DNA of 64,000 nucleotides from Deferribacteraceae bacterium V6Fe1 (GTDB lineage Bacteria > Chrysiogenota > Deferribacteres > Deferribacterales > Deferrivibrionaceae): positions 1,624,001 to 1,688,000 of the forward strand of contig CP063375.1 in the NCBI GenBank assembly GCA_022813675.1. Reading direction: 5' to 3'. Numbering within the stretch: position 1 is the stretch's first letter; every line of letters begins with the position of its first letter. The notes beneath the pieces are model-generated. The model had not been told where the DNA came from and searched no databases. It saw only the letters and a program-made list of their open reading frames with translations. Of the stretch, positions 1 through 64,000 are shown one piece after another. The position numbers were made by a program, and so were the translations under genes.

Positions 1-2067
1 ATATACTGTCCTTTCTGTTTTTGTATTTATTGAGCTTTCTTCAATTATATCATAATAATTTTCTTTCAACAAAAGTCCAAAGCTCCAACAATCAGATTTA
101 TAAACACCTTTTAGCCCAAGCTCCTGCCTTTTGAGGTTTAAAAGTTTGATATTTTCTTCATCCGAAGCAAATTTTTCATAAATATTTAAATCGAATTTAT
201 TGGCACTATAAGTTACGTTATATTTGAGTGTGGTATTGTAGTCAGTAATGGTATCATCGAAAACATATTCCGTATAAAAGTAAAATTTACTTAATTTTAG
301 TCTGTAACTATTTTTAAAATATGTGGATTGTTTTTCATAATAATCATAGCTATTCTCAAAATTGATACTGAACAAATCTTTATAATTGAAACTTGACTTT
401 ACATACAACGGTTCAAATTTTTCATCAGACTTTGATAGATTGTATTTTTGATTGATTTCAAGCTTCATGTCCCAAATATTGCCTTTAAAATAGTTGGTCA
501 TGGTGTAGCCGTAATAATTTTCAGCACTAATTACATCGTTTTCAATTAAGTTTGGCAAGCCTGTCTGATCCAAATACGGTGTTACCTTGTACTCAAAAGT
601 ATTAAAAATAGAGTGTTTGAAACTCTGATAATTTTTATAAAGTTCGTTAAAAGATAGCTTAGCTCCGTATGAGTAGATTGTCCTATTGATACTGTCACCG
701 TTATATTTTACTTTCAAAAAGCTTTTTTCAAAGTCATTATCCTGCAATGTATTTATATTATTCAGGTTGCTCCAATAAGTGGCAGTTTGTGTGAAATGAG
801 GGGTAAGGGTGGCGATTTTTATGTCAAATGGTTTATACAGTTTTATTTTTGCGAAGTATCTGTCATATTCGATTTTGCTTGAACTTTCGCTCCCGTCAAT
901 ATTGTAAATGTAGTTTGTGTAGAGGATTTTATTAAAATCTGCAAAATAGTCTGCTTTGATTTCAGAAAATCTCAGTCCATATTTTTCAACAATAGTATTT
1001 GGTTTTCTGATTATATGATTTTTAGTAAAACCATCATCGTTTTTGTAATAATGCATATTGTCAAGGTATCTTAAAGATATGTTAGAATATTTAAGGTTAT
1101 AGTTTAGTCGTATCTCATTTACGGAGTAGTTTTCATCATTTTCCAATTCGAATTTGTCACTTTTTATGGCAAACTCGTCAAAATCTTCCTTATATTTAAA
1201 ATCGCTGACGTAATCTATATTGAATTTTAGTTCGAGATTTTTTGCCAAATACATATTTGATTTGTTTACAAATCTCCATCTTGTAGTTTTGTTTGATTTT
1301 GAGTTTTGGTCATCAAGAAATTCACCATACATGTAAATTGATTCGCCGGAAGATTTTTCATATCTGAATTCAGTATTAAACATTGGACCTTTTAAACTGA
1401 AAAGGTTTGCTCCAAAAGTAAAATCCTTATTGAGACCCAAATCCAGAAAATATTTTGGTGTTACAAAAAAACCGGCATCTGTTTTAAACCCTATATCAGG
1501 TATTAAAAAGCCGCTTTCCCGTTTTTTCTTTATTGGCCATACAAAATAAGGGGTATAAAGCACAGGGATATCGTTTATGTTGAATGTGGTATGTCTTGAT
1601 TTAAAATATTCACCATAATCAATTTCAGCTGTTCTTGAGTAAAAATACCAGTCAGGGTTTTCTTGATTGCAAGAAGTTATTACGGCATTTTGGAGTAGGA
1701 AACTATTGTCTCCTGTTTTCTCAATTTTTTTTGCATTGAAATAGGTGTGTGGAGCGTAAAACCCCTTTCCGTTGTCTATAGAACCCTTTTTTGTAGTTAA
1801 ATCAATCTTTAGGTAAGTTGCTGTCAAATAGTTGTAATCATCTTGAAAAACTACATTCCCACTTGCCTCTGCGGTATTTGTATCTTTGTGGTATGTGAGA
1901 TTATCGGATGTAAGAATAATATTTTTATATGTGACAAGCACACTTCCCACGGCAAATACGGTATTGTTATCAATTGATGTTACCTTATCGGCTTCTAAAT
2001 TTACCTTATCCTCTGCAAAGGAGGCAGAGGCAACCAGCAAGACAATTGTTAATATATATTTAAGCAA
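1..2067 (-). CDS. lptD: LPS-assembly outer-membrane protein LptD, C-terminus beyond window
   Basis: LptD is the outer-membrane beta-barrel that, with LptE, inserts lipopolysaccharide into the outer leaflet. The reading frame is open from 2067 to the window edge. The proposed start is TTG at 2067, overlapping the folC stop, with an AAGG Shine-Dalgarno 7-10 nt upstream. Residues 1-18 look like a signal peptide (LKYILTIVLLVASASFA). Next comes an OstA/LptA-like domain with repeated short beta strands (VNLEADKVT, AVGSVLVTYKN, SGNVVFQDD), then long aromatic-rich beta-barrel sequence; PVLYTPYFVWPI is typical of the family. It is the third gene of an accD-folC-lptD run. The C-terminal barrel is not visible. 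The family call is confident; the TTG start is moderately sure. Confidence 0.88.
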   Translation of the reverse strand, partial: MLKYILTIVLLVASASFAEDKVNLEADKVTSIDNNTVFAVGSVLVTYKNIILTSDNLTYHKDTNTAEASGNVVFQDDYNYLTATYLKIDLTTKKGSIDNGKGFYAPHTYFNAKKIEKTGDNSFLLQNAVITSCNQENPDWYFYSRTAEIDYGEYFKSRHTTFNINDIPVLYTPYFVWPIKKKRESGFLIPDIGFKTDAGFFVTPKYFLDLGLNKDFTFGANLFSLKGPMFNTEFRYEKSSGESIYMYGEFLDDQNSKSNKTTRWRFVNKSNMYLAKNLELKFNIDYVSDFKYKEDFDEFAIKSDKFELENDENYSVNEIRLNYNLKYSNISLRYLDNMHYYKNDDGFTKNHIIRKPNTIVEKYGLRFSEIKADYFADFNKILYTNYIYNIDGSESSSKIEYDRYFAKIKLYKPFDIKIATLTPHFTQTATYWSNLNNINTLQDNDFEKSFLKVKYNGDSINRTIYSYGAKLSFNELYKNYQSFKHSIFNTFEYKVTPYLDQTGLPNLIENDVISAENYYGYTMTNYFKGNIWDMKLEINQKYNLSKSDEKFEPLYVKSSFNYKDLFSINFENSYDYYEKQSTYFKNSYRLKLSKFYFYTEYVFDDTITDYNTTLKYNVTYSANKFDLNIYEKFASDEENIKLLNLKRQELGLKGVYKSDCWSFGLLLKENYYDIIEESSINTKTERTVY

Positions 2068-3196
2068 ATTTATCCCTTATCACCTTTTTTAAATGCCCAC
2101 AAAGGTAAAGTGAGCCGCAAATCAGTATATCACTTTTTCCGTTTAACTCAAGGGCTTTATAAACTGCCAGAGTAGGGTCGCTTATTTTGTAGATATTAGG
2201 TATATTTATATCTTTTACCTTTATGCTCCTATCGTTATTTGGAATTTCAGTAAGGATTATTTTTTTTATTTTTTTTCTTATTATTTCAATAGTCTTAATC
2301 ATGTCTCTGTCTAATGTGCCTGATATAATCACTGTGTCTATATTTTCAATATTGTTTATGAGGTTTATTATCCCGCTTGGATTATGTGCTCCGTCAAAGA
2401 TGAAGTTTTTTATTTTTTCTAACCTGCAGGGTGGAAGCTTTAATAAATCAGCCTGAGGCATTTCCATTTGAAATTCATTTTTGAGAATTAATCTTGCAAG
2501 CTCATAGTTGTGATTAAAAGGTGCCGGGAAGCTTTTTACATACTTATTATACTGAGAAAAGAATATATTTTTGCCTGTTAATTTATTTTTTATGTAATCT
2601 ACTATAAAATTTTCATTTTTCCCGACATATATATTTTGATTATCTTTTACTATATTTAACTTTTCATCAATAATTTTGTAGATTGATTTTCCTAAGAAAT
2701 TTGTATGGTCTTGAGATATTGTTGTTATTACCGGTATCTTTTCGACCAATACGTTGGTTGCATCAAATGTGCCACCCAATCCTGTTTCTATTATGCTTAT
2801 GTCAGGGATTATATTTTGGAATATATAAAATGCTACAAGTGTAATGGCTTCAAAATATGAAAGATTAAATTTTTCGACGGCTGGCATTACCGCATCAAAA
2901 GCATCATTAAAGGAATTAATCTCAATTTGAGAATTATTTTCAACAATTCTTTCGGTAATATTTTCCAAGTGAGGGGAAGTGTAAAGCACACAATCAAAAC
3001 CGGCCTTTACGAAAGATTGATGCAGAAAATAGGCGGTGGAGCCCTTACCGTTTGTCCCTGCTATGTGTATGATTCTGCCAAGTTTTTTTTCGTTAAAGCC
3101 TATAAAGTCAAGAGCAGAAGAGATCCTGCCAAGGGTAAGTTCGATATTTTTAAATTCACCCTTTTTGGCAAAATATTTTTCAAATTTACTCAGCAT
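2060..3196 (-). CDS. folC: Folylpolyglutamate synthase / dihydrofolate synthase
   Basis: FolC is a cytosolic ATP-dependent ligase that joins glutamate to dihydropteroate and to reduced folates. The 378-residue protein has the Mur-ligase-type P-loop HIAGTNGKGSTAYF near residue 45, the ETGLGGTFDATN motif around residue 140 and the FDGAHNPSG motif around residue 268. It is somewhat shorter than the usual 400-430 residues, with the shortening in the central and C-terminal regions. ATG 3196 follows the accD stop with no gap (TAAATG), so translational coupling is likely. The accD-folC neighbourhood is common in bacteria. Whether it does both reactions or only one cannot be read from the sequence. 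Confidence 0.93.
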   Translation of the reverse strand: MLSKFEKYFAKKGEFKNIELTLGRISSALDFIGFNEKKLGRIIHIAGTNGKGSTAYFLHQSFVKAGFDCVLYTSPHLENITERIVENNSQIEINSFNDAFDAVMPAVEKFNLSYFEAITLVAFYIFQNIIPDISIIETGLGGTFDATNVLVEKIPVITTISQDHTNFLGKSIYKIIDEKLNIVKDNQNIYVGKNENFIVDYIKNKLTGKNIFFSQYNKYVKSFPAPFNHNYELARLILKNEFQMEMPQADLLKLPPCRLEKIKNFIFDGAHNPSGIINLINNIENIDTVIISGTLDRDMIKTIEIIRKKIKKIILTEIPNNDRSIKVKDINIPNIYKISDPTLAVYKALELNGKSDILICGSLYLCGHLKKVIRDKFA

Positions 3197-4045
3197 TTAG
3201 CCGAAAAAATCTAACAGTTTGCTTATAAAAGGCTTCCACTCTCTTCTGTGAAGCACGGCATCCACCATCCCATGTTCCAGTAAAAATTCAGCTCTTTGGA
3301 AACCTTCAGGAAGCTTCTGCCTAATTGTTTGCTCGATTACTCTTGGACCGGCAAAACCTATAAGCGCTCCGGGTTCAGCGATGATTACATCCCCTAACAT
3401 AGCAAAGCTTGCCGTAACGCCACCGGTTGTAGGGTCGGTGAGAATAGATATGTGTGCAAGATTTGCATTTGCCAACTTTTTCAAAGCAGCGGAAGTCTTA
3501 GCCATTTGCATCAATGAAAGGATACTTTCCTGCATTCTTGCTCCACCTGAGCAGCTTATTGTTACTACATGATTTTTGTTGACGATGGCTGATTCCAGGA
3601 GTCTTGTGATTTTTTCTCCTACGACACTGCCCATGCTACCGCCTAAAAAGGAGAATTCAAATGCACCAATATGGATATTTTTTCCGTTTACAGCACCTAT
3701 GCCTGATATAAAAGCATCTTTATACCCTGTTTTTTTCATCGTGTCTTTTATTCTGTCAGAATATTTTTTTGTATCTTTGAATTTTAACGGGTCAAGGGAT
3801 GTAATATCTTTGTCAAGCTCAATAAAACTACCTTTATCAATTATAAAGTTTATCTTTTCCATTCCGCTTGCTTTAAAGTGAAAATCGCAGTTTGGACAAG
3901 TCTGAAAGTTTTTCTCAATGTCTGCTTTGTAACTTATTTCACCGCAAGAGCTGCACTTTGCCCAAAGATTATCTTTAGCCTCAGTTTTTCTTTTTATTAC
4001 GGAAACCTTTTTTACCTGCTCTTTTATAAAATCTCTAAGTCCCAT
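3197..4045 (-). CDS. accD: Acetyl-CoA carboxylase carboxyltransferase beta subunit
   Basis: AccD forms the carboxyltransferase with AccA and moves the carboxyl group from biotin to acetyl-CoA to give malonyl-CoA for fatty-acid synthesis. The N-terminal zinc ribbon is present (CSSCG about residue 31, CPNCDFHF about residue 50), followed by the crotonase-like fold with SCSGGARMQES and DPTTGGVTASFAMLGD. The 282-residue length is normal. I chose ATG 4045 rather than the in-frame GTG 4060 because GGAGGAG lies just upstream of the ATG and would fall inside the longer protein. It heads the accD-folC-lptD run. accA is not in the window. Confidence 0.95.
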   Translation of the reverse strand: MGLRDFIKEQVKKVSVIKRKTEAKDNLWAKCSSCGEISYKADIEKNFQTCPNCDFHFKASGMEKINFIIDKGSFIELDKDITSLDPLKFKDTKKYSDRIKDTMKKTGYKDAFISGIGAVNGKNIHIGAFEFSFLGGSMGSVVGEKITRLLESAIVNKNHVVTISCSGGARMQESILSLMQMAKTSAALKKLANANLAHISILTDPTTGGVTASFAMLGDVIIAEPGALIGFAGPRVIEQTIRQKLPEGFQRAEFLLEHGMVDAVLHRREWKPFISKLLDFFG

Positions 4046-4109
4046 ATCTCCTCCGGACACTTTTTTAAAAATTTATTATGAACTGATTTTTTTTTACATG
4101 CAAGAAAAA

Positions 4110-4149
4110 GCTTTGAGAAGCTATTCATGTTTTATTTTGCTTTGAGAAG
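4110..4149. repeat. Two direct copies of GCTTTGAGAAG, 29 bp apart
   Basis: The 11-mer GCTTTGAGAAG occurs at 4110-4120 and 4139-4149, between the divergent accD and UPF0251 genes. Two equally oriented copies about three helical turns apart could be operator half-sites for either promoter. This is pattern only; no known regulator is recognised. Confidence 0.35.
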
Positions 4150-4203
4150 ATGGGTATAAACACAGGGTTATGAATTAAAGTATACTTTTTTGGTATATTT
4201 TAG

Positions 4204-4231
4204 TTGATTTTTAAAAAATTATTGTTATTAT
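4204..4231 (+). promoter_or_regulatory. Sigma-70 promoter placed for a leaderless mRNA
   Basis: TTGATT (4204-4209), a 16-bp spacer and TATTAT (4226-4231) are followed by exactly 6 nt and then the ATG at 4238. No Shine-Dalgarno lies before that ATG. If this promoter is used, transcription would begin on or next to the A of the start codon. Confidence 0.5.
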
Positions 4232-4237
4232 GATGTT

Positions 4238-4516
4238 ATGGGAAGGCCAAAAAAACACAGACATATAAATTGTAATATTGAAGGGCATTATTTTAAGCCT
4301 CAAGGTATACCTCTTAGTGAGCTTAAAGAGGTAGAGCTTGCTGCCGATGAGATTGAGGCTATCAGGCTTAAGTATGTGGAAGGTCTTGAGCAGATAGCCG
4401 GTGCTGAAAGGATGGGGATTTCTCAAAGTACTTTCCAGCGTATATTAAACTCTGCACTTACTAAAGTTTCTACTGCGTTGGTTGAAGGCTTTGCTATTAA
4501 GTTAAACACAAAATAA
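4238..4516 (+). CDS. UPF0251 (DUF134) predicted DNA-binding protein
   Basis: This 92-residue protein belongs to the UPF0251/DUF134 family, recognised by its start MGRPKKHRHI, the ADEIEAIRLKYVEGLEQI segment and the helix-turn-helix AERMGISQSTFQRIL. The C-terminal half resembles sigma-70 region 4, so a DNA-binding role is expected; targets are unknown. The cysteine-rich metal-binding stretch found in some members is reduced here to a single Cys at residue 13. There is no ribosome-binding site before ATG 4238 and the promoter sits directly against the start. The next gene follows after 15 bp. Confidence 0.85.
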   Translation: MGRPKKHRHINCNIEGHYFKPQGIPLSELKEVELAADEIEAIRLKYVEGLEQIAGAERMGISQSTFQRILNSALTKVSTALVEGFAIKLNTK

Positions 4517-4531
4517 TCCGAAGATTTTCTT

Positions 4532-4861
4532 ATGCAATTTTTTAGTCTTTTTGAATATATTATTGTTGAAGAAAATGGGTCTCTGTCTTGGCTTTTGCCT
4601 GCCGAAAATTTATGGTTTCAGGGGGAGGCTTTTTTACTTGAAAAAGCAGACTGCTTGTTACTATCCCCTTATGAAGATATAGTTGCTTTGGGTGATAGTT
4701 ACAATCCAATTCAAAAGTGGATCAAAACAAAGTATTATTGTTTTCTGTCAGATTCAGGTAGTTTAAGTTTTTATTATACTTCCAACAACACTAAATTGCA
4801 GCCTGAAGAAGAAAAATTTGTCAGCGGCGTTATAGGTTGCACATCTCACTTTCGTAAGTGA
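4532..4861 (+). CDS. Small conserved-looking protein of unknown function
   Basis: I do not recognise this 109-residue protein. It has no signal peptide or clear membrane segment. It is rich in aromatic residues and looks like alternating beta strands (SLSWLLPAENLWFQGEAFLL, YYCFLSDSGSLSFYY). It follows the UPF0251 gene by 15 bp on the same strand, so it is probably cotranscribed, and ends 143 bp before hemE, which has its own promoter. There is no strong Shine-Dalgarno before ATG 4532, only AGATTTTCTT. Base composition matches its neighbours. Confidence 0.6.
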   Translation: MQFFSLFEYIIVEENGSLSWLLPAENLWFQGEAFLLEKADCLLLSPYEDIVALGDSYNPIQKWIKTKYYCFLSDSGSLSFYYTSNNTKLQPEEEKFVSGVIGCTSHFRK

Positions 4862-4940
4862 AATATTCTTAAAAGATATAAGTCATTTTAATTAATTTAG
4901 AATTGGTTGATAAATTGTAATTACACAAGTTGTTTTATTG

Positions 4941-4969
4941 TTGAGTTTTTTAGTCAATATGGTTATATT
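4941..4969 (+). promoter_or_regulatory. Promoter of the hemE operon
   Basis: TTGAGT (4941-4946), a 17-bp spacer and TATATT (4964-4969) form a good sigma-70 promoter 36 bp before the hemE ATG. A Shine-Dalgarno (AGGAGA, about 4994) lies between them. Confidence 0.6.
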
Positions 4970-5004
4970 CTGTAAATCAACTACTTAATTAATAGGAGAT
5001 ATGT

Positions 5005-6018
5005 ATGGGATTTAATACTTTGATTTTAGATGTTTTGGAAGGGAAAAAGGTTAGCAAAAAACCGGTTTGGCTTATGAGGCAAGCTGGAAGGTATATGCCT
5101 GAATATATGGCTGTCAGGAAAAAGGTCAGTTTTTTGGAATTATGCAAAACTCCCGAACTTGCTTGTGAAGTTACATTGCAGCCTATAGATATTTTAGGGG
5201 TTGATTCTGCGATATTGTTTTCAGATATATTAATTCCTGTCGAGCCTATGGGGGTAAAATTGGACTTTAATCCTGCCCCATACATAAGTAACCCGATTGA
5301 AAGTTTGAGTGATGCACAAAAATTAAGAGTCATTGAGCCTGAAAATGATGTTCCTTTTGTTATAGATACAGTGAAGCTTCTTGTGAAAGAGTTGAATGTA
5401 CCTTTAATCGGTTTTTCCGGAGCCCCATTTACTCTGGCTTGTTATATGGTTGAAGGTGGCGGTTCAAAGAATTTTGTAAAAATCAAGACGTTAATGCATA
5501 CGGAAAGAGAGGCCTACAATCTTTTAATGGATAAAATTACGGAATCGACTATTAAATACTTACAAGCCCAAATTGATCATGGTTGTAAAATTGTTCAGGT
5601 TTTTGATACTTGGGCAGGAATAGTTTCCCCGAGAGATTATAGTGAACTTGTATTTCCATATGTCAAAAAGATTGTCGACTCATTAAAGGGCGCTCATGTT
5701 ATTTACTTTGCTAAGGACTCTGCAACATTTTACAATAAAATTAAAGAGCTTGATTGTGCTGGAATCGGTGTGGACTGGAAGATTGAGCTTGATGAGGCAG
5801 CTAAATTGCTGGACAATAAATATGTTCTTCAAGGCAATCTTGATCCGGTATTACTTTTTACGGATAGAGCAACTTTAGAAGAAAATATCGATTTAATATT
5901 CGATAAAACAAAAAATGTAAAAGGGCATATTTTTAACTTGGGGCATGGTATTTTACCTGAAACTCCGGTGGAAAATGTCAAATTTTTGGTGGATTATGTT
6001 CACAGTAAGGAAATTTAA
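5005..6018 (+). CDS. hemE: Uroporphyrinogen decarboxylase
   Basis: HemE decarboxylates uroporphyrinogen III to coproporphyrinogen III in the cytosol. The N-terminal signature WLMRQAGRYMPEY near residue 23 is intact. Other family blocks are FSDILIPVEPMG, GFSGAPFTLACYMVEGGGSK and FNLGHGILPETPVENV near the C-terminus. The length (337 residues) is normal. The ATG is preceded by AGGAGATATGT; an out-of-frame ATG lies 4 nt upstream. The TAATG overlap with hemH points to one operon, hemE-hemH-ubiA-ubiX, joining haem and quinone synthesis. Confidence 0.96.
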   Translation: MGFNTLILDVLEGKKVSKKPVWLMRQAGRYMPEYMAVRKKVSFLELCKTPELACEVTLQPIDILGVDSAILFSDILIPVEPMGVKLDFNPAPYISNPIESLSDAQKLRVIEPENDVPFVIDTVKLLVKELNVPLIGFSGAPFTLACYMVEGGGSKNFVKIKTLMHTEREAYNLLMDKITESTIKYLQAQIDHGCKIVQVFDTWAGIVSPRDYSELVFPYVKKIVDSLKGAHVIYFAKDSATFYNKIKELDCAGIGVDWKIELDEAAKLLDNKYVLQGNLDPVLLFTDRATLEENIDLIFDKTKNVKGHIFNLGHGILPETPVENVKFLVDYVHSKEI

Positions 6019-6971
6019 TGGCTGATGCCGTTTACGTTATGTATATGGGGGGACCTGATAGCATTGAGGCTATCGAGCCCTTTCTGTATAATCTTTTTAC
6101 CGACAGAGATATAATTGATTTTAAGATAGGTAATTTTTTTCAATCCAAATTGGCACGATTTATCGCTTCAAAAAGGAGTAAAAAGGTTGCTGTTGAATAT
6201 GAAAAAATGGGGGGAGCATCCCCTCAACTTAAAATTGCCAAAAGTCTTTTCTCGAAGGTTTCTGAAATTTATAAATCTCAATACGGCAAAGACTTAAAAG
6301 TTATTTTTGGCATGACCTACTATAAACCTTATATAGAAGAAACTTACAAAGAGCTTGTTTTTGAGGAGTTTGAAAAAGTAACAGTTATGACGCTGTATCC
6401 TCAATACTCCTATACTACGAGTGGCGTATGCTTTAAAAGGTTTTATGCACAAACTTTTGTAAATCCACCAAAGTCAACGTTCAACATTATCCCTTTTTGG
6501 CACATGAATAAGGGTTACAATGATTGTATAATCAATTCCATTTATAATACTGCAAATGGGTTGAACACCACACCGGAAGAGTCAATTCTATTTTTTTCTG
6601 CACATTCTCTACCGGAATATACATTGAGAAAAGGTGATTTCTATCTTAATCATTTAAACGAACAGATAGAATATATAGAATCTATCGTCAAACCGTATAA
6701 AAAAATACTTGCATTTCAAAGTAAGACAGGGCCTATGAAATGGTTGGGACCGGCGACGGATGAAACGTTATATTCTCTTAAGGATGAGAAAAGACCTGTA
6801 ATTGTTGTGCCTATATCTTTTGTTTCTGACCATATAGAAACATTGATTGAGCTTGATGAACAGTATATTAAAAATGCCAGAGAGTTGGGGATGATTGTGG
6901 AAAGGGTTGAAAGTCTAAATGATAATGAAGATTTTGCCGAAGTTATGGCAAAATTAATCTTTGAGAGTTAA
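6018..6971 (+). CDS. hemH: Ferrochelatase
   Basis: Ferrochelatase inserts a metal into the porphyrin at the end of the haem pathway. The 317-residue protein shows YVMYMGGPDSIEAIEPFLYN at the N-terminus, VEYEKMGGASPQLKIA, and the catalytic-His segment FFSAHSLPEYTLRKGD near residue 197, followed by FQSKTGPMKWLGPATDE. Some family members use coproporphyrin III instead of protoporphyrin IX; which one applies here is not decided by sequence. The start overlaps the hemE stop (TAATG). No hemY/hemG/hemQ gene is adjacent. Confidence 0.94.
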   Translation: MADAVYVMYMGGPDSIEAIEPFLYNLFTDRDIIDFKIGNFFQSKLARFIASKRSKKVAVEYEKMGGASPQLKIAKSLFSKVSEIYKSQYGKDLKVIFGMTYYKPYIEETYKELVFEEFEKVTVMTLYPQYSYTTSGVCFKRFYAQTFVNPPKSTFNIIPFWHMNKGYNDCIINSIYNTANGLNTTPEESILFFSAHSLPEYTLRKGDFYLNHLNEQIEYIESIVKPYKKILAFQSKTGPMKWLGPATDETLYSLKDEKRPVIVVPISFVSDHIETLIELDEQYIKNARELGMIVERVESLNDNEDFAEVMAKLIFES

Positions 6972-6972
6972 A

Positions 6973-7830
6973 ATGAAAAAGTTTGTAGATTTCTTAAAGA
7001 TGATAAAGATAGAGCACTCGGTTTTTGCGCTCCCTTTTGCATTTACTTCAGCTGTAATTGCTGCAAATGGTTTACCTGCTCTTGATAAAGTAATTTGGAT
7101 AATAGTTGCAATGGTTGGAGCAAGGACTGGGGCAATGGGGCTAAACAGGGTAATTGATGCGGAGATAGATCGTAAGAATCCAAGAACAGCAAACAGAGAA
7201 ATCCCCGCAGGGAAGATTAAAAAGAGTGAAGCCGTTTTATATATAATAATAAGCTTCATTGTTTATGAGTTTGCAACACTTATGCTTAATAATCTTTGTT
7301 TTATGCTTTCACCGATACCTCTTGCAATATTTATTTTATATTCATACACAAAAAGGTTTACTGCCTTGTGCCACATAGTACTTGGCATAGCTTTGGGGCT
7401 TGCCCCTATAGGTGCGTGGGTTGCGATAAGTGGGGATATAAATTTTGGGATAGTTTTAATGGGAATTGCCGTACTTTTTTGGGTTGCCGGCTTTGATATT
7501 ATTTATGCCTTGCAAGATATTGATTTTGACAGGCAGGAAAATTTGCACTCGATCCCTCGTTATTTTGGTATAGAGAATTCATTAATATTGTCAAGGGTGT
7601 TTCATTTGATAGCTTTCTTTGTTTTTGTTTATCTTTATAAATATTTTAATATGGGCTATCTATATTTAACGGGAATAATCATTTGTGGAATATTTATGTT
7701 TTACCAGCATAGACTAATTAGTAAAGATGATCTGTCCAGAGTAAATATTGCTTTTTTCAATTTAAATGCCTACATTAGTCTAACGGTTTTTGTTTTTACC
7801 TTTTTGGATGTTATTTTAATTAGAGGATAA
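6973..7830 (+). CDS. ubiA: UbiA-family polyprenyltransferase (likely menaquinone route)
   Basis: This integral-membrane prenyltransferase attaches a polyprenyl chain to an aromatic acid. The first Asp motif is NRVIDAEIDRKNPRT near residue 57 and the second is ALQDIDFDRQENLHSIP near residue 178, with about eight hydrophobic helices between and after. It resembles the 'ubiA_other' group, which includes MqnP of the futalosine menaquinone pathway; that role is an inference. I chose ATG 6973 (one base after the hemH stop) over TTG 6961. ubiX follows directly (TAAATG). Length is 285 residues. Confidence 0.9.
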   Translation: MKKFVDFLKMIKIEHSVFALPFAFTSAVIAANGLPALDKVIWIIVAMVGARTGAMGLNRVIDAEIDRKNPRTANREIPAGKIKKSEAVLYIIISFIVYEFATLMLNNLCFMLSPIPLAIFILYSYTKRFTALCHIVLGIALGLAPIGAWVAISGDINFGIVLMGIAVLFWVAGFDIIYALQDIDFDRQENLHSIPRYFGIENSLILSRVFHLIAFFVFVYLYKYFNMGYLYLTGIIICGIFMFYQHRLISKDDLSRVNIAFFNLNAYISLTVFVFTFLDVILIRG

Positions 7831-8406
7831 ATGAGAAGATTTTTTGTTGGGATTACGGGAGCAAGTGGCTCCCTTTACGGTCTTAGGCTAATTAGTGAAC
7901 TTGCTTCTTACGAAAATAATGAGGTTTACGTAAGTATTACGCCGGACGGAGAGATAAATTTAAAGCTTGAAACAGGAATTGAAAACCTTGATGAAATAAA
8001 AAGTAAAATAACTTCCAAATCAAATGTCAAATTTGTAGATTATCGAGATTTTGCAGCTCCTGTTTCCAGCGGGAGTTTTAAAGTAGATTCTTACATAATT
8101 ATTCCAGCTTCAATGGGCTGTGTAGGAAGGGTAGCATCCGGAGTGAGCTCCAACCTTATTGAAAGATGTGCTGATGTCGCTTTGAAAGAGAGGAGAAAGC
8201 TTGTAATAGTATTTAGGGAAGCTCCACTTAATACTATTCATTTGAAAAATCTTTTGGAATTGTCAAAAGCCGGTGCAATTATTTTCCCTGCTGCCCCTGC
8301 ATTTTATCATGAACCTAAATCGATTGATGATTTAATTAACTTTATTGTTGGAAAAATATTTGATATAATAGACGTAGAGCACTCTTTATTTAAAAGATGG
8401 AACTAA
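7831..8406 (+). CDS. ubiX: Flavin prenyltransferase UbiX
   Basis: UbiX makes prenylated FMN, the cofactor of UbiD-type decarboxylases that act on polyprenylated hydroxybenzoate or related menaquinone precursors. The N-terminal flavin motif GITGASGSLYGLRL, SSGSFKVDSYIIIPASMGCV, and the Arg/Tyr-containing REAPLNTIHLKNLLELSKAG and PAFYHEPKS are all present. The length of 191 residues is typical. The gene abuts ubiA with no gap, which fits joint use on one quinone pathway. No ubiD partner is in the window. Confidence 0.94.
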   Translation: MRRFFVGITGASGSLYGLRLISELASYENNEVYVSITPDGEINLKLETGIENLDEIKSKITSKSNVKFVDYRDFAAPVSSGSFKVDSYIIIPASMGCVGRVASGVSSNLIERCADVALKERRKLVIVFREAPLNTIHLKNLLELSKAGAIIFPAAPAFYHEPKSIDDLINFIVGKIFDIIDVEHSLFKRWN

Positions 8407-8422
8407 GACTAAAGGGGGTAAG

Positions 8423-8833
8423 ATGAAAGTTATTTGTTCAAAATGTGGGGTTGATTTTTTCGTAAAGGATAAAAAACGCTTTTCATGTCCATCCTGTTCT
8501 CAGGAATTTGACCTAAAATCTAAAGAAGATCAGTTTGAAATTAAAACACTTAACGGGATAATTTTTCCCGAATTAAATTATGAAGATATCAAACGCGGCA
8601 TTTTAGATGGAAAATTTCTATCTGTAGATTTTGTAAAATCAAATTTTAAGCCTTGGATGAAATTAAAAGATTCTGAATTTGGTTCATTGTTTAAGATCGG
8701 AGCCGAAAAAGTAAGTTCAGGTAAAAGTAGTGCATGGCTTTGGTTTTTTCTGCTTTCACTTGGTGTAAATATGCTGTTGTTATTTTTTATATATCTGCAG
8801 AAATTGAAAATAGACTCATTGTTGGGAAATTAG
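8423..8833 (+). CDS. Zinc-ribbon protein with C-terminal membrane anchor
   Basis: The 136-residue protein begins with a four-cysteine zinc ribbon (CSKCGVDFFV at residues 4-13, CPSCSQEFDL at about 22-31). A middle region with NYEDIKRGILDGKF and FKPWMKLKDSEF is reminiscent of GYF_2-type 'tail' domains. One membrane helix (WLWFFLLSLGVNMLLLFFIY) lies near residue 110, so the protein is probably anchored with the ribbon in the cytosol. ATG 8423 has AGGGGG upstream. It lies 16 bp after ubiX and 9 bp before the coiled-coil gene. Function unknown. Confidence 0.7.
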   Translation: MKVICSKCGVDFFVKDKKRFSCPSCSQEFDLKSKEDQFEIKTLNGIIFPELNYEDIKRGILDGKFLSVDFVKSNFKPWMKLKDSEFGSLFKIGAEKVSSGKSSAWLWFFLLSLGVNMLLLFFIYLQKLKIDSLLGN

Positions 8834-8842
8834 GAGGATAAT

Positions 8843-9289
8843 ATGGAAAAAGATAAGAATTTTGAGTGGATTAAGGAGAAATTAAACAAGGGTAAAGAAG
8901 AGCTCTTAAAATTTACCAAAATTAGCAAAGTTAAGATAGAAATTGCCTCTACGAAGAAGAAAATGGATGAAAAATTTAAAAATTTGGGGCTTAAAGTTTA
9001 TCAAATGAGCAAAGAAGGGGAATTGTTAACTGAAAAGCTTGAATTAGATTTTGAAAAGATAAAAGAGCTTGAAAACTCTATTGCTGAGCTTGAAGAATTA
9101 ATTTCCGAATTAAAAGCAAAAGGTTTTGAAGAGGAAGAAGATTTGGATGTTGATGATAAAAGTGAAGATATAGTTGAGCCTGATGAGGTTATTGTGGAGC
9201 AAACAGAAGATGTCGCTGAAGTAACTGTAGACGAAGAAGCTACGATTGATGCAGAAGAAACCGAAGACAATGCGGAGAAAAATAAGTAA
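8843..9289 (+). CDS. Coiled-coil protein with acidic tail, unknown function
   Basis: Residues 1-95 of this 148-residue protein are Lys/Glu-rich heptads predicted as coiled coil (KELENSIAELEELISELKAK). The last 50 residues are strongly acidic and low in complexity (VEPDEVIVEQTEDVAEVTVD). No signal peptide, membrane helix or enzyme motif is seen. AGGAGG precedes ATG 8843, and the stop overlaps the HDOD start (TAATG). It may be a scaffold partner of the membrane zinc-ribbon protein or the HDOD protein, but this is only inferred from spacing. Confidence 0.6.
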   Translation: MEKDKNFEWIKEKLNKGKEELLKFTKISKVKIEIASTKKKMDEKFKNLGLKVYQMSKEGELLTEKLELDFEKIKELENSIAELEELISELKAKGFEEEEDLDVDDKSEDIVEPDEVIVEQTEDVAEVTVDEEATIDAEETEDNAEKNK

Positions 9290-10107
9290 TGGGTCATATA
9301 AGTTATGAAAAGATAAAAGAACTTCCACCAATGCCTCAAATTGCAAAAAAGGTAATTGATTTGTTGGAAGACCCGGACTTCAGTTTTGCGGAGCTTGTAA
9401 GGATAATATCAAAGGATGCTAATATTACTGTTGCAATTTTGAAGCTTGCCAATTCAGCCTTTTATTCTCCCAAAAATGAGATTGTAAATCTAACACAGGC
9501 AATGTCATATTTGGGCGTAAAGGCGATAAAGAGCCTTGTTATCTCTCTTTCTACAAAATCTCTATTTAATTATGGAAGAGTTAGTTTGATTGACCAAAAA
9601 TTATGGGAGCATTCTGTTGCTACCGCGATTATGTCAAGATTGATAATGTTAAAAGTGGATAAAAAATTGGTGGAAGAGGCTTTCTTGCTTGGGCTTATTC
9701 ATGATTTGGGCATTTCTGTCATGAATATGAATATTGATAATTACGGTGATATTCTACAGGAAGTGTTTAATGAGAAATTAAACTTATTGGAATTAGAAAA
9801 TGATAGGGTAGGGTTTAATCATGCGCAGGTTGGCTCTGAGGTTATGAAATATTGGAATATGCCAGAGCTATATCAGGATGTGGTTTTAAATCATCACAGT
9901 CCGGATAACTCTGAAAACACCTCTTTAGTATATGTTTTATACATAGCTAACAATGTCTTAAAAGGGCTTGGAATAGGCATAGGCGGATATAATGAAAATC
10001 TTACTGATTGTCTCGGGAAAATTGGTCTTGATGAAGAAACTTTTGAAGAGATAAAAGTAATGTTTACTGATGTATATAATTCGGAAAAGGAGCTTTTTGC
10101 TATATGA
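9289..10107 (+). CDS. HDOD-domain signalling protein
   Basis: The HDOD domain is a catalytically altered relative of HD phosphohydrolases that usually works as a signalling or scaffold module. The domain covers about residues 10-210: LPPMPQIAKKVIDLLEDPD, AILKLANSAFYSP, AMSYLGVKAIKSLVISLS and LGLIHDLGISVMN. The HD pair is retained in LIHDLG (residue ~142), and a second region with NHHSPDN follows. No GGDEF or receiver domain is attached, and the length is 272 residues. It overlaps genes on both sides (TAATG, ATGA), so it is translated with the coiled-coil protein and the lipoprotein. Confidence 0.85.
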   Translation: MGHISYEKIKELPPMPQIAKKVIDLLEDPDFSFAELVRIISKDANITVAILKLANSAFYSPKNEIVNLTQAMSYLGVKAIKSLVISLSTKSLFNYGRVSLIDQKLWEHSVATAIMSRLIMLKVDKKLVEEAFLLGLIHDLGISVMNMNIDNYGDILQEVFNEKLNLLELENDRVGFNHAQVGSEVMKYWNMPELYQDVVLNHHSPDNSENTSLVYVLYIANNVLKGLGIGIGGYNENLTDCLGKIGLDEETFEEIKVMFTDVYNSEKELFAI

Positions 10108-10547
10108 GACTGCTAAGGTTATCTTTGTGTCTTGCTCTGACGCTTTTCATATTGTCTTGCAGCCTAACTTTTCCTTATAAAACGTCAAAATCTCTCAGGG
10201 GAACCCATGCTCATGTAGTTTCCGGAGACGGTGTAAAGTTTTATTACAATATTGGCAAGAGCGGGAATGTGGATATAGCAATAAAAAATGTTTCAGGGTT
10301 AATGTATAAAACGTTAGAGCTTGACATTAGCGACAATACAGGGAAGTTAAATATATATAAGAGTTATGGCAATATCAAAAATTTGGGAGTTAGAAACCTA
10401 AACATTCAAGTTAATGACAATACGAATTTTGTCAGAATAAAGTATACTTACCTGCCTGTTAAAGAAGATTCGTTTTTAAATCCAAACAAAGGGTTTGAGG
10501 ATTTACCAGATATAAGCGGGATCGCTACATTAATTATAAAATATTAA
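10104..10547 (+). CDS. Putative lipoprotein, unknown function
   Basis: The 147-residue product has a lipoprotein signal peptide (LRLSLCLALTLFILSCS) with lipobox ILSC and Cys at about residue 19. The mature part is beta-rich and about 125 residues long. No family is recognised. It is the last gene of the run; ATGA overlap with the HDOD gene and an intrinsic terminator straight after its stop define the operon end. Confidence 0.65.
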   Translation: MRLLRLSLCLALTLFILSCSLTFPYKTSKSLRGTHAHVVSGDGVKFYYNIGKSGNVDIAIKNVSGLMYKTLELDISDNTGKLNIYKSYGNIKNLGVRNLNIQVNDNTNFVRIKYTYLPVKEDSFLNPNKGFEDLPDISGIATLIIKY

Positions 10548-10573
10548 AAGGCGGTTAAAACCGCCTTTTTTTT
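10546..10573. terminator. Bidirectional intrinsic terminator
   Basis: AAAAGGCGGTT and AACCGCCTTTT form a perfect hairpin followed by a T run. On the other strand the A-rich start of the stem also gives a U tract, so it can end the convergent cytochrome-like gene too. Confidence 0.85.
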
Positions 10574-10913
10574 ATCCGCATGTTTCAGGTGTGTCTGAGT
10601 CAAGCCCGTGATCTTTTAAGTACTCTTTCATGTTTTCATAAATTTTGTTGCTTAAGTTTATTTTTTCAAGTTCACCATTATTATGATACCTTTTAAGCCC
10701 GGCCATATCATTGTTAAACATAGATAGCCACTGAGCACCTGTGTAAGACATAGGTGTGATGACTTTTACCCCTTCAAGATTACCTTTGTGACATTCTTTG
10801 TAACAATACTTTTTAAATTTTCTTCTGCCATCCCTTGAGTTTGCAGCGAAAGCACTTGTAACCATAAGAGCAACCATTACCAAAACAAAAAAAAGTGTGA
10901 TGCTTTTCTTCAT
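10572..10913 (-). CDS. Small exported cytochrome-c-like protein with CXXXCH motif
   Basis: The 113-residue protein has a clear signal peptide (LFFVLVMVALMVTSAFAA). The mature region begins SRDGRRKFKKYCYKECHKG. The motif CYKECH is C-X3-C-H, one residue longer than the usual CXXCH haem site. The rest (PMSYTGAQWLSMF, ENMKEYLKDHGLDS) fits a small class-I-like helical fold with a possible distal Met. CX3CH haem binding is known but rare; this could also be a non-haem metal site. It has its own Shine-Dalgarno (AAAGGAGG) and stands alone, convergent with the HDOD operon. Confidence 0.65.
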   Translation of the reverse strand: MKKSITLFFVLVMVALMVTSAFAANSRDGRRKFKKYCYKECHKGNLEGVKVITPMSYTGAQWLSMFNNDMAGLKRYHNNGELEKINLSNKIYENMKEYLKDHGLDSDTPETCG

Positions 10914-10948
10914 AAAAGCCTCCTTTAATAAATTATTGCAAATGCAAG

Positions 10949-11563
10949 TTATTTCTCATAAACGTGCATAAAAACAGGGTACTTTCTTTTATTACCGTTA
11001 ACTAACTTATTTATTATATAAGGTATTGTTGACGAAATGAGGGTTAGTTTCAAGTCGGCAGCATATTTTTTTAATTCTTCCTGATTTATCCCGTTGTGAA
11101 TTGCCGATTTGTCAGGGTGGTAACTTCCATCCTCTTCATCAAGGTCGCATATTATTAATTTGCCGGATTTTTTTAACATGAGTGATAGTTTTAAAAGTGC
11201 ATCTTTGAGGTTTTTAATATGATGAAATGTCATTAAGGTCATAATAGCATCATATTTGTCTTTAATTGTTTCTATGTTGTTTGTTATATCAAGATGAATT
11301 GCATTAATGTTTGATATGTTATGTTCTAAAATTTTCTTTTTGAGTATTTCTATCATTTTGGTTGAATTGTCATACATATCTATTTGCTTTACATCATTAA
11401 CAAAGTTTAGACCTAAAAGTCCTGTTCCGCAACCAAAATCGGCTATTACATGATCATTATTTAATCTACAAATTTGTTTTATATTATCTGCGATTATTTT
11501 TGCACGTTCAATGTGCATAGGATCTTCATCATATGTAAATGCTTTATAATCAAAGTTGTTCAT
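10949..11563 (-). CDS. Class I SAM-dependent methyltransferase
   Basis: The 204-residue protein has the Rossmann-type SAM-binding motif I VIADFGCGTGLLGLNF (about residues 39-54), motif II acidic residue in IDMYDNSTKMIEIL, and motif IV AIMTLMTFHHI. It resembles small stand-alone methyltransferases of the Methyltransf_11/25 type; the substrate cannot be told. ATG 11563 has GGGAG upstream. It sits between the cytochrome-like gene and tRNA-Val and reads away from the tRNA. Confidence 0.85.
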   Translation of the reverse strand: MNNFDYKAFTYDEDPMHIERAKIIADNIKQICRLNNDHVIADFGCGTGLLGLNFVNDVKQIDMYDNSTKMIEILKKKILEHNISNINAIHLDITNNIETIKDKYDAIMTLMTFHHIKNLKDALLKLSLMLKKSGKLIICDLDEEDGSYHPDKSAIHNGINQEELKKYAADLKLTLISSTIPYIINKLVNGNKRKYPVFMHVYEK

Positions 11564-11622
11564 TCATATCTCCCAATAAACATATAAATTCTATACCATC
11601 TAAAAAAATTGTAAAGTAAAAC

Positions 11623-11651
11623 TTGAAGTTTTTGTGAAAATAATTTATAAG
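11623..11651 (+). promoter_or_regulatory. Promoter of tRNA-Val
   Basis: TTGAAG (11623-11628), 17 bp, then TATAAG (11646-11651), 13 bp before the mature tRNA 5' end. Confidence 0.6.
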
Positions 11652-11664
11652 CTAAACTCATGAT

Positions 11665-11736
11665 AGGAACGTAGCTCAGTGGGAGAGCATTGCCTTGACG
11701 TGGCAAGGGTCAGGGGTTCGACCCCCCTCGTTCCTA
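11665..11736 (+). tRNA. tRNA-Val(GAC)
   Basis: A full cloverleaf can be drawn. The acceptor is AGGAACG/CGTTCCT with discriminator A, the D stem GCTC/GAGC, the anticodon stem TTGCC/GGCAA with loop TTGACGT (anticodon GAC), and the T stem AGGGG/CCCCT with TTCGACC. CCA is not encoded. A T run follows directly. Confidence 0.95.
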
Positions 11737-11812
11737 TTTTTTTTGTATTATCATTTTTGTCACTTTTTGGGCAAAGGTGCTTTAAATTAATAAAACGGAC
11801 AGATATGAAAAA

Positions 11813-11834
11813 TGGGGGCAAAGCCCCCTTTTTT
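11813..11834. terminator. Intrinsic terminator after ugpC (bidirectional)
   Basis: GGGGGC-AAA-GCCCCC is followed by TTTTTT on the plus strand and by ATTTTT on the minus strand. It lies 5 bp beyond the ugpC stop and also downstream of tRNA-Val. Confidence 0.85.
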
Positions 11835-11838
11835 GATG

Positions 11839-12942
11839 TTAATAGATAGATTTCTCTGTTTCAGCATCAAATATATGCAAGTGATCCAAATTGAAAGTCA
11901 TTTGAAGTTTTTCATCTACAGAAAAGATTCTTCTTCCTTCTGACTTGGCAATTAAATTTGTCCCGTAAAAATCCATATGGAGGCTTGTTTCGTTGCCGAG
12001 AGGTTCAACAATTTGAATAACCCCCTCAGTATTGTATAAAAATTTTCCTTTAGACTGTTCATGATCGTTTGATAAAAAGATATCTTCAGTTCTTAATCCC
12101 ATGATAATTTTTTGCCCTTCTCTAATTTGGGCATCCTTTTTTTCAGGGATAGGTATTAATAATTTATCATTAAGTCTTATTTTGAGAGCACCGTTTTCAT
12201 TTATTATGACCCCTTGACGAAGATTCATCGGAGGCGAGCCTATAAATCCTGCCACAAACACATTTGCAGGATTTTGGAAAATATCGAGCGGTGTGCCTAC
12301 CTGTTCAATATATCCGTTTCTCATAACCACTATCCTGTCGGCAAGTGTCATGGCTTCTATTTGATCGTGTGTAACGTAAATTATAGTATTTTGGACCTTT
12401 TGATGGAGTTGTTTTATTTCAAGTCTCATCTGAGTCCTGAGTTTTGCATCAAGGTTAGACAAAGGTTCGTCAAAAAGATAAACAGCAGGTCTTCTTACAA
12501 TTGCGCGCCCCATAGCAACCCTTTGACGCTGACCACCTGAAAGCTCATGAGGTTTTCTGTGGAGTAATTCTTTTAATTCTAATATTTCCGCTGCTTCGTT
12601 GACACGCTTGTCGATTTCATCTTTGGGCATCTTTCTTAATTTTAATCCAAACGCCATATTTTTATAAACATTCATATGCGGATACAGAGCATAGTTTTGA
12701 AATACCATAGCCACATCTCTGTCTTTAGGAGCCAAATCATTCACAACTTTGTTGTCAATCTCAATTGTACCGCCTGATATCTCTTCGAGCCCTGCAATCA
12801 TCCTAAGCGCAGTTGACTTGCCACAACCTGATGGACCTACCAAAACAACAAACTCTTTGTCTTTAACTTCCAAGTTTATCCCATGCACAACTTCAAGATT
12901 GCCGTATTTTTTAACGACATCTTTTAATATTACATTTGCCAT
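11839..12942 (-). CDS. ugpC: ABC transporter ATPase, UgpC/MsmK type
   Basis: This cytosolic ATPase drives a carbohydrate-type (CUT1) ABC importer, most likely the glycerol-3-phosphate importer divergent from it. Walker [10 protein letters not shown] is near residue 38, Q-loop VFQNYALYPHMNV near 83, signature LSGGQRQRVAMGRAI near 136, Walker B VYLFDEPLSNLDAKLR, and the H-loop VTHDQIEAM. Residues 240-367 form the regulatory OB/TOBE domain of this subgroup. At 367 residues it is full length. Such ATPases can serve several CUT1 importers. Its start is 188 bp from ugpB, in a shared divergent promoter region. Confidence 0.92.
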   Translation of the reverse strand: MANVILKDVVKKYGNLEVVHGINLEVKDKEFVVLVGPSGCGKSTALRMIAGLEEISGGTIEIDNKVVNDLAPKDRDVAMVFQNYALYPHMNVYKNMAFGLKLRKMPKDEIDKRVNEAAEILELKELLHRKPHELSGGQRQRVAMGRAIVRRPAVYLFDEPLSNLDAKLRTQMRLEIKQLHQKVQNTIIYVTHDQIEAMTLADRIVVMRNGYIEQVGTPLDIFQNPANVFVAGFIGSPPMNLRQGVIINENGALKIRLNDKLLIPIPEKKDAQIREGQKIIMGLRTEDIFLSNDHEQSKGKFLYNTEGVIQIVEPLGNETSLHMDFYGTNLIAKSEGRRIFSVDEKLQMTFNLDHLHIFDAETEKSIY

Positions 12943-13130
12943 AAATAAAAACTCCGTAAATTTTTATATGATGTTTAATATAATCTAACAGTTGAGGACT
13001 ATAAAACAAAAAATTATTCTTATCCAGATTTTTTTTGAAAATGTTTAAAAAAAGTTTGTATTTTGAAAAAAATATGATTAAGTAGGCATGCTATAGGGTA
13101 GTTTTATACTAAAATAATACGGAGGAATTT

Positions 13131-14459
13131 ATGTCATTTAAAAGGATTAGTTTAATTCTGACACTTGTTTTTGTGTTTAGTTTTATTGAAAGTGCTTTTG
13201 CAAAGCCTATTGAAATTCATTGGTGGCATGCAATGCGCGGTTCTCGCGGAGAAGTGGTTCAGAAGATAGTTGATGACTTTAACAAGTCTCAATCTGACTA
13301 CAAAGTTATTGCAACTTATAAAGGTGAATATGACGAAGTTCTTAATGCCGCAATAGCTGCAGTGCGTGCAGGAAAACAGCCTCATATTATCCAGGTTTTT
13401 GAAGTAGGCACACAAACTATGATGATGTCTGGGATGGTATATCCTGTTTACAAACTTATGGATGATTATGGATACAAAATAGATTGGTCAAGATATCTAC
13501 AGCCAGTCCTTTCATATTATGTAAATGAAGATAATAAGCTTATGTCTATGCCTTTTAACTCTTCTACGCCTGTTATGTATTATAATGTAGATATGTTTAA
13601 AAAGGCAGGTATCGGCAGATTATCCAAAGAGAAGCCTATCACTTGGGATGAGCTTGGAGAGATTACTGAAAAGATAGCCAAGCTTGGTGTTAAAGGCGGT
13701 CTTGTAACAGCATGGCAGTCTTGGACACAAGTGGAAAATTACAGTGCTATTCATGACTTGCCCTTTGCTACAAAAGCTAATGGGTATGAAGGGCTTGATG
13801 TACAGCTTACTATAAATAATGATAAAGTAGTTAACCATATTGCAAGATTAAAGAAGTGGATGGATGACGGCAATCGTTTCTTTTACGGCGGTCAGAAGTA
13901 TCAGGGTCCAAAATCTGAATTTATCGCACAGAATGCGGGAGTTTACATAGATTCTATCAGTGCTATTGCAAAACTTCAGAGTTCGGTAAAAGATTTTGAA
14001 TGGGATATTGCTCCTCTTCCTGTTGAATCATGGATGGCAGAGCCGCAAAACAGCATCATTGGTGGTGCTTCACTTTGGGTATTTAATGGTAAAAAGAAAA
14101 ATGAATACAAGGGTGTGGCAGCTTTCTTGAAATATCTGGCTAACACTGATGTCCAGATTTTATGGCACAAAGAGACAGGTTATTTCCCAATTACACTTGA
14201 TGCGTATGAAAAGTTGAAATCTGAAGGATACTATGAAAAATATCCTTATCAGGAAGTAGGTATCAAACAGCTTACTCGTCGTAACCCTACAAAGTCTTCA
14301 AGAGGTATTCGTTTGGGTTATTTTGTCCAAATTCGTAATATAATTAACGAAGAGCTGGAGTTGGTTTGGAACGGCAAAAAAACTGCAAAAGAAGCTCTTG
14401 ACTCGGCTGTTGAGAGAAGTAATATCAAATTAAGCGAGTTTGCTAAGACTTATAAGTAA
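13131..14459 (+). CDS. ugpB: Glycerol-3-phosphate-binding protein
   Basis: UgpB is the periplasmic binding protein of the sn-glycerol-3-phosphate importer. A signal peptide (ISLILTLVFVFSFIESAFA) precedes IEIHWWHAMRGSRGEVVQKI, a strong UgpB marker. FEVGTQTMMMSGMVYPVY, PFNSSTPVMYYNVDMFKKAG and IIGGASLWVFNGKK follow. The length is 442 residues. AATACGGAGG is its Shine-Dalgarno. The 188-bp region before it is very AT-rich and I see no Pho-box repeats there. glpD in the same run supports G3P as substrate; glycerophosphodiesters are also possible. Confidence 0.92.
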   Translation: MSFKRISLILTLVFVFSFIESAFAKPIEIHWWHAMRGSRGEVVQKIVDDFNKSQSDYKVIATYKGEYDEVLNAAIAAVRAGKQPHIIQVFEVGTQTMMMSGMVYPVYKLMDDYGYKIDWSRYLQPVLSYYVNEDNKLMSMPFNSSTPVMYYNVDMFKKAGIGRLSKEKPITWDELGEITEKIAKLGVKGGLVTAWQSWTQVENYSAIHDLPFATKANGYEGLDVQLTINNDKVVNHIARLKKWMDDGNRFFYGGQKYQGPKSEFIAQNAGVYIDSISAIAKLQSSVKDFEWDIAPLPVESWMAEPQNSIIGGASLWVFNGKKKNEYKGVAAFLKYLANTDVQILWHKETGYFPITLDAYEKLKSEGYYEKYPYQEVGIKQLTRRNPTKSSRGIRLGYFVQIRNIINEELELVWNGKKTAKEALDSAVERSNIKLSEFAKTYK

Positions 14460-14489
14460 TTAACCTAATATTTAAAAATATGAATAAAT

Positions 14490-14513
14490 AGGGGCGCCGT
14501 AAAAGGGCGCCCT
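14490..14513 (+). promoter_or_regulatory. Strong intercistronic hairpin between ugpB and ugpA
   Basis: The arms GGGGCGCC (14491-14498) and GGCGCCCT pair around a loop GTAAAAG, giving a very GC-rich stem in AT-rich DNA. No T run follows, so it is probably not a strong terminator. It probably stabilises the binding-protein mRNA or causes partial read-through. Confidence 0.7.
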
Positions 14514-14532
14514 TATAATTGGAAAGGTTGAT

Positions 14533-15426
14533 ATGTTAAGAAAACGCTCTTATTTTAAATCAAAGGGGTTAGCTTACTTTTTAGTGCTACCTCAAATAAT
14601 AATTACTGCTACATTTTTTTATTGGCCCGCAATACGTGGCATTGTTTCCTCTTTTATGAGATCAGACCCTTTCGGACTAAAAAGCACATTTATATGGTTT
14701 GACAATTATATTAATCTTTTTAAAGATCCTCTTTATTTAAAATCTATTGGTATAACTTTGATGTTTAGTGGTTCTGTTGCGCTACTTTCCATATCCTGCG
14801 GGCTTTTTTTGGCATCTATGGCAAATAGGGCATTACGGTTTACCGCACTGACCAGGACTTTGTTAATATGGCCTTACGCTGTTGCACCTGCTATTTCAGG
14901 TATTTTATGGCTTTTTTTGCTACATCCATCTTATGGGGTTGTCGCAATCTGGTTAAACAGAGTATTTGGGCTAAACTGGAATCCTCTGCTTTCAAGTAGA
15001 GATGCTATGTTAATGGTTGTATTAGCAAGTTCTTGGAAAAATATCAGTTATAACTTTGTGTTTTTTCTTGCGGGATTGCAGGCAATCCCAAAATCGCTTA
15101 TTGAGGCGGCTGCTATGGATGGTGCAAGTCCGTTCAGACGATTTTGGAGCATTACTTTTCCATTGTTATCCCCGACAATGTTTTTTGTTACCGTTATGAC
15201 TATTATTTTTTCATTCTTCGAATCCTTCGGGGTAATCCACGCTGTTACTCAAGGTGGTCCCGGTGGTTCAACAAATATTTTAGTATACAAAGTTTATCAA
15301 GATGGCTTTATAGGTTTAAACCTTGGTTCATCTTCCGCGCAATCAGTTGTACTGATGCTGTTAATAGTTTTTATTACAATATTACAATTTAAATTTGTTG
15401 AACGTAAAGTTCAATACACAGGGTAG
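14533..15426 (+). CDS. ugpA: Glycerol-3-phosphate ABC permease UgpA
   Basis: UgpA is one of two inner-membrane permease subunits. It has six predicted membrane helices (for example YFLVLPQIIITATFFYWPAI at residues 15-34). The EAA loop that contacts the ATPase is LIEAAAMDGASPFRRFWSI near residue 193, followed by the typical ITFPLLSPTMFFV and THGG-like VTQGGPGGSTNILVYKVYQ. The length (297 residues) is normal. GGAAAGG precedes ATG 14533. ugpE starts 4 bp after its stop. Confidence 0.93.
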   Translation: MLRKRSYFKSKGLAYFLVLPQIIITATFFYWPAIRGIVSSFMRSDPFGLKSTFIWFDNYINLFKDPLYLKSIGITLMFSGSVALLSISCGLFLASMANRALRFTALTRTLLIWPYAVAPAISGILWLFLLHPSYGVVAIWLNRVFGLNWNPLLSSRDAMLMVVLASSWKNISYNFVFFLAGLQAIPKSLIEAAAMDGASPFRRFWSITFPLLSPTMFFVTVMTIIFSFFESFGVIHAVTQGGPGGSTNILVYKVYQDGFIGLNLGSSSAQSVVLMLLIVFITILQFKFVERKVQYTG

Positions 15427-15430
15427 AATT

Positions 15431-16354
15431 ATGATGGTAGAAAAGACTCCTAAGCTTGATTTTTTTACATATGTGGCTTTAATAATAGGTATCGTAGTGG
15501 TTGGATTCCCTATTTTATATGCTATTATTGCAGCTACTTTGCCATTAGAGGAAGTTTCTAAAGTCCCTATGCCTTTGATTCCGGGTGACCAGCTATTAGT
15601 AAACATAAAGGAAGCTTGGACAAGAGGGGATTTAGGGACGCAGCTTTTTAACTCTTTTGTAATGGCTTCCGGAATTACTATCGGTAAAATAGTGGTTTCC
15701 CTATTTGGTGCATTTTCAATTGTATATTTTGATTATCGCTTTAGAACGTTAGTATTTGCAACAGTATTTTGCACATTGATGTTGCCTGTGGAAGTTAGGA
15801 TTGTGCCAACTTACGAAATGGCAGCAAATCTTTTTGGGCCTCTGCAGGGTGTTTGGAATGCATTGGGGTTGGACTCTATTATCAGTTGGTTTGCAGGGCA
15901 CGATATTGAAGTTAACCTGGAGCTCAGTCTTCTTGACAGTTATGCGGGCCTTATATTGCCTCTTACGGCCTCTGCTACATGTACATTTTTGTTTAGGCAG
16001 TTTTTCCTTACTATCCCTGAAGAGTTGTGTGAAGCAGCTAAAATGGACGGTGCATCACCTATGACTTTTTTTTGGAAGATACTCGTCCCTCTTTCAAAAA
16101 CAAATATTGCAGCTTTGGTAGTTATCGAATTTGTATACGGTTGGAATCAATATCTTTGGCCGCTTTTAATTACCACAAATCAAAAAATGACGACTGCTGT
16201 AATAGGCCTACAACATTTGATACCTTCTCCTGAAGATCCGCCGAATTGGCATATTGCTATGGCCGGTACTTTGCTTGTTGTACTTCCGCCTGTACTTGTG
16301 GTTCTCTTTATGCAAAGATGGTTTGTAAAAGGGCTGGTTGAAAGGGAGAAGTAA
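15431..16354 (+). CDS. ugpE: Glycerol-3-phosphate ABC permease UgpE
   Basis: UgpE is the second permease subunit, with six membrane helices. Its EAA loop is EELCEAAKMDGASPMTFFWK near residue 197, and WNQYLWPLLIT and the C-terminal QRWFVKGLVEREK are typical. Two ATG codons in a row (15431, 15434) follow GGGTAG; I take the first. An upstream TTG at 15395 would overlap ugpA by 32 bp and is less likely. At 307 residues it is a little longer than E. coli UgpE, with extra sequence in the loop containing DSIISWFAGHDIEVNLELSL. Confidence 0.92.
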   Translation: MMVEKTPKLDFFTYVALIIGIVVVGFPILYAIIAATLPLEEVSKVPMPLIPGDQLLVNIKEAWTRGDLGTQLFNSFVMASGITIGKIVVSLFGAFSIVYFDYRFRTLVFATVFCTLMLPVEVRIVPTYEMAANLFGPLQGVWNALGLDSIISWFAGHDIEVNLELSLLDSYAGLILPLTASATCTFLFRQFFLTIPEELCEAAKMDGASPMTFFWKILVPLSKTNIAALVVIEFVYGWNQYLWPLLITTNQKMTTAVIGLQHLIPSPEDPPNWHIAMAGTLLVVLPPVLVVLFMQRWFVKGLVEREK

Positions 16355-16398
16355 TTTTATTTTGGTTTTGGAAATTTATAGTTGATTGCGAGGTTTAA

Positions 16399-18012
16399 AT
16401 GAACAGACAAGAACATATTAAAAAGCTTAATGAAACATCTGCGTTTGATTTGTTGGTAATCGGCGGTGGTGCTACCGGGAGCGGTGTTGCGGTTGATGCA
16501 GCATCGAGAGGGCTGAGTGTGCTACTTGTTGAAAAGAATGATTTTGCCGAAGGGACGAGCAGCCGAAGCACCAAGTTAGTGCATGGCGGAGTTAGGTACC
16601 TTGAAAAGGCTGTTAAACATTTGGATAAGGAGCAATATTCGTTTGTAAAAGAAGGTCTCTATGAGAGAGGTGTTATTTTAAAAAATGCACCTCATTTGAC
16701 CAATAAAATACAATTTGTCACTCCACTTTACAAATGGTATGAACTGCCATATATCTTTGCCGGTTTAAAGCTTTATGATATCCTATCAGGTAAGATGAGG
16801 CTTGGTAAAAGTCGTTTATTATTTAGAAAAGAAACCCTTGAAAAGCTGCCTACACTCAATGATAAAAATTTAAAGGGTGGTGTTTTATACTTTGATGGAC
16901 AGTTTAATGATGCCAGGATGGCTGTCATGCTTGTTAAAACAGCGGTAAATCAAGGTGCTGTTGCTATTAATTATATGGAAGTCACAGGATTGATTAAAGA
17001 GAATAATAAGGTTGTGGGTGCAAATTTAAAAGATAATATTACAGGAGATACTTACACGGTTAATGCAAAGGCAGTAGTCAATGCTACGGGCGCATATGCT
17101 GACTCGATAAGAAAAATGGATGATGAAAATGTTGAGCCAGTATTAAAAGTAAGCTCCGGCATTCATATAATTTTAGATAAAAAATTTACTCCTACTGAAT
17201 ATGGGATGATGATTCCTCAAACTGAGGATGGAAGAGTTATTTTTGTATTACCTTGGGAAGGGCATGCATTAGTGGGGACTACTGATGACCCGTCTGTTAT
17301 ACGTGATCATCCGGAAGTTACTGATAATGAAATTGAATACGTTTTAAAACAAATTAGTAGATACTTTAAGATCCCTCCGACAAAAGATGATATTTTATCC
17401 GCTTGGTCAGGAATCAGGCCGCTTGTTAAAGATCCTGATGCCTCTTCAACTGAGGAAATATTAAGAAATCACTATATTGAAGTGAGCAAGTCAAAGCTCG
17501 TAACCATTACCGGCGGAAAGTGGACAAGCTATCGTCACATGGCCGAAGATGTCGTAGACAGAGTAGTAAAAGAATTCTCATTTAATGCAAATCCTTGTAT
17601 TACTCCGGATTTAAAAATCGCAGGCGGGGAAAATTTTGACCCTGAAGGGGATAAAATCCTTCAGAAAAAATATAATATTGAGCATGATATTGCTTTTCAT
17701 TTGCATAGGTCATACGGTTCTTTAGCAGAAGAGGTTATTAATTCATGCGAAAAAGATAGGGCATTTGTTAGACTTGAGTCCGGGCATCCTTATGTTGAAT
17801 CTGAAGTTTATTATTGTGTTAGAAATGAAATGGCAATGCATGTAGTTGATTTTTTGATTAGAAGGATTCCACTTGGTTTGGTTGATATTAGGGCTGCCAA
17901 ACATGCATCGGCAAAAGTATTGGAAATCATGTCAGAAGAATTAGGGTGGGACAAATCAAGAATTGATGAAGAGTTAAAACTGATTAGTGACAGGTTTGAT
18001 AAGGCTATATGA
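16399..18012 (+). CDS. glpD: FAD-dependent glycerol-3-phosphate dehydrogenase
   Basis: GlpD oxidises sn-glycerol-3-phosphate to dihydroxyacetone phosphate at the inner membrane and passes electrons to the quinone pool. The FAD-binding GxGxxG-like motif is DLLVIGGGATGSGVAVDAAS (about residues 17-36). GTSSRSTKLVHGGVRYLEKA and the second flavin block TITGGKWTSYRHMAEDVVD follow, with a C-terminal DAO_C domain (residues 400-530). The 537-residue length is normal. It directly follows the importer genes and overlaps the next gene by ATGA, forming an uptake-to-oxidation unit. Confidence 0.95.
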   Translation: MNRQEHIKKLNETSAFDLLVIGGGATGSGVAVDAASRGLSVLLVEKNDFAEGTSSRSTKLVHGGVRYLEKAVKHLDKEQYSFVKEGLYERGVILKNAPHLTNKIQFVTPLYKWYELPYIFAGLKLYDILSGKMRLGKSRLLFRKETLEKLPTLNDKNLKGGVLYFDGQFNDARMAVMLVKTAVNQGAVAINYMEVTGLIKENNKVVGANLKDNITGDTYTVNAKAVVNATGAYADSIRKMDDENVEPVLKVSSGIHIILDKKFTPTEYGMMIPQTEDGRVIFVLPWEGHALVGTTDDPSVIRDHPEVTDNEIEYVLKQISRYFKIPPTKDDILSAWSGIRPLVKDPDASSTEEILRNHYIEVSKSKLVTITGGKWTSYRHMAEDVVDRVVKEFSFNANPCITPDLKIAGGENFDPEGDKILQKKYNIEHDIAFHLHRSYGSLAEEVINSCEKDRAFVRLESGHPYVESEVYYCVRNEMAMHVVDFLIRRIPLGLVDIRAAKHASAKVLEIMSEELGWDKSRIDEELKLISDRFDKAI

Positions 18013-19355
18013 GGCAAAATTTAAAAGTGAAAGTATTTTATGTTTTAACTGACTTAGATACTGATTTGTCTGTTATTTTGAAAGGTAAGCCTAAGGCTTT
18101 ATTGCGTGTTAATGGCAAATATTTGATTCAAAGGCAAATTGAAGAATATTTAAAGCTCGGAATACCTGAGCGGGATATTACTGTTGTGGCTTCATCAGAG
18201 GTAGAAATTATCAAAGATGTTGTTTGCAATACTCTAAATATAAGTGTCACAGATTCAAAGCTGATGAATTGCCTTAAAGATTTTCAGGATGATTTTGTAA
18301 TAATCCATAATGATAGACACTTAATTACGGCTGCTAACTTAAAAAGAATTTTAGATGCAAAAACTTCTGTTTTTTCAAAAACCATCGACTTTTATTTTTT
18401 CTCTAAGGAAGATGTTTTAAAATTACAGGCACAGGATATTGATGAAATTTTTAATATTTTGTCAAAAGAGAGGATATCTCAATATTGCAATCTACAGTTA
18501 GTTGAATTAAACGGTCATCCCATAGAAAATACAGATGACCTTTATGAGCTGGAAAAATCATTATCTACATTTACCCTTGATGGCAAAAAGGCCTTTATTT
18601 TTGACCTTGACGGCACGGTATATTTGGGAGATTTACCTATAGAAAATACCATAAATTTTATTGTGACAAATTATCAAAAATACAAGTTTTATTTTATGAC
18701 CAATAACACATCCAAAAACCTGTCAGACTATATAAAACGTTTAAATAATTTTGGAATTCCCGCAACTATCGACAGAATAATATCACCTTTGCTCCCATTG
18801 ATAGATTATCTTAATAAGGAAAATATTACCAAAATCTATCCTGTTGCAAATACAAGTATGAAAAATTATCTGAAAGAGCGGATGCCTGAAATTATTTTTA
18901 CGGAAAATGAGAAAGAGTGCGAAGCTGTTGTCTTGGGATTTGATACTGAGCTTACTTATGAAAAATTAAAATCCGCTGCACTTCTTCTAAAAAATAAAAA
19001 TATTAAATATTTAGCGACTCATAGTGATAACGTTTGTCCTACCGATAAAGGGGATATACCGGATGTTGGCTCTTTTATTGCACTTTTTGAAAAAACGGTT
19101 AGCCGGACTCCTGAGATCATCTTTGGCAAGCCAAATAAGATATTGTTAGAGCCTATTTTGAAATTATACAAAGAGAGTGAGCTTGCTGTTTTTGGGGATA
19201 GGGTTTATACGGATAAAGTTTTGGCAAATAATGCTGGCATAGATTTTGTCCTTGTTTTAAGCGGAGAAGCTACCAGGGCCGATGTAGAAGGTTTGGAAAG
19301 ATTTCCTGAATTGATTATAAAAGATTGTGGTGAGTTAACACATTTTGGTAATTAA
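18009..19355 (+). CDS. Nucleotidyltransferase-like / HAD-IIA phosphatase fusion
   Basis: Two regions make up this 448-residue protein. Residues 1-185 resemble a sugar-phosphate nucleotidyltransferase fold (KGKPKALLRVNGKYLIQRQI), but the usual N-terminal glycine-rich loop is replaced by VLTDLDTDLSVIL, so catalysis is doubtful. Residues 190-448 are a NagD/PGP-type HAD: FIFDLDGTVYLGD with D199 and D201, MTNNTSKN (motif II Thr), FGKPNKILLEP (motif III Lys), and AVFGDRVYTDKVLANNAG (motif IV). HAD-IIA enzymes include glycerol-phosphate phosphatases. Coupling to glpD (ATGA overlap) suggests action on glycerol phosphate or a related ester, but this is inferred. Confidence 0.8.
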   Translation: MRQNLKVKVFYVLTDLDTDLSVILKGKPKALLRVNGKYLIQRQIEEYLKLGIPERDITVVASSEVEIIKDVVCNTLNISVTDSKLMNCLKDFQDDFVIIHNDRHLITAANLKRILDAKTSVFSKTIDFYFFSKEDVLKLQAQDIDEIFNILSKERISQYCNLQLVELNGHPIENTDDLYELEKSLSTFTLDGKKAFIFDLDGTVYLGDLPIENTINFIVTNYQKYKFYFMTNNTSKNLSDYIKRLNNFGIPATIDRIISPLLPLIDYLNKENITKIYPVANTSMKNYLKERMPEIIFTENEKECEAVVLGFDTELTYEKLKSAALLLKNKNIKYLATHSDNVCPTDKGDIPDVGSFIALFEKTVSRTPEIIFGKPNKILLEPILKLYKESELAVFGDRVYTDKVLANNAGIDFVLVLSGEATRADVEGLERFPELIIKDCGELTHFGN

Positions 19356-19360
19356 ATAAT

Positions 19361-20137
19361 TTATTTATATTTAAGGCTATATCTTCTTACAATATTTTCT
19401 TTTCTTTTTATTTCTTCTATGACTGCAGTCTTCTCCTCGTTAGTTAAGAGTTTGTAATATCTTCTTAAAAAGCTGATTAGCGATTTAAGCCTGATACTTT
19501 CCATGTATGGAGTGTTGAGACTTAACTGGTCATCTGTTATAGCTCTTTTTACAAGGGTTTTGGTCGGGAGATACAATATATTATTAAAAAAAGCGAGTCT
19601 TAACCATAAGTCATAATCTTCGCAAACTTTTAGATAAGGGTTAAATACCCCTGCTTTGGAGAAAACACTTTTGTGAAGCAAAATGGAAGATGGACTTATT
19701 CGGCAAATATCCAAGATTTTTGTTAATATCTTCCCGCCATATTTTTTATGCTTTTCCCCTTGATTTAAAAATTTACCCTTCCTGTACCAAAATTCATCAG
19801 TATGGCATACAAAAGAGCCACGCTGAATCATATTTCTCAATTGAAATTCTAATTTAAATTTTAGCCAAATGTCATCCGAGTCAAGAAATGCAATATATTC
19901 TCCGCTACTAACTTTTATGCCAAGGTTCCTTGAAAAACTTACCCCTCTGTTTATCTCATTTTTAAGGAGCACAATTCTTGATAAGTATGGCTTTAAATAA
20001 TTTTCAATATCAACTTTTGAGCCATCATCAATGACTATTATCTCAGTATTTTTATAAGTTTGAAAAAATACACTTTCGATGGCATCTTTAAGCGTTTGTA
20101 TCCTGTTATAAACCGGTATAATTACAGAGATTTTCAT
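19361..20137 (-). CDS. Family 2 glycosyltransferase
   Basis: This 258-residue GT-A enzyme begins MKISVIIPVYNRIQTLKDAI and has the nucleotide-binding EIIVIDDGS near residue 35, the metal-binding DSDD (YIAFLDSDDIW, about residue 86), and the acceptor-side CEDYDLWLRLAF near residue 172. There are no membrane helices. Donor and acceptor cannot be told. It overlaps the Lrp-type gene by 4 bp and shares its strand, so it may be the last gene of a 22.6-19.4 kb minus-strand run. No polysaccharide cluster is nearby. Confidence 0.87.
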   Translation of the reverse strand: MKISVIIPVYNRIQTLKDAIESVFFQTYKNTEIIVIDDGSKVDIENYLKPYLSRIVLLKNEINRGVSFSRNLGIKVSSGEYIAFLDSDDIWLKFKLEFQLRNMIQRGSFVCHTDEFWYRKGKFLNQGEKHKKYGGKILTKILDICRISPSSILLHKSVFSKAGVFNPYLKVCEDYDLWLRLAFFNNILYLPTKTLVKRAITDDQLSLNTPYMESIRLKSLISFLRRYYKLLTNEEKTAVIEEIKRKENIVRRYSLKYK

Positions 20138-20604
20138 TCAAAAAAGTCTTCAGTCAACCTCTTTTTATTCATAATAGTCGAAAATACCAGTATTGTATTA
20201 GTCCGCTGGACACCGCTTATGTTTCTCAATTTTTTAATTAATCTCGAAAGGGTGGATGTATTTTTCGTGACAACTTTTAAAATCATTGTGAAATCTCCCG
20301 TGACATGATGGCATTCCACTATGTCTTGGGAAATCTCGCTCAAAGACTGTTCAAAATCTATTATATGCTGTGTGTTATCAATACTTATTCCGATAAATGC
20401 AGTAATGTCATATCCCAGGGCTTTATAATTTACTTCAGTTGTGTACTGTTTTATTATGCCGTCAGACTCAAGTTTTTTTACCCTTTCGATAACTGATGGG
20501 GATTTCATTCCGACCGTTTTTGCAATATCGGCATATGGGATGCGGCCATTTTTTATCATTAGATTAATAATTTGAATATCAATTTCATCAAGATTATGCT
20601 TCAT
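20134..20604 (-). CDS. Lrp/AsnC-family transcription regulator
   Basis: The protein has an N-terminal helix-turn-helix (DEIDIQIINLMIKNGRIPYA, then PSVIERVKKLESDGIIKQY) and a C-terminal RAM ligand-binding domain (FIGISIDNTQHIIDFEQSL, VVECHHVTGDFTMILKV-type block seen as VECHHVTGDFTMILKVV). It would bind amino acids or related ligands and control metabolism genes. I chose ATG 20604 with GAGGT eight bases upstream over GTG 20619, which would overlap nth. The length is 156 residues. Targets are unknown. Confidence 0.9.
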   Translation of the reverse strand: MKHNLDEIDIQIINLMIKNGRIPYADIAKTVGMKSPSVIERVKKLESDGIIKQYTTEVNYKALGYDITAFIGISIDNTQHIIDFEQSLSEISQDIVECHHVTGDFTMILKVVTKNTSTLSRLIKKLRNISGVQRTNTILVFSTIMNKKRLTEDFFE

Positions 20605-20608
20605 ATAA

Positions 20609-21265
20609 TTACCTCGCACTTTTTAAGCCAATTTTATCACAATATTTATCAATAAAGCAACTTGAACATAAAGGGGAAATTGGTTTGCATAGTTTTTGTC
20701 CATACACAACGAGTATTTCATTTAGTTTTATCCAGTATTTTTCTGGAATGATTTTTTTTAGTTCTATTTCGGTTTCGTCAGGGGATTTAGTTTTTACGAG
20801 TCCAATCCTGTTTGATATTCTGTGAACATGCGTGTCGACACAAACTTCATTTTTTTTAAATCCTTCAATCATTACAAGCGTGGCTGTCTTTCTTCCGATT
20901 CCTTTAAACTTTAATAGCTCATCAATATTATCAGGCACTTTGGAATTGTACTCATCAACCAATTTTTGGGAAATCTCCTTTATAGTGACAGCCTTTTTTT
21001 TATAAAAACCTGCCGGGAAAATAAGTTTTTCAAGCTCTTCCAATGACAGTTGCAGCACTTTCTCAGGTGTGTCTGCATGTTTAAACAGATTAAATGATGA
21101 TTTTAACGTTACCTCGTCCTTAGTGCGTAACGATATGATAGTGCTTATTAATACCTTAAAAGGGTCGTTGTTGCATACTTTCGCAATCTTTGTGACGGAT
21201 GGTTCATTTTCATTTTTATAGAATTTTTCAAGGTTTTTAAATATTGCTTGGATATCTTTAGACAT
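20609..21265 (-). CDS. nth: Endonuclease III
   Basis: Nth is a DNA glycosylase/AP lyase for oxidised pyrimidines. The helix-hairpin-helix LLKFKGIGRKTATLVMIEG (about residues 107-125) contains the catalytic Lys. The catalytic Asp lies in VCVDTHVHRISNRIGLV near residue 132. The [4Fe-4S] ligands follow the C-X6-C-X2-C-X5-C pattern in CKPISPLCSSCFIDKYC near the C-terminus. Length (218 residues) is normal. It overlaps the upstream 82-residue gene by 8 bp. Confidence 0.95.
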   Translation of the reverse strand: MSKDIQAIFKNLEKFYKNENEPSVTKIAKVCNNDPFKVLISTIISLRTKDEVTLKSSFNLFKHADTPEKVLQLSLEELEKLIFPAGFYKKKAVTIKEISQKLVDEYNSKVPDNIDELLKFKGIGRKTATLVMIEGFKKNEVCVDTHVHRISNRIGLVKTKSPDETEIELKKIIPEKYWIKLNEILVVYGQKLCKPISPLCSSCFIDKYCDKIGLKSAR

Positions 21266-21506
21266 TATCTATAAAATCTCGGACTTTTGGCTTTAGGTGG
21301 AGATTATCAAGGTTAAATTTTTTTAGAGAAGCGGCAATTACATTTGCCTTGTATTCATCGGTTGCTTTTCTGTCAATGATAATCATATATTTATCATTGA
21401 CTTTACAAAGACCACCTTTGGCACTTGTTTTTTCAAATCTGACTTTAATGTCCAGCTTGTCACAAATTTCGGTAAGGTCAGATATTATCTTTTTTATATT
21501 GCTCAT
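21258..21506 (-). CDS. Small conserved-looking protein, unknown function
   Basis: The 82-residue product is not recognised. It has a Lys-rich N-terminal helix (MSNIKKIISDLTEICDKL), a central strand pair (GGLCKVNDKYMIIIDRKA) and a C-terminal helix. It has no signal peptide. It overlaps the MFS gene upstream by ATGA and nth downstream by 8 bp, so it is translated between them and is probably real. A role in DNA repair because of nth is only a guess. Confidence 0.6.
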   Translation of the reverse strand: MSNIKKIISDLTEICDKLDIKVRFEKTSAKGGLCKVNDKYMIIIDRKATDEYKANVIAASLKKFNLDNLHLKPKVRDFIDNV

Positions 21507-22651
21507 GACTGATATTTTAGCAAAAATTTTTTTCTATACAATAATAAAATTACAGCAGCTGAAAAACTGAATATACTGCCAATCATAAACATATGATTTA
21601 CACCTACAAGGTCAAAGAGATATCCGGAAAGGATTGAGCCAAATATTGCTCCTAGCCCGTAAATCAAAGATGAGTAAAAGCTCTGTGCCTTAAGTCTGCA
21701 GTCGGCAGCAATGTAATCTTTTATATATCTTATGATTGACAAGTGAAATGTGCCAAATGCAAATCCGTGAAGTATATTTATTAAAAGCAATATTGCTGCG
21801 AATTTTGCATATCCGATGACAAATGATCTTAACCCTCCCAAAAACATTGAAACAATTAAGAGAGTAATAGGTGAGATTGTCTTGAAAAGTTTATTGGAAA
21901 AAAACATCAATAAAATTTCCGTGATAATTCCTATAGACCATATTGCCCCGGCAATAGTTTGAGATTCATTAAGGTATTCAACCTTAATGTTCAAAAAATT
22001 ATGAAAAAAGGTTAATGATATGTAGTGCAATATACTCGCTGTAAGGATGATTTTAAAATCAATACCTAATTTGTTGTTAACGTTTATATGCTCATTTTTT
22101 TCTATGCTTTCAGGCTCAATTGAAAGTATAGTCAAGGCAGAAAGTAGCCCTGTTAATATTGTCATTGTAATGAATACGTTAACGCTGAAATAATCCACAA
22201 GAAACCCGGTAAGAGTAGTAAAGCATATAAATCCGACTGAGCCAAACATCCTTATTTTACCATATTCTATTCCTGATTCTCTTGAAAACTCATTGGTAAT
22301 ATGATCCATTACGGGCAAAATACCTACTCTCGCAATGGAATAAATTACAAAGGTTAAAAATGTGAGAAAATAATTTTTTGAAAGCAAAAGTATAACGCTG
22401 ACATTTGAAATTAATATCGCCAATATAACGAATACCGTCTTTGAGTTTATTTTGTTATATGTTTTAGTCCATATATTGGTTAATAAAAATTTAATAATGG
22501 ATATAACTGTAATAAAGAGACCTATATCTTTCCCTGAAAATCCGTTGTGTTTTAGATATAAAGCCACAAAGGGGATAAATATCCCGAGTGTTCCAAAGTG
22601 AAAAAAGTAAAAAAAAGACAAAAAGGCGGCTTTTTTTGTATGTGACACCAT
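21503..22651 (-). CDS. Major facilitator transporter, MFS_1-like
   Basis: The 382-residue protein has about 12 membrane helices in two halves. The start FFYFFHFGTLGIFIPFVALY and the segment GFSGKDIGLFITVISII match the MFS_1-like/HcaT (phenylpropionate, nucleoside-proton) branch, and RMFGSVGFICFTTLTGFL is the cytoplasmic motif-A region. The substrate is unknown. Its ATG lies in the loop of a terminator-type hairpin behind the cysteine desulfurase gene, and no good Shine-Dalgarno is seen, so expression may be low or conditional. An internal TTG at codon 11 is an alternative start. Confidence 0.85.
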   Translation of the reverse strand: MVSHTKKAAFLSFFYFFHFGTLGIFIPFVALYLKHNGFSGKDIGLFITVISIIKFLLTNIWTKTYNKINSKTVFVILAILISNVSVILLLSKNYFLTFLTFVIYSIARVGILPVMDHITNEFSRESGIEYGKIRMFGSVGFICFTTLTGFLVDYFSVNVFITMTILTGLLSALTILSIEPESIEKNEHINVNNKLGIDFKIILTASILHYISLTFFHNFLNIKVEYLNESQTIAGAIWSIGIITEILLMFFSNKLFKTISPITLLIVSMFLGGLRSFVIGYAKFAAILLLINILHGFAFGTFHLSIIRYIKDYIAADCRLKAQSFYSSLIYGLGAIFGSILSGYLFDLVGVNHMFMIGSIFSFSAAVILLLYRKKFLLKYQS

Positions 22652-22662
22652 AGCCGCCTTTT
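22621..22662 (-). terminator. Terminator hairpin overlapping the MFS start
   Basis: On the minus strand AAAAGGCGGCT pairs with AGCCGCCTTTT across a 20-nt loop, followed by more T. It starts 4 nt after the cysteine desulfurase stop. The MFS ATG (22651-22649) is the first codon of the loop, so the structure can both end upstream transcription and hide that start. Confidence 0.7.
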
Positions 22663-22665
22663 ATG

Positions 22666-23832
22666 CTAAGAATTTTGAATTTGTTGGTAAAGAGGTGAAA
22701 TGGCTCTAAGCTTTGCTACATTTTCCTTTAAGATTTCAACGGCTTTATCCACTTCCTCTAATGTGTTGAATCTTCCAAGGCTAAAGCGTAGTGCTCCGTG
22801 AGCATCTACAGGGTTTATATTTATAGCTTTGAGCACATGCGAAGCATCCATACTGTCGGATGAGCAAGCTGAGCCTGTGGAGCAGCATATTTCACCTGCA
22901 TAGACCATAAGAGCTTCACCCTCGATATATTTAAAGGTGATGTTGGAAACACTACAAATTCTCGGCTCGCCACCATTTACATAGCAATGAGGGATTTCCG
23001 TGACTACCCTCTGCTCAAATCTGTCTCTTAATGCTTTTATATGAGCTATGTCTTTATCAAGTTCATTTGAAATTATTTCACAGGCTTTTCCGATACCTAC
23101 AATATAAGGGACATTTTCTGTGCCTGCACGAAGTCCAAACTCATGGTGCCCACCGTAAATAATAGGCTTTATAATTTCTTTCAGCTCCCTATCGACATAA
23201 AGTACCCCAACCCCTTTTGGCGCATAAATTTTATGACCGGAAAAGCTTAAAAGGTGAACCCCCAAATCAGATACATCCACCTTCATTTTGCCGACAGCCT
23301 GAACAGCGTCCGTATGAAAAATAATCCCTTTTTCTCTGGCATAAGTAGCCAACTCTTTGATAGGCTGAATTGTTCCTATTTCATTGTTGGCAAGCATAAT
23401 ACTTACCAATATTGTTTTGTCTGTTATAGCCTTTTTAAAATCCTCAATTTCTATATGCCCGGAATTATTAACCGGGAGATAGGTTATTTCAAATCCCTCT
23501 TTTTCAAGCTCTTCACATGCTTCGGTTATAGCTTTGTGCTCAATATTTGAAGTGATAATATGATTCCCTTTGTGCTTTAAAGCTTTGGCAATTCCAAAAA
23601 GGGCAAGATTATCGGATTCCGAGCCGCTTGCCGTAAATACAATTTCTTCAGGCTCGGCAGATATTAGATTTGCTACTTTTCCCCTTGCATTTTCAAGATG
23701 TTCTCTTGCAGTCCTGCCGAGAGAATGCAGGCTTGATGGGTTGCCAAAGATATCCTCAAAATAAGGAAGCATAGCATCTACAACCCTTTTATCAACTTTT
23801 GTAGTTGCACTATTATCAAAGTATATAGCCAT
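22666..23832 (-). CDS. iscS: Cysteine desulfurase (NifS/IscS type)
   Basis: This PLP enzyme removes sulfur from cysteine for Fe-S cluster and other thio-cofactor synthesis. It shows FDNSATTKVD at the N-terminus, SGSESDNLALFG, TDAVQAVGK, the PLP Lys in SFSGHKIYAPKG near residue 199, and the mobile catalytic Cys in CCSTGSACSS near residue 319. ATG 23832 with GAGGTAA upstream is preferred to TTG 23853, which overlaps the Rrf2 gene. The 388-residue protein follows an Rrf2 regulator and cysE, so cysteine synthesis and sulfur use are joined. No IscU gene follows. Confidence 0.94.
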   Translation of the reverse strand: MAIYFDNSATTKVDKRVVDAMLPYFEDIFGNPSSLHSLGRTAREHLENARGKVANLISAEPEEIVFTASGSESDNLALFGIAKALKHKGNHIITSNIEHKAITEACEELEKEGFEITYLPVNNSGHIEIEDFKKAITDKTILVSIMLANNEIGTIQPIKELATYAREKGIIFHTDAVQAVGKMKVDVSDLGVHLLSFSGHKIYAPKGVGVLYVDRELKEIIKPIIYGGHHEFGLRAGTENVPYIVGIGKACEIISNELDKDIAHIKALRDRFEQRVVTEIPHCYVNGGEPRICSVSNITFKYIEGEALMVYAGEICCSTGSACSSDSMDASHVLKAININPVDAHGALRFSLGRFNTLEEVDKAVEILKENVAKLRAISPLYQQIQNS

Positions 23833-23843
23833 ATTTATTACCT

Positions 23844-24257
23844 CTACAGACAATTATTTTTATTTTTTAAATCAGCAAGTGTAACTTTATCAAAGAAAAT
23901 ATCAATATCTTTTTTTAGCTCAAACCAGAGCCAATTAATTGCACATTCAGACGATTTGGTACAGCCTTGATTGTCAATACAATCAACTGGCTTTATAGGG
24001 CCATCCATTGCATAAATAACTTGCCTGACAGTTATCTCAGAAGGATTTTTTGCTAACATATATCCGCCGCTTATACCTCTTGTAGACATTACAACACCGG
24101 CTTTTTTTAATTTTGAGAAAATTTGCTCAAGATATTTTAAAGAAATATCTTCATATTCCGAAATCTTTTTTAAAGATACAGGTTCACTTTCGCCATTAAG
24201 TACCAAAAGAGCATAAATTGCCCTTATTGCATACCTACTCTTCGTTGTTATTTTCAT
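23844..24257 (-). CDS. Rrf2-family regulator, IscR-like with Fe-S cysteines
   Basis: The 137-residue protein has an Rrf2 winged helix ([20 protein letters not shown], then [12 protein letters not shown] and RGISGGYML). Three cysteines are spaced C-X5-C-X5-C (CIDNQGC, then SSEC) as in IscR, where they hold a [2Fe-2S] cluster. It probably senses Fe-S or cysteine status and controls its own operon cysE-rrf2-desulfurase. It overlaps cysE by 23 bp. CymR, the cysteine-responsive Rrf2 member, lacks these cysteines, so an IscR-type role is more likely. Confidence 0.9.
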
Positions 24258-24897
24258 TTTTGGTATCCCCTTTAGCGTTCATAATTTCTTTTTCTATACT
24301 TACAACCCTATCTATTATACATTCTATTGCCTTTGCGACCGGGTCAGGAAGATTGCTGTGATCAAAGTCAACCTTTTTATCTCCTGAGACTATTCTGCCT
24401 GGAATTCCGACAACTGTAGAGTTTGGCGGGACTTCCTTTACTACTACGGAGTTTGAACCTATTTTAGAATTATCACCCACCTTAAATGGCCCGAGGATTT
24501 TTGCCCCTGAGCCAATTACCACGTTATTACCTATGGTAGGGTGCCTTTTCCCCTTATTCAGACTTACTCCGCCAAGAGTTACTCCGTGATAAATTGTAAC
24601 GTTATCGCCTATTTCCGCTGTTTCTCCGATAACTACGCCCATTCCATGATCAATAAAGAAATTTTTACCTATTTTTGCTCCCGGGTGGATTTCAATGCCC
24701 GTAAAAAATCTGCCTAAATGGGATATAAATCTTCCTAAAAAGTAAAATCCTTTTCTCCAAAACCAGTTTGCCACTCTGTGAAAAAGTATTGCGTGAAAAC
24801 CCGGATAGCAAAATATAACTTCAAGTACGCTTCTTGCAGCCGGATCTCTTTCAAAAATTGTGTCGATCTCTTCCCTTAATGTTTTAAATATTTTCAT
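24235..24897 (-). CDS. cysE: Serine O-acetyltransferase
   Basis: CysE makes O-acetylserine, the carbon skeleton for cysteine. The N-terminal helical region has [20 protein letters not shown] and the C-terminal left-handed beta-helix carries hexapeptide repeats. The active-site His block is [19 protein letters not shown], followed by YHGVTLGG and [13 protein letters not shown]. At 220 residues it is the shorter form common outside enterobacteria. The C-terminal tail has charged residues rather than the usual final Ile. It heads the cysE-rrf2-desulfurase operon. Confidence 0.94.
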
Positions 24898-24902
24898 AAA
24901 TC

Positions 24903-24914
24903 CTACCCTGGTAG
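24903..24914. promoter_or_regulatory. Short inverted repeat before cysE
   Basis: CTACC-CT-GGTAG is a 5-bp inverted repeat 6 bp before the cysE ATG. It could be an operator for the Rrf2-type regulator, but it is short and unproven. Confidence 0.3.
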
Positions 24915-24933
24915 TAGTGAATGTATTTAAAAA

Positions 24934-24965
24934 AATACCTGTATTGTCAAGACAATACAGGTATT
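24934..24965 (-). terminator. Ferredoxin terminator that may also carry the cysE promoter
   Basis: AATACCTGTATTGTC and GACAATACAGGTATT are a perfect 15-bp inverted repeat with a 2-nt centre. On the minus strand it is followed by a run of T, a normal intrinsic terminator 13 bp after the ferredoxin stop. It also contains TTGACA in the minus direction, about 17-18 bp before AATACA/ATACAT, so it may double as the cysE -35 region. The outer ATACCTG/CAGGTAT resemble IscR type-1 half-sites, but with a longer spacing. Confidence 0.7.
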
Positions 24966-24978
24966 CTATAAAGATTAA

Positions 24979-25161
<183 letters not shown>

Positions 25162-25177
25162 TTAGATTGTATATAGA

Positions 25178-25206
25178 TTAATAGTTACCAACTCGTATAT
25201 TGTCAA
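25178..25206 (-). promoter_or_regulatory. Promoter of the ferredoxin gene
   Basis: On the minus strand TTGACA (25206-25201), 17 bp, TATTAA (25183-25178); nearly consensus. Confidence 0.75.
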
Positions 25207-25251
25207 CAAAAATTTTATTAAACTTCAAGTTTGATTTATCACCATTTGGGG

Positions 25252-25280
25252 TTGCATTTTAGTAAAATAGATTATATTAA
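25252..25280 (+). promoter_or_regulatory. Promoter of the 25.3-kb small protein gene
   Basis: TTGCAT (25252-25257), 17 bp, TATTAA (25275-25280), 28 bp before the ATG. Confidence 0.6.
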
Positions 25281-25308
25281 CCCTAAAAATAAATTTTGGA
25301 GGAATATT

Positions 25309-25647
25309 ATGGTTGATGTAAATATTAAGTTTGTTAAGCTTGTTTCAGGTGATTCGGTAATGGGGAAGTTGGAGGATGGAAAATTAAAGGATGTTGTTCA
25401 AATTCAGGCAATCCCTGCTGGCGGTGGGGTTCAACTTGCAATTCTTCCTTTTGGATTTCCATTTGAAGAGGAGGTAGGCGGAGAAATAAAAGAAGAACAT
25501 ATTCTGTATGAGTATCAAAAAGTTCCGGAGGAGCTTGTTAATAAATATCTAGAAACTAAAAGCAATATCAAGATTGCAAGCAGTATTCCTGATGTAGGAC
25601 CACTTGGAGGTGGCAAAAGCTCAGGTGGCAGCGGAATTATCCTGTAA
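25309..25647 (+). CDS. Small beta-rich protein, possibly Sm-like, unknown function
   Basis: The 112-residue product starts at ATG 25309 with TTTGGAGGAAT upstream. Residues 4-60 look like a small beta barrel of the Sm type (VKLVSGDSVMGKLEDGKL, then VVQIQAIPAGGGVQLAILPF). A charged helix (EELVNKYLETKSN) and a Gly/Ser-rich tail ending GSGIIL follow. No enzyme motif is visible. The Sm comparison rests only on strand pattern. It has its own promoter and ends 9 bp before the Nudix gene. Confidence 0.6.
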   Translation: MVDVNIKFVKLVSGDSVMGKLEDGKLKDVVQIQAIPAGGGVQLAILPFGFPFEEEVGGEIKEEHILYEYQKVPEELVNKYLETKSNIKIASSIPDVGPLGGGKSSGGSGIIL

Positions 25648-25656
25648 TGGTTTGTA

Positions 25657-26199
25657 ATGGATAGACACTGGAAAAAATTAAATACGCACAGAGAGTATCT
25701 TGACAGGGTACTCTCTGTGGAACATCGTGAATTTTATTTTAGCAAAGAAAATGCTTCTATGAACTTTACGGTAATAAATACCAATGACTGGGTTACTATC
25801 ATCCCTATAACTTCCGACAATAAATTTGTTTTGGTGAAGCAGTATAGGATAGGCACGGAAGAAACTACCTTTGAATTTCCCGGAGGGGCTATAAATAAAG
25901 GTGAGGATAAGCTAAATGCAGCTCTCAGAGAATTGAAAGAGGAAACAGGTATTGAACCGAAGGAGATAAAACTTTTAGGGGAGGTTCATCCTAACCCTGC
26001 CTTTATGAGTAACAAAGCTTATGTCTATCTCGCAACGGGGTGTGAATTTAAGTACGATTTGAATTTGGATATGTTCGAGGATATAGAATTGATAACATTA
26101 AGTAAAAATGAATTGGAAGAGTATATAAAAGATGGTATAATAAAGCATAGCATAGTATTGGCTGCTTATTCTTTATTTTTAGTTGATAACAAAGTTTGA
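25657..26199 (+). CDS. Nudix hydrolase, ADP-ribose pyrophosphatase type
   Basis: The perfect Nudix box G-X5-E-X7-REUXEEXGU is GAINKGEDKLNAALRELKEE followed by TGI (residues ~88-110). The fold around it (VLVKQYRIG before, LGEVHPNPAFMSNKAYVYLA after) matches the ADP-ribose/NDP-sugar pyrophosphatase group, which cleaves ADP-ribose to AMP and ribose-5-phosphate. Length is 180 residues. The stop overlaps the GAGG that serves the next gene. Exact substrate is not assignable. Confidence 0.9.
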   Translation: MDRHWKKLNTHREYLDRVLSVEHREFYFSKENASMNFTVINTNDWVTIIPITSDNKFVLVKQYRIGTEETTFEFPGGAINKGEDKLNAALRELKEETGIEPKEIKLLGEVHPNPAFMSNKAYVYLATGCEFKYDLNLDMFEDIELITLSKNELEEYIKDGIIKHSIVLAAYSLFLVDNKV

Positions 26200-26207
26200 G
26201 GTAGTTT

Positions 26208-27005
26208 ATTTACCGAAAAATTAAAAATTATAAAATTTACTTTATAGATTTCTTACTTATAGGTTTTATAATAATATCATCATTTTTATTGCTAAGAAAT
26301 CTGTCTGAAAACCTCGGATACAACTGGCAATTTTATCGTATTTGGGAATATTTAATAAAAAAGACAGAAAACGGATATGAGTTTGGTATTTTAATAAAAG
26401 GTCTTTTTATTACTTTGGAAGTTTCCGCTATTAGTCTGATTTTGTCTTTTATTTTTGGACTGTTCAGTGCACTTTTCAGCATATCAAACTCTTTTATGCT
26501 GAAACTCATATCTGCTTTCTATGTGGAAACCATAAGAAATACTCCATTATTGATTCAGATATTTTTTAATTATTTTGTAATTTCACCTATTTTTAATATA
26601 TCACCTTTTGTGACGGCCATACTTACACTAAGCCTGTTTGAAGGGGCGTACGCATCGGAAATTATAAGAGGCGGGATAAATTCTATTCATTCGGGTCAGT
26701 ATGAAGCTGCAAGAAGTCTGGGCTTAACTGAATATCAAATGTACCGATTTATTGTTTTACCTCAGGCATTAAAAAATGTGGCACCCCCCCTTGCAAGTCA
26801 AGGAATCTCTCTTATTAAAGATTCATCTCTTGTAAGTACGATATCTGTTTATGAATTGACCCTTTACGGGCAGGCAATAGTCAGTGAAACATTCTTGAGC
26901 TTTGAAGTATGGTTTACAATTGCTTTGATATATCTTATAATAAATGTGATATTGTCGGCCGGGATAAAAATATTTTCAAAAAAAGTTACAAGGAGTGCAA
27001 AATGA
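26208..27005 (+). CDS. Polar amino-acid ABC permease, probable AUU start
   Basis: This inner-membrane permease of the HisM/GlnP group has the EAA loop GQYEAARSLGLTEYQMYRFI near residue 165 and LIKDSSLVSTISVYEL. The only ATG/GTG/TTG near the front is TTG 26289, which would remove the first membrane helix (FLLIGFIIISSFLLL) and lacks a Shine-Dalgarno. The sister permease at 27821 keeps that helix. ATT at 26208 has GAGG six bases upstream, and in-frame coding runs back to there from a TAG at 26202. I therefore propose an AUU start (265 residues). The binding-protein gene overlaps its stop by ATGA. Confidence 0.8.
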   Translation: MYRKIKNYKIYFIDFLLIGFIIISSFLLLRNLSENLGYNWQFYRIWEYLIKKTENGYEFGILIKGLFITLEVSAISLILSFIFGLFSALFSISNSFMLKLISAFYVETIRNTPLLIQIFFNYFVISPIFNISPFVTAILTLSLFEGAYASEIIRGGINSIHSGQYEAARSLGLTEYQMYRFIVLPQALKNVAPPLASQGISLIKDSSLVSTISVYELTLYGQAIVSETFLSFEVWFTIALIYLIINVILSAGIKIFSKKVTRSAK

Positions 27006-27820
27006 AAAAAGTGTTAAGCGTTGTTGTTGTATTGCTTATTATGTTTGGAGCAAGTGTTTATGCTGACTCTGTAAGGGAAAGTCTTACAAAAGAAAGCACA
27101 ATCGAGAAGATTCTACGAAGAGGTTACATTAAGGTTGGAATGTCAACTTTTGTACCTTGGGCGATGCAGGATAAAAATGGAAATCTGATAGGTTTTGAGA
27201 TTGATGTGGCCAAAAGATTAGCTCAAGATATGGGTGTAAAAGTAGAATTTATACCTACAAAATGGTCAGGAATTATTCCTGCTCTTTTGACGGGCAAGTA
27301 TGATGTAATTATCGGAGGTATGGGAATCACACCTGAAAGGAATAAAAAAGTAAATTTTACTATCCCTTATGATTATTCAGGTATGTCTATCGTAGCACAT
27401 AAGGAAAAGGCCAAGGGTTTCAGCAAATTGGAAGATTTTAACAAAAGCGATGTCGTAATTGCCGTAAGAATTGGCACTACTGCTGAAAGTGCTGTTAAGA
27501 AGTATTTGCCTAATGCCAAATTGAAACTTTTTGATGATGAGTCTCAGGCGATTCAAGAGCTTTTGACAGGTCGTGTTCATGCAGTAGTTGCTTCTGCTCC
27601 AATGCCTGCTTTTCAGGCGATAGAGCATAGTGATAAGCTTTTTGTTCCTTTTAAAGAAACTTTTACTAAAGAGCCTATTGCGTTTGCAATTAGAAAGGGT
27701 GATGTGGATACTTTAAATTATTTCAACAGTTGGATTACAATTGTTGAATCAGAAGGTTGGCTCAAAGAGAGGAAAGATTATTGGTTTAATTCAAAGGATT
27801 GGGAGCAACTTTTGAAATAA
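27002..27820 (+). CDS. Polar amino-acid ABC binding protein
   Basis: This periplasmic protein of the SBP_bac_3 family has a signal peptide (KVLSVVVVLLIMFGASVYA) and family blocks RGYIKVGMSTFVPWAMQDKN, LIGFEIDVAKRLAQDMGVK, FIPTKWSGIIPALLTGKYD and GGMGITPERNKKVNFT. It probably binds a polar amino acid. ATG 27002 has AAGGAG upstream and overlaps the permease stop. The 272-residue length is normal. It lies between two permease genes that likely form a heterodimer. Confidence 0.92.
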   Translation: MKKVLSVVVVLLIMFGASVYADSVRESLTKESTIEKILRRGYIKVGMSTFVPWAMQDKNGNLIGFEIDVAKRLAQDMGVKVEFIPTKWSGIIPALLTGKYDVIIGGMGITPERNKKVNFTIPYDYSGMSIVAHKEKAKGFSKLEDFNKSDVVIAVRIGTTAESAVKKYLPNAKLKLFDDESQAIQELLTGRVHAVVASAPMPAFQAIEHSDKLFVPFKETFTKEPIAFAIRKGDVDTLNYFNSWITIVESEGWLKERKDYWFNSKDWEQLLK

Positions 27821-28690
27821 ATGAAAAAAGTTAAATTTAAGAGGATAGACATACTGGTATTGTCTATCCTTCTTATAATTGTTTTTTATGTTTTTTATAG
27901 AATAAATATTTATATCGACTACCATTGGCAATGGCATCGTGTAGTTGATTATATCATCAATAAAGATGAAAACGGATACCATTTCGGTCTATTGTCAAAA
28001 GGGTTATTTTATACTTTAAAATTAAGTTTATGGTCTATTATCTTTAGCATTATTTTAGGATTTATATTTGGCACTTTCAGATCTTTTAAACGACCATTTT
28101 TTAGGTTTGGCTCTTTGGTATATGTTGAAGTGAATAGAAATATCCCGCCGTTAATTTTGATTTTTATTTTTTACTTTTTTATAAGTGATCAAATTTTCAC
28201 ATTGCTTGAAGTTGAGTATTTCATAAGAAATTTAGGTGAGACTACCCGTGAAATAATTTCAATATTTTTTGCACCCCCCAATTTGATTTCATCTTTTTTT
28301 GCCGGTGTATTGGCACTATCTGTATTTGAAAGTGCTTACATTGCTGAGATTGTTAAAGCAGGTATAGAATCTGTTGATGTTGGGCAAAAAGAGGCTGCAA
28401 AAGCTCTGGGTTTGTCAAAGTATCAGGTTTTACGGTATATAATTATTCCGCAAGCTTCCAAAGTAATAATTCCTCCACTTAGTAACCAATGTATTTCGAC
28501 GATAAAGGATTCCTCAATTGTTTCCGTGATAGCTATCCCTGAACTCACATTTCAAGGTATGGAGATGATGTCAGCGACTTATCTGTCATACGAGACTTGG
28601 ATTACGGTAACCTTCTTTTACTTTATTCTTACATTTTCACTTTCTTTATTAAATAAAAGGATTGAAAAGACTTATACTCTTAATTTCTGA
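27821..28690 (+). CDS. Polar amino-acid ABC permease
   Basis: This is the second permease of the amino-acid importer, 289 residues. The first helix is ILVLSILLIIVFYVF, then HWQWHRVVDYI, an insertion of about 25 residues around residue 130 (EYFIRNLGETTREII) and the EAA loop GQKEAAKALGLSKYQVLRYI near residue 187. It is related to the first permease (shared DENGYHFG/TENGYEFG and KDSS motifs). The ATG abuts the binding-protein stop. No ATPase gene follows; the next gene is pstS, so the ATPase must be encoded elsewhere. Confidence 0.9.
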   Translation: MKKVKFKRIDILVLSILLIIVFYVFYRINIYIDYHWQWHRVVDYIINKDENGYHFGLLSKGLFYTLKLSLWSIIFSIILGFIFGTFRSFKRPFFRFGSLVYVEVNRNIPPLILIFIFYFFISDQIFTLLEVEYFIRNLGETTREIISIFFAPPNLISSFFAGVLALSVFESAYIAEIVKAGIESVDVGQKEAAKALGLSKYQVLRYIIIPQASKVIIPPLSNQCISTIKDSSIVSVIAIPELTFQGMEMMSATYLSYETWITVTFFYFILTFSLSLLNKRIEKTYTLNF

Positions 28691-28691
28691 T

Positions 28692-28730
28692 TTTACATTT
28701 ATTTTACATCAAGGTTACACTTTTCTGACA
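28692..28730 (+). promoter_or_regulatory. Pho box upstream of pstS: four 11-bp-phased repeats
   Basis: TTTACA (28692), TTTACA (28703), GTTACA (28714) and CTGACA (28725) recur with exactly 11-bp spacing. This is the layout bound by PhoB/PhoP-type regulators. Likely -10 sequences are GATTAT (28737) or TAAAAT (28755). phoB-phoR lie 6 kb away. Confidence 0.85.
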
Positions 28731-28775
28731 AATTAAGATTATCCTTCCTCATCCTAAAATTAAGGAGGAAGATTG

Positions 28776-29783
28776 ATGAAAAGAATCTTATTTTTTGCTG
28801 CTATTGTTTCGGTATTATTGGTTGCAGCAGGTAGTGTCTTTGCAAGGGAGCAGATAAGGATTGTTGGCTCCAGCACGGTATATCCGTTTTCAAGTTATGT
28901 TGCAGAAGAATTTGGGGCGACGACAAATTTTAAAACTCCCGTTGTTGAGTCAACAGGCTCAGGGGGTGGCCATAAGCTGTTTGGTGAAGGGGTAGGGGAG
29001 AAAACCCCTGACATAACTAATTCTTCAAGAAGAATCAAAGTGAAAGAGCTGCAAAATAATATTGAAAAAGGGATTGAAACCATTGAGCTTAAGATAGGTT
29101 TTGACGGGATAGTTTTGGCGGAAAATAAAGATGCAAGCGATTTGAAACTTTCTCGAAAAGATATATTGCTTGCTGTAGCCGAAGAGGTGCCGGTAGGTGA
29201 GAAGCTTGTAAAAAACCCTTATAAATATTGGAATGAGATTAATCCTGATTTGCCGAAAAGAAAGATTTTAATTTACGGGCCTCCTACATCTTCAGGCACA
29301 AGAGATGCTTTTGAAGAGTTGGTAATGGAAGAGGCTTCTAAAAAGATAAAAGAGTATGGCGGAAAGTATTCTAAAATTAGGACTGATGGTGTTTATATCC
29401 CTGCAGGAGAGAATGATAATTTAATTGTTCAAAGACTAGTCAAAGACAAAGACGCAGTAGGAATATTCGGTTACAGCTTTCTTGAAGAAAATAGTGATAG
29501 GATAAAAGGAGCAACTGTGGACGGATATGAGCCAACTTTTGAAAATATATCTTCCGGCAAATATCCCGTATCAAGGAGCTTATATTTTTATGTTAAAAAG
29601 AATCATTTAGGCAAAATCCCCGGTATTGAAGAATATGTTGACCTTTTTTTAAGTGAAAAGATGATTGGGGGTAGGGGTGTTTTGAAAAGGATAGGTCTTA
29701 TCCCGTTGCCAAAGGCTGACAGAGATAAAACAAGAGCTGAGTGGGAAAGTAGAAAAGCATTAACTATAAGTGATATAAAATAA
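28776..29783 (+). CDS. pstS: Phosphate-binding protein PstS
   Basis: PstS captures phosphate in the periplasm for the Pst importer. A signal peptide (ILFFAAIVSVLLVAAGSVFA) is followed by IRIVGSSTVYPFSSYVAEEF, VESTGSGGGHKLFGEG and the phosphate-contact block PPTSSGTRDAFEELVMEE. I start at ATG 28776, seven bases after GGAGG, not TTG 28773. The 335-residue protein is of the long PstS type common in marine and deep-branching bacteria. Its promoter region has a four-repeat Pho box. Confidence 0.94.
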   Translation: MKRILFFAAIVSVLLVAAGSVFAREQIRIVGSSTVYPFSSYVAEEFGATTNFKTPVVESTGSGGGHKLFGEGVGEKTPDITNSSRRIKVKELQNNIEKGIETIELKIGFDGIVLAENKDASDLKLSRKDILLAVAEEVPVGEKLVKNPYKYWNEINPDLPKRKILIYGPPTSSGTRDAFEELVMEEASKKIKEYGGKYSKIRTDGVYIPAGENDNLIVQRLVKDKDAVGIFGYSFLEENSDRIKGATVDGYEPTFENISSGKYPVSRSLYFYVKKNHLGKIPGIEEYVDLFLSEKMIGGRGVLKRIGLIPLPKADRDKTRAEWESRKALTISDIK

Positions 29784-29791
29784 AGTAAAAG

Positions 29792-29815
29792 AATGGGCTG
29801 ATTTAATCAGCCCAT
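29792..29815 (+). promoter_or_regulatory. Intercistronic hairpin between pstS and pstC
   Basis: AATGGGCTGATT and AATCAGCCCATT form a near-perfect 11-bp stem with almost no loop. Only a weak T stretch follows. It probably lowers pstCAB expression relative to pstS or protects the pstS mRNA. Confidence 0.65.
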
Positions 29816-29836
29816 TTATAAGTTTAATGGGGTAAT

Positions 29837-31075
29837 ATGACTGCGATATTTTTTTATATTTTTTTAATATGCATATTTTCAATACTTATTGTAGGGCATT
29901 ACTTGGGTATAAAAAAAGCCTTACTTTTGGAATCAGAGCAGAAACTAAAATCACGACCTTATTATTATGGTTGGTACTGCCTAATATGGATGAGTATACC
30001 AGCCTTTTTATTTTATGTAATTTTATCGATTTTGTCATTTTATAAGATATTTTATTTTTCCCCCTTTTTAACATATGTCTTTACCTTTTTGTTTGTGGTT
30101 ATCGGTCTTTTATTAAGTTTGAAAAATATTACTCCCAAATTAAATGCAAGAGTTAAAGTGGAAAAGTTTATAGATATTTTGCTTCTTGTATGTGCTGGCA
30201 TTACAATATTGGTTACAATAGGGATTGTTCTTTCAATATTTTTCGAATCGCTGAAATTTTTCAAAAATATCAATATATTTGACTTTATTTTTGGCACAAA
30301 GTGGGAGCCTGATACAGCATTTTTGGGGGGTGCTGGCAGAGGTGATGAGATGGTTGCCGAGCCTAAGTTTGGCTCTGTCCCACTATTTGCAGGTACTGTA
30401 ATGATTACGTTGATAGCAATGTTTGTAGCTGTTCCTACTGGACTATTTAGTGCAATATATCTTTCCGAATATGCATCTAAAAATATTAGAAAAAAGATTA
30501 AACCTTTATTGGAAATTTTGGCAGGGATACCTACGGTTGTTTACGGTTTTTTCGCAGCAATAACCGTTAGCCCTTTGGTAGTCAAAATTGCAGAATCATT
30601 AGGTCTTAAGGCAGAATATACTAATGCTCTTGCCCCGGGGATTGTTATGGGGATAATGATAATCCCTTACATTTCATCTTTGTCTGATGATGTTATAAAT
30701 GCAGTACCAAAAAGTTTAAGAGAAGGGTCATTGGCACTTGGAACAACAAAGTCCGAAACGATAAAACATGTGGTTTTGCCTGCTGCATTACCAGGAATTT
30801 TTTCTGCCATAATATTAGCTGTTTCAAGAGCAATAGGGGAAACAATGATTGTAGTGATGGCGGCAGGTCTTAGGCCTAATCTTACGTTAAATCCTTTGGA
30901 AGGGATGACAACGGTAACAGTCAGGATTGTGGATGCCTTGGTAGGTGATCAAGAGTTTGGCAGTCTTGAAACTTTGTCTGCATTCGGATTGGGATTTGTT
31001 TTGTTGTTGATAACTCTGATTTTAAACATTTTTTCTATGAAAATTGTTAGGCGTTTTAGAGAAAAGTATGAATAA
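29837..31075 (+). CDS. pstC: Phosphate ABC permease PstC
   Basis: PstC is an inner-membrane permease. The core has six helices and the EAA-type loop VPKSLREGSLALGTTKSETI near residue 295; GETMIVVMAAGLRPN is typical of PstC. About 100 extra N-terminal residues with three more predicted helices (FIFLICIFSILIVGHYLG-type start, ILSILSFYKIFYFSPFLTYV) make it 412 residues, longer than E. coli PstC (about 319). This longer form goes with the PstA type found next to it. GGGG lies before the ATG. Confidence 0.92.
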   Translation: MTAIFFYIFLICIFSILIVGHYLGIKKALLLESEQKLKSRPYYYGWYCLIWMSIPAFLFYVILSILSFYKIFYFSPFLTYVFTFLFVVIGLLLSLKNITPKLNARVKVEKFIDILLLVCAGITILVTIGIVLSIFFESLKFFKNINIFDFIFGTKWEPDTAFLGGAGRGDEMVAEPKFGSVPLFAGTVMITLIAMFVAVPTGLFSAIYLSEYASKNIRKKIKPLLEILAGIPTVVYGFFAAITVSPLVVKIAESLGLKAEYTNALAPGIVMGIMIIPYISSLSDDVINAVPKSLREGSLALGTTKSETIKHVVLPAALPGIFSAIILAVSRAIGETMIVVMAAGLRPNLTLNPLEGMTTVTVRIVDALVGDQEFGSLETLSAFGLGFVLLLITLILNIFSMKIVRRFREKYE

Positions 31076-31086
31076 GGTGGTTGTTA

Positions 31087-32250
31087 ATGTCCGTTAAAAA
31101 TATTCATAGTAAGATAAATAGAAAAAGATATTTGAAAGAAAAGGTTTTCAAAATCTATGGCATAATTGCTCTTATGATTTCATTTCTATTTTTGCTTACA
31201 TTTTTTGGCAATATGATTGGCAAGGGTTATTCGGCATTAAGGCAAGCTAAAATATATACTACAATAACTATTACGCCCGAAGTGCTGGAAGACCCCGCTT
31301 ACGCATTCCCTGAAGAAGATTATTATTTTGTAAGTCGCGATGAAATAAGAAGATTGCCGTTAATGATACAGGATTCCAAAGGGATGATGAATAAAACATT
31401 TAAGGAGTGGGTAACAGCAGACTCTGAAGTGGATCAATATTTAAAAGGGAAACCTTCAAGACTTAAAAATACTGACAAGAAGTACATTGATAAGCTAAAA
31501 GAGGAGGGGAGAGTCAGACTATTTTTTAACTGGGGTTTTTTTACAAACGGGGATTCTAATCTCCCGGAAATAGCAGGTATAAAAGCTGCTATGTTTGGAA
31601 CTATTTATGTGATGATTATCACAATTTTGGTAAGTGTGCCAATCGGTATTGCCACTGCAATTTATTTGGAGGAATATGCCAAAGATAATTTTCTGACAAG
31701 GATAATTGAGGTCAATATTAATAATTTGGCAGCTATCCCTTCAATCATTTACGGTCTTTTGGGCCTTGCTATATTTATAAATGTGTTACATGTTCCAAGG
31801 TCATCTGCCCTTGCTGGAGGGCTTACTTTGGGGATTATGAACTTACCTGTCATAGTCATCAGTGCCAGAGCTGCAATAAAGTCAATCCCACCTTCTATTA
31901 AAGAAGCAGCTTATGGAGTGGGTGCTTCAAAATTGCAGGTAATATGGCACCATATTCTCCCACTTGCAATCCCCGGAATTTTGACTGGTTTTATTATAGG
32001 TCTTGCCAGGTCGATAGGTGAAACTGCCCCTCTTCTTATTATAGGTATGGTAGCTTATATCCCCGATGCCCCTACAAGCTTTACTCAATCCACGACTGTA
32101 TTGCCTGCACAGATTTATAATTGGTCTACAGCCTCATTAAGGGCTTTTACGGAAAAGACAGCACTTGCTATTTTAGTCTTACTAACGGTAATGCTGTTTT
32201 TAAATGCTATTGCCATTTGGCTTAGAAATAAATACGAAAAACAGTGGTAA
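31087..32250 (+). CDS. pstA: Phosphate ABC permease PstA with N-terminal DUF3333-like region
   Basis: PstA pairs with PstC. Residues 1-150 hold one membrane helix and a periplasmic region (EVLEDPAYAFPEEDYYFVSR, FKEWVTADSEVDQYLKGKP) of the DUF3333 type. Residues 165-387 are the permease core with IPPSIKEAAYGVGASKLQVI and GLARSIGETAPLLIIGM. ATG 31087 is seven bases after GGTGG and preferred to TTG 31081. The 387-residue length fits this subtype. The stop lies 15 bp before the pstB ATG. Confidence 0.92.
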   Translation: MSVKNIHSKINRKRYLKEKVFKIYGIIALMISFLFLLTFFGNMIGKGYSALRQAKIYTTITITPEVLEDPAYAFPEEDYYFVSRDEIRRLPLMIQDSKGMMNKTFKEWVTADSEVDQYLKGKPSRLKNTDKKYIDKLKEEGRVRLFFNWGFFTNGDSNLPEIAGIKAAMFGTIYVMIITILVSVPIGIATAIYLEEYAKDNFLTRIIEVNINNLAAIPSIIYGLLGLAIFINVLHVPRSSALAGGLTLGIMNLPVIVISARAAIKSIPPSIKEAAYGVGASKLQVIWHHILPLAIPGILTGFIIGLARSIGETAPLLIIGMVAYIPDAPTSFTQSTTVLPAQIYNWSTASLRAFTEKTALAILVLLTVMLFLNAIAIWLRNKYEKQW

Positions 32251-32265
32251 ACGGAGATGAATGCT

Positions 32266-33024
32266 ATGAATATTAAGATGTCAGCAACAAATGTAAATTT
32301 TTATTACGGAGAGTTTAAGGCACTTAAAAATATAAATATTAAGTTTTACGAAAATCATGTTACAGCACTGATTGGGCCTTCCGGTTGCGGTAAAAGTACA
32401 TTTTTAAGGTGTCTTAACAGAATGAATGATTTGATTGACGGCACAAAAGTAGAAGGGGAAATTTTACTGGACAGTGAAAATATTTATGATGCTGATGTAG
32501 ACGTAGTGGAGTTGCGAAAAAAGGTAGGGATGGTATTTCAAAAGCCGAATCCTTTTCCCAAATCGATTTATGAAAATATTGCCTATGGGCCCAAAATACA
32601 CGGTATGGCAAATAAAGGTGCCGAAATGGATGAACTTGTAGAAAACTCTCTGAAAAAAGCATTTTTATGGGATGAGGTAAAGGATAGATTGCATGCCCCT
32701 GCCACAGCACTTTCAGGAGGGCAGCAACAGCGGCTTTGTATTGCAAGAGCAATAGCTATGAAACCTGACATAATTCTCATGGATGAGCCTGCATCAGCCC
32801 TTGATCCTATTGCAACTCAGAAGATAGAAGATTTGATTTTTGAGCTTAAGAATAATTTTACAATAATTATAGTGACTCACAGTATGCAGCAAGCTGCAAG
32901 AGTCTCAGATTTTACCGCATTTTTTTATATGGGAAATTTAATAGAATTCGGTAAAACGGATGAAATATTTACAAAACCCAAACTAAAGCAGACGGAAGAT
33001 TATATCACAGGTAGATTTGGTTAA
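32266..33024 (+). CDS. pstB: Phosphate ABC ATPase PstB
   Basis: PstB powers phosphate import. Walker A is GPSGCGKST near residue 37, Q-loop [16 protein letters not shown], signature [16 protein letters not shown] near residue 146, Walker [17 protein letters not shown], and H-loop [19 protein letters not shown]. The length (252 residues) is standard. Two ATG codons are in frame (32257, 32266). The second has GGAG nine bases upstream; the first has it directly adjacent, so the second is chosen. It is the last gene of pstSCAB and is convergent with phoR. Confidence 0.95.
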
Positions 33025-33050
33025 AATTTATATGGTAGTTTAAAAAGGTA

Positions 33051-34751
33051 TCAATTTTGCCTTTCATACAATTTAATTTCAAATGTATTGCCATGAAATT
33101 CATTTTTATAAACATTGATATTTCCGTGGTATAAACCTGTGATATGTTTTACGATGGAAAGACCAAGCCCTGTGCCTGCATTGGCTTTATTTCTTGATTT
33201 TGAGCCAGTGTAAAACCGCTCAAAAATTCTTTCCTTTTCACTTTCAGGGATAGCAGGTCCGAAATCTGAAACCTTTACTGTTATTTCCTCCCCATTCTTG
33301 GATATTTCAGCAATTACCTTTTGTCCATTAGAATATTTTATTGCGTTGTCCAGCAAATTTTTAAGAAGGCTCTGTAAGTGTTCGTATTCAATATTTACGG
33401 TAGTTGTTTCAAAATTTAATTCGATATCTTTACGTGATTCCGAGTAGAATTCCTTGATATCGCTTTTAAAAGTTGCAAGGTCTACCGGCTCGATTACTGT
33501 AAAATTATCCCCGATTGTTTCTAACTTGTGAAGCTTTATAATGTCTTCAATAAGATTATTTAATCTGATAGAAGAGTCATAAATTTTTTTTGAAAATTTG
33601 TTTAGTGTTGGTCTATCCAAATCACTATTTTCTACAATGGTTTCCGCATAGCTTAAAATCATTGCGACAGGGGTTTTGAGTTCGTGAGATATGTTTCCGA
33701 CAAGCTCTGTTTTGAATGTTTCATACGATATCTTTTCCGATATATCTTTAATTACTATCAGCTTATAGTCTTCAATCGTCTTAACATATACCTCCACAAC
33801 TAAGTTTTTATATTTTTCTACAATTATATTATTTTCGAAAAGATTGCTTATTTTTCTGAAAAAGTTTATTGTTTCCATATCGGAGCTAAGGTTAAGTAAA
33901 TTTTTATTTAATCCTTTAATATCAAACATTTTTACGGCTGATTCATTTATATGCAGCAGTTCGTTTTTTTGGTTCAAAAGCATTATAGATTCGTTCATTA
34001 TGGAAAGTATAAAGTTTAGTCTTTGTTCTGAGTCAGCAAGCTCTTTTTGTTTATTTAGCATTATATGGTAAATTTTATATATTAATGAAGATATTCTTGA
34101 CATTGTTTTATCTTTAAAGTCTGGGAAATGGATAACTTTTTCCCCTTTTTCAATATGATCGGCAATATAATCAAGCTTTTGAACCGGTACACTTATTAAT
34201 TTGGCCAGATAAAGTGCAATTATTAAAATGGCAAGTATTAATAAGATAATAAAATTGATAAACGGTAAGGTAAACTTTTCTGAAAAGTCTGTCAAAAATT
34301 CAAACGGGTAAGCTATTCTGATAATTTTATCGTCGATTGTTTTGGCATAATAGATTAGACTCTTGTTAATTGTGTTGCTGTATCTTTGATAGCTTCCGAC
34401 CCCTTTTAACAGTGCAGCCCTTACTTCAGGTCTGTTTAGGTGATTATCAAGATTTTTTATCTCCTCATATTTTACGCTGTTATCAAGGAGCACTTTTCCC
34501 GACATTTTATCAATGATTGTAATTCTGATTAACGATTTTTTATAAAGTGTCGCTAACTTTTCATAAGTTTGTTTATTCAAATTATGTATGTCCAAATCGT
34601 TTGTTATTAGTGCCAAATTTGTCTCAAGCTCAGCTTCTATCTGTTCTGTTGAGAGTTTTTTAATTTTTTGAGTTGTAAAATAGAATCCCGTAAAAATTAC
34701 AAGGAATATAGGGAGAGAAATGATGAGAAAAACTTTTAAAAAAGATTTCAT
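33051..34751 (-). CDS. phoR: Phosphate sensor histidine kinase PhoR
   Basis: PhoR is a membrane histidine kinase that phosphorylates PhoB when phosphate is low. It has two membrane helices (about residues 5-26 and 165-188) around a 135-residue periplasmic domain, then a HAMP-like linker and a PAS domain (about 245-330). The HisKA domain has the phospho-acceptor His in GNISHELKTPVAMILSYAET near residue 355. The HATPase domain has LLDNAIKYSNG (N box), VSDFGPAIPESEKERIFERF (G1) and NAGTGLGLSIVKHI (G2). At 566 residues it is longer than E. coli PhoR because of the periplasmic domain. It overlaps phoB by one base. Confidence 0.9.
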   Translation of the reverse strand: MKSFLKVFLIISLPIFLVIFTGFYFTTQKIKKLSTEQIEAELETNLALITNDLDIHNLNKQTYEKLATLYKKSLIRITIIDKMSGKVLLDNSVKYEEIKNLDNHLNRPEVRAALLKGVGSYQRYSNTINKSLIYYAKTIDDKIIRIAYPFEFLTDFSEKFTLPFINFIILLILAILIIALYLAKLISVPVQKLDYIADHIEKGEKVIHFPDFKDKTMSRISSLIYKIYHIMLNKQKELADSEQRLNFILSIMNESIMLLNQKNELLHINESAVKMFDIKGLNKNLLNLSSDMETINFFRKISNLFENNIIVEKYKNLVVEVYVKTIEDYKLIVIKDISEKISYETFKTELVGNISHELKTPVAMILSYAETIVENSDLDRPTLNKFSKKIYDSSIRLNNLIEDIIKLHKLETIGDNFTVIEPVDLATFKSDIKEFYSESRKDIELNFETTTVNIEYEHLQSLLKNLLDNAIKYSNGQKVIAEISKNGEEITVKVSDFGPAIPESEKERIFERFYTGSKSRNKANAGTGLGLSIVKHITGLYHGNINVYKNEFHGNTFEIKLYERQN

Positions 34752-35422
34752 TATTCTACCTTATAGCCGACTTTTGGGACAGATTTGATTATATCCCCTT
34801 TACTTTTTAATTTTTTTCTAAGGGATGAAATGTGGGAATCAACTGTCCTCGTATATACATCGGCATCATACCCCCAGATATTCGTTAGTAGCTGATTTCT
34901 GGTAAACACCCTTTTCGGATTTGATATAAGAAGTTGTAAAAGTTCAAATTCTTTTAAAGTAAGCTCGATTTGTTCACCCTCTATTTTTGCAACTCTAAGT
35001 GATTTATCCAGCTCTATTCCGTTATAGGTAACCATATTGGAATCAATAACAGATTTCCTTTTTAAAATAACTTTAATCTTTGCCATCAATATCTTTATGC
35101 TAAACGGTTTGGTAATAAAGTCTTCAGCACCACTTTCAAGGGCACCAACAATATCACTCTCTGAATTTTTGGCAGAAACAATAATGACCGGTATGAGCCT
35201 AAACATCGAATTGCTTTTGATAAGTTTTAAAAATTGTTGTCCCTTAAGCCCTGGAAGCATTAGGTCTAAAAGAATTATATCTGGAATAAACTCCTCGAGT
35301 ATCATAAGTCCGTAATTGGCGTCTTGGACTGCTTCTACTTGAAACCCCTCTCTTTCAAGATTGAATTTAAGAATCTCTCTCAAATCTTCTTCATCTTCGA
35401 TGATAAGTACTTTACTGCTCAT
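34751..35422 (-). CDS. phoB: Response regulator PhoB
   Basis: The OmpR/PhoB-class regulator has a receiver domain (VLIIEDEEDLREILKFNLER, phospho-acceptor Asp in PDIILLDLMLPGLKG near residue 52, VSAKNSESD, Lys in DFITKPFS near 102) and a winged helix (LTLKEFELLQLLISNP, TVDSHISSLRKKLKSKG). The length is 223 residues. Its place between phoU and phoR, facing pstSCAB, makes PhoB the natural binder of the two 11-bp-phased boxes. It overlaps phoU by 11 bp. Confidence 0.94.
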   Translation of the reverse strand: MSSKVLIIEDEEDLREILKFNLEREGFQVEAVQDANYGLMILEEFIPDIILLDLMLPGLKGQQFLKLIKSNSMFRLIPVIIVSAKNSESDIVGALESGAEDFITKPFSIKILMAKIKVILKRKSVIDSNMVTYNGIELDKSLRVAKIEGEQIELTLKEFELLQLLISNPKRVFTRNQLLTNIWGYDADVYTRTVDSHISSLRKKLKSKGDIIKSVPKVGYKVE

Positions 35423-36092
35423 AACTCTCCATTATCTCATTAATATTTTTATGTTTTATATTTTTGCCCGTATTCATAAAATAGACCATTTCGCAAATAT
35501 TTGTAGAGTGATCAGCAATCCTTTCAATACTTCTAACTATAAACATCAGTGAAATTGCCACACTTGTTTTTCTGATATCTTCTGCGATATAGGTCAATAG
35601 TTCTCTTAATATCTGTTTGTGCAGGTTATCTATAATGTCATCCTGTTTGATTGTCGTTAAAGCAAGCGTAACATCTCTATTGAAAAAAGCCGAAAGAGAA
35701 GATTGAATCATTTCCATAGTTATTTTTGCCATGCGAGGGAGGTCTATATATGGCTTTATGGGTGGATATTGATTAATATTTCTAACCTCTTTGGCGATAT
35801 CTACACAATGGTCACCTATCCTTTCCAAATCGACGATTATTCTCAAAACCGTTGTAATATATCTTAAATCTATCGCTTTTGGCTCGTAGAGTGCAAGTAT
35901 GGTTAGGCATTTTTCATCAATTGATGAATCAATGATATCTACTTCGTCATCCATCTTTATGACCTCTTCTGCAAGGGGCGTATTTGCCTCTACTAAAGAC
36001 TGCATAGATTTCTCAAGCATTTGAGTTACTTTTCCACTCATTTCTGCCAGCTGAGCTTTGATTTCCAATATTTCATGCTCTAATTTTTTCAT
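35412..36092 (-). CDS. phoU: Phosphate signalling protein PhoU
   Basis: PhoU links the Pst importer to PhoR and shuts the regulon down when phosphate is plentiful. The 226-residue helical protein carries two PhoU repeats with DDEVDIIDSSIDEKCLTILA, LRIIVDLERIGDHCVDIAKE (about residues 85-104) and a second copy FIVRSIERIADHSTNICEMV. The E/DxxxD metal-binding positions look intact. GAGGT precedes the ATG. Its promoter carries its own four-repeat Pho box, so phoU-phoB-phoR is probably self-induced. Confidence 0.94.
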   Translation of the reverse strand: MKKLEHEILEIKAQLAEMSGKVTQMLEKSMQSLVEANTPLAEEVIKMDDEVDIIDSSIDEKCLTILALYEPKAIDLRYITTVLRIIVDLERIGDHCVDIAKEVRNINQYPPIKPYIDLPRMAKITMEMIQSSLSAFFNRDVTLALTTIKQDDIIDNLHKQILRELLTYIAEDIRKTSVAISLMFIVRSIERIADHSTNICEMVYFMNTGKNIKHKNINEIMESYEQ

Positions 36093-36147
36093 ACAAACCT
36101 CTTTTCATATAAATAATACATTCTCTAAGGAAGTTTTAAAAGTGAAA

Positions 36148-36186
36148 TGATTAGAAAGTGTGAAGGTTTTGTAAAATAGTTGTAAA
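36148..36186 (-). promoter_or_regulatory. Pho box upstream of phoU: four 11-bp-phased repeats
   Basis: Reading the minus strand: TTTACA (36186-36181), TTTACA (36175-36170), TTCACA (36164-36159), TAATCA (36153-36148), each 11 bp apart. The first two repeats are identical to those before pstS; the last is degenerate. This implies autoregulation of phoU-phoB-phoR. Confidence 0.8.
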
Positions 36187-36204
36187 ATTGTAGCTGATAA
36201 AAAG

Positions 36205-36230
36205 AAAAGGGGTAATGGCATACCCCTTTT
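36205..36230 (-). terminator. Intrinsic terminator after the parvulin gene
   Basis: On the minus strand AAAAGGGGTA-TGCCAT-TACCCCTTTT is followed by CTTTTT, 10 bp past the stop of the parvulin gene. It separates it from the phoU promoter. Confidence 0.85.
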
Positions 36231-36239
36231 GGAATTTAA

Positions 36240-37172
36240 TTATTTTGCGTATTCTATTTTTGCTGACAATCTGTTTTTTTCGATTATATCGTCAAGTAGC
36301 TTTTTAGTTTTTTCTGAAACAATAATATTTTTTACATCGTCTTTTACTTCTTCGTAAGTAAGCTGTTTTTCAGGCTTCTTGTCGGTAACTTTTAAAATAT
36401 GATATCCGAATCTTGATTTAAAAGGCTTTGAAATTTCGTCTTTATTCATTTTAAAAGCCACATCTTCAAACTCTTGTACCATTTTACCTCTGGTAAAATA
36501 ACCCAAATCGCCACCTTGCTGAGCTGAGCCGTCTTCGGAATACTTTTTTGCAGCTTCTGCAAAATCGAGCCCGCCTTGAATTTCTTTGTAAATTTTATTG
36601 ATTGTTTCTTCAGCCTTTTTTTCATCTTTATCATTAGTCAAAATAATAATGTGAGATGCTCTAACCTGCTCTTGCTGTTTAAATTGTGCTTTATTTTGTT
36701 CGTAAAATTCCTTCATCTCCTTATCGCTGACCTTAACTTTTTCCGATTGTGATTTCACAAAATCTTGAAGAATAATATTTTTGCCGATATTGTCTTTGAT
36801 TTCCTTTTCAGTCAATCCTCTGTCATTAAGATATTTTTGAAAATCTTGTTCATTTTTAAAGTTTTTCTTGATTTTTTCATACTCTTCATCAATGGATTTT
36901 TTTATATTCCCTTTTACGTTGTTTTGAGCAGACATATATAGAAGTTCCCTTTTGATGAGGTTTTCCAGTATACTTTTTTTGAGGGCTACTACTTGTGGGT
37001 CTTGCATATTAAGGCTTGACGGCATGATACCTTGTCTCATTAGCATATTGCCAAATACACCGTCAACTTCGCTGCTGTCTATTTTAACCTTGCCGTTTAT
37101 TGTGGCAAGAGTTTGAGCAAAAATAGCAGTAGTTATAGTTAAGAACATCAAAGTTAAAAAAATCTTTTTCAT
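36240..37172 (-). CDS. Periplasmic parvulin-type peptidyl-prolyl isomerase
   Basis: The 310-residue protein has a signal peptide (IFLTLMFLTITTAIFAQ) and an N-terminal SurA-like chaperone helix region (residues 20-165). A parvulin domain lies around residues 168-265, with RASHIIILTNDKDEKKAEET, FAEAAKKYSEDGSAQQGGDL, GYFTRGKMVQEFEDVAFKM and RFGYHILKVTDKKP. It probably folds outer-membrane or exported proteins. The single parvulin domain makes it PrsA/PpiC-like rather than a full SurA. It is transcribed alone, with a good terminator. Confidence 0.9.
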   Translation of the reverse strand: MKKIFLTLMFLTITTAIFAQTLATINGKVKIDSSEVDGVFGNMLMRQGIMPSSLNMQDPQVVALKKSILENLIKRELLYMSAQNNVKGNIKKSIDEEYEKIKKNFKNEQDFQKYLNDRGLTEKEIKDNIGKNIILQDFVKSQSEKVKVSDKEMKEFYEQNKAQFKQQEQVRASHIIILTNDKDEKKAEETINKIYKEIQGGLDFAEAAKKYSEDGSAQQGGDLGYFTRGKMVQEFEDVAFKMNKDEISKPFKSRFGYHILKVTDKKPEKQLTYEEVKDDVKNIIVSEKTKKLLDDIIEKNRLSAKIEYAK

Positions 37173-37202
37173 AAATACATCTCCTTATTATTTCATATAT
37201 AA

Positions 37203-37230
37203 TTGATTTTGGTTCAATATAGAGTATAAT
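37203..37230 (+). promoter_or_regulatory. Promoter of the radical SAM gene
   Basis: TTGATT (37203-37208), 16 bp, TATAAT (37225-37230), 29 bp before the ATG, with AAAAGG as Shine-Dalgarno. Confidence 0.65.
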
Positions 37231-37259
37231 AGATTTAAAAGCAATTAAAAGGTTCATAA

Positions 37260-38150
37260 ATGAGATATTATAGCTTAAATAATTATTATAGAAACAGGTA
37301 TGGCGGAAAAGTCAGAAAAATTTCCATTGATGCGGGTTTTACATGCCCAAATCGAGACGGAGCAAAAGGGGTAGGGGGATGTATTTATTGCGATGTGAAC
37401 TCTTTTGTTCATGTTCCAAAAGGCGAAATAGCTAGGCAAGTAGGAATTCAAATCGAAAAATTAAATAATAGAGGGGTAGATAAGTTTACCCTCTATTTCC
37501 AATCGTATTCAAATACCTATGGAAAAATTGAAGATATCGTTGCAAAGATTGATGAAGCTCTTATTGATGACAGAATAGTTGAGATTGCCATCGGTACGAG
37601 ACCTGACGTAGTTGAAAATCAAAAACTTGAAGAAATTAAAAGAAGATATTCGGATTATGATGTAGTTTTTGAACTTGGTTTACAATCAATACACAACACT
37701 ACATTAAATTTGATAAACAGGGGGCATACCTTTGAAGATTTTGATGATGCCGTTAATAGAGTTAAAAGTTTTGGTTTTAAGGTTTGTGCACATGTGATTT
37801 TGGGTTTGCCCTTTGAAACAAAGCAAATGATGCTTGAAACTGTCAAATACTTATCGGATAAAAAAGTAGATTTTGTCAAATTTCACCATCTCCACGTTTT
37901 AAAAGGGACAAAGCTTGAAAATATGTTTGTTGATAAAAAATTTAAACTTCTTGGCGAGGATGAGTATATTGAAATACTTTCAGATGCAATTAAAATTTTG
38001 GATAGAGATATAGTTATTTCAAGGCTTGTGGGGGATTCACCAAAAGAGATTACGGTAGCCCCAAATTGGCCTGAAAGTAAGTTAATATTTCTTAACAAAT
38101 TGAATAATTATTTAGAGACAAACGATATTTATCAGGGTAAAGGGGATTAA
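37260..38150 (+). CDS. Radical SAM protein, YhcC/TIGR01212 family
   Basis: The family marker RYGGKVRKISIDAGFTCPNR is followed by the cluster cysteines (CPNRDG...GGCIYCD, a C-X(n)-C-X2-C arrangement around residues 29-44). FYFQSYSNTYG-like LYFQSYSNTYG, IGTRPDVV, LGLQSIHNTTLNLINRGHT and HVILGLPFETKQMM follow. The enzyme would use a [4Fe-4S] cluster and SAM for a radical reaction; the substrate of YhcC proteins was not known to me. Length is 296 residues. The next gene starts one base after its stop. Confidence 0.9.
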   Translation: MRYYSLNNYYRNRYGGKVRKISIDAGFTCPNRDGAKGVGGCIYCDVNSFVHVPKGEIARQVGIQIEKLNNRGVDKFTLYFQSYSNTYGKIEDIVAKIDEALIDDRIVEIAIGTRPDVVENQKLEEIKRRYSDYDVVFELGLQSIHNTTLNLINRGHTFEDFDDAVNRVKSFGFKVCAHVILGLPFETKQMMLETVKYLSDKKVDFVKFHHLHVLKGTKLENMFVDKKFKLLGEDEYIEILSDAIKILDRDIVISRLVGDSPKEITVAPNWPESKLIFLNKLNNYLETNDIYQGKGD

Positions 38151-38151
38151 T

Positions 38152-39558
38152 TTGCCGCATATTTTTACGATACTACTGGAATATTTCAGTTTAATCTTAA
38201 CAATATTTTTGGTACTTGTGGTTTTATCTAACAGAAAAGAGGCAAGGGCGACTTTAGCCTGGGTTATATTGATAATTTTTTTGCCGTATTTCGGAGCAAT
38301 TCTCTATTTGATTTTTGGAAATCCAAGACTTAAGATGATTGAGCGAAAACTCAAAAGAAAAACAGACATAAGATATTCAATAACCAGTGAAGTTACCGAT
38401 GAATACAAAAATTGCATGATAGGAAATCAAGTGACCAAAATTAATGATATTCATCCTTATTTGTGCTCAAACCTTGAGTTTTTAAACAGTGCATCGATTA
38501 AATATACAAAACTTGCCGAGGACATTCTCATGGCAAAAGACTATATTTTGCTTGAGTATTATGTTTTCAGACAGGATGAGACGGGTAAGTTTTTTTTAAA
38601 TCTTTTGACAAAAAAGCTAAAAGATGGAGTCAAGGTATATCTTTTATATGACGGTGTGGGAGCAATCGGTTTGACTCTGAAACAGACTCTGAAAAAATTT
38701 AGGGATAACGGCGGTAAGGCTGCGGCATTTTTATCCCCTTTTAATGTTAAATTTTTTACGAGGGTAAATTTTAGAAATCACCGTAAAATTGCAATTATTG
38801 ACGGGAAAATTTGTTATTTGGGCGGGATAAATATCGGCAATGAATATATAGGTGACCTTTTGAAAGGCTCGGATTGGATTGATGCCCATATAAGATTTTC
38901 AGGGGAAGCGGTTGTGTCTGTGCTGGAGCTATTTGTTGAAGATTGGTTTTTTACGACAGGGGAGGATATCAGTGACGTTATCAAAAGGCCTGAATTAAAT
39001 ATGAAAGGGGATACATCTGTTCATTTGTTGCCTTCAGGTCCTAATGAGGAGTTGTCAATGATATACAGCTCTTTATTTGCTTTAATCAGCGGTGCGAAAA
39101 AGAATATAAATATTTTGACACCATACCTTGTCCCTGATGAGCCTATACTTGAGCTATTAAAATTTACAGCACGAAAAGGGGTGGAAATTAACATTGTTTG
39201 TCCTGGAAAAAATAATCACCCTTTTGTGGCAGCTGCAGGTAGGTCTTATTATGAAGATTTGCTTAAAAATGGCGTAAGTATTTATGAGACATCTAATACA
39301 ATGTTACATGCAAAGATTATCACCGTAGATGACAGGATTACGCTTATAGGGTCTGCAAATATCGATTACAGAAGTTTTAAACTAAATTTTGAGCTTAGTG
39401 CACTTGTTTACAAAGAGCGATTTACTGAAAATGTTTTGCGGTTTATTGAGAAATATAAAGCTGAAAGCATGTTGATATCAACAGAAAGTATAAAAAATAA
39501 AAAGATGCACCTTAAAATTTACGAAAGTATATGCCGCACACTATCACCTGTTTTGTAA
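38152..39558 (+). CDS. cls: Cardiolipin synthase
   Basis: The enzyme joins phosphatidylglycerols (or related lipids) to form cardiolipin at the inner membrane. Two N-terminal helices (YFSLILTIFLVLVVL, ATLAWVILIIFLPYFGAILY) precede two HKD phospholipase-D motifs: NHRKIAIIDGKICYLGG near residue 204 and LHAKIITVDDRITLIGSAN near residue 383. The length (468 residues) is normal. A TTG start at 38152 is used, one base after the previous stop. Its end overlaps the convergent rarD end by 15 bp. Confidence 0.92.
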   Translation: MPHIFTILLEYFSLILTIFLVLVVLSNRKEARATLAWVILIIFLPYFGAILYLIFGNPRLKMIERKLKRKTDIRYSITSEVTDEYKNCMIGNQVTKINDIHPYLCSNLEFLNSASIKYTKLAEDILMAKDYILLEYYVFRQDETGKFFLNLLTKKLKDGVKVYLLYDGVGAIGLTLKQTLKKFRDNGGKAAAFLSPFNVKFFTRVNFRNHRKIAIIDGKICYLGGINIGNEYIGDLLKGSDWIDAHIRFSGEAVVSVLELFVEDWFFTTGEDISDVIKRPELNMKGDTSVHLLPSGPNEELSMIYSSLFALISGAKKNINILTPYLVPDEPILELLKFTARKGVEINIVCPGKNNHPFVAAAGRSYYEDLLKNGVSIYETSNTMLHAKIITVDDRITLIGSANIDYRSFKLNFELSALVYKERFTENVLRFIEKYKAESMLISTESIKNKKMHLKIYESICRTLSPVL

Positions 39559-40440
39559 ATAATGATTTTTTCTGTATTCAGCCAAAATAGAAGTTGATGA
39601 GAATAAGGCGACTGCAATCCAAATTAAAATAAAAGCGAAAAGGTGGTAAATCGAAAATTCTTCTTTGAATATAAAAACCCCCAGCAAAAAGTTTATTGTC
39701 GGGCCAATATATTGAAGCATACCTACGGTGGAAAGATTTATATTTCTAACTGCCTGAGCGAATAAAAGAAGTGGTGTAGATGTAACTACCCCGGCACCAA
39801 TAAGCAAAAACTTATAAAAAGGGCTTAATATCAAAAAGTTGTTAGTACTATTGTTGGTAAGATACAAAAAGTAGAAGCCTGCAGGAATAATTAATAGGAT
39901 TGTCTCAACCTGAAGCCCCATAATAGGCCCAAGATTTGAGATTTTTCTTAAAGCTCCGTAAATTGCAAAACTTAATGAAAGCGTAACTGCTATCCAAGGG
40001 AATCTGCCATATCCAAAAGTTAAAATAAGTACACCAAATGTAGCTGTAATTATCGCAGCAATTTGAGTCCTTGTCAGTGTTTCTTTGAAAAACACTTTAC
40101 CTATCAATACGCTTATAAGCGGATTAATATAATATCCCAAACTTGATTCAATAACATAATTGTTATTAACCGCCCAAATGTAAAGTAGCCAATTGCCACC
40201 TACAAAGAGACCGCTTAAAATAGAAATTTTGAGATTTTTAAGTTTGAAAGCACTCAAAAATTCTTTTAATCTTTTTTGAAAGAGAATTATGATGAACAAA
40301 AATATTGTCGACCATATAATTCTATGGGTTAATATTTCAAATGCGGGGACAACCTTTAAAAGTTTCCAATATAAAGGGAGAAACCCCCATATCAAAAATG
40401 CTCCGATTGCAGAAATGAGTCCGCTTGTCTTATTATTCAT
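39544..40440 (-). CDS. rarD: RarD-type EamA transporter
   Basis: RarD proteins are ten-helix DMT-superfamily permeases; the substrate is not settled. The N-terminal GLISAIGAFLIWGFLPLYWK and LTHRIIWSTIF are typical, with WLLYIWAVNNNYVIESSLGY and LLFAQAVRNINLSTVGMLQY following. The length is 298 residues. It overlaps the RND gene by 4 bp and is probably translated with the pump, though no functional link is known. Confidence 0.9.
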   Translation of the reverse strand: MNNKTSGLISAIGAFLIWGFLPLYWKLLKVVPAFEILTHRIIWSTIFLFIIILFQKRLKEFLSAFKLKNLKISILSGLFVGGNWLLYIWAVNNNYVIESSLGYYINPLISVLIGKVFFKETLTRTQIAAIITATFGVLILTFGYGRFPWIAVTLSLSFAIYGALRKISNLGPIMGLQVETILLIIPAGFYFLYLTNNSTNNFLILSPFYKFLLIGAGVVTSTPLLLFAQAVRNINLSTVGMLQYIGPTINFLLGVFIFKEEFSIYHLFAFILIWIAVALFSSTSILAEYRKNHYLQNR

Positions 40441-43400
40441 CTGAAAATTTTCTTAAGAAAATGTTTTATATCTTCCAATACAATGTATAACGAAGGGACG
40501 AAGACAAGTGTAATCATTGTTGCAAAAAGAATTCCAAACCCGAGAGAAATAGCCATTGGGATTAAAAATCTTGCTTGTCTTGATGTCTCAAAAATCATAG
40601 GCATAAGTCCAAAAAAGGTTGTAAGCGTAGTCAGCATAATAGGTCTAAACCTTTGCACACCTGCTTCAACCACTGCCTTATATGGATACAGCCCGTCTTT
40701 TATCTTATTGTTTGCAAGGTCAATTAATACAAGTGAATCATTAACGACTACGCCCGAGAGAGCTACTATGCCCATTATACTTATTAGACTTAAAGAATAA
40801 CCCATTATAATGTGCCCTATTACAGCCCCTATTATACCAAATGGTATACTTATCATTATGATAGCCGGCTGAAAATAACTTTTGAAAGGGATTGCAAGTA
40901 CAACGTAAATACCTAACAGTGCAAACAGTAATCCTCTAAAAAGTGCATTGGTACTTTCTCTTCTGTCTGCTTCTTTACCTTCAAGGCTAAAAGTAAGCCC
41001 TTGATATTTTTCAGTTAATTTTGGAAATATTTTTGTTTTTATTTCAGAGATAATCTCCTGAGCCCTTTTTTGCGGTGTAACATCAGCTGATACGGTTACG
41101 ACCCTTTTATTGTCAGTCCTGTTAATTGAAGTATATGCCCTTGAATATTTAACATTTGCTATCTCCTTTACAGGTACCTCTTCACCCGTAGGGGTTTTAA
41201 TAATCATATTTTCAAATATATTAAGGTTTTCTCTGTCATTTTTACTCAGTCTTACTGTAATTTTAAGTTCATTCCGTCCTCTTTGCTGTGTTATAGCCTC
41301 ATTACCGTAATATCTGTTTCTTAACTCCCTTGCGATATAATTTGGTGTTATGCCAAGCATATAAGCAAGAGGCTTGAGTGTAATATCAATCTGTTTTTTA
41401 CCAAGAGTAAAACCATCATCTATATCAGATACAATAGGGTATTCTTCAAGGGCTTTTGCTAACTCTTTTGCGGCCAGGTTTAATGTGGCAGTGTCTCTAT
41501 GGCTGAGCTGAACGCTAAGTGCCGAGCCTGAGCCCGGGCCGCCAAAGTCTGAAGCAAATTTTAAATTTTCAAGCCCCGGAATATTTCCAATTTGCTTTCT
41601 TAACTTTTCAACAAGTTCATAAGTGTTTATAGGTCTGACATCCGGCGGGGTAAGTAAAATTTGAATCCAAAAGGTATTGTTGTTTACATATGTTAATGTT
41701 CCGGTGTGAAGCTTTTCTCCGCCGTTTTCAGCAATTACTTTTGAAGATTTTTTAAGGATATAATCCCTTACTTTTAAGGTATCTTCTACGGGAGCATCAA
41801 GAGGAAGTGTGCCGCTGATATATGCAAAGTCAGACTCCACCTTTGGGAATAAGGTAAATCCTAATCTGCCTGATTTAACATATGTGAGAAATATTACTAA
41901 TACGCAAATACCTAATACTATTGTAACGTATCTGTATTTAAGTGCCAAAATAACAGATGGTCTGTATGTCTTGTTAATAAATTTAACAAAACCGTTACTG
42001 AATTTTTGTTGAAATTTGCTAAAATATTTAAGGAATATGTTTTTTGGTTCGTCCTTTTGATGCCCTATATGAGCTGGTAGGATAAAAATAGATTCAATCA
42101 ATGAGATTGCAAAAACTGTAATTACTACTGCCGGGATATTTACAAATATTTTACCCATTACTCCCGGTATGAAAAACATTGGCAAAAAAGCAATAATATT
42201 TGTCAGGACACTGAAAACGACAGGGAAGGCAATCTCTTTTGCACCCTTAATGGCTGCATCCATGAAGCTCATACCGCTTTGTCTGTAGTAATAAATATTT
42301 TCACCTACCACAATTGCATCGTCCACAACTATACCGAGGGAAATTATATAAGCAAAAAGACTTACCATATTCAAACTTACATCAAAGGATGGTAAAAAAA
42401 GGAATGAGCCTAAAAAAGAGATTGGTATCCCTAAAGTAACCCAGAAAGCAAGCCGCAATTCCAAAAATAGGGTAAGTAGAATGAATACAAGGGCAAGTCC
42501 TAAGTAACCGTTTTTTAATAGAAGATTTATTCTTTGTTTGTATATGTCTGACCTGTCATCTGTGTAATCTATGTAAATCCCTTTTGGAAGTTCGAGCTTT
42601 AATTTTTCAATAATATTTTTAACTGCATCAGCTACTTGTATAGGGGTTTGCTTGCCTACACGATATACTTTGATACCTATGGCAGGCATTCCGTTATAAT
42701 TTAAAAATATGTCATTTTCGTAAAAGCTGTCTTGAATTGTCGCTATATCTTTTAAATAAACTATTGAACCGTCAGCATTATATTTTATAGGTATATCTCT
42801 GAAGTCTTCAGCAAAATATTTTTTACCTTTAGACCTTAATAGGATTTCACCGCTTTTTGTCTTGATGCTGCCGGCGGGTACATCTTTTGAGTTGGTGGAT
42901 ATGGCTGTTGCAACATCACTTATGTTTAGGTTGTATTTTCTGAGAGTTTCAAGGTCGATATCTATTTTTATTTCAAGAGGCTTTTCCCCCAGAAGCTCAA
43001 CCATAGTAATATTTTCGTCTTTTAAAAGCTCATCACGAATTAATTCTGTATAATTTCTGAGAACTTTGTCATCGACGTTGCCATATATTATGGGTGTAAT
43101 GACTCGGCTGCTGCGAGATGGAATTTCTACGACCGGTTTTTCAACATCTTCCGCAAAGGTTGTAATTCTGTCCACGGCATTTTTTACATCTTCGTAGATT
43201 CTTTGTAATTGTTTTGTTTCCACTGCTTCAATACTTATTGTTGCAGACCCTTCATTTGCCGTGGAATTGACTTTTTTAATTCCTTCAATATCTTGAATGG
43301 CTTCCTCTATGGGTAGCACTACCCCTTGCTCTACCTCTTCAGGGCTTGCACCGGGATATGCAACGGTAACTCTGACTTCATCAAGGTCAAATTGAGGAAA

Positions 43401-43529
43401 CACTTCCTGCTTTATATTGAAAGTCATTAAAAAACCGCCCACTAAAAACACAAGCATTAGTATATTGGCAGCTACCGAATTGTTTGCCATCCACGCGATG
43501 GCACCTTTTACTTGTTTATGTTCACTCAT
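40437..43529 (-). CDS. RND efflux pump inner-membrane transporter
   Basis: The 1030-residue proton-driven pump of the AcrB superfamily has 12 membrane helices and two large periplasmic loops. It shows EVFPQFDLDEVRVTVAYPGA, EEVEQGVVLPIEEAIQDIEG, the helix-4 acidic residue in ISLGIVVDDAIVVGENIYYY and the repeat-half equivalent VALSGVVVNDSLVLIDLANN. The subgroup resembles HAE1-like pumps of environmental bacteria rather than CusA, because the Met-rich metal sites are not evident. With the adaptor and the TolC-like gene it forms a tripartite exporter. Confidence 0.93.
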   Translation of the reverse strand: MSEHKQVKGAIAWMANNSVAANILMLVFLVGGFLMTFNIKQEVFPQFDLDEVRVTVAYPGASPEEVEQGVVLPIEEAIQDIEGIKKVNSTANEGSATISIEAVETKQLQRIYEDVKNAVDRITTFAEDVEKPVVEIPSRSSRVITPIIYGNVDDKVLRNYTELIRDELLKDENITMVELLGEKPLEIKIDIDLETLRKYNLNISDVATAISTNSKDVPAGSIKTKSGEILLRSKGKKYFAEDFRDIPIKYNADGSIVYLKDIATIQDSFYENDIFLNYNGMPAIGIKVYRVGKQTPIQVADAVKNIIEKLKLELPKGIYIDYTDDRSDIYKQRINLLLKNGYLGLALVFILLTLFLELRLAFWVTLGIPISFLGSFLFLPSFDVSLNMVSLFAYIISLGIVVDDAIVVGENIYYYRQSGMSFMDAAIKGAKEIAFPVVFSVLTNIIAFLPMFFIPGVMGKIFVNIPAVVITVFAISLIESIFILPAHIGHQKDEPKNIFLKYFSKFQQKFSNGFVKFINKTYRPSVILALKYRYVTIVLGICVLVIFLTYVKSGRLGFTLFPKVESDFAYISGTLPLDAPVEDTLKVRDYILKKSSKVIAENGGEKLHTGTLTYVNNNTFWIQILLTPPDVRPINTYELVEKLRKQIGNIPGLENLKFASDFGGPGSGSALSVQLSHRDTATLNLAAKELAKALEEYPIVSDIDDGFTLGKKQIDITLKPLAYMLGITPNYIARELRNRYYGNEAITQQRGRNELKITVRLSKNDRENLNIFENMIIKTPTGEEVPVKEIANVKYSRAYTSINRTDNKRVVTVSADVTPQKRAQEIISEIKTKIFPKLTEKYQGLTFSLEGKEADRRESTNALFRGLLFALLGIYVVLAIPFKSYFQPAIIMISIPFGIIGAVIGHIIMGYSLSLISIMGIVALSGVVVNDSLVLIDLANNKIKDGLYPYKAVVEAGVQRFRPIMLTTLTTFFGLMPMIFETSRQARFLIPMAISLGFGILFATMITLVFVPSLYIVLEDIKHFLKKIFR

Positions 43530-44718
43530 TGATCAATTTAACCTCTTCAACCTGCAATCCTTCTATTGCATTGGGGATGTTGGTGGTAATAATTTTATCG
43601 CCGTCGTTCAAGCCGGCATCGATATAGGCGTAGCTTTCATCAGCATATAAAACATTTATTTTGACTATTTTGAGCTTATTGTCTTTGAAAATGTAAAGTG
43701 TGTTATTATCTCTGATAAATTCTGATTTTACTCTGAAAACATTTTTCAGAGTAACACCTTCAAATATAACTTTTACTTTATTATTTACCAAAAGCGGATT
43801 TGAAAGATTTTTAAACGGGGAGTCTACCTTTACGAGCACTTTTGCGAGAAGTCCGTTTGACTCGGTCTGAGGGAGCAATCTTAAAAATTTCCCTTTAAAA
43901 GTATAACCGTTTGTATCGTTTAAATTTGTTATCAGGACGTCTTTATGTTTTTGATTTTCTGTGTCAAGAAATTTTAATTGGTAATATGGAATACTTGCTT
44001 CTACCCATACCTCATCTTTGTTAACTCCTTTAAGAAGTGGAGATGAAGGTGACACGTAGGAGCCTAAAGATGTGTTTTTTTCTGTAACAATGATGTCGAA
44101 AGGTGCGTAAATGGAGGTCTTTAAAAGGTTATTTTTAGCTATCATAAGCTCTGCTTCGGCAAGCTCAACTGCCGCTTTTGCTTTTAAAAGCTGAGGTTTT
44201 CTCAATGCGATGCTTAAATCAACAGAGTTATTGTCAAGAATGTTAAGATTTTTTGCCAATTCGAGCTCCTTTTTTGCAACATCGCTGCTACCAAGCTCAA
44301 GCTTATAATCAGCTTCTGCCTTTTTTAAACTTGCTTCCGATTTAAGAACTTGATTTTTGTAGTCGGCATCATCAATTTTCGCAATAAGTGTTCCTTTTTT
44401 GATTATATTCCCGGGGATAACTGCGTCCGACAGATATATTATTTTTCCGCTTACTTCCGGAGCAAGAGTAAGGCTATCAGAAGCTTTTACTATCCCGAAA
44501 GATTCGATTATGACAGTATAGTTGCCGGCAACAATTTTATCTGTTTCCACGACCGCCTTCATCTGCTGTGGCGCTTTTTTCTTAGGTTTCGGCTTACTTG
44601 TAGTCAGATATCTCACTGTAAAAAAAGTAAGAGCTATGATAACTATTATCATTGTAAAGGCGAGAAGCCTTTCCCACCATTTTTTCTTTGGAAGGTAATC
44701 CATATTATTATTTTCCAT
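43522..44718 (-). CDS. RND periplasmic adaptor (HlyD/AcrA family)
   Basis: The adaptor bridges pump and outer-membrane channel. An N-terminal membrane anchor (LLAFTMIIVIIALTFFTVRY) precedes a split lipoyl domain (GKIIYLSDAVIPGNIIKKGT at about residue 90, APFDIIVTEKNTSLGSYVSP at about 205), a helical hairpin (residues 115-195) and a beta-barrel domain. A C-terminal MP domain ends in DGDKIITTNIPNAIEGLQVE. Length is 398 residues. GGAG lies six bases before ATG 44718. It overlaps both partners by 8-11 bp. Confidence 0.9.
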   Translation of the reverse strand: MENNNMDYLPKKKWWERLLAFTMIIVIIALTFFTVRYLTTSKPKPKKKAPQQMKAVVETDKIVAGNYTVIIESFGIVKASDSLTLAPEVSGKIIYLSDAVIPGNIIKKGTLIAKIDDADYKNQVLKSEASLKKAEADYKLELGSSDVAKKELELAKNLNILDNNSVDLSIALRKPQLLKAKAAVELAEAELMIAKNNLLKTSIYAPFDIIVTEKNTSLGSYVSPSSPLLKGVNKDEVWVEASIPYYQLKFLDTENQKHKDVLITNLNDTNGYTFKGKFLRLLPQTESNGLLAKVLVKVDSPFKNLSNPLLVNNKVKVIFEGVTLKNVFRVKSEFIRDNNTLYIFKDNKLKIVKINVLYADESYAYIDAGLNDGDKIITTNIPNAIEGLQVEEVKLINE

Positions 44719-46081
44719 TTTTAACTCCGGTTAAAATATCGTTAAGTGATGTGTCAATCCACTTACCGCCAATTGATTTGTAAAAGGTTATTCTGTTTTT
44801 AATAATGTTATATTTTAAATCTACAAGCTCTTTTCTCTTAGAATAAAGTGAAATTTGATCGTTTAGGTAGATTGAAAAATCTGTTTCCCCGTTAAGATAT
44901 TTTACTTGCTGCTTTTTTAATACTTCATCTATCAGAGATATTTCATTATTTAGATACTGCAAAGCTTCGAAATATTTTTTTTCGGTAATGACAGTATTTG
45001 ATATTTCGTTATAGGCCGTAAGAAGAGTATTTTTATAATTTAATACCTTTTCTTCCAATATTTTTTTTGCCTTTTCCACTTCAAGCTTTCTTTTACCCGC
45101 ATCAAAAATAGGCGCCAATAAATTTGCCAAAAGATTTAAAGACCAGTTTTCAAATAGACTGTTTATTTCGGCAGATGAATATGTGAAGGATGAAGATAGG
45201 GTAAGGGAAGGGAGTCTATTTGCTTTCGCGAAGGAAACATTCCATGCGGCCGATTCTATTTCGTAATATTTGCTTAAAACATCAGGTCTGTTTAAGGCGA
45301 TTTCAAAATTAATTTTATTAAAGTTAAAAGGCTCAAGCATGATAGTGTTTTCTATATCTATTTTTCCTGTTTCTGCCCCTCCTGTTAAAATTTTAAGTTT
45401 GTTTTCAAAAAGCTGTCTCGTAAGTTGTAGGGAAGAAAGGGAGTCTTTTATGTTTTCAATATTTTGTTTTTGTTTTAAAACATCGGTGATAGAAATAGTG
45501 CTATTTTTATATCTTTCTATCAATACTTTTAAGATAGCTTCATTTGCAATTAGCTGCTCTTCTGTAATTTTAATTTTTTCATTAGTTGAAATTATCCCAT
45601 AATAGTTTTCTGCAATTTGTGATGTGACGGACACAAGTATTGTTTTTAAATTTTCTTTTGATGTTAAAAATGAATATTCTGCACTTTTTTCTGCGGATTT
45701 TATTTTATTAAAGAGGTCTATTTCGTAGCTTAATGTTAGACCCAATGAGTAAGAATCTGTAGAAGACTGTCCAGTCTTTTGATTGTCACTCTTGGTAAGT
45801 GTAGTGCCTGCTGTCAAGTTTAAATTGGGGTATTTTGATGTTGAGCTTTGTCTGTAAGTTATGTTTGCCTGCTCGAGACGCTTTATCCCGGATTGTATGT
45901 CAAAATTGTTTTTTACTGCATTTTCAATGATGTTATTTAAAGTATCATCGCTAAACGATTGCCACCAGTTTGTTTCAAGGAAGCTACTGTTATCGTTTGG
46001 TTTTTGGATTTCAATGTTAGGCTTAAATGATACGCAAGATATAATAAAAATGCTCAAAATACCGACTATTATTTTTTTCAT
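44708..46081 (-). CDS. Outer-membrane efflux lipoprotein (TolC/NodT family)
   Basis: The 457-residue protein has a lipoprotein signal (IIVGILSIFIISC, Cys16) and two OEP repeats of long helices and short strands (NWWQSFSDDTLNNIIENAVK, YSLGLTLSYEIDLFNKIKSA, NRPDVLSKYYEIESAAWNVS, RLPSLTLSSSFTYSS). This is the NodT-type outer-membrane channel of the RND pump and the first gene of the tripartite operon. No regulator gene is adjacent. The 140-bp region upstream is AT-rich, with no recognised operator. Confidence 0.9.
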   Translation of the reverse strand: MKKIIVGILSIFIISCVSFKPNIEIQKPNDNSSFLETNWWQSFSDDTLNNIIENAVKNNFDIQSGIKRLEQANITYRQSSTSKYPNLNLTAGTTLTKSDNQKTGQSSTDSYSLGLTLSYEIDLFNKIKSAEKSAEYSFLTSKENLKTILVSVTSQIAENYYGIISTNEKIKITEEQLIANEAILKVLIERYKNSTISITDVLKQKQNIENIKDSLSSLQLTRQLFENKLKILTGGAETGKIDIENTIMLEPFNFNKINFEIALNRPDVLSKYYEIESAAWNVSFAKANRLPSLTLSSSFTYSSAEINSLFENWSLNLLANLLAPIFDAGKRKLEVEKAKKILEEKVLNYKNTLLTAYNEISNTVITEKKYFEALQYLNNEISLIDEVLKKQQVKYLNGETDFSIYLNDQISLYSKRKELVDLKYNIIKNRITFYKSIGGKWIDTSLNDILTGVKNGK

Positions 46082-46196
46082 TTATTCACCGTATGTGTTT
46101 AAAAACCCTTAATTTTATGTTACTTAATCAGATTTCATATAATATTAAAAGTTCACAATGTAAAGATAATTGTATTTTGAGTTAATTTAGATATAA

Positions 46197-46220
46197 AAAA
46201 AGCCCCATAAAAGGGGCTTT
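46197..46220 (-). terminator. Intrinsic terminator after rubrerythrin
   Basis: AAAGCCCC-TTTTA-GGGGCTTT plus TTTT on the minus strand, directly after the rubrerythrin stop. On the plus strand the stem is followed by little T. Confidence 0.85.
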
Positions 46221-46223
46221 GAA

Positions 46224-46721
46224 CTAATCTACAGTTACAAATTTTTCCCTGCCTACACCACAGACAGGACATTTTTCAGGGATATCTCCTACTGCAATAT
46301 AGCCACATACCGGACAAAGATAAATATCATCGGTATCAATATCTTTACCGTTTTTTACTGCATCAAGTGCCTTGGCATAAAGCTCTGCATGAACTTTTTC
46401 AGCTTTTAGCGCAAAATTGAACATAACTTTTGCTTTGTGATTATCTTTTTGAGCCTCATCAAACATAGGTGGATACATTTCAGTGTATTCATAAGTTTCA
46501 CCTACAATAGCAGCTTGAAGATTTTCTGCTGTTGAGCCAACCATTTCAAGTGCGTTCAAATGCCCTTCGGCATGGATTCTTTCTGCTTCCGCGGTTGTCT
46601 TAAAGAGTTTGGCAATATTTTTAAACCCTTCCTTTTCAGCCTTTTTTGCAAAGGCTCTATACTTTTGATTGGCTTGGCTTTCGCCGGCAAAAGCTTCTTT
46701 CAAGTTTTCTTTTGTGCTCAT
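46224..46721 (-). CDS. rbr: Rubrerythrin
   Basis: Rubrerythrin is a cytosolic peroxidase of anaerobes. Residues 1-125 form the four-helix diiron domain, with [35 protein letters not shown] and [15 protein letters not shown] supplying Glu/His ligands. Residues 130-165 are a rubredoxin-like [Fe-Cys4] domain with [20 protein letters not shown]. The length (165 residues) is slightly short of the usual 190. GGAGGA precedes the ATG. It follows the bacterioferritin gene, and both are probably under the neighbouring Fur/PerR-type regulator. Confidence 0.95.
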
Positions 46722-46744
46722 AATATATTCCTCCTTATTAAGTA

Positions 46745-47245
46745 TTATTCTGTAGGTGCATTCCCTGAACTTGTTATTTTGCTTCTTTCGATTGATTGCA
46801 GTGCCAAATAGTTGTTGCCAAAATCTTTTAAATTATCTGATTCCGTATCAAATTGATCAAAATGATTTTCCTCTTCCATTATAATATCTTCAAAAAGCTT
46901 TTTTGTTACTGAATCTCCGTTTTCAGCGCATTGCTTTGCAAAATTATTATACATCTCCACTGCTTCTTCTTCTAATGCTGTTGCCATTTCAAGCATTTTA
47001 GACACATCAGTAATTTTTTCCACATCTTTTGATGCTTTCAGCTCGACCTCTCCTTTTAGAAACAAGATTCTTTCGGCAAATTTCTCGGCGTGCATCATTT
47101 CCTGAATTGCAATTTGTTTAAACATCTTCGAAAGTAGGTCATATCCCCTGTCATCACAGTGAAAATGAAAGTACATATACTGCTGCAATGCTCTTACTTC
47201 TTCTTGTAATGCCTGATTAAGAATCGGTATTGACTTTTTATGCAT
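46745..47245 (-). CDS. bfr: Bacterioferritin-like iron storage protein
   Basis: The 166-residue ferritin-like protein has diiron ligands in [20 protein letters not shown] (Glu near residue 16), [18 protein letters not shown] (Glu, His, residues ~48-65) and [15 protein letters not shown] (Glu/His near residue 128). [16 protein letters not shown] is close to the bacterioferritin haem-Met region. It would oxidise and store iron or remove peroxide. AGGAGGAT precedes the ATG. Divergent from a Fur-family gene; the leader holds a perfect 18-bp palindrome. Confidence 0.85.
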
Positions 47246-47274
47246 AATATCCTCCTGTTAGCCATTTTTCAAAT

Positions 47275-47292
47275 TATAACATAAATGTTATA
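47275..47292. promoter_or_regulatory. Perfect 18-bp palindrome in the bfr leader, Fur/PerR-like
   Basis: TATAACAT-AA-ATGTTATA is a perfect inverted repeat lying between the bfr promoter and its Shine-Dalgarno. AT-rich palindromes of this kind are typical Fur/PerR operators; binding here would block the ferritin-rubrerythrin transcript. Confidence 0.6.
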
Positions 47293-47306
47293 TATTGTAT
47301 TAAAAG

Positions 47307-47334
47307 ATAATAGAAAGTTTATATTATTTGTCAA
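47307..47334 (-). promoter_or_regulatory. Promoter of bfr-rbr
   Basis: On the minus strand TTGACA (47334-47329), 16 bp, TATTAT (47312-47307). Confidence 0.7.
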
Positions 47335-47346
47335 GAAAAAATATTA

Positions 47347-47362
47347 AATAATAATTATTATT
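47347..47362. promoter_or_regulatory. AATAATAATTATTATT palindrome between bfr and the Fur-family gene
   Basis: This perfect 16-bp palindrome resembles Fur/PerR boxes (ATAAT repeats). It sits between the two divergent -35 regions, where a bound regulator could control both directions. Confidence 0.55.
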
Positions 47363-47377
47363 ATCTAATATTTTATG

Positions 47378-47407
47378 TTGACATTTTTGAATTTAAGCTT
47401 ATTTAAT
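47378..47407 (+). promoter_or_regulatory. Promoter of the Fur-family gene, placed for a leaderless mRNA
   Basis: TTGACA (47378-47383), 18 bp, TTTAAT (47402-47407), then five bases and the ATG. There is no Shine-Dalgarno. Confidence 0.5.
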
Positions 47408-47412
47408 CAATT

Positions 47413-47829
47413 ATGGTAAAATATAGTACATCAAGTTTGTTGAAAGAAAATAACTTAAAGATTACTCCACAAAGGTCGCTATTGTTAGATATTATACTTA
47501 AGCATGGTCATATTGATATTGAAAGTCTGGTGAGTGAAATAACGTCTATCCTTCCTTCTGTGTCAGTGGCTACCGTTTATAAAAATTTGGGTACTTTAGT
47601 TGAAAATGGTATAGTGAAAGAGGTTAGCCTGCCAGGAAAAAAGAAGATGTATGAGTTGAATGCCGGCAAACATATACATCTGGTCTGCAATGCGTGTGGA
47701 AATATCAAAGATATTGAGATAGATGAACTGGCCTTGAAAGAGAAATTTAGCGAATTCCTTGATGAAGAAATAAGCGACTTTAATGTAACTTTTTATTACA
47801 CTTGTAAAAGTTGTCTAAATACTAAATAA
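47413..47829 (+). CDS. Fur-family regulator, PerR-like
   Basis: The 138-residue protein has the Fur winged helix (LKITPQRSLLLDIILKHGHI, SVATVYKNLGTLVENGIV) and a C-terminal dimer/metal domain with HIHLVCNACGNIKDIE and YYTCKSCLN, giving the two CXXC pairs of the structural zinc site. The location opposite bacterioferritin-rubrerythrin suggests PerR-type peroxide sensing, but Fur or Zur cannot be excluded. It lacks a Shine-Dalgarno. Its end overlaps the convergent EAL gene by 8 bp. Confidence 0.88.
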   Translation: MVKYSTSSLLKENNLKITPQRSLLLDIILKHGHIDIESLVSEITSILPSVSVATVYKNLGTLVENGIVKEVSLPGKKKMYELNAGKHIHLVCNACGNIKDIEIDELALKEKFSEFLDEEISDFNVTFYYTCKSCLNTK

Positions 47830-49357
47830 TTTTTGGGGATGGCTTGTAGAAAAAGTATCCTTGAGAATAGTCTATACCGATATCTACCACCTTGCTGAAT
47901 ATCTCTGCACTTGATACATACTCTGCTATGGTTTCACATCCGAGTGTTTTTCCTATTTCATTGATATTCTTGACAATCTGGAAAGTATTTTCATCTCTGT
48001 GAATGTTTTTTATGATAGAGCCGTCAATTTTTAGAAAATCTATTTTCATAGAAATCAGTTTGCTAAAATTTGAAAATCCGCTTCCAAAGTCATCAAGGGA
48101 AATCTTGAATCCGATATCTTTTAATTCGATAACTTTGTCTTCGAGCTCGTAAAAATCTTCATTTTCTAAAAGTTCGAGGTTTATTTTATTAGGATTGATA
48201 TCATATTCTAAAATTTTTTCTTTAAGGTAAAGGACAACTTCCGACTTTAAATCTTGAGGGGTAATATTAATCGCGACATTTACATTATTTTCTCTTACTA
48301 CTTTAAACACTTCATCAATCATTATCATTGTTAAATTTACAATTTCTCCCGACTCATTGGCAATGTCTATAAATTTATCAGGGGTATATATTTTATCGTT
48401 TATGGAAAGTCTCATTAGTGCTTCGTATTTATCAATTGACTGAGATTTATTATTAACTATAGGCTGAAAATATGGGATAAGTCTGCAGTTATCTTTTTTT
48501 TGCATCCGTTTAAAGCTGAAAAGCCAAAATCTATTATCTTGGTATCTTTGCTCTATATCTTTAATATCATGGTAATAAAGAATATTCTTATTGTTTTTTT
48601 TGGCCTCAAGCACTGCTATTTCAGCAATTTTAAGTTGCTCAAGAGGATAATTTTCATCTTTTACTTCTAAATCCTCGCAACTTGCAACACCCATTCTGAT
48701 TTGAACGGGGATATCCAAATTATTTATGTTTATTATCTGATCGTTTAGCTTGTTAAAAATATTTTCCAAATAAAATTTTGAGTCAAGCTGGCAGTTTACT
48801 CCAATGGAATCATATATCGCGAAAATATTTCCATAAAGTCTGTAAATTTCCAATGGTTTGCTAACAACTTTATTTAAAAGTTTTGCAAACTCTATCATTA
48901 ATTTGTCGCCAATGTCATATCCGTAAATTGAATTTACATGTCTCATAGATTTTATATCAATAAGCATGATAACAGTTTTATTGTTAATTTTATCAAGCAT
49001 ATCTCTAATCAATTTATTTTTATTTGGAAGCCCGGTTAGTACATCGTAATTTGCCAAAAATTCCAGTTCATTTTGTTTCTGTTTAAGTTCAGTAATATCA
49101 AAAACGTATATTAAATAAACATCCTCATCTTTTTGTTGCCTGCCAATCATTTTGTAGTATTTTTTGTTTTCGGCAAAAATTTCCATATCAAATTTATCTG
49201 AAATATTTTTACAATCCTCTGAAATATCGCAAAGATTATTTGCATTAGGGAAAATATTTTTTGCCGCACTATTTTTGTATATTATGTTACCTTCTATATC
49301 AGATAACATTATAGGCTCAGGATTAGACTCGGGTAATAATTTAAGTTTGTCAAACAT
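47822..49357 (-). CDS. PAS / degenerate GGDEF / EAL protein
   Basis: The order is PAS (residues ~10-95, PIMLSDIEGNIIYKNSAAKN), GGDEF (~100-250) and EAL (~265-510). The GGDEF signature is replaced by YRLYGNIFAIY, so cyclase activity is unlikely. The EAL side looks active: KYEALMRLS, VAINITPQDL, NLELLENED, SLDDFGSGFSNF, DFLKIDGSII, CETIAEYV. It is probably a cytosolic c-di-GMP phosphodiesterase. I chose ATG 49357 instead of 49375, since a TTGAAA-17-TACAAT promoter ends six bases before it and covers the upstream ATGs; this gives 511 residues. Confidence 0.87.
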   Translation of the reverse strand: MFDKLKLLPESNPEPIMLSDIEGNIIYKNSAAKNIFPNANNLCDISEDCKNISDKFDMEIFAENKKYYKMIGRQQKDEDVYLIYVFDITELKQKQNELEFLANYDVLTGLPNKNKLIRDMLDKINNKTVIMLIDIKSMRHVNSIYGYDIGDKLMIEFAKLLNKVVSKPLEIYRLYGNIFAIYDSIGVNCQLDSKFYLENIFNKLNDQIININNLDIPVQIRMGVASCEDLEVKDENYPLEQLKIAEIAVLEAKKNNKNILYYHDIKDIEQRYQDNRFWLFSFKRMQKKDNCRLIPYFQPIVNNKSQSIDKYEALMRLSINDKIYTPDKFIDIANESGEIVNLTMIMIDEVFKVVRENNVNVAINITPQDLKSEVVLYLKEKILEYDINPNKINLELLENEDFYELEDKVIELKDIGFKISLDDFGSGFSNFSKLISMKIDFLKIDGSIIKNIHRDENTFQIVKNINEIGKTLGCETIAEYVSSAEIFSKVVDIGIDYSQGYFFYKPSPKII

Positions 49358-49363
49358 AGCAAA

Positions 49364-49392
49364 ATTGTACATCATAAAGTTTTAAATTTCAA
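49364..49392 (-). promoter_or_regulatory. Promoter placed for a leaderless EAL-protein mRNA
   Basis: On the minus strand TTGAAA (49392-49387), 17 bp, TACAAT (49369-49364), six bases, ATG 49357. The sequence holds no Shine-Dalgarno for this or the two earlier ATGs. Confidence 0.6.
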
Positions 49393-49456
49393 GTAGAGGG
49401 CTTAGTTTGGCCGGTAGTAATCTTTGAAATATTTGGAGTTAGTTTATAATAGAAAA

Positions 49457-49527
49457 AGGCGACGCCCGGAATTGAACCGGGGTAAGCGATTTTGCAGACC
49501 GCTGCCTAACCACTCGGCCACGTCGCC
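49457..49527 (-). tRNA. tRNA-Cys(GCA)
   Basis: The acceptor GGCGACG/CGTCGCC with discriminator T, the anticodon stem GCGGT/ATCGC with loop CTGCAAA (GCA), and the T arm CCCGG/CCGGG with TTCAATT are seen. U73 is typical for tRNA-Cys. CCA is not encoded. Confidence 0.95.
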
Positions 49528-49542
49528 ACATGTGAGGTTGTA

Positions 49543-49571
49543 TGTATAAATATAAATTTTCAGAAAATCAA
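49543..49571 (-). promoter_or_regulatory. Promoter of tRNA-Cys
   Basis: TTGATT (49571-49566), 17 bp, TATACA (49548-49543) on the minus strand. Confidence 0.65.
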
Positions 49572-49616
49572 GACTTTTTTTGAATAAAATTTTTGAAAGT
49601 TTTTTATAAAAAAATG

Positions 49617-49645
49617 TTGACAAATAAATTCTATTTTTATATATA
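49617..49645 (+). promoter_or_regulatory. Promoter of tRNA-Gly
   Basis: TTGACA (49617-49622), 17 bp, TATATA (49640-49645), 17 bp before the tRNA 5' end. Confidence 0.75.
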
Positions 49646-49662
49646 CACATTCCCTGATGAAT

Positions 49663-49735
49663 GCGGGTGTAGCTCAGCTGGTAGAGCGCGACCTTGCCAA
49701 GGTTGAGGTCGCCGGTTCGAGTCCGGTCACCCGCT
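49663..49735 (+). tRNA. tRNA-Gly(GCC)
   Basis: The acceptor GCGGGTG/CACCCGC with discriminator T, the D stem GCTC/GAGC, the anticodon stem CGACC/GGTTG with loop TTGCCAA (GCC), and the T stem GCCGG/CCGGT with TTCGAGT are seen. Its 3' end plus the T run that follows is repeated at 50180, next to an integrase remnant. Confidence 0.95.
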
Positions 49736-49835
49736 TTTTTTGTGTCCGTCATTCGGTGTCATATCCTTTCATATTACCTTATTTTACAAATATTTGCAGA
49801 TATTTTTTGACTTTTCATATTTTTGTCAATAACTA

Positions 49836-49984
49836 TTTTTACTCGAAAAAACGAGTAAAAAAACGAGTAAAAAGTCATATTTTGGGCATTCTTTACTCGT
49901 TTTTAAGACAAAGTACTTGTTTATTAGTAATTTGTAAGAAATTTTTATACTTTTTTACATTTTCTCTCATCAAAACTTTACTCG
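49836..49984. repeat. Five copies of TTTACTCG / CGAGTAAA (arm-type sites)
   Basis: TTTTTACTCG at 49836-49845, CGAGTAAAAA at 49852-49861 and 49864-49873, TTTACTCG at 49892-49899 and 49977-49984. The first two form an inverted pair, the second and third a direct repeat with 12-bp period. Such repeats beside an att site are typical binding sites for the integrase arm-binding domain. The last copy also pairs (CTCGCAA) with TTGCGAG at 50004-50010, around the integrase Shine-Dalgarno. Confidence 0.65.
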
Positions 49985-50018
49985 CAAATATTACAAATAA
50001 AAATTGCGAGGTGTTTTT

Positions 50019-50180
50019 ATGGCAAAGAAGAATATGTCAGAAAAAGAAATTAAGAAACTCAAACCGGTCGAAGGAAATATTTTAAAAGAGAGGGTATCGT
50101 ATAGGCTGTATATTTATGTTTATGAAAATGGCAGAAAGGTGTGGTATTACCGTCAAAACAATAACTCTGACAGCTTTTAA
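50019..50180 (+). pseudogene. N-terminal fragment of a P4-type tyrosine integrase
   Basis: A 53-codon frame from ATG 50019, with GAGGTG upstream, ends at TAA 50180. MSEKEIKKLKPVEGN followed by YIYVYENGRKVWYYRQ matches the arm-type DNA-binding domain of P4/SF-type integrases, where 'L(T)DxxIRxLKP' and 'LYLxVxxxGxKxWxxRYR' are usual. The core-binding and catalytic domains (about 330 residues with R...HxxR...Y) are absent. The stop lies in the right att-like repeat, so the break is at the element edge. The family match is by eye. Confidence 0.6.
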
Positions 50181-50352
50181 CCCGCTTTTTTTTGTTCAAA
50201 TTAACTTTCTAATTTTCCCTACAAGGCCTAATTTATCTGGCTTTGTTTATAGTTTCTTTCTTTTTATGTAGTTTATTGTAAAGTGCATTAGAAAATCTCT
50301 TGATTATGTGCTATAAATTGTAAGACCAATATAAGATTAAAAAGGGGTAAAA

Positions 50353-51417
50353 ATGGAAGCAAAATTATTTTCACCATTTAAAATTAAGCATACAGCGTTT
50401 AAAAATAGAGTATTTATGTCGCCAATGTGTCAATATTCAGGTGTTGATGGTATGATAACTGATTGGCATTTTACTCACTATATTTCAAGAGCGGTTGGAG
50501 GTGTCGGCGCTATTATACTTGAAGCAACAGCCGTTGAAGATAGAGGCAGAATCAGCCCTTATGATTTGGGACTATACAACGATAATCAGAAGCAATTATT
50601 AACCAAATTGGTAAGTCGGGTTAAGGAATATGATTGTAAAATTGGCATACAGTTGGCACATGCGGGCAGGAAGGCATCAAAAGATGCTCCATGGAAAGGT
50701 GACAAATTTTTAACCCCTCAAAATGGAGGTTGGCAAACTATAGCTCCAAGTGCTATCCCTTTTAATAAACAATCTGATATCCCTAAAGAGATGACCAAAA
50801 ATGATATTGATGATGTTAAAAAATCATTTTTTAGTGCTACTGAAAGAGCTATAAGTGCCGGATTTGATTTTATAGAAATTCATATGGCTCATGGCTATTT
50901 GCTTCATGAGTTTTTGTCCCCCGTAACAAACAAAAGGTCTGATGAGTATGGCGGCAGTTTTGAAAATAGGATGAAGCTCCCATTGGAAATTGTAAAAGGT
51001 GTGAGAGAGATTATAGGAGAAAATATCCCATTATTTGTCAGAATATCTGCCGTTGATTGGTGCGCCGGTGGGCTTGAAATTGAAGATACAGTAAAGTTTT
51101 CTAAAAAACTTAGGGAGAATGGAGCAGATTTGATTGATGTGTCAAGCGGCGGTCTTGTTGAGGATGCCGTAATCCCGTTTGATTATGGTTATCAGACACA
51201 CTTTGCTTATAAAATTAAAAGTGAGACAGGCATACTTACCGGGGCGGTAGGGATGATTACTACACCGTCCCAAGCTGAGCATATTTTAACTACTAGGCAA
51301 GCTGATATCGTTTTGCTTGGCAGGACTTTGTTAGGAAACCCATATTGGACATTGCATGCTGCAAAGGAATTGAGATATGACATCAAGTGGCCAAATCAGT
51401 ATTTAAGACACTTCTAA
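50353..51417 (+). CDS. namA: NADPH dehydrogenase, YqjM/NamA-type old yellow enzyme
   Basis: This FMN-dependent ene-reductase reduces activated C=C bonds. Markers of the YqjM class are FMSPMCQYSG with the redox-tuning Cys (residue ~26), the substrate His in IQLAHAGRKAS near 101, FDFIEIHMAHGYLLHEFLSP, FVRISAVDWCAGGLEIEDT, and the FMN phosphate region GAVGMITTPSQAEHIL with ADIVLLGRTLLGNPYW. Length is 354 residues, complete. AAAGGGG precedes the ATG. The last base of its stop is the first base of the IS target duplication, so the insertion removed whatever lay downstream. Confidence 0.92.
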   Translation: MEAKLFSPFKIKHTAFKNRVFMSPMCQYSGVDGMITDWHFTHYISRAVGGVGAIILEATAVEDRGRISPYDLGLYNDNQKQLLTKLVSRVKEYDCKIGIQLAHAGRKASKDAPWKGDKFLTPQNGGWQTIAPSAIPFNKQSDIPKEMTKNDIDDVKKSFFSATERAISAGFDFIEIHMAHGYLLHEFLSPVTNKRSDEYGGSFENRMKLPLEIVKGVREIIGENIPLFVRISAVDWCAGGLEIEDTVKFSKKLRENGADLIDVSSGGLVEDAVIPFDYGYQTHFAYKIKSETGILTGAVGMITTPSQAEHILTTRQADIVLLGRTLLGNPYWTLHAAKELRYDIKWPNQYLRHF

Positions 51418-51424
51418 TTAAATT

Positions 51425-52762
51425 GACCCTGTAACATTATTTGTGTAAATCCTCATTTTGTTATCTACAATATTAACCATTCGTAAACCTGTCAATCCTT
51501 TCCTGAAAGTAAATATACAATTGCGGATATATTTTTGACCAATCCCTTATCCTGCCATTCCATTTACTTGATATGTCATTTATCGCTAAATACAGCAATT
51601 TAAACAATGATTCCTCTGTAGGAAATACCCCTCGATTTTTAGTGACCTTCTTCAATTTACTATTAAAACTCTCTATAGGATTAGTAGTATAAATAAGCTT
51701 CCTAACTTCTGGTGGATATTTAAATAACGTTGAAAGTTCCAACCAATTGGTTTCCCATGATTTTATTACGTTTGGATACTTCTTTCCCCATTTTTCATTT
51801 AATCTATCTAATTCAATTCTTCCAGTTTCTTCCGTTGGAGATGTATAAATGGCCTTTAAGCCCTCGCTAATTCTTTCCTGTCTTTATAAGATACAAACTT
51901 CAGAGAGTTTCTTACCTGATGAACTATACATCGTTGAATTTCAGATTCTGGATATACCGCCCTGATAGCTTCATTTAAACCTGGTAAACCGTCTATACTG
52001 AATATAAGAACATCTTCAACACCTCTGTTCTTAAGTTCGTTTAGTACTGACAACCAAAATTTCGCTGATTCAGTCTCCATTATCCATATACCAAGGCATT
52101 CTTTTTTACCTTCAAGAGTAATGCCTATTATTGCGTAAACTGCTACGTTTTTTATAACACCATCAAGTCGCATCTTGTAAAATAATGCATCAAGGAATAC
52201 AATTGCATAAATTGGCTCTAAGGGTCTATTTTGCCACTCTTTTGCTCTTTCAAGAACTTTATCTGTAATCCTACTGATTGCCTCAGCTGAAAACTCAAGG
52301 CCGTATAAAGATTCCATGTGGGCCTGGATATCTCTTGTTGTCATACCTTTGGCATACATCGAAATTATATGTTCTTCTATACCGGTAATATCTGTTTGAC
52401 GTTTTTTCACTATTTTTGGATCATATTCTCCATTACGGTCTCTTGGAACCGATAATTCTATCTCTCCATAATTTGATTTTACTTTCTTATTGCTGTAACC
52501 GTTTCGTGAATTGTTTGTTTCTTTGGATGATTTGTCATAACGGGAATAACCTAATAATTCTGTTAATTCTCCCTCATAAATTGTCTCTACTACATCCTTA
52601 ATAATTGAAGATAATATCGATTGCAAATCTTCTTGGGTATTAAGCTTACCTTCTTTAAACAATTTTCTTATTTCATCCTTGTCGATAAACATATAAATCC
52701 TCCTGTTCGTTCTTTAGTTAACATATTTTCAGAAGGATTTACACAGTTTTAGTTACAGAGCC
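51425..52762 (-). mobile_element. IS256-family insertion sequence with 8-bp target duplication
   Basis: The 1338-bp element is bounded by imperfect inverted repeats of about 28 bp: left end GACCCTGTAAC...TGTGTAAATCC, right end GGATTTACACA...GTTACAGAGCC. ATTAAATT is present at both flanks (51417-51424 and 52763-52770). Size, ends and an 8-bp duplication fit the IS256 family. The intact duplication shows the insertion is not old. The one transposase gene is frameshifted. Confidence 0.9.
51473..52692 (-). pseudogene. IS256-family transposase broken by a 1-nt deletion
   Basis: Two reading frames together make a full-length (about 406 residues) mutator-type transposase: 52692-51856, then 51473 up to about 51860 in the next frame. 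The junction is at a GGG run (51861-51863), where one lost G turns KELAR-GLKAIYTSPTEE into a TAA stop. All three catalytic residues are there: first Asp in AIVFLDALFYKMR, second in IFSIDGLPGLNEAI, Glu in TTNPIESFNSKLKK on the second frame. A programmed frameshift is not usual for IS256, so a mutation or sequencing error is likelier. AGGAGGA precedes the start. Confidence 0.88.
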
Positions 52763-52797
52763 ATTAAATTTGTTATTATTTATAATACAATTAATAG

Positions 52798-52810
52798 GAC
52801 TATTATAGTC
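52798..52810. promoter_or_regulatory. Palindrome GACTATTATAGTC upstream of a GGDEF/EAL gene
   Basis: GACTAT-T-ATAGTC is a perfect 13-bp palindrome about 80 bp before the ATG at 52892. It could be an operator; no regulator is known. Confidence 0.3.
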
Positions 52811-52891
52811 TTGTTGTAACTTTTTGATAAAAATATGCTTTACAAGTTAACTTATTATTGATAATTTATTCGCCAAGTATTTGGTGGGCAA

Positions 52892-55708
52892 ATGGGTGAC
52901 TCTATATTTTGTATTTTTTATAAAAAGATATACTTGGACGGGAGCAATATTAGGGTTGATGTTACTAAAACATTATCTAACTTGTCCGAAGATATTGATG
53001 AATTGCTTACTAAAAAATCAATAAATACTTTTTCAAACTTTTATTACGATTTTTTCTTCAATAAAAAGGAAAGGTTTAAGAGTAATCTATCTCTTAAGTT
53101 GGATGATAAAGATTCTTTAGATTTTTGGGTTTACTCTACCATTATAAACAAGGCAAACAATAAAGTATATCTTATTGAAGTGTATAATGAAAATACGCAA
53201 CATCTCAAGGATGTATTTGAATATTTGGATGAAAGTGAGTTAATAAGCTTTGTTATTTATTATGATGATAAAGTACTATTTACAGATAAAGGGTTTGAGA
53301 AACTGACAGGTTATACTTTAGATTACATAGGTGATATTAGTTTTTCTTCACTTTTTAACGAATATTTTTCTGAGACAGTGAAGATATTGTCTGAAAAGAG
53401 AAAATCCGGTATTCGGTTGAGCCATTTTTACCACTATCTCCCTTTTAAGGTTATAAATGGCAATATAAAATACTTTCATGTCCAAGATGTTACAATCAAT
53501 TATCAAGGGGTAAATGCCGGTTGTATGTTTTTTATAGATGTTACAAGCGAAACAAGTTATAGGGATATTTATAGTATTTTATACAAAGTCAATAAGGTGG
53601 TAAGTACTAACTTTTTGTCATATGAAAGCTTCTTTGAACAACTTTGCAAAGAAATTGTTTCTGATAAGAATATATCTTTTGCTTGGGTAGGTAAGGTTAG
53701 TGGTAAAAAAATAAGACCTTTGGCCAGTGAAGGGTATGATGAAGGTTATCTTAATTATTTTTTATCTGTTTTACATAAAGATGGGTTTTGGTTTGGGCCT
53801 ACTTTTAAATCTATCAGGGACAATATTATAAAAGTTAATTCCGATACTAAAAATAATCTATCAATTAGCCTATGGCAGAAAGAGATGCTTAAAAGAAATT
53901 TTTTGTCTTCATGCGCTATTCCGTTTACCCTGGATGATGAAAAGTATGTTTTAAATATGTATTCAAATAAAGAGTATTTTTTTAGTGAAAATACACAGGA
54001 GGCACTTGAGGTATTACAGGAAGTAGTTGCCAATCATTTGAATAATATAAAAGAGCTAAATTTAAAAAATACATTTTTTAGTGCAATAGAAAACACATAT
54101 GATTGGATAATGATTACCGATAAAAGTGGGATTATAGAATATGTCAACGATGCGGTAGTCAATATAAGCGGTTACAAAAAAGAAGAATTGATCGGTGCCA
54201 CCCCTGCAATTTTTAAGTCAGGTATATATGAGAAAAGTTTTTATAAAAGCCTTTGGGAGACAATACTTACAGGAAATATTTTTAAGGGGGCAGTAATAAA
54301 TAAAAAGAAGAATGATGAGCTTTTTCAGATAGATAATACTATTGTTCCTATAATGGAAAGTGGGGTTGTTAAGAAATTTGTGTCAATAGCAAAAGATGTT
54401 TCCAAGGAGATTTACTTAGAAGAGGAGATACACAAATTCAAATATAGGGATATTCTTACCGGCCTTTTAAATAGAGAAGCTTTTATTAAACAAATAGATA
54501 AAGAGATTGAATTTTTAAGGGGTTCAAAAAGTGTTCCTGTTGTTTTGATAGTGGATATATATAATTTTACAAAGCTAAATGACATTTATGGTTTTTATAC
54601 TTGTGACCACCTTTTACAGAAAGTTTCAATAATGCTTGAGAATGCTTTTTATAAGACTGATATTATTTCAAGGGTGGGCAGTGACAGTTTTGGATTATTC
54701 ATAAAACTTCACAAAGAGAGTGATATTTTTAACATACTTAACAAAATATTAGATTTATTCGGTAATGAGGTTGATGTAGGTGGAAAGAAGGTAAAAGTCG
54801 ATACAAATATAGGAGTGGCCTTTTGTAATGATGGCTTGGCAGCTTCATATATATCGAGAGCAGAAGTTGCTTTAAATTTATCAAAGAATAAAGGGGCAAA
54901 TTCTTTTAATATTTATAATGAAGAAATAAATAAGAGTATATCAGAGCATTTTGAAAAGACTAATTTGATAAAAGAGTGCATACAATACAATTACTTCGCA
55001 TTTCACTTGCAACCCATTTATGAGGCAGAAACATTTAACTTAAAAAGTTTTGAGGCTTTGGTGAGAATAAATCATCCGAAAAAAGGTTTGATTTACCCGA
55101 ATTATTTTATTGATTTTATTGAAAATAGTGACTTACTGTATAGGTTTGAAAAGATTCTTTTTAAAAATATCGTTGAATACGCAAAAGCTATATGCATGGA
55201 GTTTGGCAGGTGTATTGATATTGCTGTCAATATTTCGGCAAACTCTTTTGCTAACGGTTATATACTTGATTATATTAACGAAATTCCCGAAGAGCTTAAA
55301 GGGGTTATCAATTTGGAAATAACCGAGCGTGTATTTCTTAAAAATGTTGAGAATACCTTAGAAATAATGAATGAGCTAAAAAGTAAAGGGTACAAAATAG
55401 AAATTGACGATTTCGGCACGGGTTTTTCAAGCTTGGGTTTTATTGATAAAGTACCAGCAGACTTAATAAAGATTGATATGACATTTGTAAAAGAGATGAT
55501 GGTAAACAGCAAAATCAAAGGGATTGTGAAAACTATTATAGAGTTATCAAAAAATTTAGGGATAAGGACTATAGCTGAGGGTGTTGAGACAGAAGAGCAG
55601 GCAAAGATATTGACAGAGCTTGGTTGTAACTATTTACAGGGCTATTATTTTGCCAAGCCTATGCCTTTAGAGGATGCCATAAAGCTACTAAAAAGCAAGT
55701 TCAGTTAA
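52892..55708 (+). CDS. Large PAS / GAF-like / PAS / degenerate GGDEF / EAL protein
   Basis: The 938-residue protein has no clear membrane helix. Visible parts are a PAS-like region (~110-225, YYDDKVLFTDKGFEKLTGYT), a GAF-like segment (~235-385), a PAS domain (~395-510, DWIMITDKSGIIEYVNDAVV), GGDEF (~520-680) and EAL (~690-935). The GGDEF loop is GSDSF, so it is probably inactive. EAL residues are kept: SFEALVRINH, DIAVNISANSF, NLEITERVF, IDDFGTGFSSLGF, DLIKIDMTFV, RTIAEGVETEEQA. It is likely a cytosolic sensor phosphodiesterase for c-di-GMP. GGTGGG is the probable Shine-Dalgarno. Confidence 0.87.
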   Translation: MGDSIFCIFYKKIYLDGSNIRVDVTKTLSNLSEDIDELLTKKSINTFSNFYYDFFFNKKERFKSNLSLKLDDKDSLDFWVYSTIINKANNKVYLIEVYNENTQHLKDVFEYLDESELISFVIYYDDKVLFTDKGFEKLTGYTLDYIGDISFSSLFNEYFSETVKILSEKRKSGIRLSHFYHYLPFKVINGNIKYFHVQDVTINYQGVNAGCMFFIDVTSETSYRDIYSILYKVNKVVSTNFLSYESFFEQLCKEIVSDKNISFAWVGKVSGKKIRPLASEGYDEGYLNYFLSVLHKDGFWFGPTFKSIRDNIIKVNSDTKNNLSISLWQKEMLKRNFLSSCAIPFTLDDEKYVLNMYSNKEYFFSENTQEALEVLQEVVANHLNNIKELNLKNTFFSAIENTYDWIMITDKSGIIEYVNDAVVNISGYKKEELIGATPAIFKSGIYEKSFYKSLWETILTGNIFKGAVINKKKNDELFQIDNTIVPIMESGVVKKFVSIAKDVSKEIYLEEEIHKFKYRDILTGLLNREAFIKQIDKEIEFLRGSKSVPVVLIVDIYNFTKLNDIYGFYTCDHLLQKVSIMLENAFYKTDIISRVGSDSFGLFIKLHKESDIFNILNKILDLFGNEVDVGGKKVKVDTNIGVAFCNDGLAASYISRAEVALNLSKNKGANSFNIYNEEINKSISEHFEKTNLIKECIQYNYFAFHLQPIYEAETFNLKSFEALVRINHPKKGLIYPNYFIDFIENSDLLYRFEKILFKNIVEYAKAICMEFGRCIDIAVNISANSFANGYILDYINEIPEELKGVINLEITERVFLKNVENTLEIMNELKSKGYKIEIDDFGTGFSSLGFIDKVPADLIKIDMTFVKEMMVNSKIKGIVKTIIELSKNLGIRTIAEGVETEEQAKILTELGCNYLQGYYFAKPMPLEDAIKLLKSKFS

Positions 55709-55805
55709 ATTAAATCAAAAATCAACTTCTCCTTGAAAAAATATATCAAAAAACCATACTATGAGAGTATAGATTGTGGTAAAATATAAAATAAAAGGGG
55801 GATTT

Positions 55806-56537
55806 ATGAAATTTCTGAGATTTTTAGCACTATTTTTTTTGATAGGCGGAATAAGCTTTGCGGGGGATTTTGTTGAATATAGTTACGACGGCAAAACTTA
55901 TGAGGGTTATTACTCAAAAGTAAAGAATAATTCACCGCTAATTTTTATGGTTCATGATTGGGATGGCATTACTGATTATGAATTTAAAAGAGCTGAGATG
56001 CTTAACGATTTGGGTTATTCAGTTTTTGTAATAGATATGTTTGGAAAAGGTGTAAAGCCTGTTACAATAGATGAGAAGAGAGCTTTGACCGGCGCACTTT
56101 ACAAAGACAGAAAGAGGATGAGGGGTATTTTATATGCAGCTTATGACAAAGCAGTTTCTCTAAAGGCAAATGTTAAAAATTCCATTGGTATGGGTTATTG
56201 TTTCGGTGGCACGGTAATACTTGAATTTGCAAGAAGTGGGGCTGATTTAAAAGCTTTTGTCCCTTTTCATGGTGGGCTATCTACACCTGAAGGTCAGGAT
56301 TATTCAAAAGTGAAAGGTGAGATTCTTGTTTTCCATGGTAGCGCGGATACGGCTGTCAAAATTGAGGATTTTGCCAATCTTGTAAAAGAGCTTGAAGCAA
56401 ATCATGTTAAACATGAAATGATTACGTATAGCGGTGCACCTCATGCTTTTACTGTTTTTGGCAGTGACAGATACAGGGAAGATGCTGATAAAAAATCATG
56501 GAAAAGGTTTACAGAATTTTTACAGGAAGTTTTTTAA
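55806..56537 (+). CDS. Exported dienelactone-hydrolase-family protein
   Basis: The alpha/beta hydrolase has a signal peptide (FLRFLALFFLIGGISFAG). The nucleophile elbow is GMGYCFGGTVILEF with Cys at about residue 129. The Asp is probably in VFHGSADTAVK and the His in SGAPHAFTVFG, completing a Cys-Asp-His triad as in dienelactone hydrolase. EYSYDGKTYEGYYSKVK at the front is typical of periplasmic members. I chose ATG 55806 after AAGGGGG, not GTG 55776; this gives 243 residues. The substrate is unknown. It is monocistronic with a strong terminator. Confidence 0.88.
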   Translation: MKFLRFLALFFLIGGISFAGDFVEYSYDGKTYEGYYSKVKNNSPLIFMVHDWDGITDYEFKRAEMLNDLGYSVFVIDMFGKGVKPVTIDEKRALTGALYKDRKRMRGILYAAYDKAVSLKANVKNSIGMGYCFGGTVILEFARSGADLKAFVPFHGGLSTPEGQDYSKVKGEILVFHGSADTAVKIEDFANLVKELEANHVKHEMITYSGAPHAFTVFGSDRYREDADKKSWKRFTEFLQEVF

Positions 56538-56547
56538 AGTTAGTTTT

Positions 56548-56578
56548 GGGGTACACATACCTTTAGTGTACCCTTATT
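56548..56578. terminator. Bidirectional intrinsic terminator
   Basis: GGGTACAC and GTGTACCC form a perfect 8-bp stem after the dienelactone hydrolase gene, with T-rich flanks on both sides; it also lies at the end of the convergent sensor gene. Confidence 0.75.
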
Positions 56579-57890
56579 ACTTTTTATTAAACATTTTTTC
56601 GGCTACTTCAGGATACAGCTTTTTTATACATTCGGGGCATAGGCTATGCGTAAAGTCTAGATTATGACTTTTGGCTAAATATGTTTCGATGTGCTCCCAA
56701 TCATTATTTTCTGTCCTGATTTTTTTACAAGAAGAGCAGATAGGTAATAGCTCTTTTAATGTTTTTATCTCATCCATAGCTTGTTTTAGCTCATTTTGTT
56801 TGGCAAGTAACTCTGTCAGAATTTCATTATAGTTTTTAGACAGGTAATAAAGCTCTTTAACTTTATATGACTCACCTTCTTTTATAAATTCCCCCTTTCT
56901 TATTTTGGCCAAAATATGTTTAAAAGGCCTGAAGAAATATAGTCTGTAAAATTTATAAGTATCGCGAATGCCTAAAAAGAGTAAAGTGAATATTAGTATT
57001 TCTAAAGCTAAAATTATTAAAATGAACTTATAAATACTTTTTTTGAAAATTGATATTTTTAGAATGATATTTCCGGCCATCTTTATATTGCCATAATTGA
57101 ATTGGGATATTTTATAATATATACTTTTTAAGAAGAAGGTATCTGTTACAAATTCATTTTTATCTGACATTAAAGAAGTTTCTAATTTTTTATCAATTAT
57201 AACTTTTTTACCGTTAGCTACATCAAAAACATCTAAATAGCCACCACCACCGGCATAGAGTAAAGATAATTTTATATCATTATCATAGCTGGTCAGACCG
57301 GAGAAAACTTTTAGATAATCAAAACTAATGCCAATTTGTAAAAAATTGTCAACTTCCGGCAGATAGGAAAATGTGTATATTTTAAATGAATTTGATGCGG
57401 GGGTGTAAACAGGAAATGCAATGTCCACGTATGAAGGGTCTTTTTTCCCTTTAATTTCTTTTGCTAATTTGGCTGCATCTTCAAATTGCTTTAAATCCAG
57501 CCCTTTTTCACTTTTAAATGTAGTATCTGTTATTATGAGATTATTATTTATTATAGCTATATCTGCTCCCCTGCCAAAAGTATACTCAAGCTCTTTTTTG
57601 GCCGCTTTTAAAAAGCTATCGGTGTCAGAAAATGTTTTATTTATAAGCAAATATGCTAACTCATTATGTTTTTGAGTTAGTTTTTGTGTAAGGTTTTCAG
57701 CCCTTTTATGCTCAATTTGCAAATAGTACTTTGTTATTTGAAAAAGATTGTTAGCGATGCTCTTATAATGCATAATAGAGTAAAAATAGATGGAATATAC
57801 TGTTACAGATATTATTAAAAAGAAAAGGACGGATATTACTATTGTGAGTTTAATTTGTTTATTGGTAAGAAGTTTAAATATTGTTTGCAT
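56577..57890 (-). CDS. Membrane sensor with periplasmic domain and C-terminal Cys4 domain, no output enzyme
   Basis: The 437-residue protein has a first membrane helix (LTIVISVLFFLIISVTVYSI, ~15-34), a 240-residue periplasmic Cache-like domain and a second helix (FILIILALEILIFTLLFL, ~285-303). A HAMP-like/coiled-coil linker follows (~305-380), then LLPICSSCKKIRTENNDWEH and SLCPECIKKLYPE. This Cys4 end is common behind PAS or receiver modules in delta-proteobacteria and related groups and may bind zinc. No kinase, GGDEF or methyl-accepting domain follows. It may signal through a partner protein; function unknown. Confidence 0.65.
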   Translation of the reverse strand: MQTIFKLLTNKQIKLTIVISVLFFLIISVTVYSIYFYSIMHYKSIANNLFQITKYYLQIEHKRAENLTQKLTQKHNELAYLLINKTFSDTDSFLKAAKKELEYTFGRGADIAIINNNLIITDTTFKSEKGLDLKQFEDAAKLAKEIKGKKDPSYVDIAFPVYTPASNSFKIYTFSYLPEVDNFLQIGISFDYLKVFSGLTSYDNDIKLSLLYAGGGGYLDVFDVANGKKVIIDKKLETSLMSDKNEFVTDTFFLKSIYYKISQFNYGNIKMAGNIILKISIFKKSIYKFILIILALEILIFTLLFLGIRDTYKFYRLYFFRPFKHILAKIRKGEFIKEGESYKVKELYYLSKNYNEILTELLAKQNELKQAMDEIKTLKELLPICSSCKKIRTENNDWEHIETYLAKSHNLDFTHSLCPECIKKLYPEVAEKMFNKK

Positions 57891-58004
57891 ATTTTTTAAT
57901 AATTACAATTTAGAAATTTTGCAAGATAATTCTAAAAAAAATTAGTATAAATTAACAGATTATGGTATCATTTAACGAGTAAAAGTTTGGGGATTAATTT
58001 TATA

Positions 58005-58784
58005 ATGATTTCAAATTTGTGCATAAAGGTTGGGAAATTTACTGTAGAATCTTTTATTACTTTCACGGAATTCTTAGGGTTTTCCTTTGTAGTCTTAAAA
58101 AAGCTTTTACATTTTAAAATATTAAATCCTGCAATAAGGCTTGTTTTTTTTAGACAGGTTTACTTTACCGGTGTGCAAATTTTAAATATATTTGTGTTGA
58201 TTTCTTTTGTTATGGGGCTCGTATTTGTAGGGTTTTTAACTCAATTTTTAATAAAACTAAACGCTTATCAGGAGATTGGTCAGGTATTATCTGTATTAAT
58301 TATTAGAGAGCTTGCACCCTTAATATCTGTCATTATGCTTGCTCTTCGATCTTCTACCGCGGTATCTGCCGAAATTGCCGTGATGAATATTACCGGAGAG
58401 ACAAATACATTGAAAATGTATGGGATAGATTTGATTGATTATCTGTATATTCCTCGAATACTTGCAGGGCTAATTGCTATGGTGTGTCTATCGTCATTTT
58501 TTACTTTCTTTTCTTTGGCGGGCGGGTATTTTTTACTTAGTATTCAGATGGGTGCAGATTTTATTTATATAATAAATGTGATTCTTGATTATATATCATT
58601 TAGCGATATCTTATGCTTTTTGTATAAAGCGTTTTTATTTGGATTTATTTTGATGGCAATCCCTATATTTACTTCAAAAAATGTTAAAAATGCAAATACG
58701 GAAATCCCTATCGCACTGCTTAAAGGGATGATGCGACTTTTTTACGGTATAATATTTGTTGAAATTACAGGGTTTTTGATATGA
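58005..58784 (+). CDS. mlaE: MlaE-type ABC permease (lipid transport)
   Basis: MlaE permeases move phospholipid between the inner membrane and an MCE protein. The 259-residue protein has FVLISFVMGLVFVGFLTQFL, the conserved REL-P block IIRELAPLISVIMLALRSST near residue 103, and EIAVMNITGETNTLKMYGID, then three C-terminal helices. ATG 58005 is used; TTG 57987 is an in-frame alternative and neither has a strong Shine-Dalgarno. It overlaps the next gene by 4 bp and lies ahead of an MCE (MlaD) gene. Confidence 0.88.
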   Translation: MISNLCIKVGKFTVESFITFTEFLGFSFVVLKKLLHFKILNPAIRLVFFRQVYFTGVQILNIFVLISFVMGLVFVGFLTQFLIKLNAYQEIGQVLSVLIIRELAPLISVIMLALRSSTAVSAEIAVMNITGETNTLKMYGIDLIDYLYIPRILAGLIAMVCLSSFFTFFSLAGGYFLLSIQMGADFIYIINVILDYISFSDILCFLYKAFLFGFILMAIPIFTSKNVKNANTEIPIALLKGMMRLFYGIIFVEITGFLI

Positions 58785-59287
58785 AAATTTACTGGATTGA
58801 CAATTTTATAAAGGATAAGATGCTGGTTGATGAGATTTTGCAGTCTTTTCACGGTAAAGTCGTTTTGATAAACAGAAAATTTCCATTGATAAGTAATTTA
58901 TCTGTGTTTGAAAACATTATTCTTCCCGCATCATATTATTCCGAAAATAAACATCTATTTTTTGAAGATAAGGTGGCTGAATATTTAAATAGATTTGAAA
59001 TGCTTCAAAAAATGCATTCGAGACAGAATGAGCTAACTAAATTTGAAAACTTTGTGGTAAGGTTTTTACAGGCTTATTTTTCACCATTTGAAAATATTAT
59101 AGCAGTTAATGAACTTTATGAGTTGCATGATGACGAAAGGGTGGCAATATTTCAATTTTTAAAAGCTGAAAAAAGTGACAATGTGCTTTTTATGGAGTAT
59201 AATAGGTATAGAGAAATATATGAAGGGATAGAATATCAAAATATAGAGGATTATAGAAATTGGCTGACCCGAGATTTAAAAACTTAG
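58781..59287 (+). CDS. Degenerate MlaF-like protein lacking ATPase motifs
   Basis: This 168-residue protein stands where mlaF should be, between mlaE and mlaD. KFPLISNLSVFENIILPASY (about 33-52) matches the segment after the Q-loop in MlaF-type ATPases ('LFDSLTVFENVAFPL'). ELTKFENFVVRFLQAYF (84-100) aligns with the signature helix ('ELSGGMRKRVALARAL'). ENIIAVNELYEL (104-115) aligns with Walker B, and VLFMEYNRYRE with the H-loop. Walker A is missing along with about 65 N-terminal residues, and LSGG, the Walker-B Asp and the H-loop His are all replaced. It overlaps both neighbours, so it is translated. The alignment is by eye. Confidence 0.6.
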   Translation: MKIYWIDNFIKDKMLVDEILQSFHGKVVLINRKFPLISNLSVFENIILPASYYSENKHLFFEDKVAEYLNRFEMLQKMHSRQNELTKFENFVVRFLQAYFSPFENIIAVNELYELHDDERVAIFQFLKAEKSDNVLFMEYNRYREIYEGIEYQNIEDYRNWLTRDLKT

Positions 59288-60252
59288 AGTTTAAAGTTGG
59301 TCTTTTTGTGCTTGCAGCCATAACAATTATAGTGGTGGTGCTTGCACTTATTGGTATTAATAAGAAAGTTTTTGTAAAAAAGACTAAGATTTTTATTAAT
59401 TCATCTTCCGGTGAAGGCGTAAAAAAGGGGATGCCGGTTATCTTTTCCGGATTTCAGATTGCAAGGGTAGACTCGGTAAATTTGAAAGATACCGGGGAAG
59501 TGGTTATGAAAGTCAGTATCCCAAATAATTATGCGAAATGGATTAAGATTGATTCAACCGCAAAGCTTGCTTCTCAAAATCTTATCGGCTCGTCTTCGAT
59601 TGTCTTTGAAGGTGGGGTAGGGGAGCAAATTAAAGATGGGGCAGAGTTTTTTCTAAAGCGTGATAAAGGGCTTGATGAAATTATTGAAAAAGCAAAACCT
59701 GTTATGGATGATATGAAGGTTATTGTGGAAAATTTAAGAATAATTACCGATAAGCTTGCTGATGACAACGGCTCTTTTAATATTTTTATGAGAGGGCTTG
59801 CAACATTAGGCTCTGACCTTCAAAATAAGGAAGGCTCAATGGGGTATTTGTTAAGGAGCAATTATCTTAAAGATGAAACTGCTAAAATCCTTTTCAATCT
59901 TTCAGCCCTTCAGGAGGAGCTTAATAAAGTAGCTTTAAATGTTGTTGATACTACTAATGTTTTAAACAAAAAAGTTAAGGCTTTTGATATGGAAAATGTC
60001 AATCAGTTGGTAGGAATTTCCAGAAGACTTACAGAAAATATCAACGATAAGGTTTCAAAAATTGACCCTATTTTGGCAAATGTCAATAAGATATCTAAAG
60101 ATGTGAGTGAAGCAACTGATAATGTGGGTCAAATGAGAAAGGATGTGGATTATATACTTAGTAATACCAATGAGTTAATTTTAAAACTTGGAGATAAGTG
60201 GCCTTTTAATGCAGATAATGATAAAGAAGTGAGGAAACTTAAAATACCGTGA
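59260..60252 (+). CDS. mlaD: MlaD-like MCE-domain protein
   Basis: MCE proteins form rings that carry lipids across the periplasm. An N-terminal membrane anchor (VGLFVLAAITIIVVVLALIG, ~13-32) precedes the MCE domain (~38-118): KIFINSSSGEGVKKGMPVIF, SGFQIARVDSV, ASQNLIGSSSIVFEGG. The remaining 200 residues are helical with coiled-coil character (ISRRLTENINDKVSKIDPIL). The length of 330 residues is longer than E. coli MlaD (183) and like the longer forms in other phyla. The start is TTG 59260, overlapping the previous gene by 28 bp. GTGA overlap links the next lipoprotein gene. Confidence 0.9.
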   Translation: MADPRFKNLEFKVGLFVLAAITIIVVVLALIGINKKVFVKKTKIFINSSSGEGVKKGMPVIFSGFQIARVDSVNLKDTGEVVMKVSIPNNYAKWIKIDSTAKLASQNLIGSSSIVFEGGVGEQIKDGAEFFLKRDKGLDEIIEKAKPVMDDMKVIVENLRIITDKLADDNGSFNIFMRGLATLGSDLQNKEGSMGYLLRSNYLKDETAKILFNLSALQEELNKVALNVVDTTNVLNKKVKAFDMENVNQLVGISRRLTENINDKVSKIDPILANVNKISKDVSEATDNVGQMRKDVDYILSNTNELILKLGDKWPFNADNDKEVRKLKIP

Positions 60253-60917
60253 AAAAATTAGGTGTAGTACTGATTATTATTTTTGCAGTTTTTGGTTGCA
60301 CTTCTAAAAAGATTTCTCCTGTATATCTGGAAGGGGAAAGCTTGTTTGAAAAATATATAGATAATTATTTAAAAGGGAAGCAAGTTTCAGAAGTTTATTT
60401 TAATAAGGCGGTAAATGTGTTTCAGCGAGCAGATGATTTTTGCAATCTTAGCCGTTTGTATTTGTCAAGATTTGTTTTAAATGAAGAGAATATAGATACA
60501 AAATCGTTAGAAAGTGCCGAGTTTTTTGCTGATACCGGTAAATGTAGAGATGAAAAAAATATAATAAATTATCTTACGGATAAAGAGTACATTCTCGAAA
60601 AATTACCTGAGCACTATAGAAAATATATCAAGCATAAAAAATCAAAAAAGTATGACGGACTAGAAGATATTTTGAGTGCAGCTCCCGAATATTTTACGAG
60701 CAGGATTTTAAGGAAAACAGCAAGGGAGTCTGAGGGGAGAAAGGCACTGATTTTAGTAGATGAAGCTTATCAAATTGACAGATTTAACGGCTGGACTTTA
60801 AATATTTACAGGGACTTAAAGATTAAAAGAGAAATAATGCTTAAAATGGGGAGTGATATTTCTGATATTGATGTGAGGCTTCGTAATTTGGGAAATATTT
60901 TAAAGATTAAAAAATAA
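60249..60917 (+). CDS. Putative lipoprotein of the Mla-like operon
   Basis: The 222-residue product begins with a lipoprotein signal (LGVVLIIIFAVFGC, Cys17). The mature part is mostly helical (VYFNKAVNVFQRADDFCNLS, RLYLSRFVLNEENID), perhaps TPR-like. It is neither a recognised MlaA nor MlaC. It starts with GTG inside the mlaD stop, so it is translationally coupled and may be the outer-membrane end of this transport system. This is inferred from the operon only. Confidence 0.65.
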   Translation: MKKLGVVLIIIFAVFGCTSKKISPVYLEGESLFEKYIDNYLKGKQVSEVYFNKAVNVFQRADDFCNLSRLYLSRFVLNEENIDTKSLESAEFFADTGKCRDEKNIINYLTDKEYILEKLPEHYRKYIKHKKSKKYDGLEDILSAAPEYFTSRILRKTARESEGRKALILVDEAYQIDRFNGWTLNIYRDLKIKREIMLKMGSDISDIDVRLRNLGNILKIKK

Positions 60918-60990
60918 TCATTAGTGATTAAAAAATATGCATATGCGGTTGAGATACCCTATTTTTACAATAAAAATTAACATGAAAATT

Positions 60991-61011
60991 TGGCATTTAA
61001 ATTGATATAAT
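60991..61011 (+). promoter_or_regulatory. glnB promoter region: sigma-54-like and sigma-70-like signals
   Basis: TGGCATTTAAATTGAT (60991-61006) matches the sigma-54 consensus at TGGCA and TTG with the right spacing, but the -12 GC is GA. TATAAT (61006-61011) overlaps it and would suit sigma-70, although its -35 (TGAAAA) is weak. Confidence 0.4.
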
Positions 61012-61023
61012 AAATATACATAA

Positions 61024-61374
<351 letters not shown>

Positions 61375-61397
61375 AATATAATAAATTAGGAGGAAAT

Positions 61398-62813
61398 ATG
61401 ACACCAAAAGAGATTTTACAATTAATTGAGGACAAACAGATTAAGTTTATTGATTTGCGTTTTATGGACTTTATCGGATTGTGGCAACATTGTAGCTATC
61501 CTGCACATGAGCTTACACTTGATACTTTTGAAGACGGTATGGGGTTTGACGGTTCAAGTATTAGGGGTTGGCAGGCTATTAACAATAGTGATATGATTTT
61601 ATTGCCTGATCCGACAACAGCAAAAATTGACCCATTTGCTGCCGTACCAACATTGATTTTAATTTGTAATGTTTATGACCCTATTACAAAAGAACCGTAC
61701 TCAAGAGACCCAAGACATATTGCAAAAAAATCTATTAACTATATGAAAGGGACAGGTATTGCTGATACTGCTTTTTTTGGACCTGAAGCTGAGTTTTTCA
61801 TCTTTGATAACGTCAGATACGGCTATAATGCAAACAGCGGCTTTTTCTTCTTTGACAGTGCAGAAGGTGATTGGAATACAGGTAGCAAGCAGGATGGTCA
61901 AAACTTAGGTTATAAGATTAGACATAAAGAAGGCTATTTCCCTGTGCCACCACATGATACATTGATGGATATACGTGCTGAGATGTGTCTTCTTATGGAG
62001 CAGTTAGGTATTACTGTTGAAGCGCATCACCATGAAGTGGCTACCGGTGGCCAGTGTGAGATAGATGTCAAGTATGCTCCAATGGTTGAGCAAGCTGACA
62101 ATATGCAGCTTTATAAGTATGTCGTAAAAAATGTTGCAAGAATGCATGGTAAAACTGTAACTTTTATGCCAAAGCCGATGTTTGGTGACAATGGTAGTGG
62201 TATGCACTGCCATCAATCCCTTTGGAAGGATGGAAAGCCTCTTTTTGCCGGTGATGAATATGCAGGGCTTAGTGAGTTAGGCTTATATTACATCGGTGGA
62301 ATTATCAAGCATGCCAAAGCAATTGCTGCTTTCACCAACCCAACTACAAATTCTTATAAGAGGCTTGTTCCGGGGTATGAAGCACCTGTAAATCTTGCTT
62401 ATTCATCAAGAAACAGAAGTGCTGCATTAAGAATTCCTATGTATAGCAATTCACCTAAAGCAAAAAGGGTTGAGGTTAGATTCCCTGACCCATCATGCAA
62501 CCCATATCTTGCTTTTACTGCAATGCTTATGGCAGGGCTTGATGGAATTGAAAATAAGATTGATCCGGGTGAACCTATGGATAAAAACCTCTACGATCTT
62601 GATCCGATTGAACTTTTAAATGTACCTCAGATGCCGAAAAGCCTTGATGAAGCACTTGATGCTCTTGAAAAAGACCATGAATTTTTGCTTAAAGGTGATG
62701 TATTTACTGAGGATGTTATCTCTACATGGATATCTTACAAGAGGGAAAATGAATGTGCTCCAGTAAACATGAGGGTACATCCTTACGAGTTTAAGCTTTA
62801 CTATGACTGTTAA
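61398..62813 (+). CDS. glnA: Glutamine synthetase type I
   Basis: GlnA joins ammonia to glutamate using ATP and is the main ammonia-assimilating enzyme. The 471-residue protein has the beta-grasp region with [19 protein letters not shown], metal-ligand block [11 protein letters not shown]-binding [19 protein letters not shown], and [11 protein letters not shown]. The adenylylation site is intact ([10 protein letters not shown], Tyr near residue 395), so it is the GSI-beta type controlled by adenylylation. AGGAGG precedes the ATG. Its end overlaps the next gene by 11 bp. Confidence 0.97.
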
Positions 62814-63627
62814 TGAGTCATTAGAAATAGTAATATTGGCTGATAATTATGTTGATAAACCCATGCTTGTTGCTGAGCATGGGTTTTCTTGCTTAATTGA
62901 ATATAACGGGCTTAATATTTTATTTGATGCAGGGCAGGGCTTTAGCCTAAGAAATAATTTTAAAAAACTTTGTAATGATAAAAAAATAGACTTTGCTGTT
63001 TTAAGCCACGGACATTATGACCATTCTGACGGTTTTAAAGATTTTGATGTATCATCTTTAGATATTTATGCACATAAAAAAGTTTTTGCTGAACATTTGA
63101 GAAAAGGTGAGGATGATTTTGAATTTATAGGTGTTGATAAAACTGTTTTGAATAGTAAAAAATATAATTTTATCTTAAACGAAAATTTTTGCGAGATAAA
63201 GAAATATATCTTTTTGTCAGGGGCTATCGACAGGGTGAATGAGTTTGATGTTGATAAGAATCTTTATTTAAAAACGGAGAATGGTATTTCAAAAGATAAT
63301 TTCCCTGATGAGCAATATTTGGTAATAAAAACTTCAAAAGGGCTTGTAATTTTTACCGGCTGCTCTCATTCAGGCATTGAAAACATTATTTTGGATATTA
63401 AAAGAAAAATTAAGGAAACTCCAATCTATGCAGTAATTGGTGGATTTCATCTTTTTCGTTCATCCGACAATGAAATTATGAAAGTTGCAGACTTTCTTTT
63501 GGAATTAGAGGTAAAAATTATAATAACAGGACATTGTACAGGGATTAATGGGTTTCTTATTTTAAAAAATATTTTAAAAGACAAAGTATTGTTTTCAAAG
63601 GTTGGTCTTAAGTTAAAGATTATTTAG
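62803..63627 (+). CDS. Metallo-beta-lactamase-fold hydrolase, RFA-P-synthase-like group
   Basis: The 274-residue protein has the metal-binding HxHxDH motif in [13 protein letters not shown] near residue 67, [13 protein letters not shown] before it, a further ligand in [19 protein letters not shown] near residue 188, and [12 protein letters not shown] and ITGHCTGIN at the end. These blocks mark the group that includes archaeal dihydropterin-ribofuranosylaminobenzene phosphate synthase homologues; bacterial members have mostly unknown substrates. It overlaps glnA in another frame, which suggests it is expressed with glnB-glnA. Confidence 0.85.
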
Positions 63628-64000
63628 TATCTAAAGTGATGCAGTTTTTTCCTGATTTCTTAGATTCATAAAGCATTTTATCTACACGTCTTAAAAGTGA
63701 ATCGTAAGTCTCATTTAATTTTTTGAATGCTACTCCGAAACTTGCTGTAATTTTACTGTTTTCAAGTGGTTTGTCCCATTTGGTGTTTTCTATTGCATTT
63801 CTAATCCTCTCAGCAAGTGACATAATTGTTTTTTCTGTTTCATTGATTGTCATTATTAAAAACTCTTCACCACCAAATCGTGTGACAACATCCCCCTCTC
63901 TGGTATATTTTCGCAATATGTCACCAATCTTTTTTAATACAATATCCCCTATATCGTGTCCGAATGTATCGTTAACATATTTAAAATCATCTATATCCAG
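63620..64000 (-). CDS. Diguanylate cyclase (GGDEF), N-terminus beyond window
   Basis: Only the C-terminal 126 residues are in view. DIDDFKYVNDTFGHDIGDIV is the Mg/GTP-binding start of the GGDEF domain, then the active signature TRFGGEEFLIM. An inhibitory I-site RxxD (REGD) sits five residues before GGEEF, so product inhibition by c-di-GMP is likely. The domain ends normally (ENSKITASFGVAF, DKMLYESKKSGKNCI). It is the only GGDEF in the window with an intact signature. The frame stays open to base 64000. Its stop overlaps the convergent hydrolase stop by 8 bp. Confidence 0.9.
   Translation of the reverse strand: MDIDDFKYVNDTFGHDIGDIVLKKIGDILRKYTREGDVVTRFGGEEFLIMTINETEKTIMSLAERIRNAIENTKWDKPLENSKITASFGVAFKKLNETYDSLLRRVDKMLYESKKSGKNCITLDTK

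Follow-up and report, generated by a model that had tools for sequence, protein, structure and literature searches.

The window analysed here is a stretch of 64,000 nucleotides (positions 1624001-1688000 of a closed 2.36 Mb genome). It carries a locus for a polar amino acid ABC transporter, in which the gene order is permease 1, substrate-binding protein (SBP) and permease 2 (Table 1). Permease 1 belongs to the TIGR01726 family (86.2 bits, for a cut-off of 42.2) and the adjoining SBP was confirmed as a family-3 member. The SBP ATG overlaps the permease 1 stop codon (ATGA) and is preceded by a strong Shine-Dalgarno (SD) sequence, AAGGAG (26990-26995, about -7.5 kcal/mol). No ATPase gene was read in the stretch from permease 2 to the Pst-like genes downstream. 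Within the 3' end of permease 1, a TTTACA-17-TATAAT element is found at 26913-26941, and its hexamers look identical by eye in a congener (G001); this element is possibly a separate promoter for the SBP gene. A promoter scan gave 16 matches for 17.1 expected by chance, and RNA folding around the permease 1 start revealed nothing unusual (z of 0.17 and -0.14).

Table 1. Positions in the window of the features discussed in the text.
Feature	Position	Strand	Evidence or remark
NUDIX hydrolase gene (NudE-like), upstream of permease 1	25657-26199	+	PF00293; stop 8 nt before AUU
GAGG, SD core of permease 1	26198-26201	+	Sequence; overlaps the NUDIX TGA stop (26197-26199)
AUU start codon, permease 1	26208-26210	+	Sole SD-supported start upstream of TM1
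Permease 1 CDS, 265 aa, polar amino acid ABC transporter	26208-27005	+	HEQRo_perm_3TM (TIGR01726) / BPD_transp_1 (PF00528)
N-terminal transmembrane helix, most of it ahead of the first standard start	26241-26310	+	Translation; AlphaFold2; orthologs
TTG, first standard codon in frame, not retained as the start	26289-26291	+	Without SD; inside helix
SBP gene, family 3	27002-27820	+	PF00497, E 1.9e-37
Permease 2 gene, ATG start	27821-28690	+	PF00528; directly follows the SBP stop (TAAATG)

The permease 1 frame is open from 26205, just after an in-frame TAG (26202-26204), up to the stop codon at 27003-27005. The first in-frame ATG, GTG or TTG is the TTG at 26289, located 81 bp downstream of the ATT codon at 26208, and six bases separate this ATT from the GAGG motif. 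The N-terminal extension ahead of the TTG reads IYRKIKNYKIYFIDFLLIGFIIISSFLLLRN. If the anti-SD sequence is the standard one, the SD duplex amounts to -7.0 kcal/mol for the ATT and to +3.2 kcal/mol, that is no SD, for the TTG. In the AlphaFold2 model of the full 265 residues, a helix is predicted at residues 2-35, with pLDDT values of about 85 over residues 11-30. This N-terminal helix is also present in orthologs starting with ATG, and permease 2 carries a matching helix together with the same Y(N/H)WQ loop. Taken alone, the SD is weak evidence for the ATT, because an SD of equal quality precedes 3-6% of internal AUH codons (AUU, AUC or AUA) of the genome by chance.

The start codon is made secure by comparison. 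In the genus of the window genome (family f1; G000 being the window genome, G001 and G002 its congeners), the arrangement TAG-NNN-ATT is found in all three species, with GAGG or GGGG six bases ahead of the ATT. G000 and G001 have diverged after the ATT (17/33 identical), whereas the stretch from the SD to the start is better kept (12/16). In G002, which is 95% identical, a CTG stands in place of the TTG at 26289 and the first standard start occurs at about residue 70. A second family (f3; G018, G004 and G011, 50% identical) shows GGAG-TAATAG-ATT or GGAG-TAACAG-ATT. The ATT codon and its spacing are identical in the five relatives, and all f1 and f3 orthologs have an equivalent SD (-5.9 to -7.0 kcal/mol before the non-AUG codon). 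No standard start precedes TM1 in G002, G018, G004 or G011, the first one in G011 being at about residue 78. Together with the AUH or CUG codons bearing an SD in another phylum (see below), these sequence comparisons make it nearly certain that permease 1 starts at the ATT. The original prediction had described an in-frame extension with a membrane helix upstream of the TTG, an ATT flanked by GAGG and TAG, and a sister permease with matching helix and loop, all of which are borne out. Its claim that the ATT is the only plausible start in the extension is now strongly supported, since in six species belonging to two families no other start has the support of an SD. It had also considered that a recent mutation could have replaced an ATG kept by close relatives; the presence of ATT in both congeners excludes this option. 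Finally, no relative devoid of the upstream helix was found and the start at the ATT survives that check. The connection to IF3 that it raised is plausible.

Orthologs with non-AUG starts also occur in another phylum. In two metagenome-assembled genomes (MAGs), a CTG with GGAG is the sole SD-bearing start of permease 1. A search of 147 genomes from relatives of one of these MAGs (Geopsychrobacter-like) yielded 30 orthologs with their loci, which were lined up on the YNW loop so that their classification is anchored on homology. A column of ATT, ATC or ATA codons lies about 39-40 codons before the loop, with GGAG or AGGAGG ahead. Approximately 23 of the 30 orthologs use ATT, ATC, ATA or CTG with an SD. 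In 12 of them, no standard codon at all exists before TM1 (11 with AUH and SD, one with a weak SD). Another 12 have standard codons that all lack an SD, plus an SD-bearing AUH or CUG; the SD served as a criterion for this latter class, but not for the 11-12 forced cases. The last six orthologs have a standard start, without SD (three) or with SD (three). As controls from the same loci, the SBP genes have a standard start with an SD in 29/29 cases and the permease 2 genes in 25/27.

On a tree of 63 orthologs, the start label changes 7 times, versus 21.3 times in shuffles (0/500 as low). The non-AUG starts are therefore clustered, though a single origin is not provable. Codon changes within the clade of the other phylum comprise six among ATT, ATC and ATA, one to ATG (L162) and one to TTG. 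The exceptions inside the non-AUG clade are TTG with GGAG (L154), ATG without SD (L162) and ATG with a weak SD (L143); a standard ATG or TTG with SD is seen in L136, L142, L154 and L172-L174. The Pseudomonadota orthologs examined mostly have standard starts. As read from these alignments, the non-AUG start characterizes the permease 1 gene itself and is conserved in two phyla.

In the other two families of Deferribacteres that have this operon, f2 and f8, permease 1 starts with ATG and the SD is absent in 6/6 cases. The SBP genes of f2 and f8 keep a strong SD, those of f8 starting with ATG or GTG, and 56-75% of the genes around these operons have an SD while 25-44% have none. The SD-less ATG state rests on few independent lineages and is partly lineage-shared, so that these six cases should not be over-counted. 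Judging from the sequences, permease 1 combines an AUH codon with an SD or, in the ATG-using families of Deferribacteres, an ATG with no SD. As a separate observation, the permease 1 ATG of G016 (L069, around 7827-7842) directly follows TATAATATTTTCCTG and the mRNA looks leaderless.

Non-AUG starts are rare in the window genome. Indeed, a scan of a 400 kb genome sample plus the window (353 gene models) returned infC, with a clear AUA, and one further candidate, a count that is an underestimate as the gene filter did not list permease 1 of the window. In the Deferribacterales, infC has a non-AUG start in all 30 genes read (L075-L104) and in the window genome, nearly always an AUA with TGGAGGTGA. 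AUA is also the infC start in Desulfuromonadales-like genomes with a readable start (L180-L196). Autocontrol of infC by IF3 through a weak start thus probably exists in these genomes, and the IF3 lever is likely present. Another gene of the genus deserves mention. An ASKHA-like gene (FSVAIDIGAGTQDILIY; L125, G000:C1:1116173-1117183, minus strand; L126 and L127) has no ATG, GTG or TTG until codon 77 in 3/3 congeners. Its f3 and f8 orthologs start with an ATG placed at the stop codon of the preceding gene or a little beyond it. This case could be explained by an ATA start that overlaps the gene before it, or else by slippage on an A7 run that fuses the two genes.

We propose, with a probability of about 0.68, that a selectively kept AUU start holds permease 1 initiation low, limits the number of transporters and makes permease 1 translation sensitive to IF3. 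Initiator fMet-tRNA would decode the AUU, with the GAGG SD setting its position. Since AUH start codons are rejected by IF3, permease 1 translation should follow the IF3-to-ribosome ratio, as that of infC does. Selection would keep the weak codon and, by analogy, initiation may fall to about a tenth of that on AUG, AUU and AUA starts having yielded approximately 10% of AUG levels in Staphylococcus aureus reporters (PMC13009471). The adjoining SBP would be produced from its AUG and strong SD, and permease 1 would thereby limit the number of transporters. In f1, where the SBP ATG overlaps the permease 1 stop codon, weak initiation on the permease might reduce SBP synthesis as well. Selection for low initiation appears to be the simplest account of the comparative data, and IF3 sensitivity may be an added regulatory benefit. 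A transporter gene retaining a non-AUG start in two phyla, and arriving elsewhere at a comparably weak signal through SD loss, would be strong comparative evidence that a low initiation rate is itself selected.

Other readings bear either on the position of the start or on its meaning. A standard gene caller would put the start at the TTG, a standard codon, and leave the open frame upstream untranslated. However, this TTG has no SD, sits in the conserved helix that orthologs starting with ATG also have, and is absent from other orthologs, being CTG in the 95%-identical congener. On the basis of the relatives, a start at this codon was rejected as very improbable. Frameshifting or stop readthrough out of the upstream gene, which could supply the N-terminus given that upstream genes end nearby, is just as improbable. 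Indeed, in-frame stops directly precede the AUH codon in many species, the genes upstream are unrelated and occupy different frames, and almost every AUH codon has an SD ahead of it.

With the start accepted as real, it could still be almost neutral, an ancestral slip having been fixed and compensated by a good SD, without any control function. AUU with an SD does still yield some expression, and ATT, ATC and ATA have replaced one another by drift at this codon. Yet ATG is one base away everywhere and AUG remains rare in the clade, the SBP and permease 2 genes of the same loci use standard starts, and the one ATG found within the AUH subclade as well as the ATGs of f2 and f8 all lack an SD. 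We consider such neutrality improbable. Somewhat less improbable, but still unlikely, is the idea that the weak codon matters only in conjunction with translational coupling: after terminating on the upstream gene (nudix, msrA), ribosomes would reinitiate at the nearby AUH, which would tie permease 1 to the upstream protein. In about 20 non-AUG loci, the upstream gene ends 3-40 nt ahead of the AUH, and its stop codon often overlaps the SD. Reinitiation is IF3-sensitive (PMC2268962). Nevertheless, coupling does not require a non-AUG codon, and across the orthologs the gap from the upstream stop to the permease 1 start ranges from 3 to 180 nt, AUH or CUG being retained at gaps of 60-180 nt (L144, L149, L157, L134, G004 and G011). 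In addition, Pfam assigns the gene directly upstream to NUDIX in the window genus, to MurB in f3 and to MsrA in most of the other phylum, and an Nth-like gene was read by eye in L156. This variation between lineages indicates that the weak start goes with the permease gene itself rather than with any single upstream partner. Selection for low permease 1 initiation thus remains our preferred account.

A practical consequence concerns annotation. Callers restricted to ATG, GTG and TTG shorten permease 1 (in G002 and G011, the loss is about 70-78 residues), and the gene is thus probably misannotated in many genomes. A more far-reaching proposal, which we put forward tentatively and hold to be rather doubtful, is that a transporter permease is kept under IF3-gated translation in two phyla, so that the number of transporters would track the condition of the translation apparatus. 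If true, this would provide a nutrient-uptake counterpart to infC autocontrol.

To our knowledge, few bacterial genes have an AUU, AUC or AUA start, and our literature searches found no published report of a non-AUG start for this permease. Its closest kin by domain and by permease-SBP-permease neighbourhood are the polar amino acid ABC permeases of TIGR01726 (GlnP, ArtQ and HisM). Among the published AUU, AUC and AUA starts considered outside infC, the genes are regulators or are involved in RNA processing. The S. aureus genes cvfC1 (AUU) and ccpN (AUA) likewise combine a conserved non-AUG start with a strong SD (PMC13009471), but they are regulatory-type genes with longer, extended SDs, whereas the permease 1 orthologs have cores of 4-6 nt. 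In Escherichia coli, an AUU start keeps the pcnB product scarce (cited in PMC13009471), as is proposed for permease 1; the latter is a different gene, whose weak start persists in two phyla and shows a trade-off with SD strength. In Streptomyces, the non-standard start of sigR is located in an operon, is conserved in the genus and determines how much SigR is made relative to a partner protein: the GTC start is repressed by IF3, which keeps SigR below RsrA (PMC5472188). IF3 control is thus demonstrated for this sigma factor, while that of permease 1 is predicted from its start codon. Finally, the nearest parallel is infC itself, autocontrolled by IF3 from an AUU, AUC or AUA codon and starting with AUA in the same genomes. 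Permease 1 shares with infC the AUH codon, the good SD and the conservation across species. Unlike infC, it encodes a transporter subunit, its non-AUG start is restricted to some lineages and, as it is not a translation factor, its putative response to IF3 would not close a direct feedback loop.
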